From contig NZ_LT629791.1 of the NCBI RefSeq assembly GCF_900105925.1, forward strand, positions 620,001-684,000: a DNA stretch of 64,000 bases. Reading direction: 5' to 3'. Of this stretch, positions 1-64,000 are shown in pieces; the first letter of the stretch is position 1, and each line of letters starts with the position of its first letter. The notes below the pieces were generated by a model. The model had not been told where the DNA came from and ran no database searches. It saw nothing but the letters and a program-made list of their open reading frames with translations. A program made the position numbers and the translations under genes. Origin of the DNA: Jiangella alkaliphila. Lineage in GTDB: Bacteria; Actinomycetota; Actinomycetes; Jiangellales; Jiangellaceae.

Positions 1-1838
1 CCGGACTCGAACCCGGCGTCGACCAGCCGCTTCCAGATCGCCGGCAGCTGCTCGACTCGGGCCCCCAGCAGGTCGATCCGCTGCCCGCCGGTGATCTTGG
101 AGTAGAGGCCGAAGTCGCGAGCCACCTCGCCGATCGCGATCAGCCCCTCCGCCGTCAGCTCGCCGCCCGGCACCCGCGGCACGACCGAGTAGGTGCCGTT
201 GCGCTGGATGTTCGCCAGGAAGTGGTCGTTGGTGTCCTGCAGCGCCGCCTGCTCGCCGTCGAGGATGTGCCCGCCACCGAGCCCGGCCAGGATCGACGCG
301 ACGACCGGCTTGCAGATGTCGCAGCCGCGGCCGCTGCCGTGCCGGGCGATGATCTCGCTGAACGTGCGCAGCCCGGTGACCCGGACGATGTCGAACAGCT
401 CCGCCCGCCCCATGGAGAAGTGCTCGCACAGCGCCGGGTTCGCCTCGACGCCGGACTGCGTGAGCAGCGTCTTCAGCAGCGGGACGCAACTGCCGCAGAC
501 GGTGCCGGCCCGGGTGCACGCCTTGACGGACCCGACGTCGGCGCAGCCCTCGTCGTGGATCGCGGTGCGGATGGCCCCGGCCGACACGTTCTGGCACGAG
601 CACACCTGCGCGTCGTCGCCGAGGTCGGACGTCGACGGCCCGGCCAGCAGCAGCTGCTCCGGGGTGTCGGTGAGCGGCTGGCCGACCATCGTCCGCAGCG
701 CCGCGTACGCCGACGCGTCGCCGACCAGCACGCCGCCGAGCAGCCGGGTCGCGTCGTCGGTCACGACCAGCTTCTTGTAGACGCCGCCGACCGGGTCGGC
801 GTAGACCACCTCCAGCGCGTCCGGCGCCGCCGCGTGCGCGTCGCCGAAGCTGGCGACGTCGACGCCGAGCAGCTTGAGCTTCGTGGAGAGGTCGGCCTCG
901 GCGAACGCCGCGTCGCCGCCGAGCAACCGGTCGGCCGCCACCTCGGCCATCTCGTAGCCGGGCGCGACCAGCCCGTACACACGGCCGCCGGCCACGGCGC
1001 ACTCGCCGATCGCCCAGATCGCCGGGTCCGACGTCAGGCATGCCTCGTCGACGACGATGCCGCCGCGCTCCCCGACGGCCAGGCCGGCGGCTCGCGCCAG
1101 CTCGTCCCGCGGCCGGATGCCGGCTGAGAACACCACCAGCCCGGCGTCCAGCGACGTCCCGTCGGCGAACGACATCCGCAGCCCGTCGTCGACCGCGCAG
1201 ATCCGCTCGGTCGCGGTGTCCAGCCGGGCCGTCAGCCCGAGCGCCTCGACCTTGCGCCGCAGCACCTCGCCGCCGCCCCGGTCGATCTGCGCCGGCATCA
1301 GCCGCGGCGCGAACTCGACCACGCTGGCCGCCAGCCCGAGCGAGAGCAGCGCGTTCGCCGCCTCCAGCCCGAGCAGCCCGCCACCCACGACGACGCCGGA
1401 CGACACCGACGCGGCCCGCGCCCGGATCGCGTCCAGGTCATCGATGGTCCGGTAGACGAAGCAGCCGTCCAGGTCCGCGCCCGGGACCGGCGGGACGAAC
1501 GGCCGCGACCCGGTGGCCAGCACCAGCGCGTCGTACGGCACGACCCGCCCGGCCGACGTCTCGACGACGCGCGCCTCGCGGTCCAGGCGCGTCACCGCCT
1601 CGCCGAGCACCAGCTCGCAGTCGGCGTCGTAGCAGCCGTCCGGCACCAGCCCGAGCTCCGCCTCCGTCGTCCCGGTGAGGTACGACGTCAGCGCGACCCG
1701 GTCGTACGCGGGCCGCGGCTCCTCGCCCAGGACGGTGATCCGCCACCGCCGCTGCGGGTCGCGCTGCCGGACCGCCTCGACGAGGCGCTGCCCGACCATG
1801 CCGTTGCCGACGACGACGAGCCGGCGTTGTACGCTCAT
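1..1838 (-). CDS. nirB: Nitrite reductase [NAD(P)H] large subunit, 3' end beyond the window
   Basis: This is the siroheme/FAD nitrite reductase that reduces nitrite to ammonium in the cytoplasm, the last step of nitrate assimilation. Only the first 612 residues are present; the family is usually near 850, so the siroheme-binding end lies off the left edge. Visible parts are the FAD motif GNGMVG (residues 11-16), a second NAD-binding Rossmann motif with VVVGGGLLGLEAA, and a BFD-like [2Fe-2S] segment with CSCQN near residue 410 and a CGSC pair. The start of a ferredoxin-like half domain (CEHFSMGR, then CDIC) follows. The ATG overlaps the stop of the upstream flavoprotein by ATGA, so translation is probably coupled. 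No nirD is visible; it would lie further left. Confidence 0.93.
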   Translation of the reverse strand, partial: MSVQRRLVVVGNGMVGQRLVEAVRQRDPQRRWRITVLGEEPRPAYDRVALTSYLTGTTEAELGLVPDGCYDADCELVLGEAVTRLDREARVVETSAGRVVPYDALVLATGSRPFVPPVPGADLDGCFVYRTIDDLDAIRARAASVSSGVVVGGGLLGLEAANALLSLGLAASVVEFAPRLMPAQIDRGGGEVLRRKVEALGLTARLDTATERICAVDDGLRMSFADGTSLDAGLVVFSAGIRPRDELARAAGLAVGERGGIVVDEACLTSDPAIWAIGECAVAGGRVYGLVAPGYEMAEVAADRLLGGDAAFAEADLSTKLKLLGVDVASFGDAHAAAPDALEVVYADPVGGVYKKLVVTDDATRLLGGVLVGDASAYAALRTMVGQPLTDTPEQLLLAGPSTSDLGDDAQVCSCQNVSAGAIRTAIHDEGCADVGSVKACTRAGTVCGSCVPLLKTLLTQSGVEANPALCEHFSMGRAELFDIVRVTGLRTFSEIIARHGSGRGCDICKPVVASILAGLGGGHILDGEQAALQDTNDHFLANIQRNGTYSVVPRVPGGELTAEGLIAIGEVARDFGLYSKITGGQRIDLLGARVEQLPAIWKRLVDAGFES

Positions 1839-3286
1839 GCGGGGACCTCCACGGTCGATCGGGACGCGAGCAGCGCCGCGACGTCGGAGCGACAGCCGCC
1901 GCAGCCGGTGGTCGCGCGGGTGGTGGCGGCGACCTCGGCGACGGTGTCCGCCCCGGCCTCGCAGGCGGCCCGGACGCGGCCGGCGGTGACGCCGTTGCAG
2001 CGGCAGACGGTGTGCTCGTCGGGGACGTCGGCGGGGTCCAGCGCGGCGCCCGCGTCGACCACGCCCGGGAAGATCAGCGCCCGCCGGTCGGCCGGCGCCG
2101 GTGACGCGCGGTCGAACAACTGCGTGACGGCGCCGACCGTCTCCGGGCCACCGAGCATGATCGCGCCGGTGACGCGGTCGTCGCGGATCACGACCTTCTG
2201 GTACGTCCCGCGGGCCGGGTCGGCGAACCGCAGCACCTCGAGGTCGTCGGCGAACTCGTCCACGTCCGTCTCGCCCATCGCCGCGAGGTCGACGTCGGCC
2301 GCCTTCAGCCGGGTGACGATCGCCGAGCCGCGGTAGCGCGCGGGCCCGCCGGCGAGCACGTCCGCCAGCACCGCCGCCTGCTCCCACGCCGGCGCCACCA
2401 GCCCGTACACCTGATCCTCGTATTGCGCGCACTCGCCGATCGCATGGATCGCCGGGTCCGTCACCGACGTCATGGTGTCGTCGACGACGATCGCGCGGCC
2501 GGTCTCCAGCCCGGCCGCCGCGGCCAGTCCGGTGCTCGGCCGCACGCCGCAGGCCACGACCACCAGGTCGGCCGGCAGCCGCGTCCCGTCGTCCAGCCGC
2601 AGGCCACGCCCGCCGCCGCCCCAGCCGTCGGTGAACCGGACCGCCCGCGCGTTCACCCGCACCCGCACGCCGAGCCCGCGCAGCGTCCGGGCCAGCACCC
2701 GTCCGGCGTCGAGGTCGAGCTGCCGTTCCATCAGCCGGTCCGCGGGGTGCACGACCTCGACGTCGATGCCGCGGCCGGCCAGCCCGCGGGCCGCCTCAAG
2801 GCCGAGCAGCCCACCGCCCAGGACGATCGCGTACCGGACGCGAGACAGCCGGTTCAGCATCGCCCGGCAGTCGCCCAGCGTGCGGAAGACGACGACGTCG
2901 CGGTCCAGCTCGCCGTCGTCGCCCACCAGCCCGTCGATCGGCGGCACCCACGGGCGGCTGCCGGTCGCCAGCACCAGGTGGTCGTACGGGACGTGCTCGC
3001 CGGCCGTCGTCAGCACGCGGCGGTGCCGGCGGTCGATCGCGGCGACCTCGACGCCGGTGCGCAGCTCGACGTCCTCGGCCGCGTACCAGGCCGACGGCAC
3101 CGTCTCGATCTCGGCCGGCGTCAGCGAGCCGGCCAGCACCGACGACAGGAGCACGCGGTTGTAGGCGGCCTCCGGCTCGGCGCCCAGGACGGTCACCTCG
3201 AACCGGCGTCCCGGGTCGCGGCTGCGCAGCTCCTGCACGAACCGCGAGCCGGCCATGCCGTGCCCCACGACGACAAAGCGCGTCAT
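1835..3286 (-). CDS. NasB-like FAD/NAD(P)H oxidoreductase, probable electron donor to nitrate reductase
   Basis: The 483-residue protein resembles the N-terminal half of NirB. It has an FAD motif GHGMAG (residues 8-13), a second dinucleotide motif with VLGGGLLGLEAARGL, and a C-terminal BFD-like [2Fe-2S] domain with CRCN near residue 428 and a closing CGGC pair. Proteins of this build, such as Bacillus NasB, carry electrons from NAD(P)H to the assimilatory nitrate reductase. It sits between the nitrate reductase and nirB and overlaps both by ATGA, which supports that job. A second copy of a NirB-type reductase is the alternative description, but it has no siroheme domain. The start at 3286 is fixed by the overlap. 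Confidence 0.85.
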   Translation of the reverse strand: MTRFVVVGHGMAGSRFVQELRSRDPGRRFEVTVLGAEPEAAYNRVLLSSVLAGSLTPAEIETVPSAWYAAEDVELRTGVEVAAIDRRHRRVLTTAGEHVPYDHLVLATGSRPWVPPIDGLVGDDGELDRDVVVFRTLGDCRAMLNRLSRVRYAIVLGGGLLGLEAARGLAGRGIDVEVVHPADRLMERQLDLDAGRVLARTLRGLGVRVRVNARAVRFTDGWGGGGRGLRLDDGTRLPADLVVVACGVRPSTGLAAAAGLETGRAIVVDDTMTSVTDPAIHAIGECAQYEDQVYGLVAPAWEQAAVLADVLAGGPARYRGSAIVTRLKAADVDLAAMGETDVDEFADDLEVLRFADPARGTYQKVVIRDDRVTGAIMLGGPETVGAVTQLFDRASPAPADRRALIFPGVVDAGAALDPADVPDEHTVCRCNGVTAGRVRAACEAGADTVAEVAATTRATTGCGGCRSDVAALLASRSTVEVPA

Positions 3287-5442
3287 GATGTGCCCACCCG
3301 CTCCAGCCGGACGGCGCAGACCTTGAACTCCGGCATCCGTGAGATCGGGTCGAGCGCGGGGTTGGTCACCCGGTTCACCGCCTGATCGCCGCCCCAGTGG
3401 AATGGCATGAACACGGTGTCCGGCCGGATCGTCGTGGTCAGCCGGACCCGCCCGACGGCGTCGCCGCGGCGGCTGACCACCCGGACCTGGTCGCCGTCGG
3501 CCAGCCCGTTCCGGCCGGCGAGGTCGGGGTGGATCTCGACCTGCGGCTCGGGCGCCGCGGCGGCCAGCGCCGGGACCCGGCGGGTCTGCGCACCGCTCTG
3601 GTACTGCTGCAGCACGCGGCCGGTGGTGAGGTAGACGGGGTGCTCGGCGTCGACGTCCTCGGCCGGCGGCCGGTGCTCGACGGCGACGAACCGGGCCCGG
3701 CCGTCCGCCGTCGGGAACCCGTCCGCGAACAGCCGCGGGCTGCCCGGGTGGTCCGCCGACGGACACGGCCAGAACACGCCGCCCTCGGCGTCGACGCGGT
3801 CCCAGCTGATGCCGGCGTAGTCGGCGACGCCGCCGGCGCTGGCCCGGCGCAGCTCGTCGAAGACGGTCTCGGGGTCGGCAGTGAACGCGGCGACGCAGTC
3901 CAGCCGCGCGGCCAGCTCCGTCAGCACCTCCAGCTCGGTGCGCACGCCGGGCGGCGGCGCGACGGCCCGGCGCCGGCGGATCACCCGGCCCTCGAGGTTG
4001 GTCATCGTGCCGTCCTCCTCCGCGAACTGCGTGACGGGCAGGACGACATCGGCCAGCGCGGCGGTCTCGGACATGACGACGTCGCAGACGACCAGCGTGT
4101 CCAGCGCCGCCAGCCGTTCCGCCACCCGGTGCCCGCGCGGCGACGACACCGCGAGGTTGGTGCCGTGGACGAGCAGCGCCCGCGGTCCGCCGTCCGTACC
4201 GAGGCTCTCGAGCAGCTCGTACGCCGACGGGCCGGCGCCGGGCAGCTCGCCGGGGTCCACGCCCCAGACCCCGGCGACGTGCGCGCGAGCGGCCGGGTCG
4301 TCGATCTTCCGGTAGCCGGGCAGCTGGTCGGCCTTCTGGCCGTGCTCGCGGCCGCCCTGCCCGTTGCCCTGGCCGGTGATGCAGCCGAACCCGCTGTGCG
4401 GCCGGCCGGGCAGGCCGAGCGCTAGCGCCAGGTTGATCAGCGCGCTGACGGTGTCGGTGCCCTTGCTCTGCTGCTCCGCGCCGCGGGCGGTGAGGATGAC
4501 GGCGCCCCGGCCGCGCGCGCCGGCGGCGAGCTGGGCGACGGTGGCCCGCTGCGCCGCGACGGACACCCCGGTGACCCGCTCGACCCGTTCCGGCCACCAC
4601 TGCGCGGCCGTGCGCCAGGCGTCGTCGAACCCGGTCGTCCGGTCGTGGATGTAGGCGCGGTCGGCGTGCCCGTCCGCGACCGCGAGGTGCAGCAGCCCGA
4701 GCGCCAGCGCCAGGTCGGTGCCCGGCAGCACCGGCAGGTGCAGCGTCGCGCGGTCGGCCGTGGCGGTGCGGCGCGGGTCGGCGACGATCAGCGCGCCGCC
4801 GCGGTCGAGCACGGCGGTGAGGTGCTGCATGAACGGCGGCATGGTTTCCGCGACGTTGCCGCCGGCGATCAGGACGGCGCCGGTCTCGGCCAGATCGGGC
4901 AGCGGGAACGGCAGCCCGCGGTCGATGCCGAACGCCCGGTTCGATGCCGCGGCGGCCGAGGACATGCAGTACCGGCCGTTGTAGTCGATGTTCTTGGTCC
5001 GCAGCGCGACCCGGGCGAACTTGCCCAGCTGGTAGGCCTTCTCGTTGGTCAGCCCGCCGCCGCCGAGGACGGCGACCGCGTCGCGGCCGTGCGCGGCCTG
5101 GGTGGCGCTGATCGCGTCGGCGACCACGTCCAGCGCCTCGTCCCAGCTCGCTTCCCGAAAGGGCCGCGACCGGTCGTCGCGCAGCAGCGGCGTCGTCAGC
5201 CGCTCCGGCGAGCCGAGCAGGTCCGCCGCCGTCCAGCCCTTCTGGCACAGTCCGCCGCGGTTGGTCGGGAAGTCGCGCGGGCCCACGGTGACCCGGCCGC
5301 CGGCGTCCGCCGTCAGCGTCATCGCGCACTGCAGAGCGCAGTACGCGCAGTGGGTAGCCGTGGTGCCCATGCCCGCTACGGTGTGAACCGGCGGTTTCCG
5401 AACCGCCTCCGGCACGTTACGCCCGCGATAAATGGGTCGCAC
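3283..5442 (-). CDS. Assimilatory nitrate reductase, molybdopterin subunit
   Basis: A cytoplasmic molybdenum enzyme that reduces nitrate to nitrite. The N-terminus binds a [4Fe-4S] cluster (HCAYCALQC, then C in GGLCQKGW; Cys32, 35, 39 and 66). It is followed by the molybdopterin oxidoreductase core and a C-terminal dinucleotide-binding domain that ends in the typical FMPFHWG and NPALDP stretch. The size of 719 residues fits NasA/NarB proteins that lack the extra C-terminal iron-sulfur domain. GTG at 5442 has GGAGG six bases upstream and is preferred. An ATG at 5370, just before the cluster motif, matches the usual family start and remains possible. The gene lies 22 bases behind narK and overlaps the flavoprotein gene by ATGA. 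Confidence 0.9.
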   Translation of the reverse strand: MRPIYRGRNVPEAVRKPPVHTVAGMGTTATHCAYCALQCAMTLTADAGGRVTVGPRDFPTNRGGLCQKGWTAADLLGSPERLTTPLLRDDRSRPFREASWDEALDVVADAISATQAAHGRDAVAVLGGGGLTNEKAYQLGKFARVALRTKNIDYNGRYCMSSAAAASNRAFGIDRGLPFPLPDLAETGAVLIAGGNVAETMPPFMQHLTAVLDRGGALIVADPRRTATADRATLHLPVLPGTDLALALGLLHLAVADGHADRAYIHDRTTGFDDAWRTAAQWWPERVERVTGVSVAAQRATVAQLAAGARGRGAVILTARGAEQQSKGTDTVSALINLALALGLPGRPHSGFGCITGQGNGQGGREHGQKADQLPGYRKIDDPAARAHVAGVWGVDPGELPGAGPSAYELLESLGTDGGPRALLVHGTNLAVSSPRGHRVAERLAALDTLVVCDVVMSETAALADVVLPVTQFAEEDGTMTNLEGRVIRRRRAVAPPPGVRTELEVLTELAARLDCVAAFTADPETVFDELRRASAGGVADYAGISWDRVDAEGGVFWPCPSADHPGSPRLFADGFPTADGRARFVAVEHRPPAEDVDAEHPVYLTTGRVLQQYQSGAQTRRVPALAAAAPEPQVEIHPDLAGRNGLADGDQVRVVSRRGDAVGRVRLTTTIRPDTVFMPFHWGGDQAVNRVTNPALDPISRMPEFKVCAVRLERVGTS

Positions 5443-5464
5443 CCGTCCCCTCCGCGTGCGGTGA

Positions 5465-6898
5465 TCAGATGTCCGCGCCGGCCAGCGCGGACCCCCGGCG
5501 CCCGTAGTTCCACCAGGTCAGTAGCACGCACGTCACGTAGAAGCCGAGGAAGATCACGAACGCGGTCGCGACGGCGCTGGTCGGCACCCGGCCGTCGTTC
5601 ACCAGCCCCAGCACGCCGAACGTCGCGACGATGAGGAACCCGCCGAACGCGCCCACCGCCGACGACAGCCCGATGACGGCGGCCGCCTCGGTCCGGCCCC
5701 GCGCCAGGGCGGCGGCGCGGTCGCCGTCGTCGCCGGCCTCGCGCAGCGCCTGCTGCTGGAAGATCATCGGGATCATCCGGAACGTCGACCCGTTGCCGAT
5801 CCCGGTCGTGACGAACACCAGCAGGAACGCGCCGAGGAACAGCGGCCAACGCCCCGCGTCCACCGCGACGATCACGACCACGGTGCCCGCGGCCATCGCG
5901 ACGAAGTTCCAGAGCGTCACCCGGGCGCCGCCGATCCGGTCGGACAGCCAGCCGCCGAACGGCCGCGCCACCGAGCCGACCAGCGCGCCGAGGAAGGCGA
6001 AGTTCGCCGCCGGCACCTCCGGGAACTGCAACAGGATGAGCAGCGGGAACGCCGACGAGTAGCCGATGAACGAGCCGAAGGTGCCGATGTAGAGCCACGA
6101 CACGATCCACGTGTGCTTGTGCCGCACCACGGTGATCTGCTCGCGGAACGTCGCCAGCGAGACCGACAGGTTGTCCATGAAGAACCACGCGCAGACCGCC
6201 GCGACCACACCCAGCGCGGCCCACACCCACCCCGCCCGGGCCAGGTCCACCCCGGCGGCACTCGCGCCCACCAGGCCGAACAATCCCCCGGCGCCGACGA
6301 TCAGCGGCAGCCCGAGCTGGATCAGCGCGACGCCGACGTTCCCGCCGGCCGCGTTCAGCCCGAGCGCCAGGCCCTTCGACTTGTCCGGGTAGAAGAAGCT
6401 GATGTTCGTCATGCTGGACGCGAAGTTTCCGCCGCCGAACCCGGCCGTGGCCGCGATCAGCAGGAACGCCCAGTACGGTGTGCCCGGGTTGCCAACCGCC
6501 ACGGCCAGCAGGATCGTCGGGACGAGCAGCAGCAGGCCGCTCACCACCGTCCAGTTCCGGCCGCCGAAGCGCGGGACGGCGAACGTGTACGGGATGCGCA
6601 GTATCGCCCCGACCACGTTCGGCACCGCGACCAGGAAGAACATCTGCGCGGCGGAGAAGCCGAAACCGTAGTGCGCGACCAGCAGCGCCGACGAGATGCT
6701 CCACAGCGTCCACACCGAAAACGCGATGTTCTCGGCGAAGATGGAGAAGACCAGGTTGCGCCGGGCGACGCGGCGGCCGGTGCGCTGCCAGAACGCCTCG
6801 TCCTCCGGCTCCCAGTGGTCGATCCACCGTCCCCCGCGACGAGTGATGCCCGGCGGGGCGACGGGTGGGGCGGGCGCGAGCGTCGGCGTGTCGGTCAT
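5465..6898 (-). CDS. narK: NarK-type nitrate/nitrite transporter (MFS)
   Basis: A twelve-helix major facilitator protein of the inner membrane that takes up nitrate and may export nitrite. The family signatures are clear: GGNFASSMTNISFFYPDK and GLALGLNAAGGNVG, together with an N-terminal stretch WEPEDEAFWQRTGRRVARRN common in actinobacterial NarK proteins. The start at 6898 has GGAGG five bases before it; an in-frame ATG ten codons earlier lacks such a site. It is the first gene of the nitrate operon and is divergent from the FprA-like gene. I could not find a convincing GlnR box in the 180-base divergent spacer. Confidence 0.92.
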   Translation of the reverse strand: MTDTPTLAPAPPVAPPGITRRGGRWIDHWEPEDEAFWQRTGRRVARRNLVFSIFAENIAFSVWTLWSISSALLVAHYGFGFSAAQMFFLVAVPNVVGAILRIPYTFAVPRFGGRNWTVVSGLLLLVPTILLAVAVGNPGTPYWAFLLIAATAGFGGGNFASSMTNISFFYPDKSKGLALGLNAAGGNVGVALIQLGLPLIVGAGGLFGLVGASAAGVDLARAGWVWAALGVVAAVCAWFFMDNLSVSLATFREQITVVRHKHTWIVSWLYIGTFGSFIGYSSAFPLLILLQFPEVPAANFAFLGALVGSVARPFGGWLSDRIGGARVTLWNFVAMAAGTVVVIVAVDAGRWPLFLGAFLLVFVTTGIGNGSTFRMIPMIFQQQALREAGDDGDRAAALARGRTEAAAVIGLSSAVGAFGGFLIVATFGVLGLVNDGRVPTSAVATAFVIFLGFYVTCVLLTWWNYGRRGSALAGADI

Positions 6899-7078
6899 GA
6901 CGTCCTCCGGATCGGGGTCTGACTCCACTGCCCGCCGACGCTAGGAACGCGCCATTACGGCGACGTGCCTCGAGCGGCGCTCCCGTGTCAACGTCTCCTC
7001 ACCCCGGGCCGCGCGCGGCCGTGAGACGCCGCGGCGGGCCTCTGGTGCGGGCGGGCGCTGTCGGCATACGTTGGAGGG

Positions 7079-8428
7079 ATGGAGGACGACGGGAGTCGAT
7101 CCGAAGCGGCCGGCCGGGCCGCCGCCATCGTCGGGGCCGGGCCGGCCGGGTTGTATGCGCTGGCGGCGCTGGTCAAGAGCGACCGGTTCGACCGCATCGA
7201 CGTGTTCGAGGCGGCGCCCGCGCCGTACGGCCTGGTCCGCTACGGCGTCGCGCCCGACCATCCGAAGACCCGGAACATCTCGCGCGTGCTGGCCCGCGGC
7301 TTCGAGCACACCCGCGTGCGGTTCCTCGGCAATGTCAGCGTGGGCCGCGACGTCACCGTCGACGAGCTGCGCCTCGGCTACGACGTCGTCGCGGTGTCGA
7401 CCGGCATGCTCGGCGACCGGAAGCTGGGCATCCCGGGCGAGGACCTGCCCGGCTCGTTCGGCGCGTCCGAGCTGGTCGCCTGGTACACCGGCCACCCCGA
7501 GGCCGGCGCCGTCGAGCTGCCGGCGAACCTCACCAGCGCGACGGTCATCGGCGCCGGCAACGTCGCCCTCGACGTCGCCCGCATCCTCGCCAAGGACGCC
7601 GCCACCCTGCGGACGACGTCGATGCCGCGGCCGGTCGTCGAGGCGCTGGCGGCGAGCACCGTCACCGACATACACCTGGTCGCCCGGCGCGGGCCGGCGC
7701 AGGCCAAGTTCACCTCACCCGAGCTGCACGAGCTGGGCGCGCTCGACGCCGTCGACCTCGTCGTCGACCCCGCCGACCTCGAGCTCGGCCCGGCCGACCA
7801 GGAGGCCGTCGCGCAGGACCGGCACGCCAAGGTGACCGTCGACGTGTGCCGCGAGTGGTCGCAGCGGGCGGCCACCGGCGCGCCGCGCCGCATCCACCTG
7901 CACTACTGGCGCCGCCCGGTCCGCATCCTCGGCGAGACCGCGGTCACCGGCATCGAGCTGGAGCCGACCCGGCCCGGGGCAGCGCCGCCGCTGACGCTGC
8001 CGACGCAGCTGGTCGTGCGGGCCATCGGCTACCACGGCAGGCCGATCCCGGGGCTGCCGTTCGACGAGGGCAGCGGCACTGTGCCGTCGCGCGACGGGCG
8101 GGTGCTCGACGACGGCGAGGTGGTCGCCGGGGTCTACGTGACCGGCTGGCTGCGCCGCGGCCCGACCGGCGTCATCGCGACCAACCGCGGCGACGCCAAC
8201 GAGGTGGCGGAGTCGGTGCTCGCCGACCTCGACACGTTGCCGGAGCGGCCGTCCGACCCCGAGAGCGTCGACAAGCTGCTGGCCGAGCGCGACGTCCGGG
8301 TGGTCACCTGGGTCGACTGGCTGCGCCTGGAGGCGCACGAGAAGGCGGCCGGCGACGCGGCTGGCGGCGACCCGATCGTGGTGCACGAGCTGGCCACCGC
8401 CCTCGAGGTCATCGGCGCCGGCGGCTGA
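7079..8428 (+). CDS. FprA-like ferredoxin/NADP reductase (adrenodoxin reductase type)
   Basis: A 449-residue flavoprotein that moves electrons between NADPH and ferredoxins. The FAD motif GAGPAGLYA is at residues 19-27, followed by APYGLVRYGVAPDHPKT, which is diagnostic of the adrenodoxin reductase/FprA group. The NADP motif VIGAGNVALDVARIL lies near residue 157, and GWLRRGPTGVIATNRGDA closes the FAD fold. It stands alone and is divergent from the nitrate operon. A link to nitrate reduction is possible but not shown. A purine run directly abuts the ATG, which is too close for a normal ribosome site, so a short or leaderless transcript is possible. Its 3' end overlaps the convergent PBP gene by 20 bases. 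Confidence 0.9.
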   Translation: MEDDGSRSEAAGRAAAIVGAGPAGLYALAALVKSDRFDRIDVFEAAPAPYGLVRYGVAPDHPKTRNISRVLARGFEHTRVRFLGNVSVGRDVTVDELRLGYDVVAVSTGMLGDRKLGIPGEDLPGSFGASELVAWYTGHPEAGAVELPANLTSATVIGAGNVALDVARILAKDAATLRTTSMPRPVVEALAASTVTDIHLVARRGPAQAKFTSPELHELGALDAVDLVVDPADLELGPADQEAVAQDRHAKVTVDVCREWSQRAATGAPRRIHLHYWRRPVRILGETAVTGIELEPTRPGAAPPLTLPTQLVVRAIGYHGRPIPGLPFDEGSGTVPSRDGRVLDDGEVVAGVYVTGWLRRGPTGVIATNRGDANEVAESVLADLDTLPERPSDPESVDKLLAERDVRVVTWVDWLRLEAHEKAAGDAAGGDPIVVHELATALEVIGAGG

Positions 8429-10928
8429 TCCGTCCGGTCACCAGCGCCCCGGCGCCCAGCACGAGCACGGCGACCGCCTGGCCGGCGGGCGCGCCCGGAG
8501 CCGGCGTACCGCTCTCGGCCCCCGTGTCGGTGCCGCTGTCGGTGCCCGACTCGGCGCCGCTCTCGGTACCCGATTCGGTCCCGCCGGTGTCGGTGCCGGA
8601 CTCCGTCCCGCCGGCGTCAGTGCCCGACTCGGTGCCGCCGGTGTCGGTGCCGCCCCACTCGGTGCCCTCCTCGGCCGCGCCGGACTCGTCGCCGCCGGTC
8701 TCGGTACCCGACTCGGTCGCGCCGGACTCGTCGCCGCCGGTCTCCGTGCCCGACTCGGTCGCGCCGGACTCGTCGCCGCCCGTCTCGTCGCCGCCGTTCT
8801 CGTCGCTGGGCGGGGGCTCTGCGCCGTTCTCGTCACTCGGCGGCGGCTCTTCGCCGTTCTCGTCGCCCTGGCCGCCCTCGTCACCGTTGTCGTTCTCGTC
8901 CTCATCGTCGTCGTCGGGACGGTTCGAGTTGTCGTTGCCGGAGTCGTTGTCGTCGTTGTCGTTCTCTTCGCGGATGTTCGCGGCGTCCGGGAAGTCCTCT
9001 TCGGGCATGCCCTCGAGCGCGGCGTCCATGAACGCCGTCCACGTGCGGCCCGGGTAGGCGCCGCCGCTGAAGTGGTCCATGCCGCCGACGCCGTCGAGCG
9101 ACTCGGTGCCGTCGCCGCGGAAGTACACGACCGACGCGGCCAGCTGCGGGGTGTAGCCGCTGAACCAGGCGGTGAGGTCGTCGTGCGTGCCGGTCTTCGC
9201 CGCGACAGGACGGTCGAGGTCGCGCGCGACCTCGGCGGTGCCGCCGTCGACGGTCTCGGTGAGTGCGTAGGTGACGTCGGCCGTGACGTCCTCCTCGAAC
9301 ACCCGCTCCCCGGCCGCCTGAAGCTCGTGGGTGACCGCGCCGTCGCGGTCGACGATCTGCTGGATCGTGGTCGTGTCGGAGTGCAGGCCCTGCGACGCGA
9401 GCGTGGCGTAGGAGTTGGCCATGTTCAACGCCGAGACGCCGCCGATGCCGATGGCGACCCGGGGGTTCAGGTTCGCGGACAACTGCTCGTCGTCGGGGAA
9501 CCCGGCCCGGACCAGTGAGTCGACCACCTTCTCCGGACCCATCTCCATCGCGAGGTCGACGAACGCGGTGTTGACGGAGCTCTCCATCGCGCGTTCCAGG
9601 CTGACGTTGCGGCCGTAGTCCTCGTTGCCCTGGTTGTTCACCGGCGGGCCGAGCTCGGGCGGGTCGAACGGCGAGTTGCCCCAGAACGTGCTGCGCAGCG
9701 AGTAGCCGTCCTCCAGGCCCGCGGCGAGTACGAACGGCTTCACCGTCGAGCCGGCCTGCGGGATGGCGTCGACGGCGTCGTTGTAGCTCTGCTCGACGGC
9801 GTCAGGTCCTCCGTAGACCGCGACGACGGCGCCGTCGCCGGGCCGCACCGCCGCGAGGCCGATGTGCACGCCGTCGGCGTCCTCGGTCGGCCGCTCGTCC
9901 TGGATCGCCTGGATGGCCGCCGACTGCGCCTGCGTGTTGAACGTCGACGTGACGCGCAGGCCGCCGGTCTCGATCTCCTGCTCGTCGTAGCCCATGGCGA
10001 GCAGTTCGTCGCGGACCATCATGAGCAGGTAGCCGTTAGGCCCGCCGTAGCGGTTGACCTGCTGTTCCGGCAGGACCTCAGGCGGCACTGTGGCGTCGGC
10101 GGTGGCCTGGTCGATGGCGCCCGTCGTCACCATGCCGTCGATGACGTACTGGAAGCGCTGCGCGAACCGTTCCGCGTTCTCGGGGCCGAGCGTGGGGTCG
10201 TAGCGCGTCGGCGAGCGCAGGATCGCGGCCAGCGCGGCGCTCTGCGCGAGGTCGAGGTCGGCGACGTCGACGCCGAAGTAGGACCGCGACGCCGTCTGCA
10301 CGCCGTACGTGCCGCGGCCGAACCAGATGGTGTTGAGGTAGTCGCCGAGGATCTGGTCCTTGTCGACGTCCTGGTCGATCTTCACCGAGATGACCAGCTC
10401 GCGCAGCTTCCGCGTGTAGGAGCGGTCCTGCGTCAGGTAGTAGTTCTTGACGTACTGCTGGGTGATCGTGGAGCCGCCGCCGGCGCTGGCCGAGCCGCTC
10501 AGGGAGTCCCAGCCGGCCCGCAGCATGCCGGTGACGGAGAAGCCGTCGTTCTCGTAGAAGGTGCGGTCCTCGGCGGCCACGACGGCCTGCTGGAGGGTCT
10601 CGGGGATCTCCTCGATGCCGACGATCTCGCGGTTCTCGGCGCTGAACCGACCCAGTTCGGTCTCGCCGTCGTCCCAGTAGACGATGGTCGACTCGGACGT
10701 GGAGAAGTCGTTCGGCTCGGGCACGTCGATCATGGCGAACGCTACGCCGATGGCACCCGCACCCAGCAGGAACATGCCGAGCACTGTGAAGCCGAACACC
10801 TTCCAGTTGACGACGCGTCGCCAGCCGGTCCGCTTCGGGCGGCCGGCGCGATAACGGGCGCCACCCCGGTCGGGGCGGTCGGAGGTGTCGGCGGTTTCAG
10901 AGTTCTCGGGTTCAGGTTCCGTGCTCAT
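8409..10928 (-). CDS. Class A penicillin-binding protein with acidic repeat tail and C-terminal hydrophobic segment
   Basis: A bifunctional peptidoglycan synthase of 839 residues. It has a cytoplasmic N-terminus with one membrane helix (about residues 42-67), a GT51 glycosyltransferase domain with catalytic Glu in AAEDRTFYEN (Glu120) and GGSTITQQ, then a transpeptidase domain. Transpeptidase motifs are SxxK in QAGSTVKPF (about 392), SVN in MESSVNTAF, and KTG near 577. From about residue 650 the chain becomes Asp/Glu/Gly/Ser/Thr-rich and includes a 14-residue tandem repeat. It ends with a hydrophobic stretch and RISRRRR. The start at 10928 has GAAG seven bases upstream; an in-frame ATG 46 codons earlier gives an atypical N-terminus. 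The two-ended membrane tethering is unusual for this family. Confidence 0.92.
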   Translation of the reverse strand: MSTEPEPENSETADTSDRPDRGGARYRAGRPKRTGWRRVVNWKVFGFTVLGMFLLGAGAIGVAFAMIDVPEPNDFSTSESTIVYWDDGETELGRFSAENREIVGIEEIPETLQQAVVAAEDRTFYENDGFSVTGMLRAGWDSLSGSASAGGGSTITQQYVKNYYLTQDRSYTRKLRELVISVKIDQDVDKDQILGDYLNTIWFGRGTYGVQTASRSYFGVDVADLDLAQSAALAAILRSPTRYDPTLGPENAERFAQRFQYVIDGMVTTGAIDQATADATVPPEVLPEQQVNRYGGPNGYLLMMVRDELLAMGYDEQEIETGGLRVTSTFNTQAQSAAIQAIQDERPTEDADGVHIGLAAVRPGDGAVVAVYGGPDAVEQSYNDAVDAIPQAGSTVKPFVLAAGLEDGYSLRSTFWGNSPFDPPELGPPVNNQGNEDYGRNVSLERAMESSVNTAFVDLAMEMGPEKVVDSLVRAGFPDDEQLSANLNPRVAIGIGGVSALNMANSYATLASQGLHSDTTTIQQIVDRDGAVTHELQAAGERVFEEDVTADVTYALTETVDGGTAEVARDLDRPVAAKTGTHDDLTAWFSGYTPQLAASVVYFRGDGTESLDGVGGMDHFSGGAYPGRTWTAFMDAALEGMPEEDFPDAANIREENDNDDNDSGNDNSNRPDDDDEDENDNGDEGGQGDENGEEPPPSDENGAEPPPSDENGGDETGGDESGATESGTETGGDESGATESGTETGGDESGAAEEGTEWGGTDTGGTESGTDAGGTESGTDTGGTESGTESGAESGTDSGTDTGAESGTPAPGAPAGQAVAVLVLGAGALVTGRISRRRR
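8677..8786. repeat. 42-bp tandem repeat encoding the acidic tail of the PBP
   Basis: Two full 42-base copies (8677-8718 and 8719-8760) and a partial third encode the 14-residue unit GGDESGATESGTET on the minus strand. Shorter related units that encode GGTESGT-like steps continue to about 8520. The repeat is in frame, so length changes would alter only the linker length. Confidence 0.85.
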
Positions 10929-11128
10929 GACTTCTTCGATGGTACGTTGCGCGGTTCTGGTCGCTCGTGCCATTGAGAAGACGGCCGGGGCCGTCGCGGA
11001 GTTCCTGGGCGCCGCCGCTGCGGCCCGCCCGGGGACGGGCACGGCGCAGCGACGTTTCTCCGCCACCCCCGCGAGCGGAGACCACGTTTCGCCGCGCCCT
11101 GCCCGCCGACCCTGTATACCCGGTTTGC

Positions 11129-11148
11129 ACCTCGGCTGAAACCGAGGT
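11129..11148 (-). terminator. Hairpin after gluconokinase
   Basis: A 7-bp perfect stem (ACCTCGG / CCGAGGT) with a six-base loop lies 11 bases past the gntK stop. There is no T run, as is usual for actinobacterial terminators. The rest of the 230-base spacer up to the PBP start shows no gene. Confidence 0.5.
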
Positions 11149-11158
11149 CCGGGTCATA

Positions 11159-11701
11159 TCACTGCGCGTGACGGTGGGCCTTCTCCTCCAGCCGACGCAG
11201 CGCCTCGGCGACGATCTCGTCCGGCGTGCCGTCGATCGGGACCCGCACGCCGTCCTCGTCCGGTTCCAGCGGCTCGAGCGTGTCGAGCTGCGAGCGCAGC
11301 AGGCTGGACGGCATGAAGTGGCCCTTCCGTGCCGCCATGCGCTCGGCCAGCAGCTCCGGGTCGCCGTCGAGATGGACGAACGTCACGCCGCCGGCGGCCT
11401 CGCGGAGGACGTCGCGGTAGACCCGGCGCAGCGCGGAACACGTCACGACGGCGCCGCGACCCTGCTCGGCCTGCCCGGTGAGCCAGTCACGCACAGTGGC
11501 CAGCCACGGACGGCGATCGGCGTCGGTGAGCGGCGTACCGGCCGACATCTTGGCGACGTTGGCCGGCGGGTGCATGTCGTCGGCCTCGGCGAACGGCCGG
11601 CCGAGCCGGTCCGCGAGCCGCGTCGCGACGGTCGTCTTGCCCGAGCCGGACACACCCATGACGACGAGGTGGGGCGGGAGGGTCACGCGGTCCAGCATCA
11701 C
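11159..11701 (-). CDS. gntK: Gluconokinase
   Basis: Phosphorylates D-gluconate to 6-phosphogluconate with ATP, feeding the pentose phosphate pathway. The 180-residue length matches the GntK family. The P-loop GVSGSGKTT is at residues 16-24, followed by the substrate-region signature ADDMHPPANVAKMSAGTPLTDADRRPWL and CSALRRVYRDVLR. The start is one of two adjacent ATG codons (11701 or 11698), with only a weak purine run upstream. No gluconate permease or GntR regulator lies beside it. The VOC gene is divergent, 41 bases away. Confidence 0.93.
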   Translation of the reverse strand: MMLDRVTLPPHLVVMGVSGSGKTTVATRLADRLGRPFAEADDMHPPANVAKMSAGTPLTDADRRPWLATVRDWLTGQAEQGRGAVVTCSALRRVYRDVLREAAGGVTFVHLDGDPELLAERMAARKGHFMPSSLLRSQLDTLEPLEPDEDGVRVPIDGTPDEIVAEALRRLEEKAHRHAQ

Positions 11702-11742
11702 ACGCCCTGGCCGCCGGCGTCGGCCGCGTCCAGACTGGGGCC

Positions 11743-13585
<1,843 letters not shown>

Positions 13586-13598
13586 GCCACTGAGCTCG

Positions 13599-13650
13599 GC
13601 GTCGAGGGCGAGTTGCTACGGCCATGGCAGTAGTGACTCGCCCTCGACGC
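13599..13650. terminator. Bidirectional terminator hairpin
   Basis: A perfect 15-bp stem (left arm GCGTCGAGGGCGAGT at 13599-13613, right arm at 13636-13650) with a short inner CTAC/GTAG stem lies between two convergent genes, the hydrolase and the ABC permease. Confidence 0.8.
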
Positions 13651-13667
13651 ACGATCCGCTCCGTCAC

Positions 13668-14564
13668 TCAGGCAGCCACCGGCTCGGCCACTTCAGGCCG
13701 AGCCCTACGTCCCGATGCGCCGCGGCCGAGCACGAGCCGCCAGGCGATCGCCAGCAGGACAACGGCGATGCCGAGCAGGATCGCGGTCTCGATCAGCTGG
13801 AACTGCCAGAACCTGTCGTCGGGCTGGTAGCGGACCGACGGGAACCCCTCGCCGGGGCCGATGGTGATGCCGTCGATGGGCCAGCCGTGCGCGATGCGGT
13901 CCGGGTCGTCCGACGTCAGCGGCTCGCGATACCGGGGACGGAGCCCGAACTCGACCGGTATCCGGACGGCCAGGTAGGCGGGGATGACGACGGCCGCCGC
14001 CACGAGCACGCGACGGACGACCACGCCGGCCAGAACGCCGATCGCCACCCCCAGCAGCACGTAGCCGGGGAACACCAGCACGGCGTGGTTGAACGTCCCG
14101 CTCGTGAATCGCTGGATGTACACGGGTTCGAACCACCAGCTCAGGCCGGCGGCGAACACCACCGACGCGACCAGGACGAAGCCGAACACCACGACGAGCT
14201 TGGTGGCGAGCCAGCGGGTCCGGGTCACACTCTGGGTCCAGGCCAGCTGCCAGGTGCCCTGCTCGAACTCGCGGGCCGGCAGCGGGGCCCCGAGGAGCAT
14301 GCCCGCGACCATCGGCAGGAACGGCAGCCAGGAGGTGAACTGCTGCGGCAGGCCCGCGTAGTCGTCCTCGAAGGCCATCACCTGGTCGATGCACGCCTGA
14401 TCGGTGTCGGCGAGAAAGACCAGCTGGCACTCTCGCAGCCCCAGACGCTCGTAGGCGTCGTGCATGGCCACACCGTGCGTGAGCAACAGCACGCCGAGGC
14501 CGGCCAGCAGGATCGCCGCACCGAGGAACTCGCCGCGGTGCTGGCGCCACGCCACCCAGATCAT
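13668..14564 (-). CDS. ABC-2 type transporter permease
   Basis: A 298-residue membrane protein with about six hydrophobic helices, beginning MIWVAWRQHRGEFLGAA. This start is typical of actinobacterial ABC-2 permeases that pair with a separate ATPase. A large extracytoplasmic loop between the first two helices carries two cysteines. The ATG overlaps the ATPase stop by ATGA. With the GntR(YtrA)-type regulator and ATPase it forms a three-gene operon of the kind that often responds to cell-wall-active compounds. The exported substrate is unknown. Confidence 0.85.
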   Translation of the reverse strand: MIWVAWRQHRGEFLGAAILLAGLGVLLLTHGVAMHDAYERLGLRECQLVFLADTDQACIDQVMAFEDDYAGLPQQFTSWLPFLPMVAGMLLGAPLPAREFEQGTWQLAWTQSVTRTRWLATKLVVVFGFVLVASVVFAAGLSWWFEPVYIQRFTSGTFNHAVLVFPGYVLLGVAIGVLAGVVVRRVLVAAAVVIPAYLAVRIPVEFGLRPRYREPLTSDDPDRIAHGWPIDGITIGPGEGFPSVRYQPDDRFWQFQLIETAILLGIAVVLLAIAWRLVLGRGASGRRARPEVAEPVAA

Positions 14565-15448
14565 GCGCTCATTTCCAGTTCGCTCGGGGCGGGCCGGGGT
14601 TCCCGGGCCCGCCGCAGATAGGCGAGGACGAGCTCCTCCAGACCGATCGGACGTGCCGCCCACCCGGGCATCGGCTCGGCGCGCCCGATCCGGGCGACGA
14701 TGTGGGCATGCCTGTCGGACCGGTCGACGTGGATCACGCCCGGGCCGTCGGGCAGGCCCGTGCTCGGACCGGTGAGCACGCGGTGAGCGCCGAGCAGGGA
14801 GTCGACGTCCCCTACGAGCTGCACACGGCCGCCGGCGACCACCACCAGGTGGTCGCAGACGCGCTCCAGCTCGGCGACGTTGTGCGACGAGAGCAGCACC
14901 GTGAGGCCCTCGTCGGCCACCGTGGCCATCAGGACCTGCAGGAACTCGCGCCGGGCCAGCGGGTCGAGACTGGCCACCGGCTCGTCGAGGATCAGCAGCC
15001 GGGGTCGCTTGGCCAGGGCGAGCGCCAGAGCGACCTGGGCCTGCTGGCCGCCGGAGAGCCGGCCCGTGCGCTGCCGCAGCGGGATGCCGAGCTCGTCGAT
15101 GCGCCGCTCGGCGAGGTCCTGGTCCCAGGCCGGGTTGAGCGAACGGCCCAGGTGCAGCAGGTCGGACACCCGGAACCGCCGGTAGACGGGGTGGTCCTGA
15201 GCCACGAACCCCAGCTGCGCCAAGGCCTGCGGCGACTCGGCCGGTGCCAGCCGGCCGAAGAGCGAGACCGACCCGGCCGACGGCCGCTGCAGCCCGGCGA
15301 CCAGCTGCAACAGCGTGGTCTTCCCCGCGCCGTTCGGCCCGACCAGGGCGATCACGGCCCCGGTCGGCAGCTCGAGGTCACAGTCCCGGAGCGCCCAGGT
15401 CGACCGGTACCGCTTGCCCAGTCCGCGGGTGACGAGCGCCGCGCTCAC
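14561..15448 (-). CDS. ABC transporter ATP-binding protein
   Basis: A 295-residue ATPase with Walker A GPNGAGKTT (residues 37-45), signature RLSGGQQAQVALALAL, Walker B RLLILDEPVASLD and switch His in SSHNVAELE. The extra C-terminal region past residue 215 is typical of drug-type ABC-2 ATPases. GTG at 15448 is supported by GAGGAGG upstream and by a GTGA overlap with the regulator stop. It drives the adjacent permease. Confidence 0.92.
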   Translation of the reverse strand: MSAALVTRGLGKRYRSTWALRDCDLELPTGAVIALVGPNGAGKTTLLQLVAGLQRPSAGSVSLFGRLAPAESPQALAQLGFVAQDHPVYRRFRVSDLLHLGRSLNPAWDQDLAERRIDELGIPLRQRTGRLSGGQQAQVALALALAKRPRLLILDEPVASLDPLARREFLQVLMATVADEGLTVLLSSHNVAELERVCDHLVVVAGGRVQLVGDVDSLLGAHRVLTGPSTGLPDGPGVIHVDRSDRHAHIVARIGRAEPMPGWAARPIGLEELVLAYLRRAREPRPAPSELEMSA

Positions 15449-15840
15449 GCCACACCCTCCTCGGCCAGGTCCCGCCGCACCACGGCCAGCAGCGCACCGA
15501 CCGCTTCCTCGTCGAGTCCGGCGGCCTCGGCCTCGCGCAGCCACCGCTCCAGGCCTCGGCGCAGCTTCGCGTACTGCGCCGGCGGCACCGTGACGGCGGG
15601 AGCTCGCGCGACGAACGTCCCCACCCCGGGCCGGGGATCGACCAGGCCCTCGTGCTCGAGCTGGCGATAGGCCTTCGACACGGTGTTGGGGTTGATCGCG
15701 AGCTGCTCGACCGCCTCTCTGATCAGCGGCAGCCGGTCTCCCTCCCTGAGGTAGCCCACCATGACCGCCTGCCGCACCTGATGAACCAGCTGCAGGTACG
15801 GCGGAACCCCGGAGGTGCTGTCGAGCTGGAATACGAACAC
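15445..15840 (-). CDS. GntR-family repressor, YtrA subfamily
   Basis: A 131-residue regulator with an N-terminal winged helix (VPPYLQLVHQVRQAVMVGYL, then NPNTVSKAYRQLEHEGLV) and only a short helical tail, the build of the YtrA group, which controls neighbouring ABC transporters. The GTG start has GAGGAGG seven bases upstream. It is first in the operon and overlaps the ATPase gene by GTGA, so it probably represses its own operon through the palindrome just upstream. The effector is unknown. Confidence 0.9.
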   Translation of the reverse strand: MFVFQLDSTSGVPPYLQLVHQVRQAVMVGYLREGDRLPLIREAVEQLAINPNTVSKAYRQLEHEGLVDPRPGVGTFVARAPAVTVPPAQYAKLRRGLERWLREAEAAGLDEEAVGALLAVVRRDLAEEGVA

Positions 15841-15856
15841 GAGACGGCCTCCTCTG

Positions 15857-15878
15857 CTTTCCTATGGAACTAGTAAAG
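15857..15878. promoter_or_regulatory. Probable YtrA-type operator over the promoter
   Basis: An interrupted palindrome CTTTnCTAn6TAGnAAAG (14 of 22 positions symmetrical) lies 17 bases before the GntR start. On the minus strand TTGACG (15900-15895) is a plausible -35, which puts TTTACT/TACTAG inside the palindrome at the -10 position. Binding there would block initiation. Confidence 0.55.
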
Positions 15879-15944
15879 CAGGGGTAGCAGGTGCCGTCAA
15901 CGAACCGGCATCGGGAGGCTGGGCGTCAGGCGGCAACCGGCGGA

Positions 15945-15963
15945 GTCAGATGTTCGAACTGAC
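15945..15963. repeat. Inverted repeat after the methyltransferase; terminator or element end
   Basis: GTCAG (15945-15949) and CTGAC (15959-15963) flank a central TTCGAA, 45 bases past the methyltransferase stop. It contains CAGATGT, similar to the unit repeated beside the recombinase gene at the other end of the module, but the match is short. Confidence 0.4.
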
Positions 15964-16007
15964 GGAATAGCTTTCCTGGTGTCGGGCAGGTGCCGGGTGG
16001 GCGTCGC

Positions 16008-16745
16008 TCATGAGGTCATGGCGCTTGTCGGCGGTTGTTCGTGTGGCGTGCTGAGGTCATCCAGTTGCTGCCGGGGTCGGATGGCGGTCAGGCCGAGGAG
16101 GGTCGGGATCGGTTCCTCGCCGTCGTCTTCGGCGGTCTCGTGCAGGATGAGCCCTGCCCCGGTCAGGGCGTTCAGCAAGGCAGGCAGGGGGACGTTGACC
16201 ACGCCGACGCGGGAGCGGATCCCGTCTCCGAGGAGCGGGTGTTCCTCGATGCGTTCGTGGCGGCGGTAGCCGGGATGGACGATGCAGGACCCGTGGGTGT
16301 CGCGTTCGACGAAGGCGCCGCCGAAGCAGGGGTGGCTGGTGATGACGACGAGGCGGCCGCCGGGGCGGAGTACTCGGTGGGCTTCGGCGAACACTGGTGG
16401 CAGGTCGTCGAAGTCGGTGGTCGTCATGATCGTGGCGACAGCGTCCACGGATTGGTCTGCAAGCGGGAGATCTTCGGCGTTGGCGACTGTTGCGGTGATG
16501 CCGGTTCGGCGGGCGAGGTCGACCTGCCGGGCGGAGATGTCAACACCGGTCACGCGCCAACCCAGGCCGGTCAGCGCTGGGACGTGTGCGCCGCCGCCGC
16601 AGCCGAGATCAAGGCAGAGACGGTCCGCTCCTGGGCCTAGTAGTCGTTCCAGAAGGCGGTCTGCTGAGCGGGCGAACGGTTGCCCCATTCCGCTGGTGAC
16701 GTAGGTGTCGTACCAGTCGGCGAATTCGTCATAGCGCTGTCCCAT
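16008..16745 (-). CDS. Class I SAM-dependent methyltransferase
   Basis: A 245-residue UbiE/COQ5-like methyltransferase. The SAM-binding motif LDLGCGGGAHV is at residues 45-55, then VDIS at the acidic post-II position, ANAEDLPLADQSVDAV, and EAHRVLRPGGRLVVITSHP. The substrate is unknown. It lies 77 bases behind the zinc-ribbon recombinase-like gene on the same strand and may be a passenger of the mobile module. Equally, it could be a resident gene that the module landed beside. Its GC content looks slightly lower than the flanks by eye. Confidence 0.85.
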   Translation of the reverse strand: MGQRYDEFADWYDTYVTSGMGQPFARSADRLLERLLGPGADRLCLDLGCGGGAHVPALTGLGWRVTGVDISARQVDLARRTGITATVANAEDLPLADQSVDAVATIMTTTDFDDLPPVFAEAHRVLRPGGRLVVITSHPCFGGAFVERDTHGSCIVHPGYRRHERIEEHPLLGDGIRSRVGVVNVPLPALLNALTGAGLILHETAEDDGEEPIPTLLGLTAIRPRQQLDDLSTPHEQPPTSAMTS

Positions 16746-16822
16746 GGCCTCACTTGAGCAGAGGTCGTGGCCCTGTGCCAATGCAATTCGGGGCTGGTGC
16801 GTGTGTCTGTCGCGTTGCTCGT

Positions 16823-19033
16823 CTATCGGCGGCGGCCGGCTCGGCGTGCTGCGGGGTAGGTGGTCCAGTTGTTGCCGGCGAGTTCGGCCCAGCGGACGGC
16901 GGCGCCGGTGCTGATGCCGATGAGGCTGGCGAACACGGCGGGTGGGGTGGTGGCGGCGAGGTGTCGCAGCGCGGTGTTGCGGCTGGTCCGGGTGGTGATG
17001 CCGAGCTGTTGTAGTCGTCGGATCAGGGAGGCCGGGTGAATGTGCTCGCCTGCCTTCTTGCCGGGGAACAGCCAGCGGTGGTCGGCGAGGACCTGGGCGG
17101 TCCCGAACGGCTTGGCCAGGGGCAGCGCGGTGATGAGGGTGTCGAGCGGGGCGATCAGCAGGAGGGGTTCGGGGCCGAGGCGCAGGTAGGTTCTGCCGGC
17201 CTGGTCGGTGGTGATGTCGTCGGTGGTGAGCGCGGCGATCTTCGCGGCGGGTTGGGCGTAGAGCAGCAGCAGGCAGGCCGCGGCTCGGTCCTCGATGCTG
17301 GCGCTGCCGGGGTCGTGGAGCATCCGCCGGACGGTGGCCCAGCGCTCGTCCTCGGCGTTGAAGGCGCCGGGACTCGTGGGCGGTGGTGGGTCGGGGAGAG
17401 CGACTGCGGTGAGGTGGCCGTCGCGTTGCAGCCACCGGATGAACGAGGCGCGCCGGGTGCCGGTGGCCAGCCAGGTGTCCAGGGTCGGCTGGGTGCACGC
17501 GAGGGTGCTCTGGCCGTGGGCGTTGAGGTGGTCGAGGAACTGCCGGGCGGCGCGGATGTCGCCGCGGCAGCGGTCGGCGACGTTGGCCGACAGGTGTCCG
17601 TGCCGGTCGGGTGTGGCTCTGCCGATGACGTGCCAGCGGGCGTATCGGGCCAGCAGGGCCCGATCTGCCGGGTCGGCGATGTCGGCGAGCAGGCCGGTGG
17701 TGAAGCGCTCGAGCCGGGCCAGGTGCTCGTCGCGGGGCGGCAGCGCGCCGGTGGCGACCAGGACCGAACGCAGGTAGGTGATGCTGAAGCCGCGGCCGCG
17801 TTCGTCGAGTGCGTCGTGGGTGAGCTCGATCCGGCCCTGCGCGATGCCGGCAAGCAGGGCCAGGCTGGCGGTGCGGGTCAGGTTCGACAGGATCGAGCGT
17901 GGCCGGTCACGGTCGGCGATCGCGTCGCGGACCGGCTTGAGCGGTGCCGGGATCACGCCGCTGGCGTCGGTGAGGATGGTGTCGATCTTCGCGGTGGCGT
18001 CGCAGCGGAAGCACATCGGTTGCCCGTGGTTCGTGGTCCGGCGTCCTGGTTCGGTGCGGCCGCAGACCGAGCAGTCGATGACCGGCCACTGGTGGCAGGT
18101 CGGGCAGACGTCGGGGGCGCTGGCGGTGGCCTTCACCGAGACGCGGCGGGTGCGGCCGCAGATGCCGCACTCGCGCCGCGGGTTGGTGTAGCAGCCGGCG
18201 CACAGGTTCACCGAGTGTCCGCCTCGCCCGCCCGCGCGTGCATGGAGAGGGGCGAGCTGTCCGCACTGGTCGCAGACCTGTTCACCGACGCGGCGCCGGG
18301 TGTAGCAGGTGCTGCAGATAGCGCCGCCGTCGCCGTCGCGGGCGTTGACCCGCCGGTCACGGCCGCAGATCACGCAGATCTCGGTGGGGGTGCGGCGGGC
18401 GCGGCAGGCCCGGCAGTAGCGCCGCTGGTCGATCACGCTGCGCTTGAGCGTCCGGGTGCGGCCGCAGCCGTCGCATTCGCCCTGGTGGGTGTTGGCCTGG
18501 CAGCGCGGGCAGACCGGGGCGCCGTCGGCGGTGCGGGCGTTGACGCGGCGGTCGCGCCCGCAGACCGAGCAGGTGGCGGTGTGTGACCGGTTGTAGCAGT
18601 CCTGGCAGATCCGCTGGCCGGCGTGGGTGTGGAACAGCGTCTTCGGGCGATGACACAGCGCGCATGACGGGCTGGTCAGCCCGGTGATCCCGGCGGAGAT
18701 CGCGGCGTAAAGGAAGTCGGCCACGACCTTGGGCATCCTCGAGCCGCCGGCGGTCAGCACCGCCGGGTCGGCCACGATGAGGCCCATGAGGCGCAGCTGC
18801 ATCGACCAGCCCGGCGCGATCTGCGCTGCCACCGCCTCGACCCGTTCGGTCGTCACCGACGCATCCAGCCCGGCGATGAGCGCGGTGAGGGCGGCGAGCC
18901 GGTCCACGTGCTGCCGCTCGCGCCGCTGGGCGAGCAGCCGCTTGCTGGCGCATCGACACATCAGCACGCCCGGCGTGCGGCCGCTGCGTGGCCGGTCGCA
19001 CTCCGGGCACGGTCGCGCCGACGGTCTCGGCAT
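16823..19033 (-). CDS. Zinc-ribbon array fused to a degenerate tyrosine-recombinase-like domain
   Basis: A 736-residue protein. Residues 9-345 hold an N-terminal CPEC...CRC motif and seven CxxC-x14-20-CxxC ribbons; three share a CGRDRRVNAR-type core, so they arose by duplication. After a helical middle, residues about 480-570 look like a core-binding domain and 590-725 like a tyrosine recombinase catalytic domain. Of the catalytic set only the second Arg survives, in TALRHLA near 688. The first Arg position reads AQPAAKIAAL, the His of the GH motif is missing, and the Tyr position reads AVRWAEL (near 713). I infer a DNA-binding partner rather than an active recombinase. It follows the recombinase and HTH genes on one transcript, 22 bases behind the latter. 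Confidence 0.75.
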   Translation of the reverse strand: MPRPSARPCPECDRPRSGRTPGVLMCRCASKRLLAQRRERQHVDRLAALTALIAGLDASVTTERVEAVAAQIAPGWSMQLRLMGLIVADPAVLTAGGSRMPKVVADFLYAAISAGITGLTSPSCALCHRPKTLFHTHAGQRICQDCYNRSHTATCSVCGRDRRVNARTADGAPVCPRCQANTHQGECDGCGRTRTLKRSVIDQRRYCRACRARRTPTEICVICGRDRRVNARDGDGGAICSTCYTRRRVGEQVCDQCGQLAPLHARAGGRGGHSVNLCAGCYTNPRRECGICGRTRRVSVKATASAPDVCPTCHQWPVIDCSVCGRTEPGRRTTNHGQPMCFRCDATAKIDTILTDASGVIPAPLKPVRDAIADRDRPRSILSNLTRTASLALLAGIAQGRIELTHDALDERGRGFSITYLRSVLVATGALPPRDEHLARLERFTTGLLADIADPADRALLARYARWHVIGRATPDRHGHLSANVADRCRGDIRAARQFLDHLNAHGQSTLACTQPTLDTWLATGTRRASFIRWLQRDGHLTAVALPDPPPPTSPGAFNAEDERWATVRRMLHDPGSASIEDRAAACLLLLYAQPAAKIAALTTDDITTDQAGRTYLRLGPEPLLLIAPLDTLITALPLAKPFGTAQVLADHRWLFPGKKAGEHIHPASLIRRLQQLGITTRTSRNTALRHLAATTPPAVFASLIGISTGAAVRWAELAGNNWTTYPAARRAGRRR

Positions 19034-19055
19034 CGCTGGGACCCCGTGCCGGCGG

Positions 19056-19400
19056 TCAGGACTCGTCGGTCGCGGTGACGGTGGCCCGCCTGGGCCGATT
19101 CTTGCTGGCTGCCCTCGGCGCGGGAGCCGCCTCTGCCGCAGTCTTGCGGCGACGGGTCGACGTGGCCACGACGTAGGGCTCGATCAGGTCGTTCGGCGTG
19201 CAGGCGAAGATGTCACACAACGCCGACAGCAGCCGCATGTTCAGCCGTTCCGGTTCGCCGGTGACGATCCGATAGACCTGGGTCGAGGTCATCACCACCC
19301 CCCGATCGGCCAGCAGCGGCACCAGATCAGTGGTGTTGTGCATGCCGTGCTCGGACATCAGCGTGCGCAGATGCCAGTGGTAGGCGACCGTCGTCGTCAT
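19056..19400 (-). CDS. Small XRE-type helix-turn-helix protein of the recombinase module
   Basis: A 114-residue protein. Residues 5-75 form a Cro/C1-type HTH (LVPLLADRGVVMTSTQVYRIVTGEPERLNMRLLSALCDIFACTPNDLIEP), followed by a Lys/Arg/Ala-rich tail likely to contact DNA nonspecifically. It could repress the module or help assemble the recombination complex. Its size and place between two recombinase-like genes recall the small accessory protein of multi-gene transposons such as Tn554, which is a comparison and not proof. The ATG overlaps the recombinase stop by ATGA. Confidence 0.8.
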   Translation of the reverse strand: MTTTVAYHWHLRTLMSEHGMHNTTDLVPLLADRGVVMTSTQVYRIVTGEPERLNMRLLSALCDIFACTPNDLIEPYVVATSTRRRKTAAEAAPAPRAASKNRPRRATVTATDES

Positions 19401-20554
19401 CCTTGCTGTCCTTCCGATCCGTCCGCCGACGCCGACGCGGGTGCCGTGAATGCTTGGTCCAGCGCGCGGCGCAGCACGCTGTTGCGGTAGTCGCCGGACA
19501 CGCCGGTGTAGAGGGCGGTGGTCGAGCCCCACCGGTGCCCGACCTGCTGCTGCACGAACAACGGGTCGAACCCGTCCTCGATCAGATGCGTCACATAGGA
19601 GTGCCGCAGGCAGTGCGGATGCAGCACCGGGTCCAGGCCGAGCGCGTCACGATACTCGGCGAACCGGGAACCGATGTAGCTCCCGCTGACCCGGCTCTGG
19701 CGTTCGGTGGGCCACAACATCGCATCGTCGGCGACCTTGAACCGGGGCAGCACGTCGTCGACGTACTCCGCCAGCACCGGCCCGGTCCAGTCGAACACGG
19801 TCACCACCGCCCTGCGTCGTGGCTGTGACCCGCGCGTGGCCTTGCCCCAGCGCACGTTACAGACCCCGAAGGCGCCGAACTCCGGCACGGCAGCGTTGCG
19901 GGTGAAGTCATGCAGATCGAGCATCGCCACCTCGCGCCGCCGCAGACCGTAGGCATAGATGACCTTGAACAGGGTCGCGTCGCGGAACAACGCCGTCCAG
20001 CCCTTCCGCTTGGACGTCCGGGCGAAGTCCACCCGGTCGTCGGCATGGTCGAACAACGCCTGCACCTCCATCCGGGTCAACGGCCGCACGCTCGGGCGGG
20101 CCTCGTGGTCGCTGACATGGATCGCGGTGTTCCACTCGTGGCAGACCTGGACCGGGTGCGTCCCGAACGCCTCCAGGCACGCCTCGGCCCAGCCGTAGCG
20201 GGAATCGGTCAGATACGAGCAGAACAACGCCACCGCGTTCTGGTAGCCGCGGATCGACGACGGCGCCTTCGGCCGCGGCCCGGACAGCAGCTGCGCGGTC
20301 CACTCCTCCACATCCGTCGCGGTCCACTCCCACGGCAGCGTCGCGCAGAACTCGGCGAACCGTCGCACCGCGCCTTCGCGGGCGCGGATCGTCACCGGCG
20401 ACAGCAGCCGGCTCGACTGCTGCCCCGCCCACCCGGCGAGCATGTCGTCGAACATCTGCTCCGCCGGCCGCAGCACCGCCACGTTCGCCGGCCGCAACGA
20501 GACCACCGACCCCGGCACCGACTCATCTCTCGAACCCACCCGGCGACCGTACAT
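19397..20554 (-). CDS. Tyrosine-type site-specific recombinase (integrase)
   Basis: A 385-residue recombinase with a SAM-like core-binding domain (about 35-145) and a complete catalytic domain: Arg205 in YGLRRREVA, His314/Arg317 in HPHCLRHSYVTHL, His340 in VGHRWGS, and nucleophile Tyr349 in TTALYTGVS. It should cut and rejoin DNA through a covalent phosphotyrosine. The chosen ATG at 20554 lies inside a direct repeat and lacks a ribosome site, so translation may be leaderless or start at an internal GTG (codon 6). It leads the three-gene module. The closest relatives should be integrases of actinobacterial elements rather than XerC/D. Confidence 0.9.
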   Translation of the reverse strand: MYGRRVGSRDESVPGSVVSLRPANVAVLRPAEQMFDDMLAGWAGQQSSRLLSPVTIRAREGAVRRFAEFCATLPWEWTATDVEEWTAQLLSGPRPKAPSSIRGYQNAVALFCSYLTDSRYGWAEACLEAFGTHPVQVCHEWNTAIHVSDHEARPSVRPLTRMEVQALFDHADDRVDFARTSKRKGWTALFRDATLFKVIYAYGLRRREVAMLDLHDFTRNAAVPEFGAFGVCNVRWGKATRGSQPRRRAVVTVFDWTGPVLAEYVDDVLPRFKVADDAMLWPTERQSRVSGSYIGSRFAEYRDALGLDPVLHPHCLRHSYVTHLIEDGFDPLFVQQQVGHRWGSTTALYTGVSGDYRNSVLRRALDQAFTAPASASADGSEGQQG

Positions 20555-20586
20555 TAGATGTAAGAATCATGCTCTAGATGTAAGCA
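20550..20586. repeat. Direct repeat block 1 beside the recombinase gene
   Basis: The block contains two TAGATGTAAG units exactly 20 bases apart (20555-20564 and 20575-20584). The first is the right side of a small palindrome TACAT-tag-ATGTA. The block matches block 2 at 26 of 37 positions. It overlaps the recombinase start codon, so it may be a recombinase arm/core site or an operator. Confidence 0.7.
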
Positions 20587-20668
20587 GATTGACGAACGGG
20601 CTGATCAGAGCTGCGCATCTCAGCCATGAGGGGTCTCGACAGGGCGGCAGGTCACCACGATCCACGCC

Positions 20669-20705
20669 TACATCAGACGTAAGAATCGTACATCCGATGC
20701 AATAA
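20669..20705. repeat. Direct repeat block 2 beside the recombinase gene
   Basis: A second copy of the 37-base block, 119 bases from block 1. Its units are CAGACGTAAG and the more diverged CCGATGCAAT, again 20 bases apart. It ends a few bases from the stop codon of the flanking lipoprotein gene, which makes it the best candidate for the right end of the module. Between the blocks I see no gene. Confidence 0.65.
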
Positions 20706-20708
20706 TTG

Positions 20709-21719
20709 CTAATTGCGTTCGAACCCGAGGTGGACGTGGTCGCGGTGCAGGTCGTCGGCGAAGTGCTTGCCGCCGGGGCCGTCCGGGTCGACCGGGCCGC
20801 CGATCTCGTCGCTGCCGGTCGCGCGGACCGCGGCGAGGAAGTCGAGCAGGAACGGCTCGTCCTTGTCCATCGACACCACCGGGCGGCCGTCGACCGCCCA
20901 GATGTCGACGGCGCGGCCGCGGGTGTGGTTGCTGGTGCGGTCGCTGCCGAAGACGGTCTCGGGGTGGCCGCTGCTGAACACCGACACCGCCAGCTCGTAG
21001 GTCGCGGACAGCTCCAGCAGCGCGGCGAGGACGCGCGCGTCGACGATGCCGGCGGCGAGGTCGGCGACGGCGGCCTCCGGCAGCTGGACCCGCCCGCTCG
21101 CGGCGAGGTCGGCGGCCGGCCCGGTCAGCCTGGCGGCCGCGTCGGGCACCGGCGCGACGGGGTGCAGCTCGGTGACCGTCCACGCGCTGCCCGCGCGCTG
21201 CAGCCGGACGTCCGCCGTCACCACCCGCTCCCGCAGCGCCGCGCCGTCGGCCCAGGTCTGCCGCACGACGGCCATGACACTCGCCGTGCTGCGCTCCAGC
21301 CCGCCGTACTGCGGGTACACGATTTGCGCGACGGCGGGCCCGGCGGGCGGCAGCAGCGGGCCGGCGGTGCGCTCGAGGACCGGCTGCGCCCCGGCGGCGG
21401 TCAGCCGGTCGGCCGCGGGGGTGACGGCGACACCGTCAGGCACCGTCCCGAGCGCCTCCAGCACCCGGACCGCGGCCAGCTTGACCTCCGGCGAGATCTC
21501 GTTGCCGCCCGGCTGCCAGGGCGACGACGCCGGCAGGTCCGCCACCGGTGACGGGGGCTCCGGTGGTGGACCCGCCGGCTGCTTGGGGTTCGGCCGGGCA
21601 GGGGGCGTGCGGACGGCGCGAGCGTCCGGTACGCCCGCGCCGCCGGCTCCGCAGGCCGCCGCGAAGGCGGCCACGGCCGCGAGGAGCAAGCCGCGGCGGC
21701 CGACGCCGCGACCGCTCAT
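20709..21719 (-). CDS. Lipoprotein with C-terminal M15-type (D-Ala-D-Ala peptidase-like) domain
   Basis: A 336-residue exported protein. The signal has GRRGLLLAAVAAFAAAC, a twin-arginine-like start with a lipobox Cys at 23, then a Pro-rich linker. The middle is an uncharacterised alpha/beta region. The C-terminal part has the metal-peptidase pattern SNHTRGRAVDIW followed by HRDHVHLGF (His325-His330), as in M15/hedgehog-type zinc peptidases. It may act on peptidoglycan, but the catalytic set is only partly testable by eye. The ATG overlaps the upstream GNAT stop by ATGA. Its 3' end abuts the recombinase module. Confidence 0.75.
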   Translation of the reverse strand: MSGRGVGRRGLLLAAVAAFAAACGAGGAGVPDARAVRTPPARPNPKQPAGPPPEPPSPVADLPASSPWQPGGNEISPEVKLAAVRVLEALGTVPDGVAVTPAADRLTAAGAQPVLERTAGPLLPPAGPAVAQIVYPQYGGLERSTASVMAVVRQTWADGAALRERVVTADVRLQRAGSAWTVTELHPVAPVPDAAARLTGPAADLAASGRVQLPEAAVADLAAGIVDARVLAALLELSATYELAVSVFSSGHPETVFGSDRTSNHTRGRAVDIWAVDGRPVVSMDKDEPFLLDFLAAVRATGSDEIGGPVDPDGPGGKHFADDLHRDHVHLGFERN

Positions 21720-22402
21720 CGAGCCCGCACGAACCGCGGATCGATTCGGTACGTGTGGACCTGGTCGCCGTCGCGGTCGACATGGTCGCCGACCCGCCGC
21801 CAGCCGGCCCGTTCGTAGAACCCGGCCGCGCCGCGGGCGCCGGCCTTCGTGACCAGCTCGACGCGGTCGACGCCGGCCGCGGCGACCTTGGCGAGGAACG
21901 CCTCGGTCAGCGCGGTGCCGATCGAGCGCCCACGCCGGTCCGGCGCCACGACGATCGCCTCGAGCACGGCGATCGAGCCGAAGCCCGCCTCGGGCACGTC
22001 GCCCGGTGCGGCCACGCGGGCCGGCGCGGCGCCCCGTCCGAGCAGCCGCCGCGCGTAGCGCAGCCCGCGGGTGCGGACGAACCCGGCGGCGACCACCGGC
22101 CGGGTGAGCAGCGCCCGCAAGCCGGCCAGCGCGAGCTCGCGGCGCCGGTGGCCGATCATCCAGGCGACGTTGGCCGGCCGGTCGGTGCTGCCCAGCGTGA
22201 ACCCGACGACCTCGCCCTCGACCTTCGCGACCAGCACGATTCCATACTCCGAGTCCAGGTGGGCACGGTGCCAGCGGCGGACGAACGCCTCGCCGAGCCG
22301 CGGGAACAACCCGTGCGGCAGCTCCGTCACGTGCAACGCCGCCGTCGTGCGCAGGTCGTCCTCGCTCGCGGGCAGGACCTCGATCTCGCCTTCAGTGCTC
22401 AT
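21716..22402 (-). CDS. GNAT-family N-acetyltransferase
   Basis: A 228-residue acetyl-CoA-dependent transferase. The core fold shows in VLEAIVVAPDRRGRSIGTALTEAFLAKVAAAGVDRVELVT (motif A, RRGRSIGTA binding the pyrophosphate) and AGARGAAGFYERAGWRRVGD (motif B). An N-terminal stretch of about 100 residues is less conserved. The substrate is unknown. GAGAGG precedes the ATG by six bases. It is co-transcribed with the lipoprotein and divergent from the two-component system. Confidence 0.85.
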   Translation of the reverse strand: MSTEGEIEVLPASEDDLRTTAALHVTELPHGLFPRLGEAFVRRWHRAHLDSEYGIVLVAKVEGEVVGFTLGSTDRPANVAWMIGHRRRELALAGLRALLTRPVVAAGFVRTRGLRYARRLLGRGAAPARVAAPGDVPEAGFGSIAVLEAIVVAPDRRGRSIGTALTEAFLAKVAAAGVDRVELVTKAGARGAAGFYERAGWRRVGDHVDRDGDQVHTYRIDPRFVRAR

Positions 22403-22520
22403 TATCAGCCTCTCTGCGACCGAACTGCGCAACCGGCTCCTCTTTCCTTGGTAGACGCCGCTTCGCGCGACTTTGTTGTCATGAGGGCGCGACCGCTGAG
22501 AACCATGGTTCGGCGCCAAT

Positions 22521-22538
22521 CTCAGAGGAACCTCAGAG
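22521..22538. promoter_or_regulatory. Tandem CTCAGAG repeat, likely response-regulator binding site
   Basis: CTCAGAG occurs at 22521-22527 and 22532-22538, an 11-base period that matches how OmpR-family dimers bind head-to-tail half sites. It ends 21 bases before the response-regulator ATG, which suggests autoregulation. Confidence 0.55.
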
Positions 22539-22559
22539 CACCCGTGCGACCATCGGGAC

Positions 22560-23231
22560 ATGAACGACGACCAGGACTGTTCGTTGCTGCTGGTCGAGGA
22601 CGACGCCAAGCTGGCGGCGCTGCTGGACCGGTTGTTCACCGGCGAGGGCTACGCCGTCGACGTCGCGCGCGACGGTCAGTCCGGGCTGCACCGCGCGCTC
22701 ACCAGCCGGTACGCCGTCATGGTCATCGACCGCGGGCTGCCCGCCATCGAGGGCGTCGACCTCGTGCGCAAGCTGCGTGCGCAGGGCGTCGCGACGCCGA
22801 TCCTGATCCTGACCGCCCGCGGCACCACCGACGACCGCGTCGAGGGTCTGGACGCCGGCGCCGAGGACTACGTCGTCAAACCGTTCGAGATCGACGAGCT
22901 GCTGGCCCGGCTGCGCGCGCTGCTGCGCCGGCACACCGACACGTCGACCCGGCTCGAGCTCGGCGAGCGCTACCTCGACGTCACAGCGCGGCGGGTGCTC
23001 GGCGGCGCCGCCGGGCCGATCGAGCTGTCCGGCCGCGAGAACCAGCTGCTGCAGCTGTTCGCCGCGCACCCGTCCCAGGTGTTCACCCGCGACGAGCTGC
23101 GCCGGCAGGTGTTCCAGGACGCGGACAGCCCCGGCGCCGTGGACACCTACGTCTACTATCTGCGCAGGAAACTCGGCCGTGACGTCATCCGCACCGTCCA
23201 CGGCCTCGGCTACCGGATGGGATCTGCTTGA
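22560..23231 (+). CDS. OmpR-family response regulator
   Basis: A 223-residue two-domain regulator. The receiver has the acidic pair at residues 13-15 (VEDD), phosphoacceptor Asp57 in VIDRGLP, Thr/Ala in LTARG, and Lys107 in VVKPFE. The C-terminal winged helix ends VDTYVYYLRRKLG...IRTVHGLGYRMG. Phosphorylation by the adjacent kinase should change DNA binding. The stop overlaps the kinase start by TTGA. Confidence 0.95.
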   Translation: MNDDQDCSLLLVEDDAKLAALLDRLFTGEGYAVDVARDGQSGLHRALTSRYAVMVIDRGLPAIEGVDLVRKLRAQGVATPILILTARGTTDDRVEGLDAGAEDYVVKPFEIDELLARLRALLRRHTDTSTRLELGERYLDVTARRVLGGAAGPIELSGRENQLLQLFAAHPSQVFTRDELRRQVFQDADSPGAVDTYVYYLRRKLGRDVIRTVHGLGYRMGSA

Positions 23232-24433
23232 GCTGGCGCCCAGGCGGCTCACAGCGCCGCCGTACACCGTCCTCGCCGGCCGACCGGCGGCTGCTGCGAC
23301 GGGCGTCGATCGTCGTCGCCGTGCAGACGGGCGTCGCCGTCGCGCTGGTCATCGGCGTGATCATCGCGCTGGTCTACTCGATCAGCGGGCAGGAGCGGGT
23401 CTCCGCCACCGCGGCCAAGCTGGAGACGAAGGTCACCGAGCACGCGGCGCCCGGCGAGACGATCGTCGAAGGCGCGCCGGCGAGCTGCCCCGAGAACGAG
23501 ATCCGCGCCGCCGTCGACGAGCTGCCGCCGGGCACCCAGCGGTTCGAGGTGTGCGACACCCCGTTCCTCTCCTACATCGAGGGGAGCGGCGACGACCGGG
23601 TGGCCGCGGTGACGGACTTCACCGAGCAGGAGGAGGAGACCGAGCGACTGGCGCAGCTGTCCATCGTGGTGGGCGTCGTCGGCGCGCTGGCCGCGGCCGG
23701 ACTGGGCTGGCTGGTGGCGCGGCGCGCCGTCCGCCCGCTCGGTGACGCGCTGACGTCGCAGCGCCGGTTCGTCGCGGAGGCCAGCCACGAGCTGCGCACC
23801 CCGCTGGCGATCCTGCACACCCGCGCCCAGCTGCTGCAGCGCCGGCCCACCGCCGACGACGACCAGCGGCAGGAGCTCGACCAGCTGGTCGACGACGCCC
23901 GGGTGCTCAACGACATCGTCAACGATCTGCTGCTGTCCGCGGAGATGCAGTTCCGGCCCGAGGCGCGCCAGCCGGTCGACCTCGCCCGCGTGGCGACGGA
24001 GGTCAAGGACTCGTTCTCCGCGACCGCCGACGAGGCCGGCGTCGACCTCGTCGTCGACAGCGTCCCGACCGACCACCACGTCGTCACCGGCGTGCCGAGC
24101 GCGCTGCGCCGCGCCGTCGCCGCCCTGGTCGACAACGCGATGGACCATGTCGCCCGCGGCGGCACCATCACCCTCGGGCTGTCCGCGTCCGACGGCACCG
24201 TCCGCATCAGCGTCATCGACGACGGCGACGGCCTCGACCCCGAGCTGGCGGCGCAGCTGACCCAGCGGTTCCACCGCGGTCCCGACGCCAACGGCAACGG
24301 CCACCACCCGCGGCTCGGCCTCGGGCTGGCGCTCGTCGACGAGATCGTGCACGCCCACGACGGCACCCTCGCCATCGACGGCCGCCCGGGCGACGGCGCC
24401 ACCGTCACCCTCGCGTTTCCCGCGGCGCCATGA
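23228..24433 (+). CDS. Sensor histidine kinase, partner of the OmpR regulator
   Basis: A 401-residue membrane kinase. TM1 is about residues 26-52, the extracytoplasmic sensor about 53-142, and TM2 about 143-165. A short HAMP-like link follows, then HisKA with His187 in EASHELRTPLAILH and a HATPase domain with N in ALVDNAMDH, DDGDGLDP and a G-rich GLGLALVDEIV. Two cysteines (87 and 109) in the small sensor region could form a disulfide. The start is TTG, overlapping the regulator stop, so the pair is translationally coupled. The signal is unknown; a link to the desaturase downstream is only positional. Confidence 0.93.
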   Translation: MSWRPGGSQRRRTPSSPADRRLLRRASIVVAVQTGVAVALVIGVIIALVYSISGQERVSATAAKLETKVTEHAAPGETIVEGAPASCPENEIRAAVDELPPGTQRFEVCDTPFLSYIEGSGDDRVAAVTDFTEQEEETERLAQLSIVVGVVGALAAAGLGWLVARRAVRPLGDALTSQRRFVAEASHELRTPLAILHTRAQLLQRRPTADDDQRQELDQLVDDARVLNDIVNDLLLSAEMQFRPEARQPVDLARVATEVKDSFSATADEAGVDLVVDSVPTDHHVVTGVPSALRRAVAALVDNAMDHVARGGTITLGLSASDGTVRISVIDDGDGLDPELAAQLTQRFHRGPDANGNGHHPRLGLGLALVDEIVHAHDGTLAIDGRPGDGATVTLAFPAAP

Positions 24434-24504
24434 AGCCGTCATGTCCGATGCGCGGGCCTTGCGTAGCCTCATGCGGTCGGCACCTATATGTTCGGGCTAC
24501 TGCT

Positions 24505-24517
24505 GGAACCAGGTTCC
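24505..24517. promoter_or_regulatory. 13-bp palindrome upstream of the desaturase
   Basis: GGAACCaGGTTCC is a perfect 6-1-6 palindrome about 90 bases before the desaturase ATG. With the next palindrome it forms a pair 32 bases apart, three helical turns, so both could be contacted by one regulator on the same face of DNA. Confidence 0.4.
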
Positions 24518-24536
24518 CGATGGAGCCGTTGTCGCA

Positions 24537-24549
24537 GTGACGACGTCAC
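24537..24549. promoter_or_regulatory. Second 13-bp palindrome upstream of the desaturase
   Basis: GTGACGaCGTCAC is a perfect 6-1-6 palindrome 54 bases before the desaturase ATG. It could be a TetR- or GntR-type operator. No such regulator gene is adjacent. Confidence 0.4.
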
Positions 24550-24602
24550 ATCTCTGACGCATCGGCCGTCCCGGCCGCGATCACCAGAAGGGTGCCCCCT
24601 TG

Positions 24603-25685
24603 ATGACCACGGCTACGTCTGACGCCACAGCGTCCCCAGCCTCGCCCCGCGAACGACATGTCAGCGTGTACGCGGAGCTGTCGAAGCTCATCCAGGGGGC
24701 CGGGCTGCTGGAGCGCCGGTACACGTTCTACTGGTCATTGATGCTCGGCACCGTCGCCGCGTTCGCCGCCATCTGGGTCGGCTTCGCCATGCTCGGCGAC
24801 TCCTGGTACCAGCTGCTGCTGGCCGCCGCGCTCGCCGTCGTGCTGGCCCAGTTCGGCTTCATCGGCCACGAGGGCGCGCACCGGCAGATCTTCGCCTCGC
24901 ACCGCTGGAACGAGTGGACCGGCCGCGTCATCTCCGGCCTGTTCGCCGGGCTCAGCTACAGCTGGTGGATGCGCAAGCACACCCGCCACCACCTCAACCC
25001 GAACAAGGAGGGCGCCGACCCCGACATCGGGCCGGGCGTCCTCGCGTTCTCGCCCGCGGCACTGGCCGTCCGCGGACCGGTCGGGCTGTGGTTCGCGCGG
25101 CGGCAGGGCTGGTTCTTCTTCCCGCTGCTGCTGCTCGAAGGCCTCGCGCTGCACGCGCACAGCATCCAGAACATCGCCCGGCGCGAGCGGCTCGAGCACC
25201 GCTGGGTCGAGATCCTGTTCGTCACCGTGCGTCTCGGCGGCTACCTCGCCGCGCTGTTCATCGTCCTGCCGCCCGGCAAGGCCATCGCGTTCTTCGCCGT
25301 GCAGATGGGCCTGTTCGGCCTGCTCCTCGGCGGCGCCTTCGCACCCAACCACAAGGGCATGCCGATCGTCCCGGCCTCCATGAAGGTCGACTTCCTGCGC
25401 CGTCAGGTGCTGATGTCGCGCAACATCAGCGGCGGACCGGTCACCGACCTCGCCATGGGCGGCCTCAACTACCAGATCGAGCACCACCTGTTCCCCAGCA
25501 TGCCGCGGCCCAACCTGCGCCGGGCACAGCCGATCGTGCGCGAGTTCTGCGAACGCCACGGCGTGGCGTACACCGAGACGTCGCTGGTGGGGTCCTATCG
25601 CATCGTGGTCCAGTACCTCAACGACGTCGGGCTGAAGGCGCGCGACCCGTTCCAGTGTCCGCTCACGGCGCAGTACCGCACATAG
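24603..25685 (+). CDS. Membrane fatty acid desaturase
   Basis: A 360-residue acyl desaturase that inserts a double bond in membrane lipids. The three His boxes for the di-iron centre are HEGAH (89-93), HTRHH (126-130) and QIEHH (291-295), with four hydrophobic helices around them. QIEHH with LNPNKEGADPDIGPG matches the delta-6/DesA3-like group rather than the delta-9 HxxHH-only type. ATG at 24603 follows GAAGGG. It has no ferredoxin or reductase neighbour. The stop is directly adjacent to that of the convergent cupin gene. Confidence 0.93.
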   Translation: MTTATSDATASPASPRERHVSVYAELSKLIQGAGLLERRYTFYWSLMLGTVAAFAAIWVGFAMLGDSWYQLLLAAALAVVLAQFGFIGHEGAHRQIFASHRWNEWTGRVISGLFAGLSYSWWMRKHTRHHLNPNKEGADPDIGPGVLAFSPAALAVRGPVGLWFARRQGWFFFPLLLLEGLALHAHSIQNIARRERLEHRWVEILFVTVRLGGYLAALFIVLPPGKAIAFFAVQMGLFGLLLGGAFAPNHKGMPIVPASMKVDFLRRQVLMSRNISGGPVTDLAMGGLNYQIEHHLFPSMPRPNLRRAQPIVREFCERHGVAYTETSLVGSYRIVVQYLNDVGLKARDPFQCPLTAQYRT

Positions 25686-26183
25686 CTACGCCCAGTGGTT
25701 GTCGTGCCGCAGGTAGAACGCGGCACGCTCCTCCTCGTTCAGCTCCAGCCCCTTGGACACCGCGGCCAGCGTCTCGAAGTAGTCCTCGCGCGGCGCGCCC
25801 GGCGTGAACATCAGCAGCATCGACGCCGGCTCGCCGAGGACGTTCTTGAAGCCGTGCACGCCGCCCGGCGGGACGTGCAGGAAGTCGCCGACGCCGGCCT
25901 CGATCCACTCGGTCCCGTTGTAGAGACTGACCGCGCCGGTGAGCACGTAGAACGACTCGGTGATGGTGCGGTGGAAGTGCGGGCCGGGGCCGGACTCGCC
26001 CGGGCCGAACGTCCAGCGGTAGAGGCCGAAGTCGCCGCCGGTCGACGCACCGGTGGCCAGGTAGTCGACCGTCACGCCGGAGGCGTAGGTCACCTCCGGC
26101 GCGGCGTCGGCGCGCCGCAATGCGACGTTGGCCTCGCCGTTCTCACCCTCGTAGCGGACGGGCGGATAGGGCGGGAAACTCAT
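25686..26183 (-). CDS. Cupin-fold protein
   Basis: A 165-residue single cupin. Motif 1 is GPHFHRTITESFYVLTGAVSL (His/His/Glu ligands) and motif 2 is PPGGVHGFKN. It probably binds a metal; dioxygenase, isomerase or sensor roles are all possible. GGAGGAGCGAC gives a strong ribosome site for ATG 26183. It stands alone, convergent with the desaturase. Confidence 0.85.
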   Translation of the reverse strand: MSFPPYPPVRYEGENGEANVALRRADAAPEVTYASGVTVDYLATGASTGGDFGLYRWTFGPGESGPGPHFHRTITESFYVLTGAVSLYNGTEWIEAGVGDFLHVPPGGVHGFKNVLGEPASMLLMFTPGAPREDYFETLAAVSKGLELNEEERAAFYLRHDNHWA

Positions 26184-26252
26184 GTCGCTCCTCCGGTCTC
26201 GACGCGCCCGCAGTTGGTCGCCGGGCCCTGATAAGGCACACTAGGCAACGAC

Positions 26253-26272
26253 GGGGCGTGAGTACACGCCCC
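26253..26272 (+). promoter_or_regulatory. Stem-loop in the long leader of the RNA helicase gene
   Basis: A perfect 8-bp stem (GGGGCGTG / CACGCCCC) with a four-base AGTA loop lies about 105 bases before the helicase start. It may be a leader structure that controls translation, as known for cold-induced helicases, or a terminator reading across the spacer. Confidence 0.45.
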
Positions 26273-26378
26273 CGAGGTCGAGTGCGACGCGCCGATGACG
26301 GCGCAGGTTCCCCCTTCCAGATGAGCGGGCGGCCCCATCGTGACCGGCCACTCCCTCCAACGTCCTGGAAGGACGTCC

Positions 26379-28019
26379 GTGCCCATCGACACCCGCACGT
26401 CGCGGGGTGACGGCGCTCGCCGCCGCCCCCGCAACCGCCGCCGCCCGGCGGCAGTCACCACCACCAGCCACCCGCAGGTCGCGGCGGAGACCGCATACGC
26501 GTCCGCGCCTTCGGCCGCCGTCGCCGACGACCGCTCCTTCGCCGAGCTCGGCGTCCCCGCCGCCATCGTCGCCGCCCTGGCCGCCGAAGGCGTCACCGCC
26601 CCGTTCCCCGTCCAGGCCGCGACGCTCCCCGACACCCTCGCCGGGCGCGACGTGCTCGGCCGCGGCCAGACGGGGTCCGGCAAGACCATCGCGTTCGCCG
26701 TCCCGACCATCGCCCGGCTGGTCGACTCGCGGGTCGCGCGCCAGGCTCGCCGGCCGCGCTCGCTGGTCCTCGTGCCGACCCGCGAACTGGCCAACCAGGT
26801 CGCCGCCACCATCGCACCGCTCGCCGCCGCCACGGGTCTGCGCATCACCACCGTCTTCGGCGGTGTCGGGCAAGGCCCCCAGGTCAAGGCGCTGAAGAAC
26901 GGCGTCGACGTGCTCATCGCCTGCCCCGGCCGGCTCGAGGACCTCATCGCCCAAGGCCACTGCGACCTCGGCGCCGTCGAGGTCACCGTCCTCGACGAGG
27001 CCGACCACATGGCCGACCTCGGCTTCCTGCCCGCGGTCCGGCGGCTGCTCGACACCACGCCGCGGCGTGGCCAGCGGCTGCTGTTCTCGGCCACGCTCGA
27101 CAACGGCGTCGACACGCTCGTGCGCCGCTACCTGACCGACCCGGTCATGCACTCGACCGCGCCGGCCGTGGCCCACGTCTCCGCCATGGCCCACCACGTC
27201 ATGGCGGTCGAGACGACCGAGAAGGCGCTGGTCGTGCGCGAGCTCGCCGCCGGACTCGGGCGCACGCTGCTGTTCGCCCGCACCAAGCACGGGGCGAAGA
27301 AGCTGGCGAAGGCGCTCACCGCCGCCGGCATCCCCGCGGTCGACCTGCACGGCAACCTCAGCCAGGGCGCACGGCAGCGCAACCTCGCCGCGTTCTCGGC
27401 CGGGACGTCGCGCGTACTCGTGGCCACCGACATCGCCGCCCGCGGCATCCACGTCGACGACATCAACCTGGTCGTCCACGTCGACCCGCCGGCCGAGCAC
27501 AAGGCGTACCTGCACCGCTCCGGCCGCACCGCCCGGGCCGGCGCCGAGGGCGTCGTCGTCACCGTCATGACCCCCGACCAGACCGCCGACGTCCGCACCC
27601 TGACCCGGCAGGCCGGCATCAAGCCGACCATCACCCGGGTCACGGCCGGCCACCCCGCCATCGAGGAGCTCACCGGCCCGAAGGCGCCCGTCGTCACCCC
27701 GCCGCCGGCCCAGGCCGCTGCGGCCACCCGGCGTGGCGGCAGCTCGGACGCCGACGGCGCCCGCCCGGACGGTGGCCGACGCCGCCGTGGGCGCGGCGGC
27801 GCTTCCGGCAGGTCCGCGGGAGCGACCGGCGGCTCCGGCCGCGGCGGCCGCGCGAACGGCGAGCCCACGACGCGAGGCAACGGCCGCACGGGCAGCTCCG
27901 GTCGCACGGGCGGCTCCGGCCGCACCGGCGGCGGTTCGGGCCGGACGGGCGGCTCCGGCCGTGAGCGGTCCAGCTCCACGACCGCCGGCTCCTTCTCCGC
28001 CTCGCTCCGCCGCCGCTGA
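26379..28019 (+). CDS. DEAD-box ATP-dependent RNA helicase
   Basis: A 546-residue RNA helicase. Motifs in order are Q region PFPVQA, I GQTGSGKT (96-103), Ia PTREL, II DEAD in VLDEADHMADLGF, III SAT, then RVLVATDIAARGIHVDD and HRSGRTARAG. The C-terminus from about residue 445 is disordered and basic, with repeated GRTGGSGR units likely to bind RNA. GTG at 26379 has GGAAGGAC six bases upstream; an in-frame GTG 13 codons earlier lacks one. It should unwind structured RNA in ribosome assembly or decay. It is monocistronic. Confidence 0.93.
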   Translation: MPIDTRTSRGDGARRRPRNRRRPAAVTTTSHPQVAAETAYASAPSAAVADDRSFAELGVPAAIVAALAAEGVTAPFPVQAATLPDTLAGRDVLGRGQTGSGKTIAFAVPTIARLVDSRVARQARRPRSLVLVPTRELANQVAATIAPLAAATGLRITTVFGGVGQGPQVKALKNGVDVLIACPGRLEDLIAQGHCDLGAVEVTVLDEADHMADLGFLPAVRRLLDTTPRRGQRLLFSATLDNGVDTLVRRYLTDPVMHSTAPAVAHVSAMAHHVMAVETTEKALVVRELAAGLGRTLLFARTKHGAKKLAKALTAAGIPAVDLHGNLSQGARQRNLAAFSAGTSRVLVATDIAARGIHVDDINLVVHVDPPAEHKAYLHRSGRTARAGAEGVVVTVMTPDQTADVRTLTRQAGIKPTITRVTAGHPAIEELTGPKAPVVTPPPAQAAAATRRGGSSDADGARPDGGRRRRGRGGASGRSAGATGGSGRGGRANGEPTTRGNGRTGSSGRTGGSGRTGGGSGRTGGSGRERSSSTTAGSFSASLRRR

Positions 28020-28034
28020 CCCCCGCCCGCCCGA

Positions 28035-28106
28035 GTTGATCTTGGAGTTGTTCGCCAATTGCCGGGCGAATTGTCCGGTAGATGGCCGCATAACTCCAAG
28101 ATCAAC
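28035..28106. repeat. 72-bp inverted repeat, dispersed palindrome family
   Basis: Arms GTTGATCTTGGAGTT (28035-28049) and its exact complement (28092-28106) are 15 bp, with inner TTCGCC/GGCGAA and CAATT/AATTG stems. It lies between convergent genes and can terminate both. The arm sequence recurs in the hairpin at 43901. Confidence 0.75.
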
Positions 28107-28123
28107 ATCGGTGAGGGGTGCGG

Positions 28124-28294
28124 CTAGTTCGCGGCGCCGGTGAACACGACGGCCACGCCCGCGTCCGCCGGGCCGTCGACGACCCGCACGCCGGCCGGCA
28201 GCGGGTCGAGCAGCGACTGCCGGTCGGGGTGCGACACCCACACCGACCTGCCGGGCATCACCAGCAGCGTCTCGGCGACGGTCTTGGTGCTCAT
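28124..28294 (-). CDS. Very short protein, perhaps a truncated gene
   Basis: A 56-residue ORF starting MSTKTVAETLLVMPGRSVW with GGAG six bases upstream. It reads like the N-terminal part of a longer small protein (LLVMPGRSVWVSHPDRQSLLDPLP) and stops abruptly 18 bases from the 72-bp inverted repeat. I do not recognise the family with certainty. The clear ribosome site argues that it is or was translated. The repeat may have removed its 3' half. Confidence 0.5.
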   Translation of the reverse strand: MSTKTVAETLLVMPGRSVWVSHPDRQSLLDPLPAGVRVVDGPADAGVAVVFTGAAN

Positions 28295-28358
28295 CGGGTA
28301 CTCCGCTTCTGCCGCTGAACGGCACTCGTGCGCCGTCTCGGAACACCTCCAGCATCGT

Positions 28359-28398
28359 ACCGACAAATCTTTTTGTCAAAGATCGCCTCCTTGTCGGT
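28359..28398. promoter_or_regulatory. Nested inverted repeats in the ROK/short-gene divergent spacer
   Basis: ACCGACAA (28359-28366) pairs with TTGTCGGT (28391-28398). Overlapping it, GACAAA-n4-TTTGTC is a tight palindrome at 28362-28377. On the minus strand TTGACA (28379-28374) could be the -35 of the short gene. This is a possible second operator for the sugar repressor. Confidence 0.4.
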
Positions 28399-28442
28399 GG
28401 CGCCGCCCACTTGACAGCCCGATGTCGCAGGTGTTTCTTTAT

Positions 28443-28456
28443 GACTAACTTTAGTC
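28443..28456. promoter_or_regulatory. ROK-repressor operator
   Basis: GACTAA-CT-TTAGTC is a perfect 14-base palindrome ending 16 bases before the ROK ATG, with TTGACA at 28411-28416 upstream. ROK repressors of actinobacterial sugar operons bind AT-rich palindromes with a central CTTTAG-like core, so this is the likely autoregulatory site. Confidence 0.6.
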
Positions 28457-28472
28457 CCGAAGGAAGTGTCGG

Positions 28473-29633
28473 ATGCCCGTTCCCCGCGGTGACCTCACCC
28501 GCTCGGCCGTGTTGGCCGCGCTGGGCACGTCCGGCCCGCTGAGCAGGACCGACATCGCGCGGACGCTGGGCGTGAGCCCGGCCACCGTCACCCAGATCGT
28601 GAAGGACCTGCTGGCCCGCGGCCTGGTCGCCGAGGTCGAGCACCGGCCGTCCCGCGGCGGACGGCCCGCGGTGCTGCTGGGGCTGGTCGGCTCGGCCGGA
28701 CGGGCGCTGGGCGCCAAGGTCGCCGCCGACCACGTCGCCGTCGTCGACGTGCGGCTGGACGGTCAGGTGCGCCAGTCGTGGGACCGGCCGTTCGACGCGA
28801 TGGCGGCCGACGCGCCGGACCGGCTGGTCGACCTGCTCCGGCCGCTGGTCGAGGCGCCAGCCGGCGACGACGCGCCGATCCTCGGCGTCGGCGTCGGCGT
28901 CCCCGGCGCGGTCGACGACCAGGAGGCGGGCGCCGTCGACGCGCCGACGCTGGGGTGGCGGCGGCTCGCCCTCGGCGCCCGGCTGCGCGCCGCCCTGCCG
29001 GTCCCCGTCCTGGTCGAGAACGACGTCAACGCGCTCGCCGTCGCCGAGCGGCTCTACGGCCGGGGCCGCGAGCACCGGAACTTCCTCGTCGTGACGATCG
29101 GCCGCGGCGTCGGCGCCGGGCTGGTCGTCGACGGCAGCGTGTACCGCGGTGCGGGCGGCGGGGCCGGCGAGTTCGGCCACTTCCCCGTCCAGCCCGGCGG
29201 CCCGCGGTGCTCCTGCGGCAACGCCGGCTGCCTGGAGGCGTCGGTCGGCCAGGAGGCGCTGCTGCGCGCCGCGCACGAGGCCGGTCTCGACGCACCCGAC
29301 GCGACGATCTTCGCGGCGGCCGGCGAGCTGTTCGGCCGCGGCGTCGCCGGGCTGATCAACGTGATGGACCCGGAGATCGTCATCGTGCTCGGCGAGGGCA
29401 CCCGCGCCTGGGAGCACTGGCGGCCGGGGTTCGAGCCGAGCCTGCGCGCGCACCTGATGCCGTCGCGGCGCGGCGTGCCCGTCGTCGTCGAGTCGTGGGA
29501 CGACACGTCGTGGGCCCTTGGCGCCGCCGCGCTGGTGCTCGCGACGCCGTACGACGCGGCCGGCGCGACCGGCGGTCAGGGCGAGCTGGTCCGGGCCCGG
29601 CTCGGCGGCGCGCTCGCCGGGGAGCTGCCGTGA
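28473..29633 (+). CDS. ROK-family transcriptional repressor
   Basis: A 386-residue regulator. The N-terminal winged helix is RTDIARTLGVSPATVTQIVKDLLARGLV (about 25-52). The ROK sugar-kinase-like body contains GVGVGVPGAVD, ENDVNALA, GRGVGAGLVVDG, GAGEFGH and the zinc motif CSCGNAGCLE (near 247). It should bind a sugar from the pathway and release the operon promoter. AAGGAAG precedes the ATG. The stop overlaps the first permease start by GTGA, so the repressor heads its own operon. Confidence 0.93.
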   Translation: MPVPRGDLTRSAVLAALGTSGPLSRTDIARTLGVSPATVTQIVKDLLARGLVAEVEHRPSRGGRPAVLLGLVGSAGRALGAKVAADHVAVVDVRLDGQVRQSWDRPFDAMAADAPDRLVDLLRPLVEAPAGDDAPILGVGVGVPGAVDDQEAGAVDAPTLGWRRLALGARLRAALPVPVLVENDVNALAVAERLYGRGREHRNFLVVTIGRGVGAGLVVDGSVYRGAGGGAGEFGHFPVQPGGPRCSCGNAGCLEASVGQEALLRAAHEAGLDAPDATIFAAAGELFGRGVAGLINVMDPEIVIVLGEGTRAWEHWRPGFEPSLRAHLMPSRRGVPVVVESWDDTSWALGAAALVLATPYDAAGATGGQGELVRARLGGALAGELP

Positions 29634-30592
29634 GCACGACCACGACCAGCCGCCCCAGCGACGCCGCGACGAAGCGGCCGCGCCGGTCCCGCCGCAACCG
29701 CAACGCCCTGCGCTACGGCGGCAACCGGCTGCGCTACGCGGGGATCGTCGCGCTGTTCCTCGCGCCGAGCCTGGTCCCGCTGACGCTGTTCACGCTAGTC
29801 CCGATGGTCAGCTCGCTGTGGGTTGCGCTGCACGACTGGAACCTCATCACGCCGATGGAGTTCGTCGGCCTGGCCAACTTCCGCGAGCTGCTCTCCGACG
29901 GCGACACCTGGGCGGCGTTCGGGCACACGCTCGGCTACATCGCCGGCTACCTGCCGCTCGTCTACCTCCTCGGCCTCGGGGCCGCCCTCGCCCTCAACAC
30001 CGCGCTGCGCGGCCGCAACGTGTTCCGGGCGGCGTACTTCCTGCCGGTCGTCACCAGCTGGGTGGTCGTCGCACTGCTGTGGCGCTGGCTGCTGAGCCCG
30101 TCGAACGGCCTGGTCAACCACCTGCTCGGGCTGGTCGGTATCGACGGACCCGGCTGGTGGACCGACCCCGCGTGGGCGATGCCGTCGGTCATCCTCGCGT
30201 CGGCGTGGAAGGACCTCGGCTTCGTCATGATCATCCTGCTGGCCGGGCTGCAGGCGGTCCCGGGCGAGCTGTACGACGCGGCGCGGGTCGACGGCGCCAG
30301 CGCCTGGCAGCGGTTCCGGTACGTGACGCTGCCGCTGCTGTCACCGCCGACGTTCTTCGTGGTGGTCATCTCGCTGATCAACGGCTTCCAGGTGTTCGAC
30401 CAGGTGTACGTGATGACCGGCGGCGGCCCGGCCGGGTCGACCGAGGTGGTCGTCCAGCAGATCTACGACCTCACCTTCCGGTACGGCCGGGCCGGCGACG
30501 CGTCGGCGCTGTCGTGGCTGCTGTTCGTGGTGGTCCTGCTGGTGACGATCGTCCAGGTCCGCGGCCAGCGCCGGTGGGTGACGTATGCGTAG
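29630..30592 (+). CDS. Sugar ABC transporter permease, MalF type
   Basis: A 320-residue CUT1-family permease with six helices, opening FLAPSLVPLTLFTLVPMVSSLWVALHDWNL. The EAA loop is ELYDAARVDGASAWQRFRYVTLPLLSP, where the ATPase docks. GTG start overlaps the repressor stop. It forms the channel with the next gene product. No ATPase gene is in the operon, so a shared one (MsiK type) is expected elsewhere. Confidence 0.93.
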   Translation: MSTTTTSRPSDAATKRPRRSRRNRNALRYGGNRLRYAGIVALFLAPSLVPLTLFTLVPMVSSLWVALHDWNLITPMEFVGLANFRELLSDGDTWAAFGHTLGYIAGYLPLVYLLGLGAALALNTALRGRNVFRAAYFLPVVTSWVVVALLWRWLLSPSNGLVNHLLGLVGIDGPGWWTDPAWAMPSVILASAWKDLGFVMIILLAGLQAVPGELYDAARVDGASAWQRFRYVTLPLLSPPTFFVVVISLINGFQVFDQVYVMTGGGPAGSTEVVVQQIYDLTFRYGRAGDASALSWLLFVVVLLVTIVQVRGQRRWVTYA

Positions 30593-31385
30593 GGCCGCGC
30601 TGTACGCCGCCGTCACCATCGGCGCGCTGATCATGCTGTTCCCGTTCGTGTGGACGGTCGTCACGTCGATCACGCCCGGCGCCGGGCTGGGCGCGCCCGA
30701 CCTCATTCCCGACGAGCCGGGGCTGGACGCGTACCGGACGCTGCTCGACGCGATGCCGTTCTGGCGGATCCTGGCCAACAGCCTGTGGATCGCCGTCGCG
30801 TCGACGCTGCTGCAGCTCGTCACCAGCGCGATGGCCGCCTACGCGTTCGCCCGGCTCGACTTCCCCGGCCGCAACGCGCTGTTCCTGGTGTACCTCGCGA
30901 CGCTCATGGTGCCGATGCAGGTGCTCGTCGTCCCGCTGTTCATCGAGATGCGCGAGCTGAACCTCGTCGACACCTATGCCGCCCTACTGGCGCCGAGCAT
31001 CGCGTCGGCGTTCGGCGTCTTCCTGCTCCGCCAGGCGGTCGCGCAGGTGCCGATCGAGCTGGACGAGGCCGCGACCATCGACGGCGCCGGGCACCTGCGC
31101 ATCTTCACCTCGATCGTCTGGCCGCTGATCCGCCCGGCGCTGGCCACGTTCGCCGTCCTGGCGTTCATGTCCAGCTGGAACAGCTTCCTCTGGCCGCTGG
31201 TCGTCATCCGCTCGCCGGAGCTGATGACGCTGCCGCTCGGCCTGTCCACCCTGCACGGCCAGTTCACGACCGAGTGGGACGTCGTGATGGCCGGCTCCGT
31301 GATCAGCATCGTCCCGATCGCCGTGCTCTACCTCGCGGCGCAGAAGTACGTCATCCAAGGCGTGGCCCGCTCCGGGCTCAAGTGA
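30585..31385 (+). CDS. Sugar ABC transporter permease, MalG type
   Basis: A 266-residue CUT1 permease beginning MRRAALYAAVTIGALIMLFP. The EAA loop is ELDEAATIDGAGHLRIFTSIVWPLIRP, and the C-terminus QKYVIQGVARSGLK is typical of MalG-like proteins. It overlaps the first permease gene by eight bases and is followed directly by the binding-protein gene. It pairs with the MalF-type subunit. Confidence 0.93.
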   Translation: MRRAALYAAVTIGALIMLFPFVWTVVTSITPGAGLGAPDLIPDEPGLDAYRTLLDAMPFWRILANSLWIAVASTLLQLVTSAMAAYAFARLDFPGRNALFLVYLATLMVPMQVLVVPLFIEMRELNLVDTYAALLAPSIASAFGVFLLRQAVAQVPIELDEAATIDGAGHLRIFTSIVWPLIRPALATFAVLAFMSSWNSFLWPLVVIRSPELMTLPLGLSTLHGQFTTEWDVVMAGSVISIVPIAVLYLAAQKYVIQGVARSGLK

Positions 31386-31397
31386 ATGGAGTTCCCC

Positions 31398-32645
31398 ATG
31401 GCTCACCCGATCCGGCTCGGCGCCGTGGCCGCCGCGGCCGCACTTCTGACGCTTTCGGCCTGCTCGCAAGGGTCCGCGACCCGCGAGGACAACGGTGAGG
31501 ACGGCGAGGTCGTCGTCCGGTACCAGGAGTTCTCGTCCAACGGCGGCAACGAGCAGAACCTCGAAGCGATCGTAGCGGCGTTCGAGGAGGAGAACCCGGA
31601 CATCGACGTCCAGGTCGAGACGACTCCGTACGCCGACTACTTCACCAAGCTGCAGACGGCGGTCGCCGGCGACACCGAGGCCGACGCGTTCGAGCTGAAC
31701 TACGAGAACTTCGTGACGTACGCCGACAGCGGCGCGCTCGCCGAGCTCGACGTCGACGGCGACGCCTACACGCGGTCCCTGCTGGAGGCGTTCCAGCACG
31801 ACGGCGCCCAGCTGGGCCTGCCCGAGTCGTTCAGCGACGTCGTCCTCTTCTACAACAAGGACCTGTTCGCGGCGGCCGGCGTGCTGGAGCCGACGGCGGA
31901 CTGGACGTGGGAGGACGAGCGGGCCGCCGCCGAGGCGCTGACCGACACCGCGGCCGGCGTCTGGGGCGACTACCAGCCGGCGACGTTCCACGAGTTCTAC
32001 AAGGCGCTGGCCCAGGCCGGCGGGCAGTTCCTCACCGAGGACGGCAGCGCGACGGCGTTCAACAGCCCCGAGGGCATCGCCGCGGCGACGTGGCTGGCCG
32101 GCAAGTCCGGCACCGTCATGCCGACCGAGGCCGACGGCGCCGGCACGCCCGACTTCGACTCGACGCTGTTCCGCGACGGCAAGCTGGCCATGTGGCACAG
32201 CGGCATCTGGATGTTCGGCCCGCTGGCCGACGTCCCGTTCGAGTGGGACGTCGTCGTCGAGCCCGGCGACACCACCCCGGCCAGCGCGATGTTCACCAAC
32301 GGCGTCGTCGTCAGCGCGAACAGCGAGCACCCGGAGGAGACGCAGGCCTGGCTGGAGTTCCTCACGTCGTCCGACACCACGGTCGACACCCGGCTGAGCG
32401 CCGGCTGGGAGCTGCCGCCGATCGCCGACCAGGACAAGCTGGCGCCGTACCTCGAGCAGTCGCCGCCGGCGAACCGTCAGGCCGTCTTCGACGCGCTGGA
32501 CGCGACCGTGCTGCCGCCGGTGATCGTCCGCCAGCAGGAGATGCAGGACGCCGTCACCGAGGAGCTGGGCAACGCCGCGGCCGGCCGCAAGACCGTCGAG
32601 CAGGCCGTCGCCGACGCCGCCGCGCGGGTGGACGAGCTGCTGTGA
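31398..32645 (+). CDS. Extracellular sugar-binding lipoprotein
   Basis: A 415-residue solute-binding protein of family 1. The lipobox LTLSAC places the acylated Cys at 22. It then shows the usual YQEFSSNGGNEQNLEAIVAAFEEENPDIDVQVE lobe and aromatic residues likely to line a sugar site. ATG at 31398 is chosen because GGAG precedes it; an ATG four codons earlier is inside that site. Placing the binding protein after both permeases is less usual. The GTG of the GH15 gene overlaps its stop. Confidence 0.92.
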   Translation: MAHPIRLGAVAAAAALLTLSACSQGSATREDNGEDGEVVVRYQEFSSNGGNEQNLEAIVAAFEEENPDIDVQVETTPYADYFTKLQTAVAGDTEADAFELNYENFVTYADSGALAELDVDGDAYTRSLLEAFQHDGAQLGLPESFSDVVLFYNKDLFAAAGVLEPTADWTWEDERAAAEALTDTAAGVWGDYQPATFHEFYKALAQAGGQFLTEDGSATAFNSPEGIAAATWLAGKSGTVMPTEADGAGTPDFDSTLFRDGKLAMWHSGIWMFGPLADVPFEWDVVVEPGDTTPASAMFTNGVVVSANSEHPEETQAWLEFLTSSDTTVDTRLSAGWELPPIADQDKLAPYLEQSPPANRQAVFDALDATVLPPVIVRQQEMQDAVTEELGNAAAGRKTVEQAVADAAARVDELL

Positions 32646-33781
32646 CCGACCTCTCCACTCCGGCTGACCTCGGCGAGCTGGTCGCGCTCGCCGAGGCCGG
32701 CCACCGGGTCATCGCCTCCCACCAGGCCCCGTCCGGCGCCTACCCGGCCAGCCCGACGTTCAGCGCGTACCGCGGCTACAGCTGGTTCCGCGACGGCGCG
32801 TTCATCGCCGAGGGCGCCAGCCGCTACGGCGACGCCGACGGCCCGGCCGCGTTCCACCGCTGGTGCGCCGACGTGCTGGCCAAGCGGACCGACCAGGTCG
32901 ACGCGCTGGTGGCGCGGGCGCTCGTCGGGGAACGCATCCCGGTCGCCGACATGCTGCCGACTCGGTACACGATCGACGGCGGCGTCGGGAACGACCCGTG
33001 GTGGGACTTCCAGCTCGACGGCTACGGCACCTGGTTGTGGGCGCTCGCGGCGCACGCCGACCGGCACGGCGCGGTCGACGGGGTGGACGGCGGCGTGGTC
33101 GCGGCGGTCCGGTACCTGACGACGTTCTGGGCCCGGCCCTGCTACGACTGGTGGGAGGAGCACGTCGACCACCGGCACGTGTCGACGCTGGGCGCGATCC
33201 GGGCGGGGCTGGCGGCGGCGACGTCGCACCCGGCGCTGGCCGGTCCGCTGCCGGCGGGTGACCGTTCGGCGGCCGTGGAGGCGGTCGAGGAGATCGACGC
33301 GCTGGTCCTGCGTGACGGCGTCGCCGGCGGCCATCTGACGAAGTGGCTCGGCGCTGGTGACGTCGACGCGAGCCTGCTCGCGTGCGTCGTGCCGTTCGGG
33401 CTGGCCGGGGTGGACAGCGAGCTCGGGCGGGCGACGGTGTCGGCGGTCGAGGACGCGCTGTGCGTCGATGGCGGCGTGCACCGGTACGCCGCCGACACGT
33501 TCTACGGCGGCGGGCAGTGGCCGCTGCTCACGGCGTTCCTCGGCTGGAACCACGCGGTGGCCGGGCGCCGGGACGAGGCGCTGGCCGCCCTGCGGTGGAT
33601 CGCCGCGCAGGCGACGCCGTCGGGCGAGCTGCCCGAGCAGGTCGGACACCACCTGCTCGCCCCGGACCGCGAACAGGAGTGGATCGACCGCTGGGGCACG
33701 GTTGCGACGCCGCTGCTGTGGTCGCACGGCATGTACCTGACGCTGGCGGCCGAGCTCGGCCTGGTGGGGAGCGCGCGATGA
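32642..33781 (+). CDS. GH15-type glucohydrolase, possibly acting on isomaltose
   Basis: A 379-residue (alpha/alpha)6-barrel glycosidase without a signal peptide, so cytoplasmic. YSWFRDGAF and NDPWWDFQLDGYGTWLWAL are typical of GH15 glucoamylase-like enzymes. The likely general acid is Glu172/173 in CYDWWEEHVDHRHVST and the base Glu332 in GELPEQVGHH. It is short because the N-terminal beta-sandwich of many GH15 enzymes is absent. An isomaltose glucohydrolase of this family is known from Kribbella, which fits an operon that imports short alpha-glucosides. It overlaps both neighbours by GTGA and ATGA. Confidence 0.82.
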   Translation: MTDLSTPADLGELVALAEAGHRVIASHQAPSGAYPASPTFSAYRGYSWFRDGAFIAEGASRYGDADGPAAFHRWCADVLAKRTDQVDALVARALVGERIPVADMLPTRYTIDGGVGNDPWWDFQLDGYGTWLWALAAHADRHGAVDGVDGGVVAAVRYLTTFWARPCYDWWEEHVDHRHVSTLGAIRAGLAAATSHPALAGPLPAGDRSAAVEAVEEIDALVLRDGVAGGHLTKWLGAGDVDASLLACVVPFGLAGVDSELGRATVSAVEDALCVDGGVHRYAADTFYGGGQWPLLTAFLGWNHAVAGRRDEALAALRWIAAQATPSGELPEQVGHHLLAPDREQEWIDRWGTVATPLLWSHGMYLTLAAELGLVGSAR

Positions 33782-36003
33782 TCCGGCACCGTCCGTTCGG
33801 CTCCGAGCACCCCTACGCCGTCACCGGCGACCAGCGGGTGCCGCCGCTCCCGGTGGGCGGCGAGACGTGCGAGCTGCGGGCACGCGCGTCGGCGCCGGTG
33901 ACGTCGGTGGTGTGCGAGTGGTCCGGCCCGGCCGGGGACGAGACCTGGCCGCTGCTGGCGCCGTCGTCGGCGGGTTCGTCCGAGGACGGCGACGGTGACG
34001 GCGGGCACCTGGCGGCCGCCCAGGCCCGGTCGCTGGCGGACCGGTCGTACTGGTCGGTGACGACGCCGCCGCTGGGCGCCGGGACGACGTACCGCTATCG
34101 GTTCGTGGCGACGACCGCGTCCGGTGCGGTACGGCGGACGCGGTGGTTCTCGGTGGCGGCGGGTTCGTGGTCCGCGTCCGGCGGGCGGCTGGACGTGTCC
34201 GGCGGGGACCGGCTGGTCCCGGGCAGCGTCGAGTGGCTGACCGGTCCGGAGGGGCAGCGGCGGGTCCGGTTCGCGCTGCGGCTGGCGGCCGACGAGCGCG
34301 TCGTCGGATTCGGCGAGCGCTACGACGCCGTCGACCAGCGCGGCCGCACGCTGGACGCCGTCGTGTTCGAGCAGTACAAGGCGCAGGGCGCGCACGGGCG
34401 GACATACCTGCCGATGCCGTTCGCGCTGGTCGTCGGGCCGTCCGCGTCGTGGGGGTTCCACGTCCGCACCGCCCGGCGCACCTGGTACGACGTCGGCGCG
34501 ACGACGCCGGACCAGCTGGTCATCGAGACCGACCTGGCCGGCGACGACGCGCTCTCCGTCGGGGTCTTCAGCGGGTCGCCCGCCTCCGTGCTGGACGCGT
34601 TCCTGGCCGAGGCGGGCCGGCCCGAGACACTGCCCGACTGGGTGTTCCGGCTCTGGGCCAGCGGCAACGAGTGGAACACGCAGGCCCGGGTCATGGCCGA
34701 GTTGGACGCCCACCGAGAGCGCGACATCCCCGTCGGCGCCCTGGTCATCGAGGCGTGGAGCGACGAGTCGACGTTCACCGCGTTCCGCGACGCCGTCTAT
34801 GACGTCAATGAGGACGGCGGGCCGCACCGGCTGGCCGACTTCACCTTCCCGGCCGACGGCGCCTGGCCGGACCCTCGCGGGATGGTCGAGGAGCTGCACG
34901 GGCGGGACGTGAAGGTGCTGCTGTGGCAGATCCCGCTGCTGAAGATGCGGCCGCACCCGCGCGGCCAACTGGCGGCCGACGCCCGCGCGGCGGTGTCCGG
35001 CGGGTTCGTCGTCACCGAGGCGGACGGGCGGCCGTACCGCAACCGCGGCTGGTGGTTCCCGCTCGCGCTGATGCCGGACCTCGCGTCGGAGAAGGCGCGC
35101 GCGTGGTGGACGTCGAAGCGCCGGTACCTGGTCGAGGAGGTCGGCATCGACGGCTTCAAGACCGACGGCGGCGAGCACGCGTGGGGGCATGACCTGCGGC
35201 ATTCTGATGGAGCGCTGCGTGGGCTGGCCGGCAACAACCGGTTCCCGGTCGAGTACGCGCGGGCCTACGGCGACCTGCTGCGGTCCGCGGGCAAGGCGCC
35301 GGTGACGTTCAGCCGGGCCGGGTTCACCGGATCGCAGGCGCACGGCGCGTTCTGGGCCGGCGACGAGGACTCGACGTGGTCCGGCTTCCGCGCGGCCGTC
35401 GTCGCGGGCGTCACCGCCGGGGCCTGCGGGATCGTCTACTGGGGCTGGGACCTGGCCGGCTTCTCCGGCGACGTGCCTGACGCCGAGCTGTACCTGCGCG
35501 CCGCGGCGGCGTCGGCGTTCATGCCGATCATGCAGTACCACTCCGAGTTCAACCACCACAGGCTGCCGTGGCGCGACCGCACCCCCTGGAACGTCGCCTC
35601 GCAGACCGGCGACGAGCGGGTGCTGCCGGTGTTCCGCCGGTTCGCCCACCTGCGGGAGAAGCTGGTGCCGTACCTGTCGTCGGCGGCGTCGGCCACTGTT
35701 TCGGGCGGGGCGCCGCTGATGCGCGGCCTGTTCTTCGACTTCCCGGCCGATGCCTCGGCCTGGTCGGTCGTCGACCGCCAGTTCCTCCTCGGCGACTCGC
35801 TGCTGGTGGCGCCGGTGCTGTCGGCCGGCGCGTCGACGTGGGACGTGTACCTGCCGGAGGGCTCGTGGGTGGACGTCTGGACGGGTGCGGTGCTCTCGGG
35901 TGGACGCACGGTGACGCGGCCGGTGCCGATCGACGAGATCCCGGTCTACTGCCGTGCGTCCGCGTGGCCGGCCCTTCGCCCGGCGTTCGAGGACCTGCCG
36001 TAA
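33778..36003 (+). CDS. GH31 alpha-glycosidase
   Basis: A 741-residue retaining glycosidase without a signal peptide. The N-terminal beta-sandwich spans about 1-290 and the barrel follows. The nucleophile is Asp463 in GIDGFKTDGGEHAW, the acid/base Asp529 in FWAGDEDSTW, and the +1 subsite region is YWGWDLAGFSGD. The C-terminal beta domains end with the LPEGSWVDVWTG signature. Alpha-glucosidase and alpha-xylosidase activities occur in this family; the GH15 partner favours an alpha-glucosidase. The ATG overlaps the GH15 stop, so it closes the sugar operon. Confidence 0.92.
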   Translation: MIRHRPFGSEHPYAVTGDQRVPPLPVGGETCELRARASAPVTSVVCEWSGPAGDETWPLLAPSSAGSSEDGDGDGGHLAAAQARSLADRSYWSVTTPPLGAGTTYRYRFVATTASGAVRRTRWFSVAAGSWSASGGRLDVSGGDRLVPGSVEWLTGPEGQRRVRFALRLAADERVVGFGERYDAVDQRGRTLDAVVFEQYKAQGAHGRTYLPMPFALVVGPSASWGFHVRTARRTWYDVGATTPDQLVIETDLAGDDALSVGVFSGSPASVLDAFLAEAGRPETLPDWVFRLWASGNEWNTQARVMAELDAHRERDIPVGALVIEAWSDESTFTAFRDAVYDVNEDGGPHRLADFTFPADGAWPDPRGMVEELHGRDVKVLLWQIPLLKMRPHPRGQLAADARAAVSGGFVVTEADGRPYRNRGWWFPLALMPDLASEKARAWWTSKRRYLVEEVGIDGFKTDGGEHAWGHDLRHSDGALRGLAGNNRFPVEYARAYGDLLRSAGKAPVTFSRAGFTGSQAHGAFWAGDEDSTWSGFRAAVVAGVTAGACGIVYWGWDLAGFSGDVPDAELYLRAAAASAFMPIMQYHSEFNHHRLPWRDRTPWNVASQTGDERVLPVFRRFAHLREKLVPYLSSAASATVSGGAPLMRGLFFDFPADASAWSVVDRQFLLGDSLLVAPVLSAGASTWDVYLPEGSWVDVWTGAVLSGGRTVTRPVPIDEIPVYCRASAWPALRPAFEDLP

Positions 36004-36044
36004 ACCGGTCGTCCACGAGCGCCGCCGTGCGGCAGGGTGAGCCC

Positions 36045-36452
36045 ATGACGTCCCGCATCTCGCATACGAGCATCGACTGCGCCAACGCCTACGAGCTGTC
36101 GGAGTGGTGGAAGCAGGTGCTCGGCTACGTCGACATCGCCGACGACCCGAACGAGCCCGGCCACGAGGAGTGCATGATCCAGACGCCCGACGGCAGCCAC
36201 CAGGTGCTGTTCATCGAGGTGCCTGACGAGAAGACGGTCAAGAACCGCGTGCACTTCGACTTGCGTCCCACCGACCGCACGCAGGACGAGGAGGTCGAGC
36301 GGCTGCGCGGCATCGGCGCCACCGTGGTGGCCGACCACCGCGGCAAGTACGGCCCCGGCACCGGCTGGGTCACGCTCGCCGACCCGGAGGGCAACGAGTT
36401 CGACATCCTGCGCAGCGACGCCCAGCTCGCCGCGGCGGCCAAACAGTCCTGA
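36045..36452 (+). CDS. VOC-superfamily protein, glyoxalase-like
   Basis: A 135-residue single-domain VOC protein (SRISHTSIDCANAYELSEWWKQVLGYVDI; ending GWVTLADPEGNEFDILRS). This subtype is abundant in actinobacteria with no assigned substrate. AGGGTGA precedes the ATG. It lies 41 bases after the GH31 gene and might be read through from the sugar operon, but its function looks unrelated. Confidence 0.82.
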   Translation: MTSRISHTSIDCANAYELSEWWKQVLGYVDIADDPNEPGHEECMIQTPDGSHQVLFIEVPDEKTVKNRVHFDLRPTDRTQDEEVERLRGIGATVVADHRGKYGPGTGWVTLADPEGNEFDILRSDAQLAAAAKQS

Positions 36453-36486
36453 TCCGAGCGATCCGACGACGAGCGGCCGTCGACCA

Positions 36487-36528
36487 CCGATGAACCGGAC
36501 ATGCCGGTACGAACGGGAAGTTCATCGG
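36487..36528. promoter_or_regulatory. Inverted repeat before the metal-efflux genes
   Basis: Arms CCGATGAAC (36487-36495) and GTTCATCGG (36520-36528) are perfect 9-bp complements with an inner CCGG/CCGG pair. It is 35 bases past the VOC stop and 90 before the next GTG. It may terminate the former or be an operator for the latter. Confidence 0.5.
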
Positions 36529-36618
36529 GGGTTCACGCGGGCGACGGCCGCGGGGCGGATGCTGCGCGCCCGGCCGATGTTGGCTGTGCGGAGTCTCGTC
36601 ACGCCGTAGGAGGGGCCG

Positions 36619-37347
36619 GTGCCGATCGTCCACCGCCATGGGTCACGCCGGCTGGCCGCCGTCGCGATCGCGGCCGTCATACCCGCCGTCGGGATGCTGG
36701 CCGCGGCGCCGCCGGTCAGCGCGCATCCGTTCGGGCCGCCGCTGTCGGCGCGGCTGGACGTCGACGGGGCGGAGGTGGCGGTCACCTGGACCGCGGCCGA
36801 GGACGACTGGGTCAGCCTGGGCGAGTTCCTCGGCGCGTTCACCGGGCAGACGGACCAGACCGGCGGAACCGGTGAGCAGCTGACCGGCGCCGAACTGCTG
36901 GCCGGCTCGGACAACCTGCCCAGCTATCTGCTCTCGCATTTCGTCATCGAGCAGGACGGGCAGCCGTGCGAGGGGCAGGTCACGCAGCTGCAGGACCTGC
37001 TGACGCTCGGCGCCCAGCTCGTCTACACCTGCCCGCAGCCGGTCGACAGCGTCGAACTGACGGTCACGACGCTCACCGACGTCAACGAGAACTACCGCAC
37101 GGTCGTCACGTCAGACGTCGCGTCCGAGCCTGAGCAGGCGCTGTTCACCAGCACGACCGCCACCCAGCAGTGGAGCTTCGACGACTCGGCGGGCGGCGGG
37201 ACGGCGCAGACCGCGCTGATGGCGGCCGGCGCGCTGATCCTGGCCGGCGCCGCCGGCGGGCTGCTCTGGTGGCGCCGCAGCGGTGCCCGGCCGGCCGCGG
37301 CCGCCGACGAACGGGCCGCCGCACCCACCGTCGGGGCGGCCCTGTGA
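36619..37347 (+). CDS. Exported membrane-anchored protein paired with a NicO-type exporter
   Basis: A 242-residue protein with a signal peptide (cleavage near VSA-HPF), an extracytoplasmic beta-rich domain with two Cys (QPCEGQ and YTCPQP), and a C-terminal helix followed by WWRRSG. Proteins of this build regularly precede NicO/RcnA-like transporters and are presumed accessory subunits. AGGAGGGG gives a strong site for the GTG. The stop overlaps the transporter start by GTGA, which supports a shared role. Confidence 0.75.
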   Translation: MPIVHRHGSRRLAAVAIAAVIPAVGMLAAAPPVSAHPFGPPLSARLDVDGAEVAVTWTAAEDDWVSLGEFLGAFTGQTDQTGGTGEQLTGAELLAGSDNLPSYLLSHFVIEQDGQPCEGQVTQLQDLLTLGAQLVYTCPQPVDSVELTVTTLTDVNENYRTVVTSDVASEPEQALFTSTTATQQWSFDDSAGGGTAQTALMAAGALILAGAAGGLLWWRRSGARPAAAADERAAAPTVGAAL

Positions 37348-38180
37348 ACTGGCTCTACGAACTCGACAACCGGCTGATCGCGCTGTTCGACACCCCCGGC
37401 GTCTGGTGGGCCGGACTGGTAGTCGCGGTCGTGGTGGGCTGCGCGCACGCCGTCGCGCCCGGGCACGGCAAGACCATCGCGGCCGCCTACCTGGTCGGCG
37501 CGCACGCCCGGTACCGCGACGCGCTCGTGCTGGGCGCGATCGTCGCCGGCATGCACACGTTCTCGGTGCTCGTGCTGGCGCTGGGCTGGGTCGGCCTGAC
37601 GGCGTCCGGCGGCACCGACACGCGCCTGCTCACGTCCTGGCTGCAGGTGATCTCCGCGCTGATCGTCGTCGCGGTGGGCGCGGGGCTGCTGCGGCGGTAC
37701 GTGCGCAGCGTCCGGTCCGCACCGGCGCTGGCCGCGGCCGGCCATGGACACGGCCATGGGCATGGGCATGGCCACGGGCATGGGCACGGTCACGGTCACG
37801 GGCACGGTCACGGTCACGGCCATGAGCCGCCGCCCGGGGTGGCGCCGTGGTCGCGACGCGGCCTGGTCGCACTCGGCCTGTCCGGCGGGCTGCTGCCGTC
37901 GCCGTCGGCGTTCCTGATCCTGGTCAGCGGCATCCTCACCGGCCGGACGGCGTACGCGCTGATCCTGGTGGTCTGCTTCGCTATGGGGCTGGCCGGGACG
38001 CTGACCGCCGTCGGCCTGCTGGTGATCAAGGGCAGCGCGATGCTGACGGACTCGGCGCACCACTCGTCCCGGCTGCGGTGGCTCACCCGCGGCGTGCCGC
38101 TGCTCGCCGCCGTCGGCGTGACGCTCGGCGGGCTGGTGTACCTGGTGGTCGGCCTCACCGCCGTCGCCGGCGCGTCCTAA
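37344..38180 (+). CDS. NicO-family nickel/cobalt transporter with a long His-Gly loop
   Basis: A 278-residue inner-membrane protein with six helices. The metal motif HAVAPGHGKTIAAAYLVG is in the second helix and GLLPSPSAFLILVSG in the second half, as in RcnA/NicO proteins that export or take up nickel and cobalt. A cytoplasmic loop (about residues 133-161) is almost pure His-Gly repeat and would bind metal. The GTG overlaps the partner gene. Its stop overlaps that of the convergent methyltransferase by four bases. Confidence 0.85.
   Translation: MNWLYELDNRLIALFDTPGVWWAGLVVAVVVGCAHAVAPGHGKTIAAAYLVGAHARYRDALVLGAIVAGMHTFSVLVLALGWVGLTASGGTDTRLLTSWLQVISALIVVAVGAGLLRRYVRSVRSAPALAAAGHGHGHGHGHGHGHGHGHGHGHGHGHGHEPPPGVAPWSRRGLVALGLSGGLLPSPSAFLILVSGILTGRTAYALILVVCFAMGLAGTLTAVGLLVIKGSAMLTDSAHHSSRLRWLTRGVPLLAAVGVTLGGLVYLVVGLTAVAGAS
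37741..37823. repeat. Hexanucleotide repeat encoding His-Gly
   Basis: About 14 hexamers of the form GGNCAN (ggccat/gggcac/ggtcac variants) encode the metal-binding His-Gly loop. Synonymous drift among units shows that it is not a recent single expansion, but short runs (GGTCAC pairs) are identical. Confidence 0.85.
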
Positions 38181-39676
38181 GGCGCCGCGAGCTCCAGGAA
38201 GCCGTCTTGCACGAGCGTCCGGATCCGCGGCAGCAGGTCCGCGCGCAGCGCCGCGGCGTCGGCATCGAGCACCCTCGCCAGCGCGTCGACGAGCGTCCCG
38301 GCCGGCAGCGTCCCGTCGCAGGCGCCGACGAACCCGGCCTCGGCGGTTCCGGCGGTGACGGCGCGCAGCAGGCCGCGCCGCTGCCGGAGCACGAGGTGCT
38401 CGGGATCCTCGTCGCCGGGCCGGCCGACCTGCTCCTGCACGACGCCGTCGGCCTGCACCAGCCGGGCGGCCAGCAGTGCGTCGTCCGAGATGCGCAGGTC
38501 GGCGACGCGGTCGAACCAGGCGGCGACGGCGGGCGCGAGCGGCTGCTCGACGGCGTGCGGCCACTCCTCGATGCGCACGGCCGGGTCGGCCGCACCGGAC
38601 CGGCGCAGCGCGATCCAGCCGAACCCGATGCCCTCGACGCCGTTGTCGTCGAACCAGCGCAGCCAGTCGGCGTAGCGCTGCGCGTAGCCGGCGTCGCCGA
38701 CCTCGCCGGAGTCGCGCAGCCACAGCTCGACGTACTCGGCGGGGTCCTCGACCTCGCGCTGGAGCACCCACGCGTCGCAGCCGGTCGACGTGACCCACTC
38801 GCCGAGACGGTCGCGCCAGTCCTCGCCGCGCTTGTGCGTCCAATTCGCCAGCGATTGCATCAGCCCGCCCTCGGCCAGGTGCGCGGCGCCGTCGACGACG
38901 ACGCGGCGGGAGATCTCGTCGCCGGGCAGGCCGCCGTCGCGGTAGACGTGCGTGCCGCCGGGCGAGACGACGAACGGCGGGTTGGTCGCGATCAGGTCGA
39001 ACGTCTCGCCGGCGACCGGCTCGAACAGGCTGCCGCGGCGCAGGTCGACGACGTCGGCCAGGCCGTTGAGCCGGGCGGTCAGCGCGGCCAGGGCCAGGGC
39101 CCGCGGGTTTACGTCGGTCGCGACGACCCGGGCGCTGTGCCGGGCGAGGTGCAGCGACTGCACACCGCAGCCGGTGCCGAGGTCGAGCGCGCGCTCGACC
39201 GGCCGGCGGACGGTCAGCTGGGCGAGCGTGCTGGACGCGGCGTTGAGGCCGAGGACGTGGTCGTCGGGGATCGGCGCCCGCTGGCCGTCCATGCCGGGCG
39301 TGAGGTCCGCGACCACCCACCAGTCCCCGGCGTCGTCGGCGTACGGCCGGATGTCGACCACGGCCCGGACGGTGTCGCCGTCGGCGCTGGCTTCGAGGAT
39401 GCCGCCGGCCAGCAGCGGCTCGACCGGCAGCACCCGCTCGAGCAGCCGCCGCTCGGCCGGCGTCTGCAGCGACCAGAGCCGCGCCAGCAGCGCCGGCGGA
39501 TCGTCGCGCCCTGCGACGGCCAGCCGGCCCGGCGTGGTCTCGTTGCGGTCCAGCGCGGCGGCCGCCCGCGCGCCGAGCAGGTCGCGGATCCCGTCGACGG
39601 AGTACCCGGCCGCCCCCAGCGCGTCGCGCACGCGGGCGACGTCGTCGTCGGACAGGCCGGGATGTCGTGTCGTCAC
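38177..39676 (-). CDS. SAM-dependent methyltransferase with NPPF motif
   Basis: A 499-residue actinobacterial methyltransferase. An N-terminal helical domain (about 1-140) is followed by a Rossmann fold with ALDLGTGCGVQSLHLAR, VVATDVNPRALALAAL and the catalytic ATNPPFVVSPGG. The NPPF motif points to N-methylation of an amide or base (HemK/PrmC or RlmG-like). A further C-terminal helical region of about 150 residues is unassigned. The GTG start at 39676 is only 17 bases from the divergent GTG, so the mRNA is probably leaderless. Confidence 0.85.
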   Translation of the reverse strand: MTTRHPGLSDDDVARVRDALGAAGYSVDGIRDLLGARAAAALDRNETTPGRLAVAGRDDPPALLARLWSLQTPAERRLLERVLPVEPLLAGGILEASADGDTVRAVVDIRPYADDAGDWWVVADLTPGMDGQRAPIPDDHVLGLNAASSTLAQLTVRRPVERALDLGTGCGVQSLHLARHSARVVATDVNPRALALAALTARLNGLADVVDLRRGSLFEPVAGETFDLIATNPPFVVSPGGTHVYRDGGLPGDEISRRVVVDGAAHLAEGGLMQSLANWTHKRGEDWRDRLGEWVTSTGCDAWVLQREVEDPAEYVELWLRDSGEVGDAGYAQRYADWLRWFDDNGVEGIGFGWIALRRSGAADPAVRIEEWPHAVEQPLAPAVAAWFDRVADLRISDDALLAARLVQADGVVQEQVGRPGDEDPEHLVLRQRRGLLRAVTAGTAEAGFVGACDGTLPAGTLVDALARVLDADAAALRADLLPRIRTLVQDGFLELAAP

Positions 39677-39693
39677 GCCGATATTCTGTCGTG
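39677..39693. promoter_or_regulatory. Overlapping divergent -10 elements for two leaderless genes
   Basis: Only 14-17 bases separate two GTG starts. On the plus strand TATTCT (39682-39687) sits seven bases before GTG 39694. On the minus strand the complementary GAATAT (39686-39681) sits a similar distance before GTG 39676. Both transcripts would begin at or near the start codon. Neither gene has a ribosome site. Confidence 0.5.
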
Positions 39694-40932
39694 GTGACCC
39701 AGAACCCGTTCGGACCCGACGTCATCGCGGCGGTCAGCCGCCACATGAACGACGATCACGCGGCGGACTCGCTGGTCATCGTGCGTGGCCTCGGCGACAC
39801 GCCGGACGCCACGGCGGCCCGCATGACGCACCTCGACGGCGTCGGCGTCGACTTCGCGGTGACCGTCGGCGGCGCCGAGCGCCCGGTGCGGGTGCCGTTC
39901 TCGCGGCCGCTCACCGAGCGCCCGGAGATCCGGCACGAGATCGTCCGCCTCTATACCGAGGCCCGCCACGGCGCTCGGCATCGAGCCCGGCACCGAGGAC
40001 TGACGCTGGCCCGCGCGGTCGGCGTCCGTATCCGGTACGCCGACATCCCGGCCGCGGTGCGCGACTGGGTCGAGAGGTTGTTGGGCTCGCCGGTCGTGAC
40101 GACTCACGAGCAGGTCGGCGGCATGTCGCCCGGCTGCGCGACCCGGCTGGTGACCGCCGGCGGGCGGACGGCGTTCGTCAAGGCGGTCGACGCGTCACCA
40201 CTGCAGCCGGGCACGGCGGTGCTGTTCCGGCGCGAGATCGAGGTGCTCCGGTCGCTGCCGCCGGCGCCGTACCGGCCGGCCCTGCTCGCCTCCTTCGACG
40301 ACGGCAACTGGGTCGCCCTGCTGCTCGAGGACGTCGACGGCCGCATGCCGGACCTCGCCGACCCACACGGCGCCGACGCTCTCGCCGTCCGCGACCTGGT
40401 CGAGCGGCAGTCGCGCGAGCTGACGCCGTCGCCACCGAGGCTGACGAACCGGCGGCTGCCGGAGATGGCCGAGCGCTGGCGCGAGCGCTGGGCCGAGCTG
40501 GCCGGCGCACCCGAGCACGTGCTGCCGCCCTGGATGGCCGGCCGGATCGCCGAGCTGTACCGGCGGGTCGCGAAGCTGCCGGACCGGCTGGTGGTCGAGT
40601 CGCTGTGCCACTGGGACGTGCGCGAGGACAACCTGCTGATCCGGCCCCACGGTTCCGCGGTGATCGTCGACTGGGGCATGTCCTGCCTCGGCCCGTCCTG
40701 GGGCGACGTGTTCATGCTGGCGCTGACCTGGGTGGACACTCCGGCGTTCGACTCGCAGACCGCGGCACTGCCGGTCGATCCGGACGTCGTGACGGATCTG
40801 CTGCTCGCGTTCGCCGGGTCGCAGGCCTGGCGCGCCGTCCAGCCGCCGAAGCCCGGGCTCCCGACGCTGGCCGCCTACTGCCGCGCCGAGGCCGCCCGCG
40901 GTTTCACCGGCGTCTACCGACGACTCAACTGA
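39694..40932 (+). CDS. DUF2470 domain fused to an aminoglycoside-phosphotransferase-like kinase
   Basis: A 412-residue protein. Residues 7-90 are a DUF2470 domain (VIAAVSRHMNDDHAADSLVIVRG; PEIRHEIVRLYTEAR), elsewhere found in heme-binding or heme-degrading flavin-reductase-like proteins. Residues 115-400 are an APH-type kinase with HWDVREDNLL (His306, Asp308, Asn313) and VIVDWGM near 330. An Arg/His-rich linker joins them. A plus-one frame at the joint reads ALGIEPGTED then stop, a natural-looking DUF2470 end, so an ancestral or sequencing frameshift may have fused two genes. There are two adjacent GTG starts (39691 and 39694). The kinase substrate is unknown. Confidence 0.75.
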   Translation: MTQNPFGPDVIAAVSRHMNDDHAADSLVIVRGLGDTPDATAARMTHLDGVGVDFAVTVGGAERPVRVPFSRPLTERPEIRHEIVRLYTEARHGARHRARHRGLTLARAVGVRIRYADIPAAVRDWVERLLGSPVVTTHEQVGGMSPGCATRLVTAGGRTAFVKAVDASPLQPGTAVLFRREIEVLRSLPPAPYRPALLASFDDGNWVALLLEDVDGRMPDLADPHGADALAVRDLVERQSRELTPSPPRLTNRRLPEMAERWRERWAELAGAPEHVLPPWMAGRIAELYRRVAKLPDRLVVESLCHWDVREDNLLIRPHGSAVIVDWGMSCLGPSWGDVFMLALTWVDTPAFDSQTAALPVDPDVVTDLLLAFAGSQAWRAVQPPKPGLPTLAAYCRAEAARGFTGVYRRLN

Positions 40933-41003
40933 TTGCGTTTCGAGATCAGTCTCCGCTAGGGTGGGCACCGCCGCTTGCAGATCGCAACCAGTGGAGGTGC
41001 ACC

Positions 41004-41561
41004 ATGGGAACGCTGATCTACGAGATGATCACGTCGCTGGACGGCTACATCAACGACGCCAAGGGGGAGTTCGACTGGTACACCCCTGACGAGGAGCTGC
41101 ACACCTTCGTCAACGAGGCGACCCAACCGGTCGGCACGTTCCTCGTCGGGCGGCGCATGTACGAGACGATGGTCTACTGGGAGACGGCCCACACGATCCC
41201 GGACCAGCCCGAGTTCATGCTCGAGTGGGCGCGGATGTGGCAGGCCAGGGACAAGATCGTCTACTCCACCTCGCTCGAATCCGTCAGCAGCGAACGGACC
41301 CGGCTGGAGCGCGCCTTCGACCCCGACGCCGCCCGCGCACTGAAGGCGTCGACCGAGCGCGACCTCACCGTCGACGGGCCGGAGCTCGCCGCGACGGCGC
41401 TGCGGGCCGGGCTGGTCGACGAGGTCGGGCAGTACGTCTGCCCCGTGGTCGTCGGCGGCGGCACCCGGTTCTTCCCCGACGACCTCCGCCTCGACCTGGA
41501 ACTGGCGAGCGAACACCGGTTCAACAACGGCGTTGTCCACGTGCGCTACCGGGTGCGCTGA
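41004..41561 (+). CDS. Dihydrofolate-reductase-family (RibD C-terminal-like) protein
   Basis: A 185-residue protein of the DHFR/RibD_C superfamily (MGTLIYEMITSLDGYINDAKGEFDWY; TFLVGRRMYETM; DLTVDGPELAATAL; VVVGGGTRFFP). Such small reductases use NADPH, but the substrate is rarely folate. GGAGG lies ten bases before the ATG. It is not part of an operon, and the convergent LysE gene ends 30 bases away. Confidence 0.87.
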   Translation: MGTLIYEMITSLDGYINDAKGEFDWYTPDEELHTFVNEATQPVGTFLVGRRMYETMVYWETAHTIPDQPEFMLEWARMWQARDKIVYSTSLESVSSERTRLERAFDPDAARALKASTERDLTVDGPELAATALRAGLVDEVGQYVCPVVVGGGTRFFPDDLRLDLELASEHRFNNGVVHVRYRVR

Positions 41562-41591
41562 TACCGAGCGCGCCGGTACTGAGTGCGTTGG

Positions 41592-42242
41592 TCAGGTTGC
41601 GGCGGCCACCGGCTTGGACCGGTCGGCGAGCATCCGCACCGCCAGCCCGGCCAGCACCGAGCCCATCACCCAGCGCTGCGCCCGCATCCACACCGGCCGC
41701 GACCCGAGGAACGACGCCAGCGACCCGGCCGTCAGCACGATCAGCGCGTTCACCGTCAGCGCCACAGCGATCTGGGTCAGGCCGAGCACGACGCTCTGCG
41801 CCGCCACACTGCCCCGCGCCGGGTCGACGAACTGCGGCAGCAGCGACACGTAGAGGATCGCGATCTTCGGGTTGAGCAGGTTGGTGACCATACCCATCGT
41901 GAACAGCCGGCGCGGCGGATCGGCCGGCAGCGGCTTCGGGGCGAACACCGACTCGCCGCCCGGCCGAATGGCCTTCCACGCCAACCACAGCAGGTACGCC
42001 GCCCCGGCGATCTTCAGGGCCGTGTACAACGCCGGCACCAGCGTGAACACCGCCGCGATGCCGATGGCCGCCGCGAGCAGGTAGACGAAGAACCCGGCCG
42101 CGACGCCGGTCAGCGAGATGAGTCCCGCGCGGCGCCCCTGCGTCACCGATCGCGACACCAGGTAGATCATGTTCGGCCCCGGCGTGAGCACGAGGCCCAG
42201 CGCGACGGCTGCGATTCCGAGCAGCGCTCCGGTGGTCACCAT
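41592..42242 (-). CDS. LysE-family exporter
   Basis: A 216-residue inner-membrane exporter with about six helices. The family opening is ALGLVLTPGPNMIYLVSRSVTQGRRAGLISLTGVAAGFFVY, with TNLLNPKIAILYVSLLPQFVDP in the middle. The family exports amino acids such as lysine, threonine or homoserine lactones; the actual substrate is unknown. GGAGCGAGC precedes the ATG. It is divergent from the MFS exporter across a 140-base spacer with an inverted repeat. Confidence 0.88.
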   Translation of the reverse strand: MVTTGALLGIAAVALGLVLTPGPNMIYLVSRSVTQGRRAGLISLTGVAAGFFVYLLAAAIGIAAVFTLVPALYTALKIAGAAYLLWLAWKAIRPGGESVFAPKPLPADPPRRLFTMGMVTNLLNPKIAILYVSLLPQFVDPARGSVAAQSVVLGLTQIAVALTVNALIVLTAGSLASFLGSRPVWMRAQRWVMGSVLAGLAVRMLADRSKPVAAAT

Positions 42243-42265
42243 GCTCGCTCCAACCCGCCGCCCGC

Positions 42266-42317
42266 CGGATCGATTCCGGCCCTTCGTCCGCCGCTTGAGG
42301 GTTGGCCGGTCGATCCG
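42266..42317. promoter_or_regulatory. Inverted repeat in the LysE/MFS divergent spacer
   Basis: CGGATCGA-tt-CCGGCC (42266-42281) pairs with GGCCGG-TCGATCCG (42304-42317), 14 matching bases around a two-base bulge. The left arm also holds the palindrome CCGGA-n5-TCCGG. It is a candidate operator, although no regulator gene is adjacent. Confidence 0.4.
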
Positions 42318-42382
42318 CCCTGGTCACGGGGCCGCCAGCGACGCGAAGTCTCCGGGACGACTTCAACGACACGATGGAAGTC

Positions 42383-43909
42383 ATGAGTCTCGACACGGAG
42401 AAGACGCAGGTAGATGCCCGATCCGGACGGCGGTGGTGGACGCTGGCGGTGGTGAGCGCGGCGCAGCTGCTGGTCGTCCTGGACGGCACGATCGTGAACA
42501 TCGCGCTGCCGTCCGCGCAGGCGGCACTGGGGATGCCGGACGGAAGCCGGCACTGGGCGATCACCGCCTACGCGCTGACGTTCGGCGGGCTGCTGCTGAT
42601 CGGCGGGCGGGTCAGCGGCGTTCTGGGGCATCGGCGGTCGTTCCTCATCGGGCTGCTCGGCTTCGCCGCCGCGTCCGCGCTGGGCGGCGCGGCCGGATCG
42701 CCGGAGCTGCTGTTCGGCGCGCGTGCCCTGCAAGGAGTGTTCGCCGCGCTGCTCGCCCCGGCCGGGCTGTCCTTGCTGTCGACGACGTTCACCGGGCGGG
42801 ACCGGGGCCGGGCGTTCGGGGTGTTCGCGGCCGTCGGAGCGGCGGGCTCGGCGGTCGGGCTGATCGCCGGGGGGCTGCTGACGGAGTACCCCGGCTGGCG
42901 CTGGTGCCTCTACGTCAACGTGCCGATCGCGCTGCTCGCGGCGCTCGGGGCAGGCCTGGTGCCGGCGGACCGGGCGATCCGTGACCGCAACCGCGGCCGG
43001 CTCGACGCCGACGGCACGCCTACCACCCCCGGTACGAACCCGGCGCCGGCCGACCGGGCGACCCGCGACCGCGGCCGGCTCGACGTCAGCGGTGCGCTGC
43101 TCAGCCTGGCCGGGTTCGCCGCGCTGGTGTACGGGTTCGCCCGGGCCGAGTCGCTGGGGTGGGGCTCGGCGCGAGTGTGGACCCTGCTGGCCGGCGGGCT
43201 GGCGCTGCTGGCAGCGTTCGTCGTCGTGGAGTCGCGGGCGGCCCGGCCGTTGCTGCCGCTGCACGTACTGCGCCACCGGGCCCGTGCCGCCGCATTCGTC
43301 GCCGTGACGCTGCTGTTCATCGCGATGTTCGGGTTCTACCTGTTCATGAGCTACTACACGCAGACGGTGCTCGGATACTCGCCGGTGCGGGCCGGCCTGA
43401 CGCTGATCGTCAACGCCGTCGCCGCGCTGGCCGGGTCGGTGTTCGTCGCCGGGCGGCTGTACGGGCGGGTCCGGCCGGCGGCGCTGATCGTGCCGGGCCT
43501 GCTCGCCGCGGCGGCCGGGACGCTGCTGCTCACCCGGCTGACCGCGGACACACCTGACGTGTTCGTGCTGTACCTGCTGCCGGCGATGGTGCTGACGGGG
43601 TTGGGCCTCGGCTGTGTGCTCTCGCCGACGGCCGGCCTGGCCACCGAGGGCATGCGCGGCCACGACATCGGCGCCGCGTCGGCCACCTACAACGCCGCGC
43701 AGCAGGTCGGCGCCGCGCTGGGGACAGCCCTGCTCAACACGGTGGCCGCGGCCGCGACAGCCGCCGCCGTCGGGTCCACGCAGGCCGCCGCCTCCGTGCA
43801 CGGCTACACGACCGCACTCGCCGTCGGCGGCGGGATCCTGCTGGCGGCCGCCGCGCTGACCGCTGTGCTGCTGAGCTCTCGCCGCCATGGTTCCTCCCAT
43901 CCGAGTTGA
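42383..43909 (+). CDS. MFS multidrug exporter, DHA2 (14-helix) type
   Basis: A 508-residue drug/proton antiporter. The family start WWTLAVVSAAQLLVVLDGTIVNIALPSAQ is in helix 1, with LFGARALQGVFAALLAPAGLSLL (motif C region) and GRDRGRAFGVFAAVGAAGSAVGLI. A cytoplasmic loop carries a duplicated PADRAxRDR...GRLD unit. The start is uncertain: ATG 42383 follows a close GGAAG, and ATG 42374 gives three more residues. The stop codon lies inside a large hairpin. Substrates cannot be predicted. Confidence 0.88.
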   Translation: MSLDTEKTQVDARSGRRWWTLAVVSAAQLLVVLDGTIVNIALPSAQAALGMPDGSRHWAITAYALTFGGLLLIGGRVSGVLGHRRSFLIGLLGFAAASALGGAAGSPELLFGARALQGVFAALLAPAGLSLLSTTFTGRDRGRAFGVFAAVGAAGSAVGLIAGGLLTEYPGWRWCLYVNVPIALLAALGAGLVPADRAIRDRNRGRLDADGTPTTPGTNPAPADRATRDRGRLDVSGALLSLAGFAALVYGFARAESLGWGSARVWTLLAGGLALLAAFVVVESRAARPLLPLHVLRHRARAAAFVAVTLLFIAMFGFYLFMSYYTQTVLGYSPVRAGLTLIVNAVAALAGSVFVAGRLYGRVRPAALIVPGLLAAAAGTLLLTRLTADTPDVFVLYLLPAMVLTGLGLGCVLSPTAGLATEGMRGHDIGAASATYNAAQQVGAALGTALLNTVAAAATAAAVGSTQAAASVHGYTTALAVGGGILLAAAALTAVLLSSRRHGSSHPS

Positions 43910-43953
43910 TCTTGAAAGAAGAGTATGCCAACCTTCTTTCAAGATCAACTCGG
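43901..43953. terminator. Perfect 21-bp hairpin at the MFS stop
   Basis: Arms at 43901-43921 and 43933-43953 are perfectly complementary with an 11-base loop. The outer sequence GAGTTGATCTTG is the same as in the 72-bp repeat at 28035. It includes the MFS stop codon and separates two convergent genes. Confidence 0.85.
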
Positions 43954-43990
43954 ACTCGACGGGAGGGACACATGCGTACGAAAGACGGAC

Positions 43991-44030
43991 GTGCACCTGG
44001 CCGTCCTTCTGAAGGAGCGGCCAGGTGCAC
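43991..44030 (-). terminator. Hairpin after the large HtaA surface-protein gene
   Basis: GTGCACCTGGCCG (43991-44003) pairs with 44018-44030, and an inner TCCTTC/GAAGGA stem continues it with one bulged base. It starts 11 bases past the surface-protein stop. Confidence 0.8.
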
Positions 44031-44040
44031 GATCCAGCGG

Positions 44041-47000
44041 TCAGGCCCGGCGACGGCGGTCGTAGAGCGCGACCGCGACGCCACCGGCCAGCAGCGCCAA
44101 GCCGACGATGAGGATCACCGACGGGTCGGTGCCGGTGTCCGGCAGGTCGCCGTCGCCGTCGCCGTCGTCGGCGCCCGGCTCCGATCCACCGTCGGTGCCG
44201 TCGTCCGATCCGTCCTCCGAGCCACCCTCGTCGGAGCCGCCTTCGTCAGAGCCGTTGTCGTCGCCGCCCGGAGAGGCGGCAGTGACGGTGAACGGCGCCG
44301 ACGCGGTCAGCGCGGAGTCCGCGCCGGTCAGGGTGACGGTCGCCGGGCCGACCGGCGAGTCGGCCGGCACGGTCCACTCCAGCGCGACCTCGCCGTCGGC
44401 GTTCGTCGTCCCGCTGACGGTGACCGGCTCGGCCTGCGCCGCCTCGGCCAGCTCGTCGGCGCTGACGAACTCCAGCGGCACCCGCAGGTCGAACTCCCGG
44501 TTGGCCGCCGAACGGTGGTCGGTGCGCAGGTAGAGCACGCAGTCCACCTCGCAGTCGGCGAACTCGTCGGCCTCGACCAGCGTGAGCGACGTCTCGGCGA
44601 CACCGTCGGCGATCGGCACCACGATGTCCTCGCTCCCCGGGTACGGGAAGTTGGTGATCCACCGCGACGTGCCCGACTCGCCGGTCGTGTCGGCACCGCC
44701 GATGGCCGGCGTCGCGACCTCGCCCGGACCGTTGTCGACCGCCGTCAGCAGGTAGAACCCGGCCGGGGCCTCCGGCGTGTTCTCCTCGCTGGTCGGCTCC
44801 AGCCCGGTCAGCGTGACGTCCAGCTCGCCGCCGTCGACGACGAGCAGGTTGCCGTCGCGCAGGACCAGCGGGTTGCCGTCCGCCGAGCGGACCGTGACCG
44901 CCTGGCCGTGGTCGTTGTCGAAGGTGAGCTCCTCCGTCGCGGCGTCGATGAGGATCGTCGCCTCGACGCTCTCCTCGGCGCCGAAGTCGGTGCCGGTGAA
45001 GGTGACCGTGCCGCCCTGCGCGACCGTCTCCGGGTCCACGCTGACCGCGGGGTCGGGCTCCGGCTCGGGCTCGGGCTCCCCGTCCGCCTCCTCGACGGTG
45101 AACGCGGTGCTCGCCAGCGACTCGTCCGCGACGACGAGGTCGACGGTGTGCCCGCCGGTCGCGAGGTCGGCCGGAACGGTCCAGCCGATCTCGACCGCGC
45201 CGTCGTCGCCGACCGTACCGGTGCCGGCCTCGACCGACGCAGCCGTGGCACGAGCGCCGTCGGCCGACGCCGACCCGTCGACCGGGACCGCGAACGTGAC
45301 GGGATCCAGCTCGGTGCCCGCGGGGTAGAAGTCCGCGAACGCCGCCACGCCGTCCTCCGTCAGCGCCGCCGGTACGTCCGACGCCGCGACGACACCGTCG
45401 GTCTCGGTCACCGGGTGGTCGGTGAAGTCCAGCGCCGCCAGCTCGACGCCGTCGTAGGTGACCAACTCACCGGACGACAGCGACTTGCTCACGACGTCGG
45501 CGACCAGCACACCCGCATCGGCCGACGTCACCGTGACCCGCGGGTCGGTGATGGTCAGCTCCAGCAGCGGGCCGGCGCCCATGTCGTGACCGGAGAAGTA
45601 CACCTCACCGCCGAAGGCCAGCGCGGTCGCGTCACCGGTACCCTCGGCGAACCGGAACGTGCCGTCGGCGTTCTCCGTCGCCGGGTCGCGCACCTCGATG
45701 GCGCCGTGCGCGATCGGCCCGTTGATGTAGTTCCGGAACGACTCCTTCACGCCCCAGTCGAGCGTGCCGGTGCCACCCGGCGGCGGCGCGTCGCGGTCGA
45801 CGACGGCGGTCACCGTCGCGCCGGGCTCGAAGCCGGTGCCGGTGAACGTGACCGGCTCGCCCTGGACGGCCGGATCGGGGTCGACGGTGACGGCCGGCGG
45901 CTCCGGCTCCGGGCCGGGGTCGGTCGCGAACGCCACCGCGACGAGCACGTCCTGGCTGCGGTCGGCGCGGTAGTCGACCGGTGTCGCGTCGGAGGCCTGC
46001 GCCGAACTGAAGCTCGCCACGAAGCAGGCGGTCTCCACGCAGTCCACGCCGCTGCCGGTCACAGTGCCGGCCAGCATCAGCATCCGCGACAGCGCGCCGG
46101 ACGCGTCGGCCTGCACGACCTCGTGCTGCAGCCAGCCGGTCGGCCAGCCGTACTCGAGGTCCTGCTCCGCGTTGGCGGTGATCGCCAACGAGATGCGGCG
46201 GTTCGGTGCGAACCCGGTCCCCTCGATCCTCACCTCGGTGCCGACCGCGAGCTCCTCCGTCGGGGTGACCGTGAGCTGCGGGGTGCGGACATCGGCGAAC
46301 GCGATCGGGGTCTGCGTCGTGTACGCCAGGTCCGCCGACGCGTCGACCGGCGACGTGTGCACCGCCAGCGTCGTGCCCGGCTCGACCTCGCCCGTCGTCA
46401 GGGTGATCTCGAACGTGCCGAGCGCCGCCCGGGCGAACGACAGCAGGCCGCTGACCGGCTCGAACGTAACGGTCTCGACGGGGTCCAGCGCCGGCACGCT
46501 GCCGTCGGTGGTCACCACGCCGACGCCGACGCGCAGCCCACCGGCCAGGTCGGCGGGCTCGAACCCGGACCCGGTGACGGTGATCTGGTCGGCGTACGGG
46601 TCGAGGTCCTCCACCTCCGACACGACGATCGTCGGCGTCGGGGCCGGCGGCTCGTCCTCCAGAGTGACGCTGAACGTGACGGGGTCCAGCTCGGTGCCGG
46701 CGGTGTAGAAGCCGGCGAACGCCGCGGCGCCGGCCTCGGTCAGCGCCGCCGGAACACCGGACGCCGACGCGACCCCGTCGGTCACGGTGACCGCGTGGCC
46801 GGTGAAGTCCAGCGTCGCGAACTCGACGTCGTCGTAGGTGACGAGCTCGCCGGAGTCCAGCGACTTGCTCACCACGTCGGCGACCAGCACGCCGTCCGTC
46901 GCCGACGACACCGTGACCCGCGGGTCGGTGACGGTCAGCTCCAGCAGCGGGCCGGCGCCCATGTCGTGACCGGCGAAGTAGACCTCGCCGGCGAAGGCCA

Positions 47001-50000
47001 GCTCGGCCGCCTCCGCCGACCCGGTCCCGGTGCCGCCGGCGAACCGGAACGTGCCGTCCTCGTTCCGCGTCGCCGGCTCGCGCACCTCGATCGAACCGTG
47101 CGCGATCGGCCCGGTGATGTAGTTCCGGAACGACGCCTTGAGGCCCCAGTCGAGCGTGCCCGTGCCGGTCGGCGGCTCCTCGTCGGCGAACGTGATCGGG
47201 ACGAACACGCTCTGGCCGAGGTCGGCACGGCGGCTCGGGAACACCGCGACCGCGCACTCCACCTCGCGGCAGTCGACCACCGTGCCGGTGGTCGACGTGA
47301 ACGTCGGCGCCAGGCCGTCGAGCCGCAGGGCCCACGCGCCGTCGCCCTCGCCGGGTACCAACTGGCTGGTGCCGGCCGGGTTGCGCGGCAGCTCTCGCGG
47401 GTCGCTCGCGGCGCCCAGCGCGCTGGTCTGCACGACCAGCAGGTGGTCGCCGGCGATGAACCCGCCGCCGTGGACCGTGGTCGAACCGCCCTCGGCCGGG
47501 AAATCCGTCGAGTCCAGCGTCACCGACGGCGCGGGCCGTTCGGCGTCGTCGAACGCGATCGGCGCCCAGGCGTCCTGGGTCCGGTCGGCCGGGTCACCGA
47601 AGTCGTAGGCCAGCACGACGCACTCCACGACCTTGCAGTCATAGACGTCGCCGCTGCCGTCGGGGACGAACCGCGACGTGACGGTGTTCAGCGCCGCCGG
47701 AACCAGGAACGAGCCGTCGGCCGTGGTCATCACCCGGGCCGAGCCGATCGCCGTCGGCCAGCTCGACGGGTCCGCACCCTCCACCCGCACCGCCTGCACG
47801 ACCTCGATCGCGGTCTGCGGGTCGAAGCCGGTGCCGGTCGCCTCGACGACGTTGCTGCCGGCGTTGTCCAGCCCGGTCGACGCGGACAGCGTGAGCGCCG
47901 GCCCGGCCGGCTCTTCGTCGGCGACGGTGAGAGGGACGTACAACTCCTGATCGGCGTTGACGGTGCCACCGGCGGCGTAGGTGTAGACGCCCGGCGTGGT
48001 GCCCTCGGGCCACTCGACCGGCTCGCCGGTGGTGCGGTCCGTCGGCTTGGCCAGCGTCGGCTCCGCCGTGAAGGTGCCGTCGGCCGCGATCTCCACCCAC
48101 TGGGCCCTGATCGCGTCCTGGTACTGGGCCGGCACCTGGTCGAGAGCCGCCTGCGCCAGCGCCCACTGCTGCGCGCCGACGGTCCGAGCGGACGACGGCG
48201 CGCCCTGCGACGGCTGCCACTGGTCGGCGAACGAGCCGAACACGACGTAGGCGCCCGCGGGCACGCCGGCCGGGATCGGCGGGCGGTTGCCCTCAGGCGC
48301 GACGTTGCCCTCGGGGTCGAAGCCGCTGCCGCGCACGACGACGGTGTCGCCGTAGGTCAGCTCCGCCTCCGCGACCGGCGTCACGCCGTCGGCCGCGAAC
48401 ACCTCGATCGACGGCTCCCACGTCGGCTGCTCGCCGGGGCCGAACGGGATCGCCGCCTCGGCGTCGTGGCTGTGGTCGCCCGGCGTGATGCTGAACGTGA
48501 CGAGGACGTAGTCCTTCTCCGGGTCGATCAGCCCTGGCTCGACGTACAGCCCGGCGTCGAAGAAGCCGCCGGTGAAGTTGCTCGAGTGGATCTCGCTCCA
48601 CGCGACGGTGTCGGTCTCGCGGTCGAACGTATCGTCACGCGCGGCCCAGACGTCGGCCTCGACGACGGCGAGGGTCACGGTGCCGGTCGGCACCGGGTAG
48701 CCGCCGCCCACCGCCGTGAGGACGAGGAACTCTGCGGCGGGATCGAACTCGGCGCCCTCGGGGAAGGCCAGGGTCGGCTCGCTCGGCGCCGGCAGCACGG
48801 TCAGCTCGGCCGCCTCGGTCACGACGTCCGCGCCGCGGCCGTTGCTGCCGACCGCGCGGACCCGCAGGCCGTCCTGGTCCGCCGTCAGGCCGGTGAGCTC
48901 GATGCTGCTGGCGTTCCCGGCCTCGCCGTGATCGGTCCACGTCTCGCCGCCGTCGGTGCTGGTCTGCCACTGGTAGGTGGGCCGGGGCCAGCCGGCGAGG
49001 TCGGCGGCGAACTGCGCCTGGTAGCCCACGAACGTGGTGACGTCGGCCGGCGACGATCCCAGCGCGGGCGCAGCCGCGTCCTGGACCTGCAGCCCGGCCG
49101 CGCTCGAGGTGATCGACGTCGTGCTGTTGGCCACAACGACGCGCACGTAGGTGCCGGTGTCGGCCGGTGTCACGCCCGGCAGCGTCAGCGTCACGCCGGT
49201 GGCGCCGCCGACGGCCACCCAGTCGCTCGTGCCCGGGTTGCGCCGCTGCCACTGGTAGGTCAGCGCATCGTCGTCGCTCTCGGCGGTGACGGTGAACGTG
49301 GTGTCCTCGCCGGTGACGGCCTGGGTCCACTGCGGCTGGGCGCTGATGGTCACCGGGTGCGCGTCGACGAACTCCGGCACGCCGCCGTCGAGCTCGAGCA
49401 GCACCGGCAGCGGGGGCTTGTTCGGGTCCGCGCTCAGGCCGCTGGTGTGCCAGTACGACGACAGGCCGGTGCGGTAGTGGAAGTCGACGATCGGAGTGGG
49501 CCAGGAGCCCCAGTTCGGGTTCGCGGCCTTCGCCTCGTCCGGGATCGCAGACGTCTCGCGCCGGCCCGACGCCGGGTCGGCCGGGTCGTTCAGCGGGAAG
49601 TAGTCGACGCCCTGGTAGACCGGGGTGCCGGTGACGACGCCGTCCTCGATCGCGACGCCGTCCAGCTCCAGGACCGTGACGCCCTGCTCCGGGTCGAGCG
49701 GCTCCTTGACCGTCGGGTCCTCCATCGACGACGCGAAGCCGCCGACCTCCGCGGTGATGGCGCCGTTGCCCTCGCCGTCGACCGTCAGCACCGGGTCCTT
49801 GACGTACCACGGCACCATGCCGCCGTAGGAGTAGATGGTGAACGCGCCGGTCCAGGCGATGCTGCCGGCGCCGGCCGCGTCGAGCTCACCGGTGCCGCCG
49901 GTGAACAGAGCGCGCTGGTTGATCTTGTCGTCGACCAGCGGCAGGCAGCGGTTCTCGGCGGTCACGGCGGTGGCGCGGCCGTCGGCCAGCCGCTTGAGCA

Positions 50001-51423
50001 GGTAGACGTCGCCGTCCTGCACCTTGTAGCTGGCCTCGGTGCCGTCGGCGATGCCGGCGACGAAGAAGCTGCAGCCGCCGGCGGGCGAGCCGTACTGCGA
50101 GACGAGGTTGATGCCCCACTCGAACGTGGCGTCGGTGACCTCGATCGGGTCCGGGTCCGGGTCGGGCTGCTCGGCGACGGTGAGCGGGACGGTCAGCTCC
50201 TGGTCGGCGTTGACGGTGCCGCCGGCGGCGTAGGTGTAGACGCCGAGGTTGCCGGTGGCAGGCCACTCGATCGGCTCGCCGGTGGTGCGGTCGGCCGGCT
50301 TGGCCAGGGTCAGCTCGGCCGTGAACGTGCCGTCGGGCTGGACGTCGGCCCACTGCGCGCGGATGGCGCTCTGGTACTGGGCCGGCACCTGGTCCAGCGC
50401 TGCCTGCGCGAGCGCCCACTTCTGCGTGCCGACGGTCCGGGCCGACGACGGTGCGCCGGCGGAGGGCTGCCACTGCTCGGCGAACTTGCCGAAGACGACG
50501 TAGGTGCCCGCGGGGACACCGGCCGGGATCGGCGGGCGGTTGCCCTCGGGCGCGACGTTGCCCGCGGGGTCGAAGCCCTCGCCCTTGACGACGACCGTGT
50601 CGCCGTAGGTGAGGTCGGCGTCGGCGGCCGGGGTGACGCCGTCGGCGGCGAGCACCTCGATCGAGGGCTCCCAGACCGGCTGCGCCTCCTCCAGCGTGGC
50701 GGTGAAGGTGATCGGGTCGAGGACGGTGCCCGCGGTGTAGAAGTTCGCGAACGCCGGCACGCCCGCCGCGGTCAACGTCGCCGGCACGCCCGCGGCCGAC
50801 ACCGTGTCGCCGTCGAACGTCAGCGGGTGGTCGGTGAGGTCGAGGTCGGCCAGCTCGACGTCGTCGTAGGTGACCAGCTGACCCGAGTCGAGCGACTTGC
50901 TGACGACGTCGGCGACCAACACGCCGTCGGTCGCCGACGACACCGTGACCCGCGGGTCGGTGACGGTCAGCTCGAGCAGCGGGCCGGCGCCCATGTCGTG
51001 GCCGGCGAAGTAGACCTCGCCGGCGAAGCCGAGATCGGCCGTGCCGGCGTCGGGGTCGGCGGTGCCGGTCGCGTCGGCGAACCGGAACGTGCCGTCGCCG
51101 TTGCGCGTCGCGGGATCGCGGACCTCGATCGAACCGTGCGCGATCGGGCCGGTGATGTAGCTCCGGAACGACGCCTTCACGCCCCAGTCGAGGGTGCCGG
51201 CGACGGCTTCGGCAGCGGTGTCGGCGGTGTTGGCGGTGTTGGCGGTGTTGGCGGCGGGTGGGGCCGCGCCGATGTCAACGGCGGCGGCGCCGGCCGTGGT
51301 GGCCGTGTCGGCTGTCACGGCGGGGGCGGCCACGGAGGGCGCGGAGCCGGCGACCAGTGTGCCGGTGCCGAGCGCGGCGGCGAGCAGCGCCGCCACGGTC
51401 CGTCTGAACGATGTGGTCCTCAC
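44041..51423 (-). CDS. Giant cell-wall-anchored HtaA-domain heme-binding protein
   Basis: 2460 residues. A signal peptide (RTTSFRRTVAALLAAALGTGTLVAGS) is followed by a repeat-built exterior. Three clear HtaA domains start GTLDWGVKASF-like at residues about 75, 1420 and 1884, and a diverged one (ATFEWGINLVSQYG) is near 431. HtaA domains bind heme in Corynebacterium. Between them are two Ig-like repeats (TYQWQ, near 730-830), a module duplicated at 47.9 and 50.2 kb, and many FTGTGFEPG-type IPT-like beta modules. An acidic Gly/Ser spacer leads to LPDTG (2427-2431), a helix and DRRRRA, a sortase signal. The GTG overlaps the upstream gene by GTGA. It probably collects heme at the surface for the divergent importer. 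Confidence 0.88.
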   Translation of the reverse strand: MRTTSFRRTVAALLAAALGTGTLVAGSAPSVAAPAVTADTATTAGAAAVDIGAAPPAANTANTANTADTAAEAVAGTLDWGVKASFRSYITGPIAHGSIEVRDPATRNGDGTFRFADATGTADPDAGTADLGFAGEVYFAGHDMGAGPLLELTVTDPRVTVSSATDGVLVADVVSKSLDSGQLVTYDDVELADLDLTDHPLTFDGDTVSAAGVPATLTAAGVPAFANFYTAGTVLDPITFTATLEEAQPVWEPSIEVLAADGVTPAADADLTYGDTVVVKGEGFDPAGNVAPEGNRPPIPAGVPAGTYVVFGKFAEQWQPSAGAPSSARTVGTQKWALAQAALDQVPAQYQSAIRAQWADVQPDGTFTAELTLAKPADRTTGEPIEWPATGNLGVYTYAAGGTVNADQELTVPLTVAEQPDPDPDPIEVTDATFEWGINLVSQYGSPAGGCSFFVAGIADGTEASYKVQDGDVYLLKRLADGRATAVTAENRCLPLVDDKINQRALFTGGTGELDAAGAGSIAWTGAFTIYSYGGMVPWYVKDPVLTVDGEGNGAITAEVGGFASSMEDPTVKEPLDPEQGVTVLELDGVAIEDGVVTGTPVYQGVDYFPLNDPADPASGRRETSAIPDEAKAANPNWGSWPTPIVDFHYRTGLSSYWHTSGLSADPNKPPLPVLLELDGGVPEFVDAHPVTISAQPQWTQAVTGEDTTFTVTAESDDDALTYQWQRRNPGTSDWVAVGGATGVTLTLPGVTPADTGTYVRVVVANSTTSITSSAAGLQVQDAAAPALGSSPADVTTFVGYQAQFAADLAGWPRPTYQWQTSTDGGETWTDHGEAGNASSIELTGLTADQDGLRVRAVGSNGRGADVVTEAAELTVLPAPSEPTLAFPEGAEFDPAAEFLVLTAVGGGYPVPTGTVTLAVVEADVWAARDDTFDRETDTVAWSEIHSSNFTGGFFDAGLYVEPGLIDPEKDYVLVTFSITPGDHSHDAEAAIPFGPGEQPTWEPSIEVFAADGVTPVAEAELTYGDTVVVRGSGFDPEGNVAPEGNRPPIPAGVPAGAYVVFGSFADQWQPSQGAPSSARTVGAQQWALAQAALDQVPAQYQDAIRAQWVEIAADGTFTAEPTLAKPTDRTTGEPVEWPEGTTPGVYTYAAGGTVNADQELYVPLTVADEEPAGPALTLSASTGLDNAGSNVVEATGTGFDPQTAIEVVQAVRVEGADPSSWPTAIGSARVMTTADGSFLVPAALNTVTSRFVPDGSGDVYDCKVVECVVLAYDFGDPADRTQDAWAPIAFDDAERPAPSVTLDSTDFPAEGGSTTVHGGGFIAGDHLLVVQTSALGAASDPRELPRNPAGTSQLVPGEGDGAWALRLDGLAPTFTSTTGTVVDCREVECAVAVFPSRRADLGQSVFVPITFADEEPPTGTGTLDWGLKASFRNYITGPIAHGSIEVREPATRNEDGTFRFAGGTGTGSAEAAELAFAGEVYFAGHDMGAGPLLELTVTDPRVTVSSATDGVLVADVVSKSLDSGELVTYDDVEFATLDFTGHAVTVTDGVASASGVPAALTEAGAAAFAGFYTAGTELDPVTFSVTLEDEPPAPTPTIVVSEVEDLDPYADQITVTGSGFEPADLAGGLRVGVGVVTTDGSVPALDPVETVTFEPVSGLLSFARAALGTFEITLTTGEVEPGTTLAVHTSPVDASADLAYTTQTPIAFADVRTPQLTVTPTEELAVGTEVRIEGTGFAPNRRISLAITANAEQDLEYGWPTGWLQHEVVQADASGALSRMLMLAGTVTGSGVDCVETACFVASFSSAQASDATPVDYRADRSQDVLVAVAFATDPGPEPEPPAVTVDPDPAVQGEPVTFTGTGFEPGATVTAVVDRDAPPPGGTGTLDWGVKESFRNYINGPIAHGAIEVRDPATENADGTFRFAEGTGDATALAFGGEVYFSGHDMGAGPLLELTITDPRVTVTSADAGVLVADVVSKSLSSGELVTYDGVELAALDFTDHPVTETDGVVAASDVPAALTEDGVAAFADFYPAGTELDPVTFAVPVDGSASADGARATAASVEAGTGTVGDDGAVEIGWTVPADLATGGHTVDLVVADESLASTAFTVEEADGEPEPEPEPDPAVSVDPETVAQGGTVTFTGTDFGAEESVEATILIDAATEELTFDNDHGQAVTVRSADGNPLVLRDGNLLVVDGGELDVTLTGLEPTSEENTPEAPAGFYLLTAVDNGPGEVATPAIGGADTTGESGTSRWITNFPYPGSEDIVVPIADGVAETSLTLVEADEFADCEVDCVLYLRTDHRSAANREFDLRVPLEFVSADELAEAAQAEPVTVSGTTNADGEVALEWTVPADSPVGPATVTLTGADSALTASAPFTVTAASPGGDDNGSDEGGSDEGGSEDGSDDGTDGGSEPGADDGDGDGDLPDTGTDPSVILIVGLALLAGGVAVALYDRRRRA
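45290..45775 (-). repeat. HtaA domain repeat, C-terminal copy
   Basis: Encodes the HtaA unit opening GTLDWGVKESFRNYINGP and GEVYFSGHDMGAGPLLELTITDPRVTV. It matches the copies at 46670-47165 and 50690-51200 along most of its length. Confidence 0.8.
46670..47165 (-). repeat. HtaA domain repeat, middle copy
   Basis: Encodes GTLDWGLKASFRNYITGP through SGVPAALTEAGAAAFAGFY. The nucleotide sequence is close to the other two copies, so duplication is fairly recent or maintained by gene conversion. Confidence 0.8.
47925..48419 (-). repeat. Duplicated 165-residue module, copy 2
   Basis: Encodes WEPSIEVFAADGVTPVAEAELTYGDTVVV through VNADQELYVPLTV. The copy at 50175-50672 is nearly identical in protein sequence. 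The module includes a helical stretch (ALAQAALDQVPAQYQDAIRAQW) that may contact heme or wall components; this is inference. Confidence 0.8.
50175..50672 (-). repeat. Duplicated 165-residue module, copy 1
   Basis: Encodes WEPSIEVLAADGVTPAADADLTYGDTVVV through VNADQELTVPLTV, directly after the first HtaA domain. The same order (HtaA-linked, then helical module) recurs partly downstream, so blocks were copied as units. Confidence 0.8.
50690..51200 (-). repeat. HtaA domain repeat, N-terminal copy
   Basis: Encodes GTLDWGVKASFRSYITGP through VPATLTAAGVPAFANFY, just after the signal peptide and an Ala/Thr-rich stretch (about ten NTANTA-like residues). Confidence 0.8.
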
Positions 51424-52208
51424 GGTCGGTTCGTCTCCTCGGAACGACGGCGGGCGGCGACGGCCACGACCCCGCCGCCGAGCAGGGCCAGGCCGGCCAG
51501 CGCGGCCGGGACGATCGGGGCGCCGGTCTCGGCGAGGTCGGACCCGCCGCCGGCCGCGGCACCCGCGGCGCCGGTGGTGGACGTCGGCGACGGCGTGCTG
51601 CCGGACTCGGTGCCGGCGTCGCCGGACGCGTCGCCATTGGCGTCGCCGCTGCCGCCGGCGCTGGCGAACGTGATCGGGATCAGCACGTCGGCGCTGCGGT
51701 CGGCCGTGCGGGTGTGGTCGGCGCGGGTGCCGACGACGCAGCCGTCGGGCGCCTGGGCGGGGTCGAGGCAGTCGGTGAACTCGTCGCTCCCGGCGACGCT
51801 CAGCTGCACGTCGAACGAGCCCTTGCCGCCGACCTCCTCGAACGGCGTGGCCAGACCCTCGCCGTACGACGGCGGGTTCGACGAGATCCACGCCGACGAG
51901 CCGCCGCCGCCTTCCATGTCAGCGCCGCCGAGACACGGCGTGGGCTGCTGACCTGCGCCGGTGTTGACGCACACGACGACATAGATGCCCTTGGTGAGGT
52001 CGTAGCCCTCACCGTGGATGGTGATCGTCTCACCGGCGGGGTCGAGTCCGTCGACCTTGGAAACGGTGATCGTCTGGCCTTCCGGACCGGTGGCGGATGC
52101 GGCCGCCGCGGTCTCCACGAGGCTCAGCGAACCCCCCGTCGCCAGGACCACCCCCAGCGCCGTCGCGAGTCGACGGCGACGCGATCGCCGTCGGGAAACG
52201 TTCGACAT
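51420..52208 (-). CDS. LAETG-anchored surface protein of the heme region
   Basis: A 262-residue exported protein. The signal has RRRSRRRRLATALGVVLATGGSLSLVETAAAA. One beta-rich domain follows with four Cys (VVCVNTG, TPCLGG, TDCLDP, DGCVVG), probably two disulfides. A Gly/Ser/Thr spacer then leads to LAETG (225-229), a helix and RRRSEE. No HtaA or NEAT domain is evident. The domain resembles short IPT-like modules in the giant neighbour (GLDPAGETITIHGEGYD). Its position as first gene under the iron boxes suggests a role in heme capture. It ends GTGA-overlapped with the giant gene. Confidence 0.82.
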   Translation of the reverse strand: MSNVSRRRSRRRRLATALGVVLATGGSLSLVETAAAASATGPEGQTITVSKVDGLDPAGETITIHGEGYDLTKGIYVVVCVNTGAGQQPTPCLGGADMEGGGGSSAWISSNPPSYGEGLATPFEEVGGKGSFDVQLSVAGSDEFTDCLDPAQAPDGCVVGTRADHTRTADRSADVLIPITFASAGGSGDANGDASGDAGTESGSTPSPTSTTGAAGAAAGGGSDLAETGAPIVPAALAGLALLGGGVVAVAARRRSEETNRP

Positions 52209-52264
52209 GTCCCACCCTTCAACCTGATGTCGGGGTTCTGCGGATCATGAGGCACAGTATCGGT

Positions 52265-52283
52265 ATAGGTAAGGCATACCTAC
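52265..52283. promoter_or_regulatory. IdeR/DtxR iron box 1
   Basis: ATAGGTAAGGCATACCTAC matches the DtxR/IdeR consensus at 14 of 19 positions and is itself a 6-5-6 palindrome (TAGGTA-n5-TACCTA). It lies between the divergent surface-protein and heme-oxygenase genes. Confidence 0.8.
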
Positions 52284-52284
52284 A

Positions 52285-52303
52285 TTGGGGTAGGCAAACC
52301 TAA
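52285..52303. promoter_or_regulatory. IdeR/DtxR iron box 2
   Basis: TTGGGGTAGGCAAACCTAA matches the DtxR/IdeR consensus at 16 of 19 positions. Its centre is 20 bases from box 1, two helical turns. With iron replete, repressor dimers on both boxes should silence both transcripts. Confidence 0.85.
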
Positions 52304-52349
52304 GATGCAATACTTGTCTCAAGTGCAGCGCCGACCCGGAGGAGAATCC

Positions 52350-53039
52350 GTGCCGACCACCCGTACGCCGGCCGACGCCGAGCCCCGAACGTTCTCCCAG
52401 GCTCTGCGCGAGCGCAGCTGGCCCCTGCACGACGTCGCCAACGGCGCGGACTTCATCAACGCGCTGATGGAGGGCCGCATGAGCCGCGCGGGCTACACCG
52501 CACTGGTCACGCAGCACCTGTTCGTGTATGAGGCGCTGGAGTCGGTCGCCGCCGGCATGCGCGACGACCCGATCGCCGGGCCGTTCGTCACCGACGAGCT
52601 CGAGCGGGTCCCGTCGCTGCGGGCCGACCTCGCCCACCTGCTGGGCGGCGCCGATGCCGTCGACGACCTCGAGCCGCTGCCGGCGACCCGCCGCTACGCC
52701 GACCGCATCCGCGAGACGGCGCAGTGGCCGGGCGGCTTCGTCGCGCACCACTACACCCGCTACCTGGGCGACCTGTCCGGCGGCCTGGCGGTCGGGACGC
52801 TGGTCGCGCGCGCATACGGCCTCGAGCTGGGCGGCGACGGCGTGCGGTTCTATCACTTCGCGCAGATCCCGAAGCCGCGGCCGTTCAAGGACGCCTACCG
52901 CGCGCGGCTCGACGCGGCGCCGTGGAACCCTGACGAGCGGGAGCGCGTCATCGACGAGGTCGTCGCGGCGTACGGCATGAACACCGAGATCTTCGTCGAG
53001 CTCGGCGCGGTGCACGCGGCGACGCCCGCGGCCGGCTGA
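52350..53039 (+). CDS. Heme oxygenase (biliverdin-producing)
   Basis: A 229-residue cytoplasmic heme oxygenase that opens imported heme to biliverdin, CO and iron. The proximal ligand is His27 in RERSWPLHDVANGADFI, and the distal helix has YLGDLSGG (138-145), both diagnostic of the HO-1/HmuO family. GTG at 52350 has GGAGGAGAATCC before it. An ATG 15 codons earlier lacks a site and would add residues not typical of the family. It is followed after one base by the heme-binding lipoprotein gene. Confidence 0.93.
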   Translation: MPTTRTPADAEPRTFSQALRERSWPLHDVANGADFINALMEGRMSRAGYTALVTQHLFVYEALESVAAGMRDDPIAGPFVTDELERVPSLRADLAHLLGGADAVDDLEPLPATRRYADRIRETAQWPGGFVAHHYTRYLGDLSGGLAVGTLVARAYGLELGGDGVRFYHFAQIPKPRPFKDAYRARLDAAPWNPDERERVIDEVVAAYGMNTEIFVELGAVHAATPAAG

Positions 53040-53040
53040 C

Positions 53041-54228
53041 GTGCGGCGTCGAGGTCGCGGGCTGGTCGTCGCCGTCGCGGCCGGCCTGCTGTTCGGGGCG
53101 ACGGCGTGTGTGGCACCGGAGGACGACGCGGCTGACGGGGGTACGGATGCCCGGCTGTCGTCGCAGAGCACCCCAGGGGAGCCCGCAGCCGATCCCGTCA
53201 ATGCCTGTCAGGAGCCGGTGACCGGGTTCGGGGTGACCGTCGACGCGGACGGTGAGCCGCTGCCGCCTCGTGCGTCGGCGTCCGCCGGCACGGAGGGGAC
53301 GGCCGAGGATCCGCGGTCGATCCTGGGGCCGTCCACCGCGATCGTCGACCAGACGGTGAACCCGGTCGCCGAGGACGTCGAGCCGGCGCTGCCGGTGACG
53401 GTGCACTCGTGCGACGGCGAGACCGTCGTCGTCGACGACGCCAGCCGCATCCTCGCCGTCGACCTCTACGGCACGCTCGCCGAGATCGTGTTCAGCCTCG
53501 GCCTCGGCGACCACGTCGTCGGCCGCGACGCGTCGACCGGGTTCCCGCAGGCCGCCGACCTGCCGCTGGTCACGCCCGGTGGGCACGACATGAACGCCGA
53601 GGCGATCCTCGAGCTGGACCCGACCGTCGTCCTCACCGACGCCAGTGTCGGCCCGCCCGAGGTGCAGCAGCAGCTGCGCGACGCCGGCATCCCGATGATC
53701 TTCTTCGACGACGCCCGCGACCTCGACCGCATCCCGAGCCAGATCCGCGCCGTCGCCGCCGCGCTCGGCGTCCCCGAGGCGGGCGAGCAGCTGGTCGAGC
53801 GGACGTCCGGCGAGATCGCCGACGCGCTGGCGCTCGCGCCCACCGGCGCCGACCCGCTGCGGATCGCGTTCCTCTACACGCGCGGCGGCATGGTGCAGCT
53901 GCTGGCCGGGCCGGGGTCCGGCGCCGACGCGATGATCCGGGCGGTCGGCGCGATCGACGTCGGCACGGACATCGGGCTGGACCGGCCGTTCACGCAGATC
54001 ACCTCCGAGGCGCTGATCGAGGCCGCCCCCGACGTGATCATCATGATGACCAAGGGTCTGGAGTCCATCGGCGGCGTCGACGGCATGCTCCGCCTCCCCG
54101 GCGTCGCCCAGACCCCCGCCGGCGAGAAGCTCCGCGTCGTCGACATGGCCGACTCCGTCCTGCTCAGCTTCGGGCCGCGCACGGGGCGCACCATCGAGGC
54201 ACTCGCCCACGCCGTCTACCAGCCATGA
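53041..54228 (+). CDS. hmuT: Heme ABC transporter substrate-binding lipoprotein (HmuT-like)
   Basis: A 395-residue periplasmic-binding-type lipoprotein of the FecB/BtuF fold. The lipobox FGATAC puts the lipid-bearing Cys at 23, followed by an unusually long disordered linker of about 90 residues. Then come RILAVDLYGTLAEIVFSLGLGDHVVGRDASTGFPQ and KGLESIGGVDGMLRLPGVAQTPAG, typical of HmuT. It should receive heme from the surface proteins. The stop overlaps the permease start by ATGA. Confidence 0.9.
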   Translation: MRRRGRGLVVAVAAGLLFGATACVAPEDDAADGGTDARLSSQSTPGEPAADPVNACQEPVTGFGVTVDADGEPLPPRASASAGTEGTAEDPRSILGPSTAIVDQTVNPVAEDVEPALPVTVHSCDGETVVVDDASRILAVDLYGTLAEIVFSLGLGDHVVGRDASTGFPQAADLPLVTPGGHDMNAEAILELDPTVVLTDASVGPPEVQQQLRDAGIPMIFFDDARDLDRIPSQIRAVAAALGVPEAGEQLVERTSGEIADALALAPTGADPLRIAFLYTRGGMVQLLAGPGSGADAMIRAVGAIDVGTDIGLDRPFTQITSEALIEAAPDVIIMMTKGLESIGGVDGMLRLPGVAQTPAGEKLRVVDMADSVLLSFGPRTGRTIEALAHAVYQP

Positions 54229-55391
54229 CGGCGACGGTGTCGACGCCGGAGGCGCCTGCGGCCGCGGCGGCCGGCACCGTCGCCGCCGCGACGCCGAGCC
54301 GGTGGCGGCGCGGGCGGGGCGGGCTGCTGATCGGCGGCCTGTCGGTCGCGCTGGTCGTCGTGACGATCGTGTCGGCCGGCCGCGGCCAGCTGCAGATCCC
54401 GCCGTCCGAGGTCGTCGGGTCGGTCCTGCACCGGCTGGACGCGAACCTGGAGTGGCTGCTGCGGCAGGTCGGGTGGACCGTCGACCTGCCGCTCGACGCC
54501 GGGCCGCGGCCGCAGCACGTGCAGGGCGAGAACACGCTCTGGCTGGTCCGGTTCCCGCGGGTCGTGCTGGCGCTGCTGGTCGGCGCCGCGCTGGCGACGG
54601 CGGGCGCGCTGATGCAGGGCGTGTTCGGCAACCCGCTGGCCGAGCCCGCCATCGTCGGGGTCTCGCCGGGGGCGGCGGTCGGGGCCAGCCTGGTGTTCGT
54701 CAGCGGCGCGAACTTCCTCGGCGAGTGGACGGTCGCGGTGGCGGCGTTCGCCACGGGCCTGGTGACGACGTTGCTGGTGTATGCGTTGTCGCGGTCGGGC
54801 GGGCGGACGGAGGTCATCACGCTGGTGCTCACCGGGGTCGCGGTCACCGCGGTCGCGTTCGCGATCGTGGCGTTCGCGACCTTCCTGGCGACCCCGGAGG
54901 CGCGGGAGCAGATCGTGTTCTGGCAGCTCGGCAGCCTCAACGGCGCCCGCTGGCAGGCGGTCGTCGCGGTGCTGCCGTTCGTCGCGGTGGGGCTGACGCT
55001 GGCGGTCGGGATGGCGCGGTCGCTGGATCTGCTCGCGCTCGGCGAGCGCTCGGCCCGCCACCTCGGCGTCCGGGTCGAACGACTCCGCCTGATCGCCATC
55101 GTCGCGGTCGCCATGCTGGTCGGCTCCGGCGTCGCCTTCGCCGGCGTCATCGGGTTCGTCGGGCTGGTCGTGCCGCACCTGATCCGGATGATCGCCGGGC
55201 CGGGTCATCGCCTCCTGCTGCCGGCCAGCGCGCTGGGCGGGGCGCTGCTCCTGGTCTCCGCCGACCTCGTCGCACGCACGGCCATCGCGTACGCCGACCT
55301 CCCGCTCGGCATGCTCACCGCCCTCGTCGGCGGGCCGCTGTTCTTCTGGTTGCTGCGCCGGACCCGCACCAGCCAAGGCGGCTGGGCATGA
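54225..55391 (+). CDS. hmuU: Heme ABC transporter permease (FecCD family, HmuU-like)
   Basis: A 388-residue permease with about ten helices. FecCD signatures are LRFPR-like VRFPRVVLALLVGAALATAGALMQGVFGNPLAEPAIVGVSPGA, ALGERSARHLGVRVERLR (ATPase contact) and GFVGLVVPHLIRMIAGPGHRLLLPASALGGALLL. A 30-residue Ala-rich N-terminus precedes the first helix. It overlaps hmuT and hmuV by ATGA and forms the heme channel. Confidence 0.92.
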   Translation: MTATVSTPEAPAAAAAGTVAAATPSRWRRGRGGLLIGGLSVALVVVTIVSAGRGQLQIPPSEVVGSVLHRLDANLEWLLRQVGWTVDLPLDAGPRPQHVQGENTLWLVRFPRVVLALLVGAALATAGALMQGVFGNPLAEPAIVGVSPGAAVGASLVFVSGANFLGEWTVAVAAFATGLVTTLLVYALSRSGGRTEVITLVLTGVAVTAVAFAIVAFATFLATPEAREQIVFWQLGSLNGARWQAVVAVLPFVAVGLTLAVGMARSLDLLALGERSARHLGVRVERLRLIAIVAVAMLVGSGVAFAGVIGFVGLVVPHLIRMIAGPGHRLLLPASALGGALLLVSADLVARTAIAYADLPLGMLTALVGGPLFFWLLRRTRTSQGGWA

Positions 55392-56260
55392 CCCGCGCCG
55401 CCTCCCAGCCGCTGCCACCGGAGGTCCACCGGCGCCGGAGGTGGGCGGCCGTTCGCCGAGGCCACCGGCTGCCCGAAGCACCCGTCCCCGGCGCTGTCGT
55501 GACCGCGGCCGCGAGCGTCTCCGTCGTCCTCGGCGGAGCAAGGGTGCTGGACGACGTGAGCATCGAGGTCCGGGCGGGCGAGGTGCTGGCGCTGGTCGGG
55601 CCCAACGGCGCCGGGAAGTCGACCCTCCTCTCCGCGCTCACCGGCGACGTCGACGTGTCGGCCGGAGCCGTGACCCTGGGCGGAGCACCGCTGCACGCGT
55701 GGTCGGCGACGGAGTCCGCGATGCGCCGAGCCGTCCTCCTCCAGCAGGTGCGACTCTCGTTCCCGTTCACCGTCGCCGAGGTCGTCGAGATGGGCCGGGC
55801 GCCGTGGACCGGCACGCCGCTCGAGTCCGCCGACGACGAGGCGGTCCGCTCCGCGCTTGCCGACGCCGACGTCGCGCAGTTCGCCGCGCGCCGGTTCACC
55901 TCACTGTCCGGCGGCGAGCAGGCCCGCGTCGCGTTGGCCCGGGTGCTGGCGCAGCGGACCGGCGTGCTGCTGCTCGACGAGCCGACCGCCGCGCTGGACC
56001 TGCGTCACCAGGAGCTCGTCCTCGGGGCCGCCCGTGCCCGCGCCGCCGCCGGGGTCGCCGTCGTGGTCGTGCTGCACGACCTCAACCTCGCCGCCGCGCA
56101 CGCCGACCGGGTCGCCGTCCTCGACGGCGGGCGGGTCGTCGCGAGCGGGACGCCCACCGAGGTCCTGGGCAGCGACCTGCTCACCGACGTCTACGAGCAC
56201 GACGTCGAGGTGATCGCCCATCCGCGCACGGGCACGCCGGTGATCCTCCCGCGCCGCTGA
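55388..56260 (+). CDS. hmuV: Heme ABC transporter ATP-binding protein (HmuV-like)
   Basis: A 290-residue ATPase: Walker A GPNGAGKST (71-79), Q-loop LLQQVRLSFPFTVAEVVEMGR, signature LSGGEQARVALARVLAQ, Walker B VLLLDEPTAALD, and switch His in LHDLNLAA. The first 38 residues are an Arg-rich extension not needed for the fold, so a GTG near codon 38 could be the true start, though the ATGA overlap favours the longer form. A strong terminator follows. Confidence 0.92.
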   Translation: MTRAASQPLPPEVHRRRRWAAVRRGHRLPEAPVPGAVVTAAASVSVVLGGARVLDDVSIEVRAGEVLALVGPNGAGKSTLLSALTGDVDVSAGAVTLGGAPLHAWSATESAMRRAVLLQQVRLSFPFTVAEVVEMGRAPWTGTPLESADDEAVRSALADADVAQFAARRFTSLSGGEQARVALARVLAQRTGVLLLDEPTAALDLRHQELVLGAARARAAAGVAVVVVLHDLNLAAAHADRVAVLDGGRVVASGTPTEVLGSDLLTDVYEHDVEVIAHPRTGTPVILPRR

Positions 56261-56305
56261 GTTCGCGGCGGGGGTGAATCACGGCGTGCACGCCGAAGGT
56301 CGTCG

Positions 56306-56356
56306 CGGCGCCTTCCCCGGCTCCGGGCGGACGGGCCGTCGCCGGGAAAGGCGCCG
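56306..56356 (+). terminator. Terminator after the heme operon
   Basis: CGGCGCCTTCCCCGG (56306-56320) pairs with 56342-56356 over 15 bases with one mismatch, 45 bases past the hmuV stop. A 14-base palindrome CGGCGTGCACGCCG (56282-56295) lies just before it. Confidence 0.7.
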
Positions 56357-56795
56357 AGTCAGCGGGCCGGTCGGGTGCGGCGAGCCGTCACCAGGACCGG
56401 GCCACGAATCTGGTTCTGAACCGCTGACGCAGCCCGGGCCGGTGCGCGCGAGCTCGATGCGCTCCGGCGCCGCGAGCCAACGCCGTCAGGTATCGCGGAC
56501 CCGTGCCGAACTGAGCATGTGCGGCCCGGTACTTACGCCTGCGTTCTGCCATGGATCGTTCGCCCCCTCCAACTGGCGGCCTCACCCCTGAAGAGCCGCC
56601 ATGCCGGCACCACAGCACGAATCATAAACGTGATTCGTCTCACAGTCATTGGTTTCACTTGTCCGCATTGCACGACTTTCATCGGTTTTGAACCAGCTAT
56701 TTCGGTCCATTTCCGGACCACGTACGTGTTTACCGAATGCACGAATGCGGACATCCCCGACGCCGGACGGGCCTGGTCACGAGGAACGTTTCAGC
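56357..56795. other. Long non-coding spacer before the ECF sigma gene
   Basis: About 440 bases without a convincing gene. From 56610 onward base composition turns clearly more AT-rich than the surroundings. It holds ACGAATCA-n6-TGATTCGT (56617-56638), GGTCC-n6-GGACC (56704-56719) and a tandem CGAATGC pair (56734-56740 and 56742-56748). A minus-strand reading frame at 56388-56618 has no recognisable features. I take the AT-rich part as a regulatory region for the sigma gene. Confidence 0.5.
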
Positions 56796-57341
56796 ATGAT
56801 CAAGGGGTGGGATCATGAAGAGTCGACCGTTTTGCTCGATCGCGCGTATCAGGGGGACGACGCCGCGTTCGGCACTCTCTATCGCAGGGTGTCCCCAATG
56901 GCCCGCCGCGCCGCGCACAACATCGTGCGCGACTCACACGCGGCCGACGACCTTGTCCAGGAGACGTTCTATCTCGTGCTGCGGGCGGTCCGGTCCGGCC
57001 GCGGCCCGCGCGACTCGTTCACGGGGTACGTCCTCGCGACGGTGAAGCACCTGGCGTACCGGTACTGCAGGACCGAGAGCCGCATGGTCGCCAACGACGA
57101 CCCGGACATGTGGGAACGGCACGCCGACATCGTCGTCCAGCCGCCGGCGCAGGCGGAGCGGGCCACCGCGGCCTGGGCGTCACTGCCGCCGCGATGGCGC
57201 AGCATCCTGTGGCTGGTCGAGGTCGACCGGTACTCGCCGGCCGAGCTCGCCGCGGGGCTGTCGCTGACGCCGAACGCGGTCTCCAGCCTCGCGTCTCGGG
57301 CCCGGCAGGCGTTGCGGACGGCGTACTCGGCGGCCGACTAG
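56796..57341 (+). CDS. ECF-type RNA polymerase sigma factor
   Basis: A 181-residue group 4 sigma factor. Region 2 (about 11-75) has LDRAYQGDDAAFGTLYRRV and HAADDLVQETFYLVLRAV. Region 4 (about 125-175) has LPPRWRSILWLVEVDRYSPAELAAGLSLTPNAVSSLASRARQALR. ATG 56796 has GAGGAACG ten bases upstream. Unlike most ECF factors it has no anti-sigma gene next to it; the only neighbour is a convergent phosphatase. It could be controlled from elsewhere or transcriptionally. Confidence 0.88.
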   Translation: MIKGWDHEESTVLLDRAYQGDDAAFGTLYRRVSPMARRAAHNIVRDSHAADDLVQETFYLVLRAVRSGRGPRDSFTGYVLATVKHLAYRYCRTESRMVANDDPDMWERHADIVVQPPAQAERATAAWASLPPRWRSILWLVEVDRYSPAELAAGLSLTPNAVSSLASRARQALRTAYSAAD

Positions 57342-57748
57342 CGGACGCCGCGCAGCCAGCGGCGTTGTAGCGGGGTCTCGACGGCGTTGCGGTGGTAGCG
57401 GGCGCGGATCCAGTCGACGGCCTCGTCCGCCGGGACGCCGTCGAGGATCGCCAGCGCGGACAGTGCCGTCCCCGTCCGGCCGCGGCCGCCACGGCAGGCG
57501 ACCTCGACCCGCTCGCCGTCGCGCGCCCGCCGGTGCGCCTCGTGCAGCGCGTCGAGGGCGTCGGCGCGGTCGAGCGGGATCCAGAAGTCCGGCCAGCGGA
57601 CCCGCCGATGCGGCCACGCGGGCATCGTCCCGCCCGTCAGGACCAGCGCGAAGTCGGCCGGGCTGGCCGCTGCGCCGAGCGGCCGGCCGCGCACCGTCGC
57701 GCCGCTGGGCAGGGTCACCACGCCGGTGTCGTCGAGCCAGTCCGCCAT
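57338..57748 (-). CDS. Protein tyrosine/dual-specificity phosphatase
   Basis: A 136-residue phosphatase. The P-loop is ACRGGRGRTGTA with nucleophile Cys85 and Arg91 (CX5R). A WPD-type general acid is present (Trp52-Pro53-Asp54). The size and PAWPHRRVRWPDFWIPLD lead match small actinobacterial phosphatases that act on phosphotyrosine or phosphoserine proteins. It overlaps the sigma-factor stop by four bases tail to tail. The substrate is unknown. Confidence 0.87.
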   Translation of the reverse strand: MADWLDDTGVVTLPSGATVRGRPLGAAASPADFALVLTGGTMPAWPHRRVRWPDFWIPLDRADALDALHEAHRRARDGERVEVACRGGRGRTGTALSALAILDGVPADEAVDWIRARYHRNAVETPLQRRWLRGVR

Positions 57749-57843
57749 GCGTCGATTCTCGCCGGTCGCGGCGGCCGGCTCGGCCGGCTCGGCCGGATCC
57801 GCCCTACGCCCACCGCGAACGCCGGCCGGCGGCGGCCGGCAGC

Positions 57844-58773
57844 TCAGACGGTCTCGGGGACGGCGTCAGCGGCGGGCTCGGCGCGACGGCGGCGAGCCGA
57901 CGCGGTCGGACGACGTAGGCCGAGGGCGATGCCGGCGCCGCAGAGCAGCGAGCCGGCCAGGCCGACCGGGGTCCAGGCGGACGTGCCGGCGACGACTCCG
58001 ACGATCAGGCCGGCGATCGGCATGACCCCGGCGAACAGCCCGGCCCGGTCGGCGCCGAGCCGGACCACGCCGCCGTACCAGAGCAGGAACGCGATCGCCG
58101 TCGTGCACACGGCCAGGAACGCGAGCGTCGCCGCCTCGGAGGCCGTCGGGACGACGAGGTCGGCGCCCGGCTCGAGCACGGCCAGGACGGCCAGCAGCGG
58201 GACCGCCACCAGGCACACCGCGCCGGACACCTGCAACGGGCTGAACTCCCTGAGCAGCGGGACGGCGAGCAGCGTGAACGCCGCCTCGCAGAGCAGGAAG
58301 CCGACGGCGTACGGCAGCGCGCCGAGCGGGGCCGTCGTCGCGCCTTGCACGACCAGGATCCCGGCGACGACGAACGTGCTGCCGGCGAGCGTCCAGGCGC
58401 GCACCCGGCCTCCGTCGAGCAGCGGACCGGCCAACGCCAGCACCAGCGGCGTCGCGCCGAGCACCGCGGCCATGAACGCCGGGTCCGATCGCGTCGTGCC
58501 CTCGATGAGCAGCCAGTTGAACGCCGCCAGCCCGGTGCCGGCCAACAGCACGAGCCGGCCCAGCTGACGCGGCCGCAGGCGCGGGAGGCGGACCCGGCGC
58601 GCCCGCATGACGGCGAGCAGCACGAGTCCGGCCACCAGGTACCGCCACGCCTGCCCGGCCAGCACCGGGTAGTCGGCCAGCAGCGGGCCGAAGGCGATCG
58701 AGGCGCCCACGACGGTCATGCCGACGGTGCAGGCCAGAGCACCGGCGACGGCGGGCGACGTGAATCGGGTCAT
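57844..58773 (-). CDS. EamA/DMT-family exporter
   Basis: A 309-residue ten-helix drug/metabolite transporter with two EamA repeats (VVGASIAFGPLLADYPVLAGQAWRYLVAGLVLL; second half RLGADRAGLFAGVMPIAGLIVGVVAG). It probably exports a metabolite or amino acid. It is divergent from a MocR regulator at 69 bases. EamA-MocR pairs are common and suggest that the regulator senses a compound the exporter removes. Confidence 0.88.
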   Translation of the reverse strand: MTRFTSPAVAGALACTVGMTVVGASIAFGPLLADYPVLAGQAWRYLVAGLVLLAVMRARRVRLPRLRPRQLGRLVLLAGTGLAAFNWLLIEGTTRSDPAFMAAVLGATPLVLALAGPLLDGGRVRAWTLAGSTFVVAGILVVQGATTAPLGALPYAVGFLLCEAAFTLLAVPLLREFSPLQVSGAVCLVAVPLLAVLAVLEPGADLVVPTASEAATLAFLAVCTTAIAFLLWYGGVVRLGADRAGLFAGVMPIAGLIVGVVAGTSAWTPVGLAGSLLCGAGIALGLRRPTASARRRRAEPAADAVPETV

Positions 58774-58793
58774 GGGATGATCGTGGCGTGCCA

Positions 58794-58840
58794 ACTGGCC
58801 CATGGACAGGGCCAGACGCGACGTGGTCCACTAGGCCAGT
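58794..58840. promoter_or_regulatory. Repeated GGCCAG motifs between exporter and MocR genes
   Basis: ACTGGCC (58794-58800) and GGCCAGT (58834-58840) are inverted, with a third GGGCCAG at 58809-58815. They fill the whole divergent spacer and overlap both likely promoters, so they probably bind the MocR protein. Confidence 0.5.
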
Positions 58841-58841
58841 G

Positions 58842-60143
58842 ATGTCCGACGTCGCCGCCGAGCTGGCCACGCCCTGGGGTCCGCCGCCGCCGAACGGGAA
58901 GGCCGCGTGGCTGCGCGGACGGCTGATCGACGCGATCCTCGGCGGCCGCTTGCTGCCCGGGACGGCATTGCCCGGCGCCCGCGATCTCGCCCACGCCGTC
59001 GGTCTGGCCCGCGGCACGGCCGACGCGGTCTACGCGCAGTTGCAGGACGAGGGGTTCATCCGCTCCGAGCCCCGGCGGCGGCCGGTCGTGACCGGGGGGC
59101 CCGGGGCAGGTGCGCCGGCGCTCGCCCCGCCCAGCTCGGCCGCTCCGCCGCCGTCGCCGGGGGTGCCCGATCCGGCGCTCTTCCCGCACCGGGCCTGGGC
59201 CGCCGCGACCCGCGAGGCGCTGGCCGGGCTGTCCGAACGGGACCTCGGCTATCCGGATCCGGCCGGTCACCCCCGGCTCCGCGCCGCGCTGGCGGACTGG
59301 CTCGCCCGGACCCGCGGGGTCGCGGCCGAGCCGGACCAGATCCATGTCACCGGCGGCGTCTCGCACGCGATGTGGATGCTGGCGACGGTGCTCGGCGCGG
59401 CGACCTGGTCGGTCGAACGGCCCTGCTCCCCCGGCACGACGCATCACCTGGTGCGCCGCCGGGTCGAGGTGGTGGAGGTGCCGATCGACGCCGACGGGAT
59501 CGATCCGGCGCTACTGCCCGGCGCCTCGGCAGGTGACGGGGGCGGGGCCGGGGCGGTGATGATCACGCCGAGCCACCAGTATCCGACCGGCATCCAGTTG
59601 TCCGCGGCGCGGCGACGGTCGCTCGTGGATGCGTGCCGCGCCGCCGGCCGCTGGATCGTCGAGGACGACTACGACTCGCACCTCGCCGCACCGGGCGTCG
59701 TGCCGGCGGCGGTTCAGGCGCTGGCGCCGGACCTGGTCGTGTTCACCGGTTCGCTGTCCAAGCTGCTGGCGCCCGGACTCCGGCTGGGCTGGATCGTCGC
59801 GCCGCCGACCGTCGCCGACCGGCTTCGTGAGCAGCGTGAGGACTCCGACCTCGGGGTGTCGGCGGTGCTGCAGCTGACGGTCGCGGCGCTGATCGAGTCC
59901 GGCGGACTGGACCGGCACCTGCGCCGGGCCCGCCGCGTTTACGACGAACGCCGGGCGGTGCTGGCGGCGCGACTGGCGCCGCGGTATCGGCTGAGCGGCG
60001 CGCCGGTCGGGGTGCACGCGTTCGCCCCGGCGGACGACGCGGCCTCGTTGGCGCGCGAACTGCGGGCGGACGGCATCCCCGCCGCCGCCGTGGACGACGA
60101 GCGGCATCCCGGCGCCGTGATCTCCGTCGCCGCCGTCCGCTGA
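58842..60143 (+). CDS. MocR-type regulator (GntR helix-turn-helix with aminotransferase domain)
   Basis: A 433-residue regulator. The N-terminal winged helix is LIDAILGGRLLPGTALPGARDLAHAVGLARGTADAVYAQLQDEGF (about 33-77). A type I aminotransferase-like body binds PLP at Lys307 in FTGSLSKLLAPGLRLGW, with EDDYDSH upstream. Such proteins sense PLP adducts of amines or amino acids. ATG 58842 is preferred because the GntR domain then starts at a normal distance. It faces the EamA gene. Confidence 0.88.
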   Translation: MSDVAAELATPWGPPPPNGKAAWLRGRLIDAILGGRLLPGTALPGARDLAHAVGLARGTADAVYAQLQDEGFIRSEPRRRPVVTGGPGAGAPALAPPSSAAPPPSPGVPDPALFPHRAWAAATREALAGLSERDLGYPDPAGHPRLRAALADWLARTRGVAAEPDQIHVTGGVSHAMWMLATVLGAATWSVERPCSPGTTHHLVRRRVEVVEVPIDADGIDPALLPGASAGDGGGAGAVMITPSHQYPTGIQLSAARRRSLVDACRAAGRWIVEDDYDSHLAAPGVVPAAVQALAPDLVVFTGSLSKLLAPGLRLGWIVAPPTVADRLREQREDSDLGVSAVLQLTVAALIESGGLDRHLRRARRVYDERRAVLAARLAPRYRLSGAPVGVHAFAPADDAASLARELRADGIPAAAVDDERHPGAVISVAAVR

Positions 60144-60167
60144 GGCCGGGCGTCCGCTGAGGCCGGG
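60134..60167. repeat. 17-bp tandem duplication at the MocR stop codon
   Basis: CGTCCGCTGAGGCCGGG occurs twice in direct succession (60134-60150, 60151-60167). The first copy contains the last MocR codons and the stop. The rest of the spacer to 60282 shows nothing I can name. Confidence 0.85.
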
Positions 60168-60282
60168 CGGTCCGCCGTGGTCGTCGCGGCGAACGCACTA
60201 GGACCCGGCTGTCCTCCAGCTCGAGGGGCAGCAAGGCCGCAGCCGATACCGTCAATTCACAAGAGCCACAGCGGACATGGAA

Positions 60283-60314
60283 CGGCGGCCGCCCCGTGAT
60301 GGGAGCGGCCGCCG
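60283..60314 (-). terminator. Terminator after the pyrophosphatase gene
   Basis: Perfect 10-bp arms CGGCGGCCGC / GCGGCCGCCG with a 12-base loop, 14 bases past the hppA stop. Confidence 0.75.
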
Positions 60315-60328
60315 CGTGAATCAGGCGG

Positions 60329-62587
<2,259 letters not shown>

Positions 62588-62780
62588 TCGTCCTCCTTGA
62601 CGTCGCCCTCGGGCAGGGCGTTGAAACAGCTGTTCGCGCCCGGTCCGTTGGACCGACCGCTGACAGGAATCGGCTCGTTCGGTGTCGCCGGACCGCAACG
62701 TGGGCAGGATCCGGCCGACCTGCGGAGTCTAGAGTGCTCTAGCCCCAAAGTTCACGTCGGTCCCCTACCGACATCGTCAT

Positions 62781-62806
62781 CGTCGTGTGAAAGTACCCAC
62801 ACGACG
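62781..62806 (-). terminator. Terminator after the STAS gene
   Basis: Perfect 9-bp arms CGTCGTGTG (62781-62789) and CACACGACG (62798-62806) with an eight-base loop, 18 bases past the STAS stop. It separates that gene from hppA. Confidence 0.75.
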
Positions 62807-62823
62807 CGACCGCAACGGGCCAC

Positions 62824-63171
62824 TCAGGGCATGTCCGTGGCGGCCACGGCCTCCTCGAGCGTCTCGTGGATCGGGAAGACCTTCGTGAGACCGGTGATGC
62901 GGAAGATCTTCAGGATGCGCTCCTGGTTACAGACGAGCCGGAGGGAGCCGTCGTGCTGGCCGACCCGCTTCAGGCCGCCGACGAGGACGCCGAGCCCGGT
63001 GGAGTCGAGGAACTCGACCTCACGCATGTCGACGACGATGTGGTAGTGACCCGAGTCGACGAGCTCGACCAGCTGGTCGCGCAGTCTCGGCGCCGTGTAG
63101 ACGTCGATCTCACCACCGACCGCGACCACGCTGCGGCCACTCTCGGTACGGGTCGACAACGACAGGTCCAC
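62824..63171 (-). CDS. STAS-domain anti-sigma factor antagonist
   Basis: A 115-residue single STAS domain ([34 protein letters not shown]). The phosphorylation site is Ser57 in [17 protein letters not shown]. Dephosphorylated, such proteins bind an anti-sigma kinase and free a sigma factor of the SigB/SigF group. GTG 63171 is chosen because GGAGG lies six bases upstream; an ATG seven codons earlier overlaps that site. No partner kinase or sigma gene is visible. It is divergent from the helicase. Confidence 0.9.
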
Positions 63172-63260
63172 GCAGATCCTCCATGCCTCCATCGGTCAAC
63201 ACACAGCGCTCACCGCGTGCCGGGCTCATCCGCATTCAACCATGATGCGAGACTCACGAG

Positions 63261-64000
63261 GTGCCCCGCCCGAACGACCTGCTCGATGTCCTGCTGACCG
63301 GTCCGCACCGGACCGGACGTGTCACGCACATCGAATCGATCCCCGCCCGGGCCGCCAAGCCCGGCACGTGGCCGCTCTGGGTGGATCCCGTCGTGCGCGA
63401 TCGCTTCATGACCGCTGGCATCGTAGCGCCCTGGGCCCATCAGGCACAGGCCGCTGCTCTGGCCTGGTCCGGTCGGCACGTCGTCATCGCCACCGGTACC
63501 GCGTCGGGGAAGTCGCTCGCCTACCAACTGCCGGCGCTGACGGCGGCCCGTACAGGACGGCGCCTCGGCGGCACGACGCTGTACATCTCGCCGACCAAGG
63601 CGCTGGCCGCGGACCAGCTGCGCTCGCTCGACGACCTGGGCGTCCCAGGCGTCATGGCGACGACGTACGACGGCGACACCCCGATCGAGCTGCGCGACGT
63701 GGCCCGCACGCATGCGACGTACCTGCTCACCAACCCGGACATGCTGCACCACGCGGTGCTCCCGGCGCACCACCGCTGGGCCGGCTTCCTGCGGTCGCTG
63801 CGGTTCGTGGTCGTCGACGAGTGCCACGGCTACCGCGGCGTCTTCGGCTCCCACGTCGCGCAGGTCCTGCGGCGGCTGCGGCGCGTCTGCAAGATCTACG
63901 GGTCGTCGCCGACGTTCGTCCTCGCCTCGGCGACGACGGCGAATCCGGCCCGCACCGCCGAGCTGCTCATCGGGATGCTGCCCATCGAGGCCGTCACGGA
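63261..64000 (+). CDS. DEAD/DECH-box DNA helicase, 3' end beyond the window
   Basis: The first 246 residues of a superfamily 2 helicase: Walker [10 protein letters not shown] (77-85), [18 protein letters not shown], Walker [16 protein letters not shown] (Asp186-His189) and [14 protein letters not shown]. The order and spacing match large bacterial helicases of the YprA/Mrf1 group with a DUF1998 C-terminus, implicated in DNA repair. The GTG start has no clear ribosome site. It is divergent from the STAS gene with an 89-base spacer. It is cut by the right edge. Confidence 0.87.

Follow-up and report, generated by a model that had tools for sequence, protein, structure and literature searches.

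A Small Tsy-Type Transposon of Jiangella alkaliphila with a Catalytically Dead TnsF-Like Protein as Its Probable Target Selector

Overview

Three minus-strand open reading frames at 16823-20554 of the window (the whole 64,000-nucleotide stretch of Jiangella alkaliphila DNA that we analysed) encode an intact tyrosine recombinase (YR), a helix-turn-helix (HTH) protein and a large protein of 736 residues. We consider it probable that these genes alone make up a small, site-specific Tsy-type transposon, in which a dead TnsF-like protein selects the target and the YR cuts. The original prediction had named the same three genes as one operon, and the operon proved to be conserved: of 39 full-length large-protein relatives (among 69 loci), 38 have the YR and HTH genes upstream in the same order, so that homologues of the large protein are not found mostly without their partners. 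The prediction had also proposed an undescribed kind of system. That part has to be given up, since the combination of YR, HTH protein and TnsF is Tsy, as reported in 2023 (PMC10293859).

The element and its insertion site

The mobile element extends from about 16793 to 20714 (~3.9 kb) and carries the trio only; no tnsA, tnsB, tnsC or tniQ gene lies within its limits, and a nuclease gene is also absent. The YR-side end (RE, 20550..20714) has the terminus AATTAGCAATTATTGCAT (reverse strand, 20697-20714) and contains palindromic TACATNNGAYGYAA boxes at 20550-20563, 20669-20682 and 20689-20702, which are probable binding sites for the HTH protein or the YR. The motif RCATYNGATG occurred at 62 sites in 53 upstream regions, against a mean of 1.0 in Markov-resampled regions. 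Homology to the empty site begins at 20715/20716, which sets the RE boundary here; across the family, the exact RE is fixed in some target groups only. The distal end (LE) is placed approximately at 16780..16800, with GCACCAGC (reverse strand, 16793-16800) as its candidate terminus, and the match to the methyltransferase locus of genome G014 stops at 16779. The LE consensus CCRGT was read in 13 of 15 junctions of relatives; the LE in the window is one base off this consensus, a point against our reading.

The element lies at the 3' end of a lipoprotein gene (20709..21719, minus strand) with an HxDHxHL ending, which we take to be M15-like. The target reading frame now terminates in FERN-stop, its final bases being supplied by the element. 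This gene is found in all 12 genomes of the genus and had no Pfam or NCBIfam match at E 0.01. Beyond the LE lies a gene that by eye resembles class I SAM methyltransferases (16008..16745, minus strand). It was considered as cargo and rejected as host DNA, because in the relative G014 (locus L017) it adjoins the lipoprotein gene without the trio.

When occupied and empty sites were compared, five of 11 genomes of the same genus had the flanks joined directly, with the element absent. The element is single-copy in the J. alkaliphila genome, which weakens the case for its own activity and would fit a resident host recombination locus. Such a locus is hardly conceivable given the absence of the element from the same site in relatives and the occurrence of family members in multiple copies within genomes, on plasmids, and in some cases with cargo. 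We rejected it on the basis of the sites without the element and of near-identical copies at different sites.

The active recombinase and the HTH protein

The YR (19397..20554, minus strand; 385 aa) matches Pfam Phage_integrase (6.3e-16) and has a complete R-K-H-R-H-Y set. In an alignment of 58 YRs, from which L059 was excluded (its YR carries an internal stop), R205 and K238 are conserved in 58/58, and H314, R317, H340 and Y349 in 57/58 with one gap. The gene overlaps by 4 bp with that of the Cro/C1-type HTH protein (19056..19400, minus strand; 114 aa), which matches Pfam HTH_26 (1.4e-12).

The TnsF-like protein

The gene for the large protein (16823..19033, minus strand; 736 aa) starts 22 bp after the HTH gene. 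Against Pfam, the protein gave weak zinc-ribbon matches alone, below the cut-off, and NCBIfam has no model for it and none for TnsF. By profile comparison it is a TnsF homologue: the family profile matched TnsF at 4.5e-18, part of which comes from cysteine-rich composition (bias 38.5 bits), and a trio protein from Variovorax matched both the window protein's profile P0001 (1.6e-24, residues 170-717) and TnsF (5.5e-27). The TnsF used (L197, Tn6022-type) was identified through its tnsA-tnsB-tniB-tniQ neighbours. Given this homology and the shared gene order, we regard the element as a relative of Tsy.

The protein appears to consist of a zinc-ribbon array, a core-binding-like domain and a dead YR catalytic domain. 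The array spans residues 124-344 (18002..18664, minus strand), and the whole protein has 15 CxxC matches. The part found family-wide, residues 254-344 (18002-18274, minus strand), has six CxxC pairs, and its 12 cysteines are conserved in 56-58 of 59 aligned rows. In the degenerate catalytic domain (residues about 560-726; 16856..17356, minus strand), R685, at the position of the second Arg, is R in 58/59 rows and K in the other. The first Arg, replaced by P595 here, is present in two rows and thus lost in 57/59. At the position of the nucleophile, where the window protein has W715, we found W in 41 rows, H in 14, L in two, and A and V in one each, with tyrosine in 0/59. Not every row is independent, since near-identical copies account for several loci. 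The alignment bears out the prediction of a dead YR relative that has a zinc-ribbon array and has kept the second Arg. Two observations go against this reading: Y726 is kept in 55/59, and in a profile-profile comparison the large protein had no significant match to the active YR. A PDB sequence search with alignment A1 gave XerD at E 0.029, amid zinc and cytochrome matches.

Structure modelling weakly supports a YR fold for the C-terminal half. A model built from five sequences was weak (mean pLDDT 66.6, pTM 0.39), and a full-length model had pLDDT 68.7 and pTM 0.31. In a Foldseek search with the five-sequence model, the first 27 of 50 matches were tyrosine recombinases, with TM-scores of 0.13-0.19 and a best E of 0.024. 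The recombinase fold expected in the original prediction is thus weakly supported and not contradicted, all 27 E-values being 0.024 or worse. A candidate core-binding (SAM-like) domain at residues about 456-553 (17375..17668, minus strand) was placed by structure alignment with XerA 5hxy_C, to which model residues 107-204 aligned with Z 6.8 and rmsd 3.7 over 84 residues, a Z below 8 being no proof.

Mobility and targets of the family

Near-identical copies at different sites occur in four genomes, a sign that relatives of the window element have transposed recently. Two copies in G344, 99.95% identical over 4083 bp, lie in two different YR genes; G524 has copies in three nrdH genes (L179-L180 98.6%, L179-L181 99.4%); G145 has copies 99.5% identical over 3.8 kb in two HATPase genes; and G530 has four copies at 99.6-99.8%, two of them with common host flanks. 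Given these copies and the absence of tyrosine from the nucleophile position throughout the alignment, one active YR apparently suffices for movement, although a second recombinase acting in trans may contribute.

The target motifs of the subfamilies include the peptidase HxDHxH motif (the window element), NrdH, HATPase, NlpC/P60 and HNH-like motifs and, in other tyrosine recombinases, the codons for the catalytic Tyr or for HxxR. Gene families in the flanks comprise peptidase, YR, ISL3 transposase, glutaredoxin, HATPase and NlpC/P60; comM is not among them. Judged by eye from the junction sequences, the target motif lies no more than about 40 bp from the YR-side end. Since two subfamilies hit other tyrosine recombinase genes, one of them before the catalytic tyrosine, these elements can disable other recombinases.

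Insertions within CRISPR arrays were seen for two relatives and one remnant. A search for further such insertions with the L089 recombinase returned 34 loci, and beyond the known copies L202 and L203 none of 32 was flagged, six of these having less than 500 bp of upstream sequence. L202 itself was unflagged because its stretch has one repeat. Relatives on viral contigs were found with alignments A2 and A3 (three and one) and with neither P0001 nor alignment A4. In a control with short-array elements, none of 10 scanned upstream ORFs was an integrase (20 were listed, as mechanical longest ORFs).

Which protein chooses the target

The original prediction gave target choice as the likely job of the large protein, and its homology to TnsF keeps this likely. 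We infer that the TnsF-like protein binds target DNA beside the YR-side end, perhaps through the zinc array, and would recruit the YR complex to it. Strand cutting and joining would fall to the active YR, probably via a circular intermediate, and the HTH protein may bind the palindromic boxes of the YR-side end and of the promoter, tying expression to end recognition.

An unlikely, though far from negligible, alternative is that the large protein assembles the synapse, in an architectural or end-binding role, and that the YR chooses the target through core homology. Tfp and GinC are YR-fold proteins partly lacking catalysis that are needed for recombination (PMC10214605, PMC5385486), and at 9/9 sites of the Tyr-site subfamily TAY opens the hexamer that precedes the junction (read off the translation for L178), a pattern that core matching would produce. 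However, active YRs about 50% identical act on very different targets, and TnsF, to which the large protein is homologous, is a target-DNA-binding protein required for insertion in both Tn6022 and Tsy (PMC10293859).

If the zinc array of a selecting TnsF-like protein read the target, its divergence was expected to track target change more than that of the C-terminal half. This was not seen. Same-target pairs (n=26) had identities of 0.59 in the array and 0.57 in the C-terminal half, and different-target pairs (n=184) 0.317 and 0.318; array identity tracks target no further than overall divergence does, which counts against our explanation. A 6-bp footprint like that of SEs was absent in the nrdH, HATPase and Tyr pairs. 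The G336/G068 pair alone has six bases in common past the G352/G257 divergence point; because its host flanks are alike further on, and the other pairs lack a footprint, we claim none.

We put forward with some reserve, and at slightly less than even confidence, a broader reading of this large, mainly actinobacterial family. Its dead YR-fold protein with a zinc-ribbon array would read DNA, guide one active YR to a short motif in coding sequence and be able to evolve new specificities, and the family would have changed target repeatedly, among others to CRISPR arrays and to codons for the catalytic residues of other recombinases. We found no open-licence paper on this family with its dead TnsF or on the targets it uses. 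As the selectors of the subfamilies are about 30-80% identical and serve several distinct targets, they make it possible to test which part of such a protein reads DNA. Insertion by a single recombinase under protein guidance, for which many target specificities exist in nature, could be of use for genome insertion as well.

Comparison with known systems

A 2012 survey described actinobacterial "Tn554-related" pairs of an ordinary YR and a long partner of 611-828 aa, the latter with a potential catalytic motif (Van Houdt et al., PMC3414803). Among its elements, pNOCA01 has the YR-HTH-large arrangement too, and there the entry for the third gene is "none". The window element resembles these pairs, and it could belong with Tn554 (TnpA-TnpB-TnpC), its TnpB having decayed. 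The three-gene plan and a match of the YR profile to a TnpA-like protein (2.6e-12, as expected for many YRs) fit this improbable origin. Against it, profile P0001 did not match a TnpB-like protein (a 523-aa fragment beside a Peribacillus trio), the second gene encodes an HTH_26 protein, and TnsF and the Variovorax trio both match the large protein. The pNOCA01 YR is 28% identical to that of the window, and its large protein gave no match to the family profile in one search and a weak one in another.

SEs and GInts share with the window element a YR-fold partner without full catalysis (Tfp, GinC), so that a dead partner, also known from the TnsF of Tn6022, is not the novelty that had been claimed. 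As described in the portions of the reports used here, SEs and GInts have two active YRs, a fourth small protein and no zinc-ribbon array, whereas the window element has one active YR and an array. RIT elements have three tandem tyrosine recombinases; here the second gene encodes an HTH protein and the third lacks the catalytic set. Tn554, SE, GInt and RIT were not adopted as the class of the element.

Tn6022-type Tn7-like transposons likewise have a dead TnsF homologue with zinc fingers as target selector, but are moved by TnsABC/TniQ, where the window element would be moved by a YR. The closest likeness is with Tsy, which has the same order of YR, HTH protein and TnsF with zinc fingers and YR fold (Faure et al. 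2023, PMC10293859). Both insert at a conserved coding motif beside the YR-side end, the attachment site of Tsy lying upstream of the insertion at a distance of up to 40 bp, and end2 of ZooTsy, CCCAGTC, resembles the CCRGT consensus of our family. Unlike the window element, ZooTsy targets the Walker B motif of comM and carries a GIY-YIG nuclease. Its TnsF is catalytically active and this activity is essential; in our family, the TnsF-like protein is dead. Because this partner lacks catalysis, a single YR here would cooperate with a YR-fold protein of targeting or structural function, where in Tsy both are catalytic. In the proposal of Faure et al., the dead Tn6022 TnsF goes back to the catalytic TnsF of a Tsy transposon, and the family described here would represent an in-between state, that of YR transposons still moving despite a catalytically dead TnsF-like protein.

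Conservation of the three genes

The three-gene arrangement of the original prediction was borne out. The minus-strand genes encode a tyrosine recombinase (YR; 19397-20554) with a clear Phage_integrase match in Pfam, an HTH_26 protein (Pfam; 19056-19400), and a large protein (16823-19033) that has weak zinc-ribbon matches alone in Pfam and no NCBIfam match. Relatives of the large protein were found in 68 of 393 genomes in a class-wide search. Of 72,556 plasmid records 248 contained one, and a search of 50,697 phage records yielded none. Among 69 loci, including that of the window (loci are numbered L and genomes G), 39 have a full-length large protein, as defined by a coverage cut-off, and in 38 of these the YR and HTH genes lie upstream in unchanged order. 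At the remaining 30 loci the match is incomplete (broken copies, frameshifts, and contig ends); nine of these loci retain the HTH gene, the YR gene, or both. Overlaps of 4 bp are frequent between the trio genes. The YR, HTH protein, and large protein form one conserved module. L093 (G304) holds the sole full-length large protein without an adjoining YR among the 69 loci.

Adding 22 loci brought the collection to 59 trios, several of which are near-identical copies. In 53 upstream regions the motif RCATYNGATG was counted 62 times, whereas Markov-resampled regions gave 1.0 on average; it is present in 31 of the 53 and is located at the promoter and the element end. We infer that it is bound by the HTH protein.

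Catalytic residues and fold

The YR active-site residues are conserved in 57 to 58 of 58 aligned rows, L059 having been excluded for an internal stop in its YR. Among the 59 large proteins, the second Arg is present in 58, the first is missing in 57, and the nucleophile position is occupied by Trp (41), His (14), Leu (2), Ala (1), or Val (1). By eye, a Tyr stands at an apparently equivalent place in four distant trios, those of Variovorax, Peribacillus, R. opacus, and pNOCA01. Long-array large proteins (34) have at least 10 CxxC motifs in 554-840 aa, and short-array ones (25, counting L175 and L176, which are damaged members of a long-array group) have mostly six in about 465-516 aa.

A model of large-protein residues 350-736 built from five sequences (mean pLDDT 66.6) has a YR-like helix order and three strands. 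The first 27 of 50 Foldseek matches were Cre or XerH, with E values no better than 0.024 and TM-scores between 0.13 and 0.19. In the core-binding region, VIA-align matched 84 residues to XerA with a Z of 6.8. The model supports a YR fold for this region, short of proof.

Ends and mobility

The target lipoprotein gene is present in all 12 genomes of the genus. In four of the 11 relatives (L015, L016, L018, and L022) it adjoins a GntR/ABC block without the trio, in L017 (G014) it adjoins the methyltransferase gene, likewise without the trio, and in the remaining six the far flank has no match. Homology to the relatives ends at 16779 and resumes at 20715/20716. The YR-side terminus was placed at 20714, since it agrees with AA-N9-(A/G)TT(A/G)CAT, a motif found in 22 of the 59 trios. 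Placement of the distal terminus is less sure. CCRGT forms the distal end at 13 of 15 readable junctions of relatives: four in the HxxR group (set where the host reading frame resumes), two in the HATPase group, three in the nrdH group, and four in the cargo group. Two Tyr-group copies end in CCATT instead, and the window element has CCAGC near 16793.

Two different YR genes of G344 each hold a copy, 99.95% identical over 4083 bp. In G524, three nrdH genes hold three copies (L179-L180, 98.6%; L179-L181, 99.4%; L180-L181, 93.3% over 6.5 kb with flanks included). Two HATPase genes of G145 hold copies 99.5% identical over 3.8 kb, and four copies in G530 share 99.6-99.8% identity, L174 and L177 having host flanks in common. 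Five genomes have in common a cargo-bearing element of about 15.8 kb, which is more than 99.8% identical in three of them. By eye, its cargo (L070, L071, and L072 joined with L127-L129) comprises an MmpL-like transporter, a P450, a luciferase-like oxidoreductase, and TetR regulators.

Target genes

Targets were given to 24 of the 34 long-array trios. A Pfam scan covered 29 flank proteins, those of these 24 plus L169, L170, L175, L176, and L178, all selected because a motif had already been seen. The L177 flank repeats that of L174, L187 has only DNA in common with L186, and L077, L184, L189, and L191 have no target call. Four further long-array trios were assigned by eye: L185, L186, and L188 are inserted at what we take to be a DUF2637-like gene, read in the opposite direction, and L192 at a motif that is presumably YraN-like.

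In the window group (the window, L002, L003, L055, and L057) insertion follows HxDHxH in 5/5. By Pfam, the target proteins of L002, L055, and L057 are M23 peptidases in which the motif lies past the M23 domain; those of the window and L003 had no match in the Pfam scan. The HxxR group (L058-L061 and L169) targets another YR gene, in 5/5 by motif and in 4/5 above the Pfam cut-off. Phage_integrase also exceeds the cut-off in six of nine targets of the Tyr group (L064, L065, L066, L100, L126, L174, L175, L176, and L178); of the others, L100 has the motif alone, L065 lies in an ISL3 transposase, and the L175 flank protein had no Pfam match. For L058, L060, and L061 of the HxxR group, the match to Phage_integrase (172 profile positions) stops at 140-144, and for L064, L066, L126, L174, and L178 of the Tyr group it stops at 168-169; in L176 it ends at 139, yet the Tyr motif comes later. 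Pfam identified glutaredoxin in 4/4 of the nrdH group (L179, L180, L181, and L183), the L179 target also being NrdH in NCBIfam, and agreed in 2/2 for both the HATPase and NlpC/P60 groups. The HNH-like group (L063 and L182) was assigned by eye in 2/2, its flank proteins having no Pfam match.

The target gene is oriented toward the YR-side end in these seven groups. Insertion by Tyr-group and window-group elements leaves the motif of the host protein in place and gives that protein a short new tail. Host YRs targeted by the HxxR group are interrupted ahead of their Tyr. Upstream of short-array elements, none of the 10 ORFs scanned was an integrase. The elements L186 and L187 come from two genomes and are 98.98% identical. 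Their neighbour genes differ but have about 20 bp in common beside the YR-side end, which suggests that it is the DNA that is recognised.

Two elements (L088 in G243, contig C77, and L089 in G338, contig C318) lie within CRISPR arrays of two genera with differing repeats. The L088 array has 56 and 24 repeats on its two sides, with a scaffold gap (Ns) immediately before the 24, and that of L089 has 1 and 21. Their YRs are 81% identical, and their large genes look damaged. A third array, in G282 (contig C9), holds a C-terminal remnant at about L117:4590-4830.

Relation to known systems

RadC is the target of Tn554. In the Peribacillus plasmid (L196), the distant trio directly follows a short JAB-domain gene, and a Tn554-like recombinase pair lies close by. 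In the Nocardioides plasmid pNOCA01 (L194), an annotated HTH gene lies between two recombinase-type genes; it is this third gene of the element that is entered as "none" in the 2012 survey (PMC3414803).

The Variovorax trio links the family of the window element to TnsF, the TnsF sequence used having been recognised from its Tn7-type neighbours. In a 41-sequence tree, the split between the 32 family members on one side and TnsF plus the four distant trios on the other had a support of 0.993; the alignment was hard, and some inner supports were low. The nearest described system is Tsy, the YRec-HTH-TnsF transposon (PMC10293859). On the present reading, the family of the window element adds a state with a dead TnsF and an active YR.
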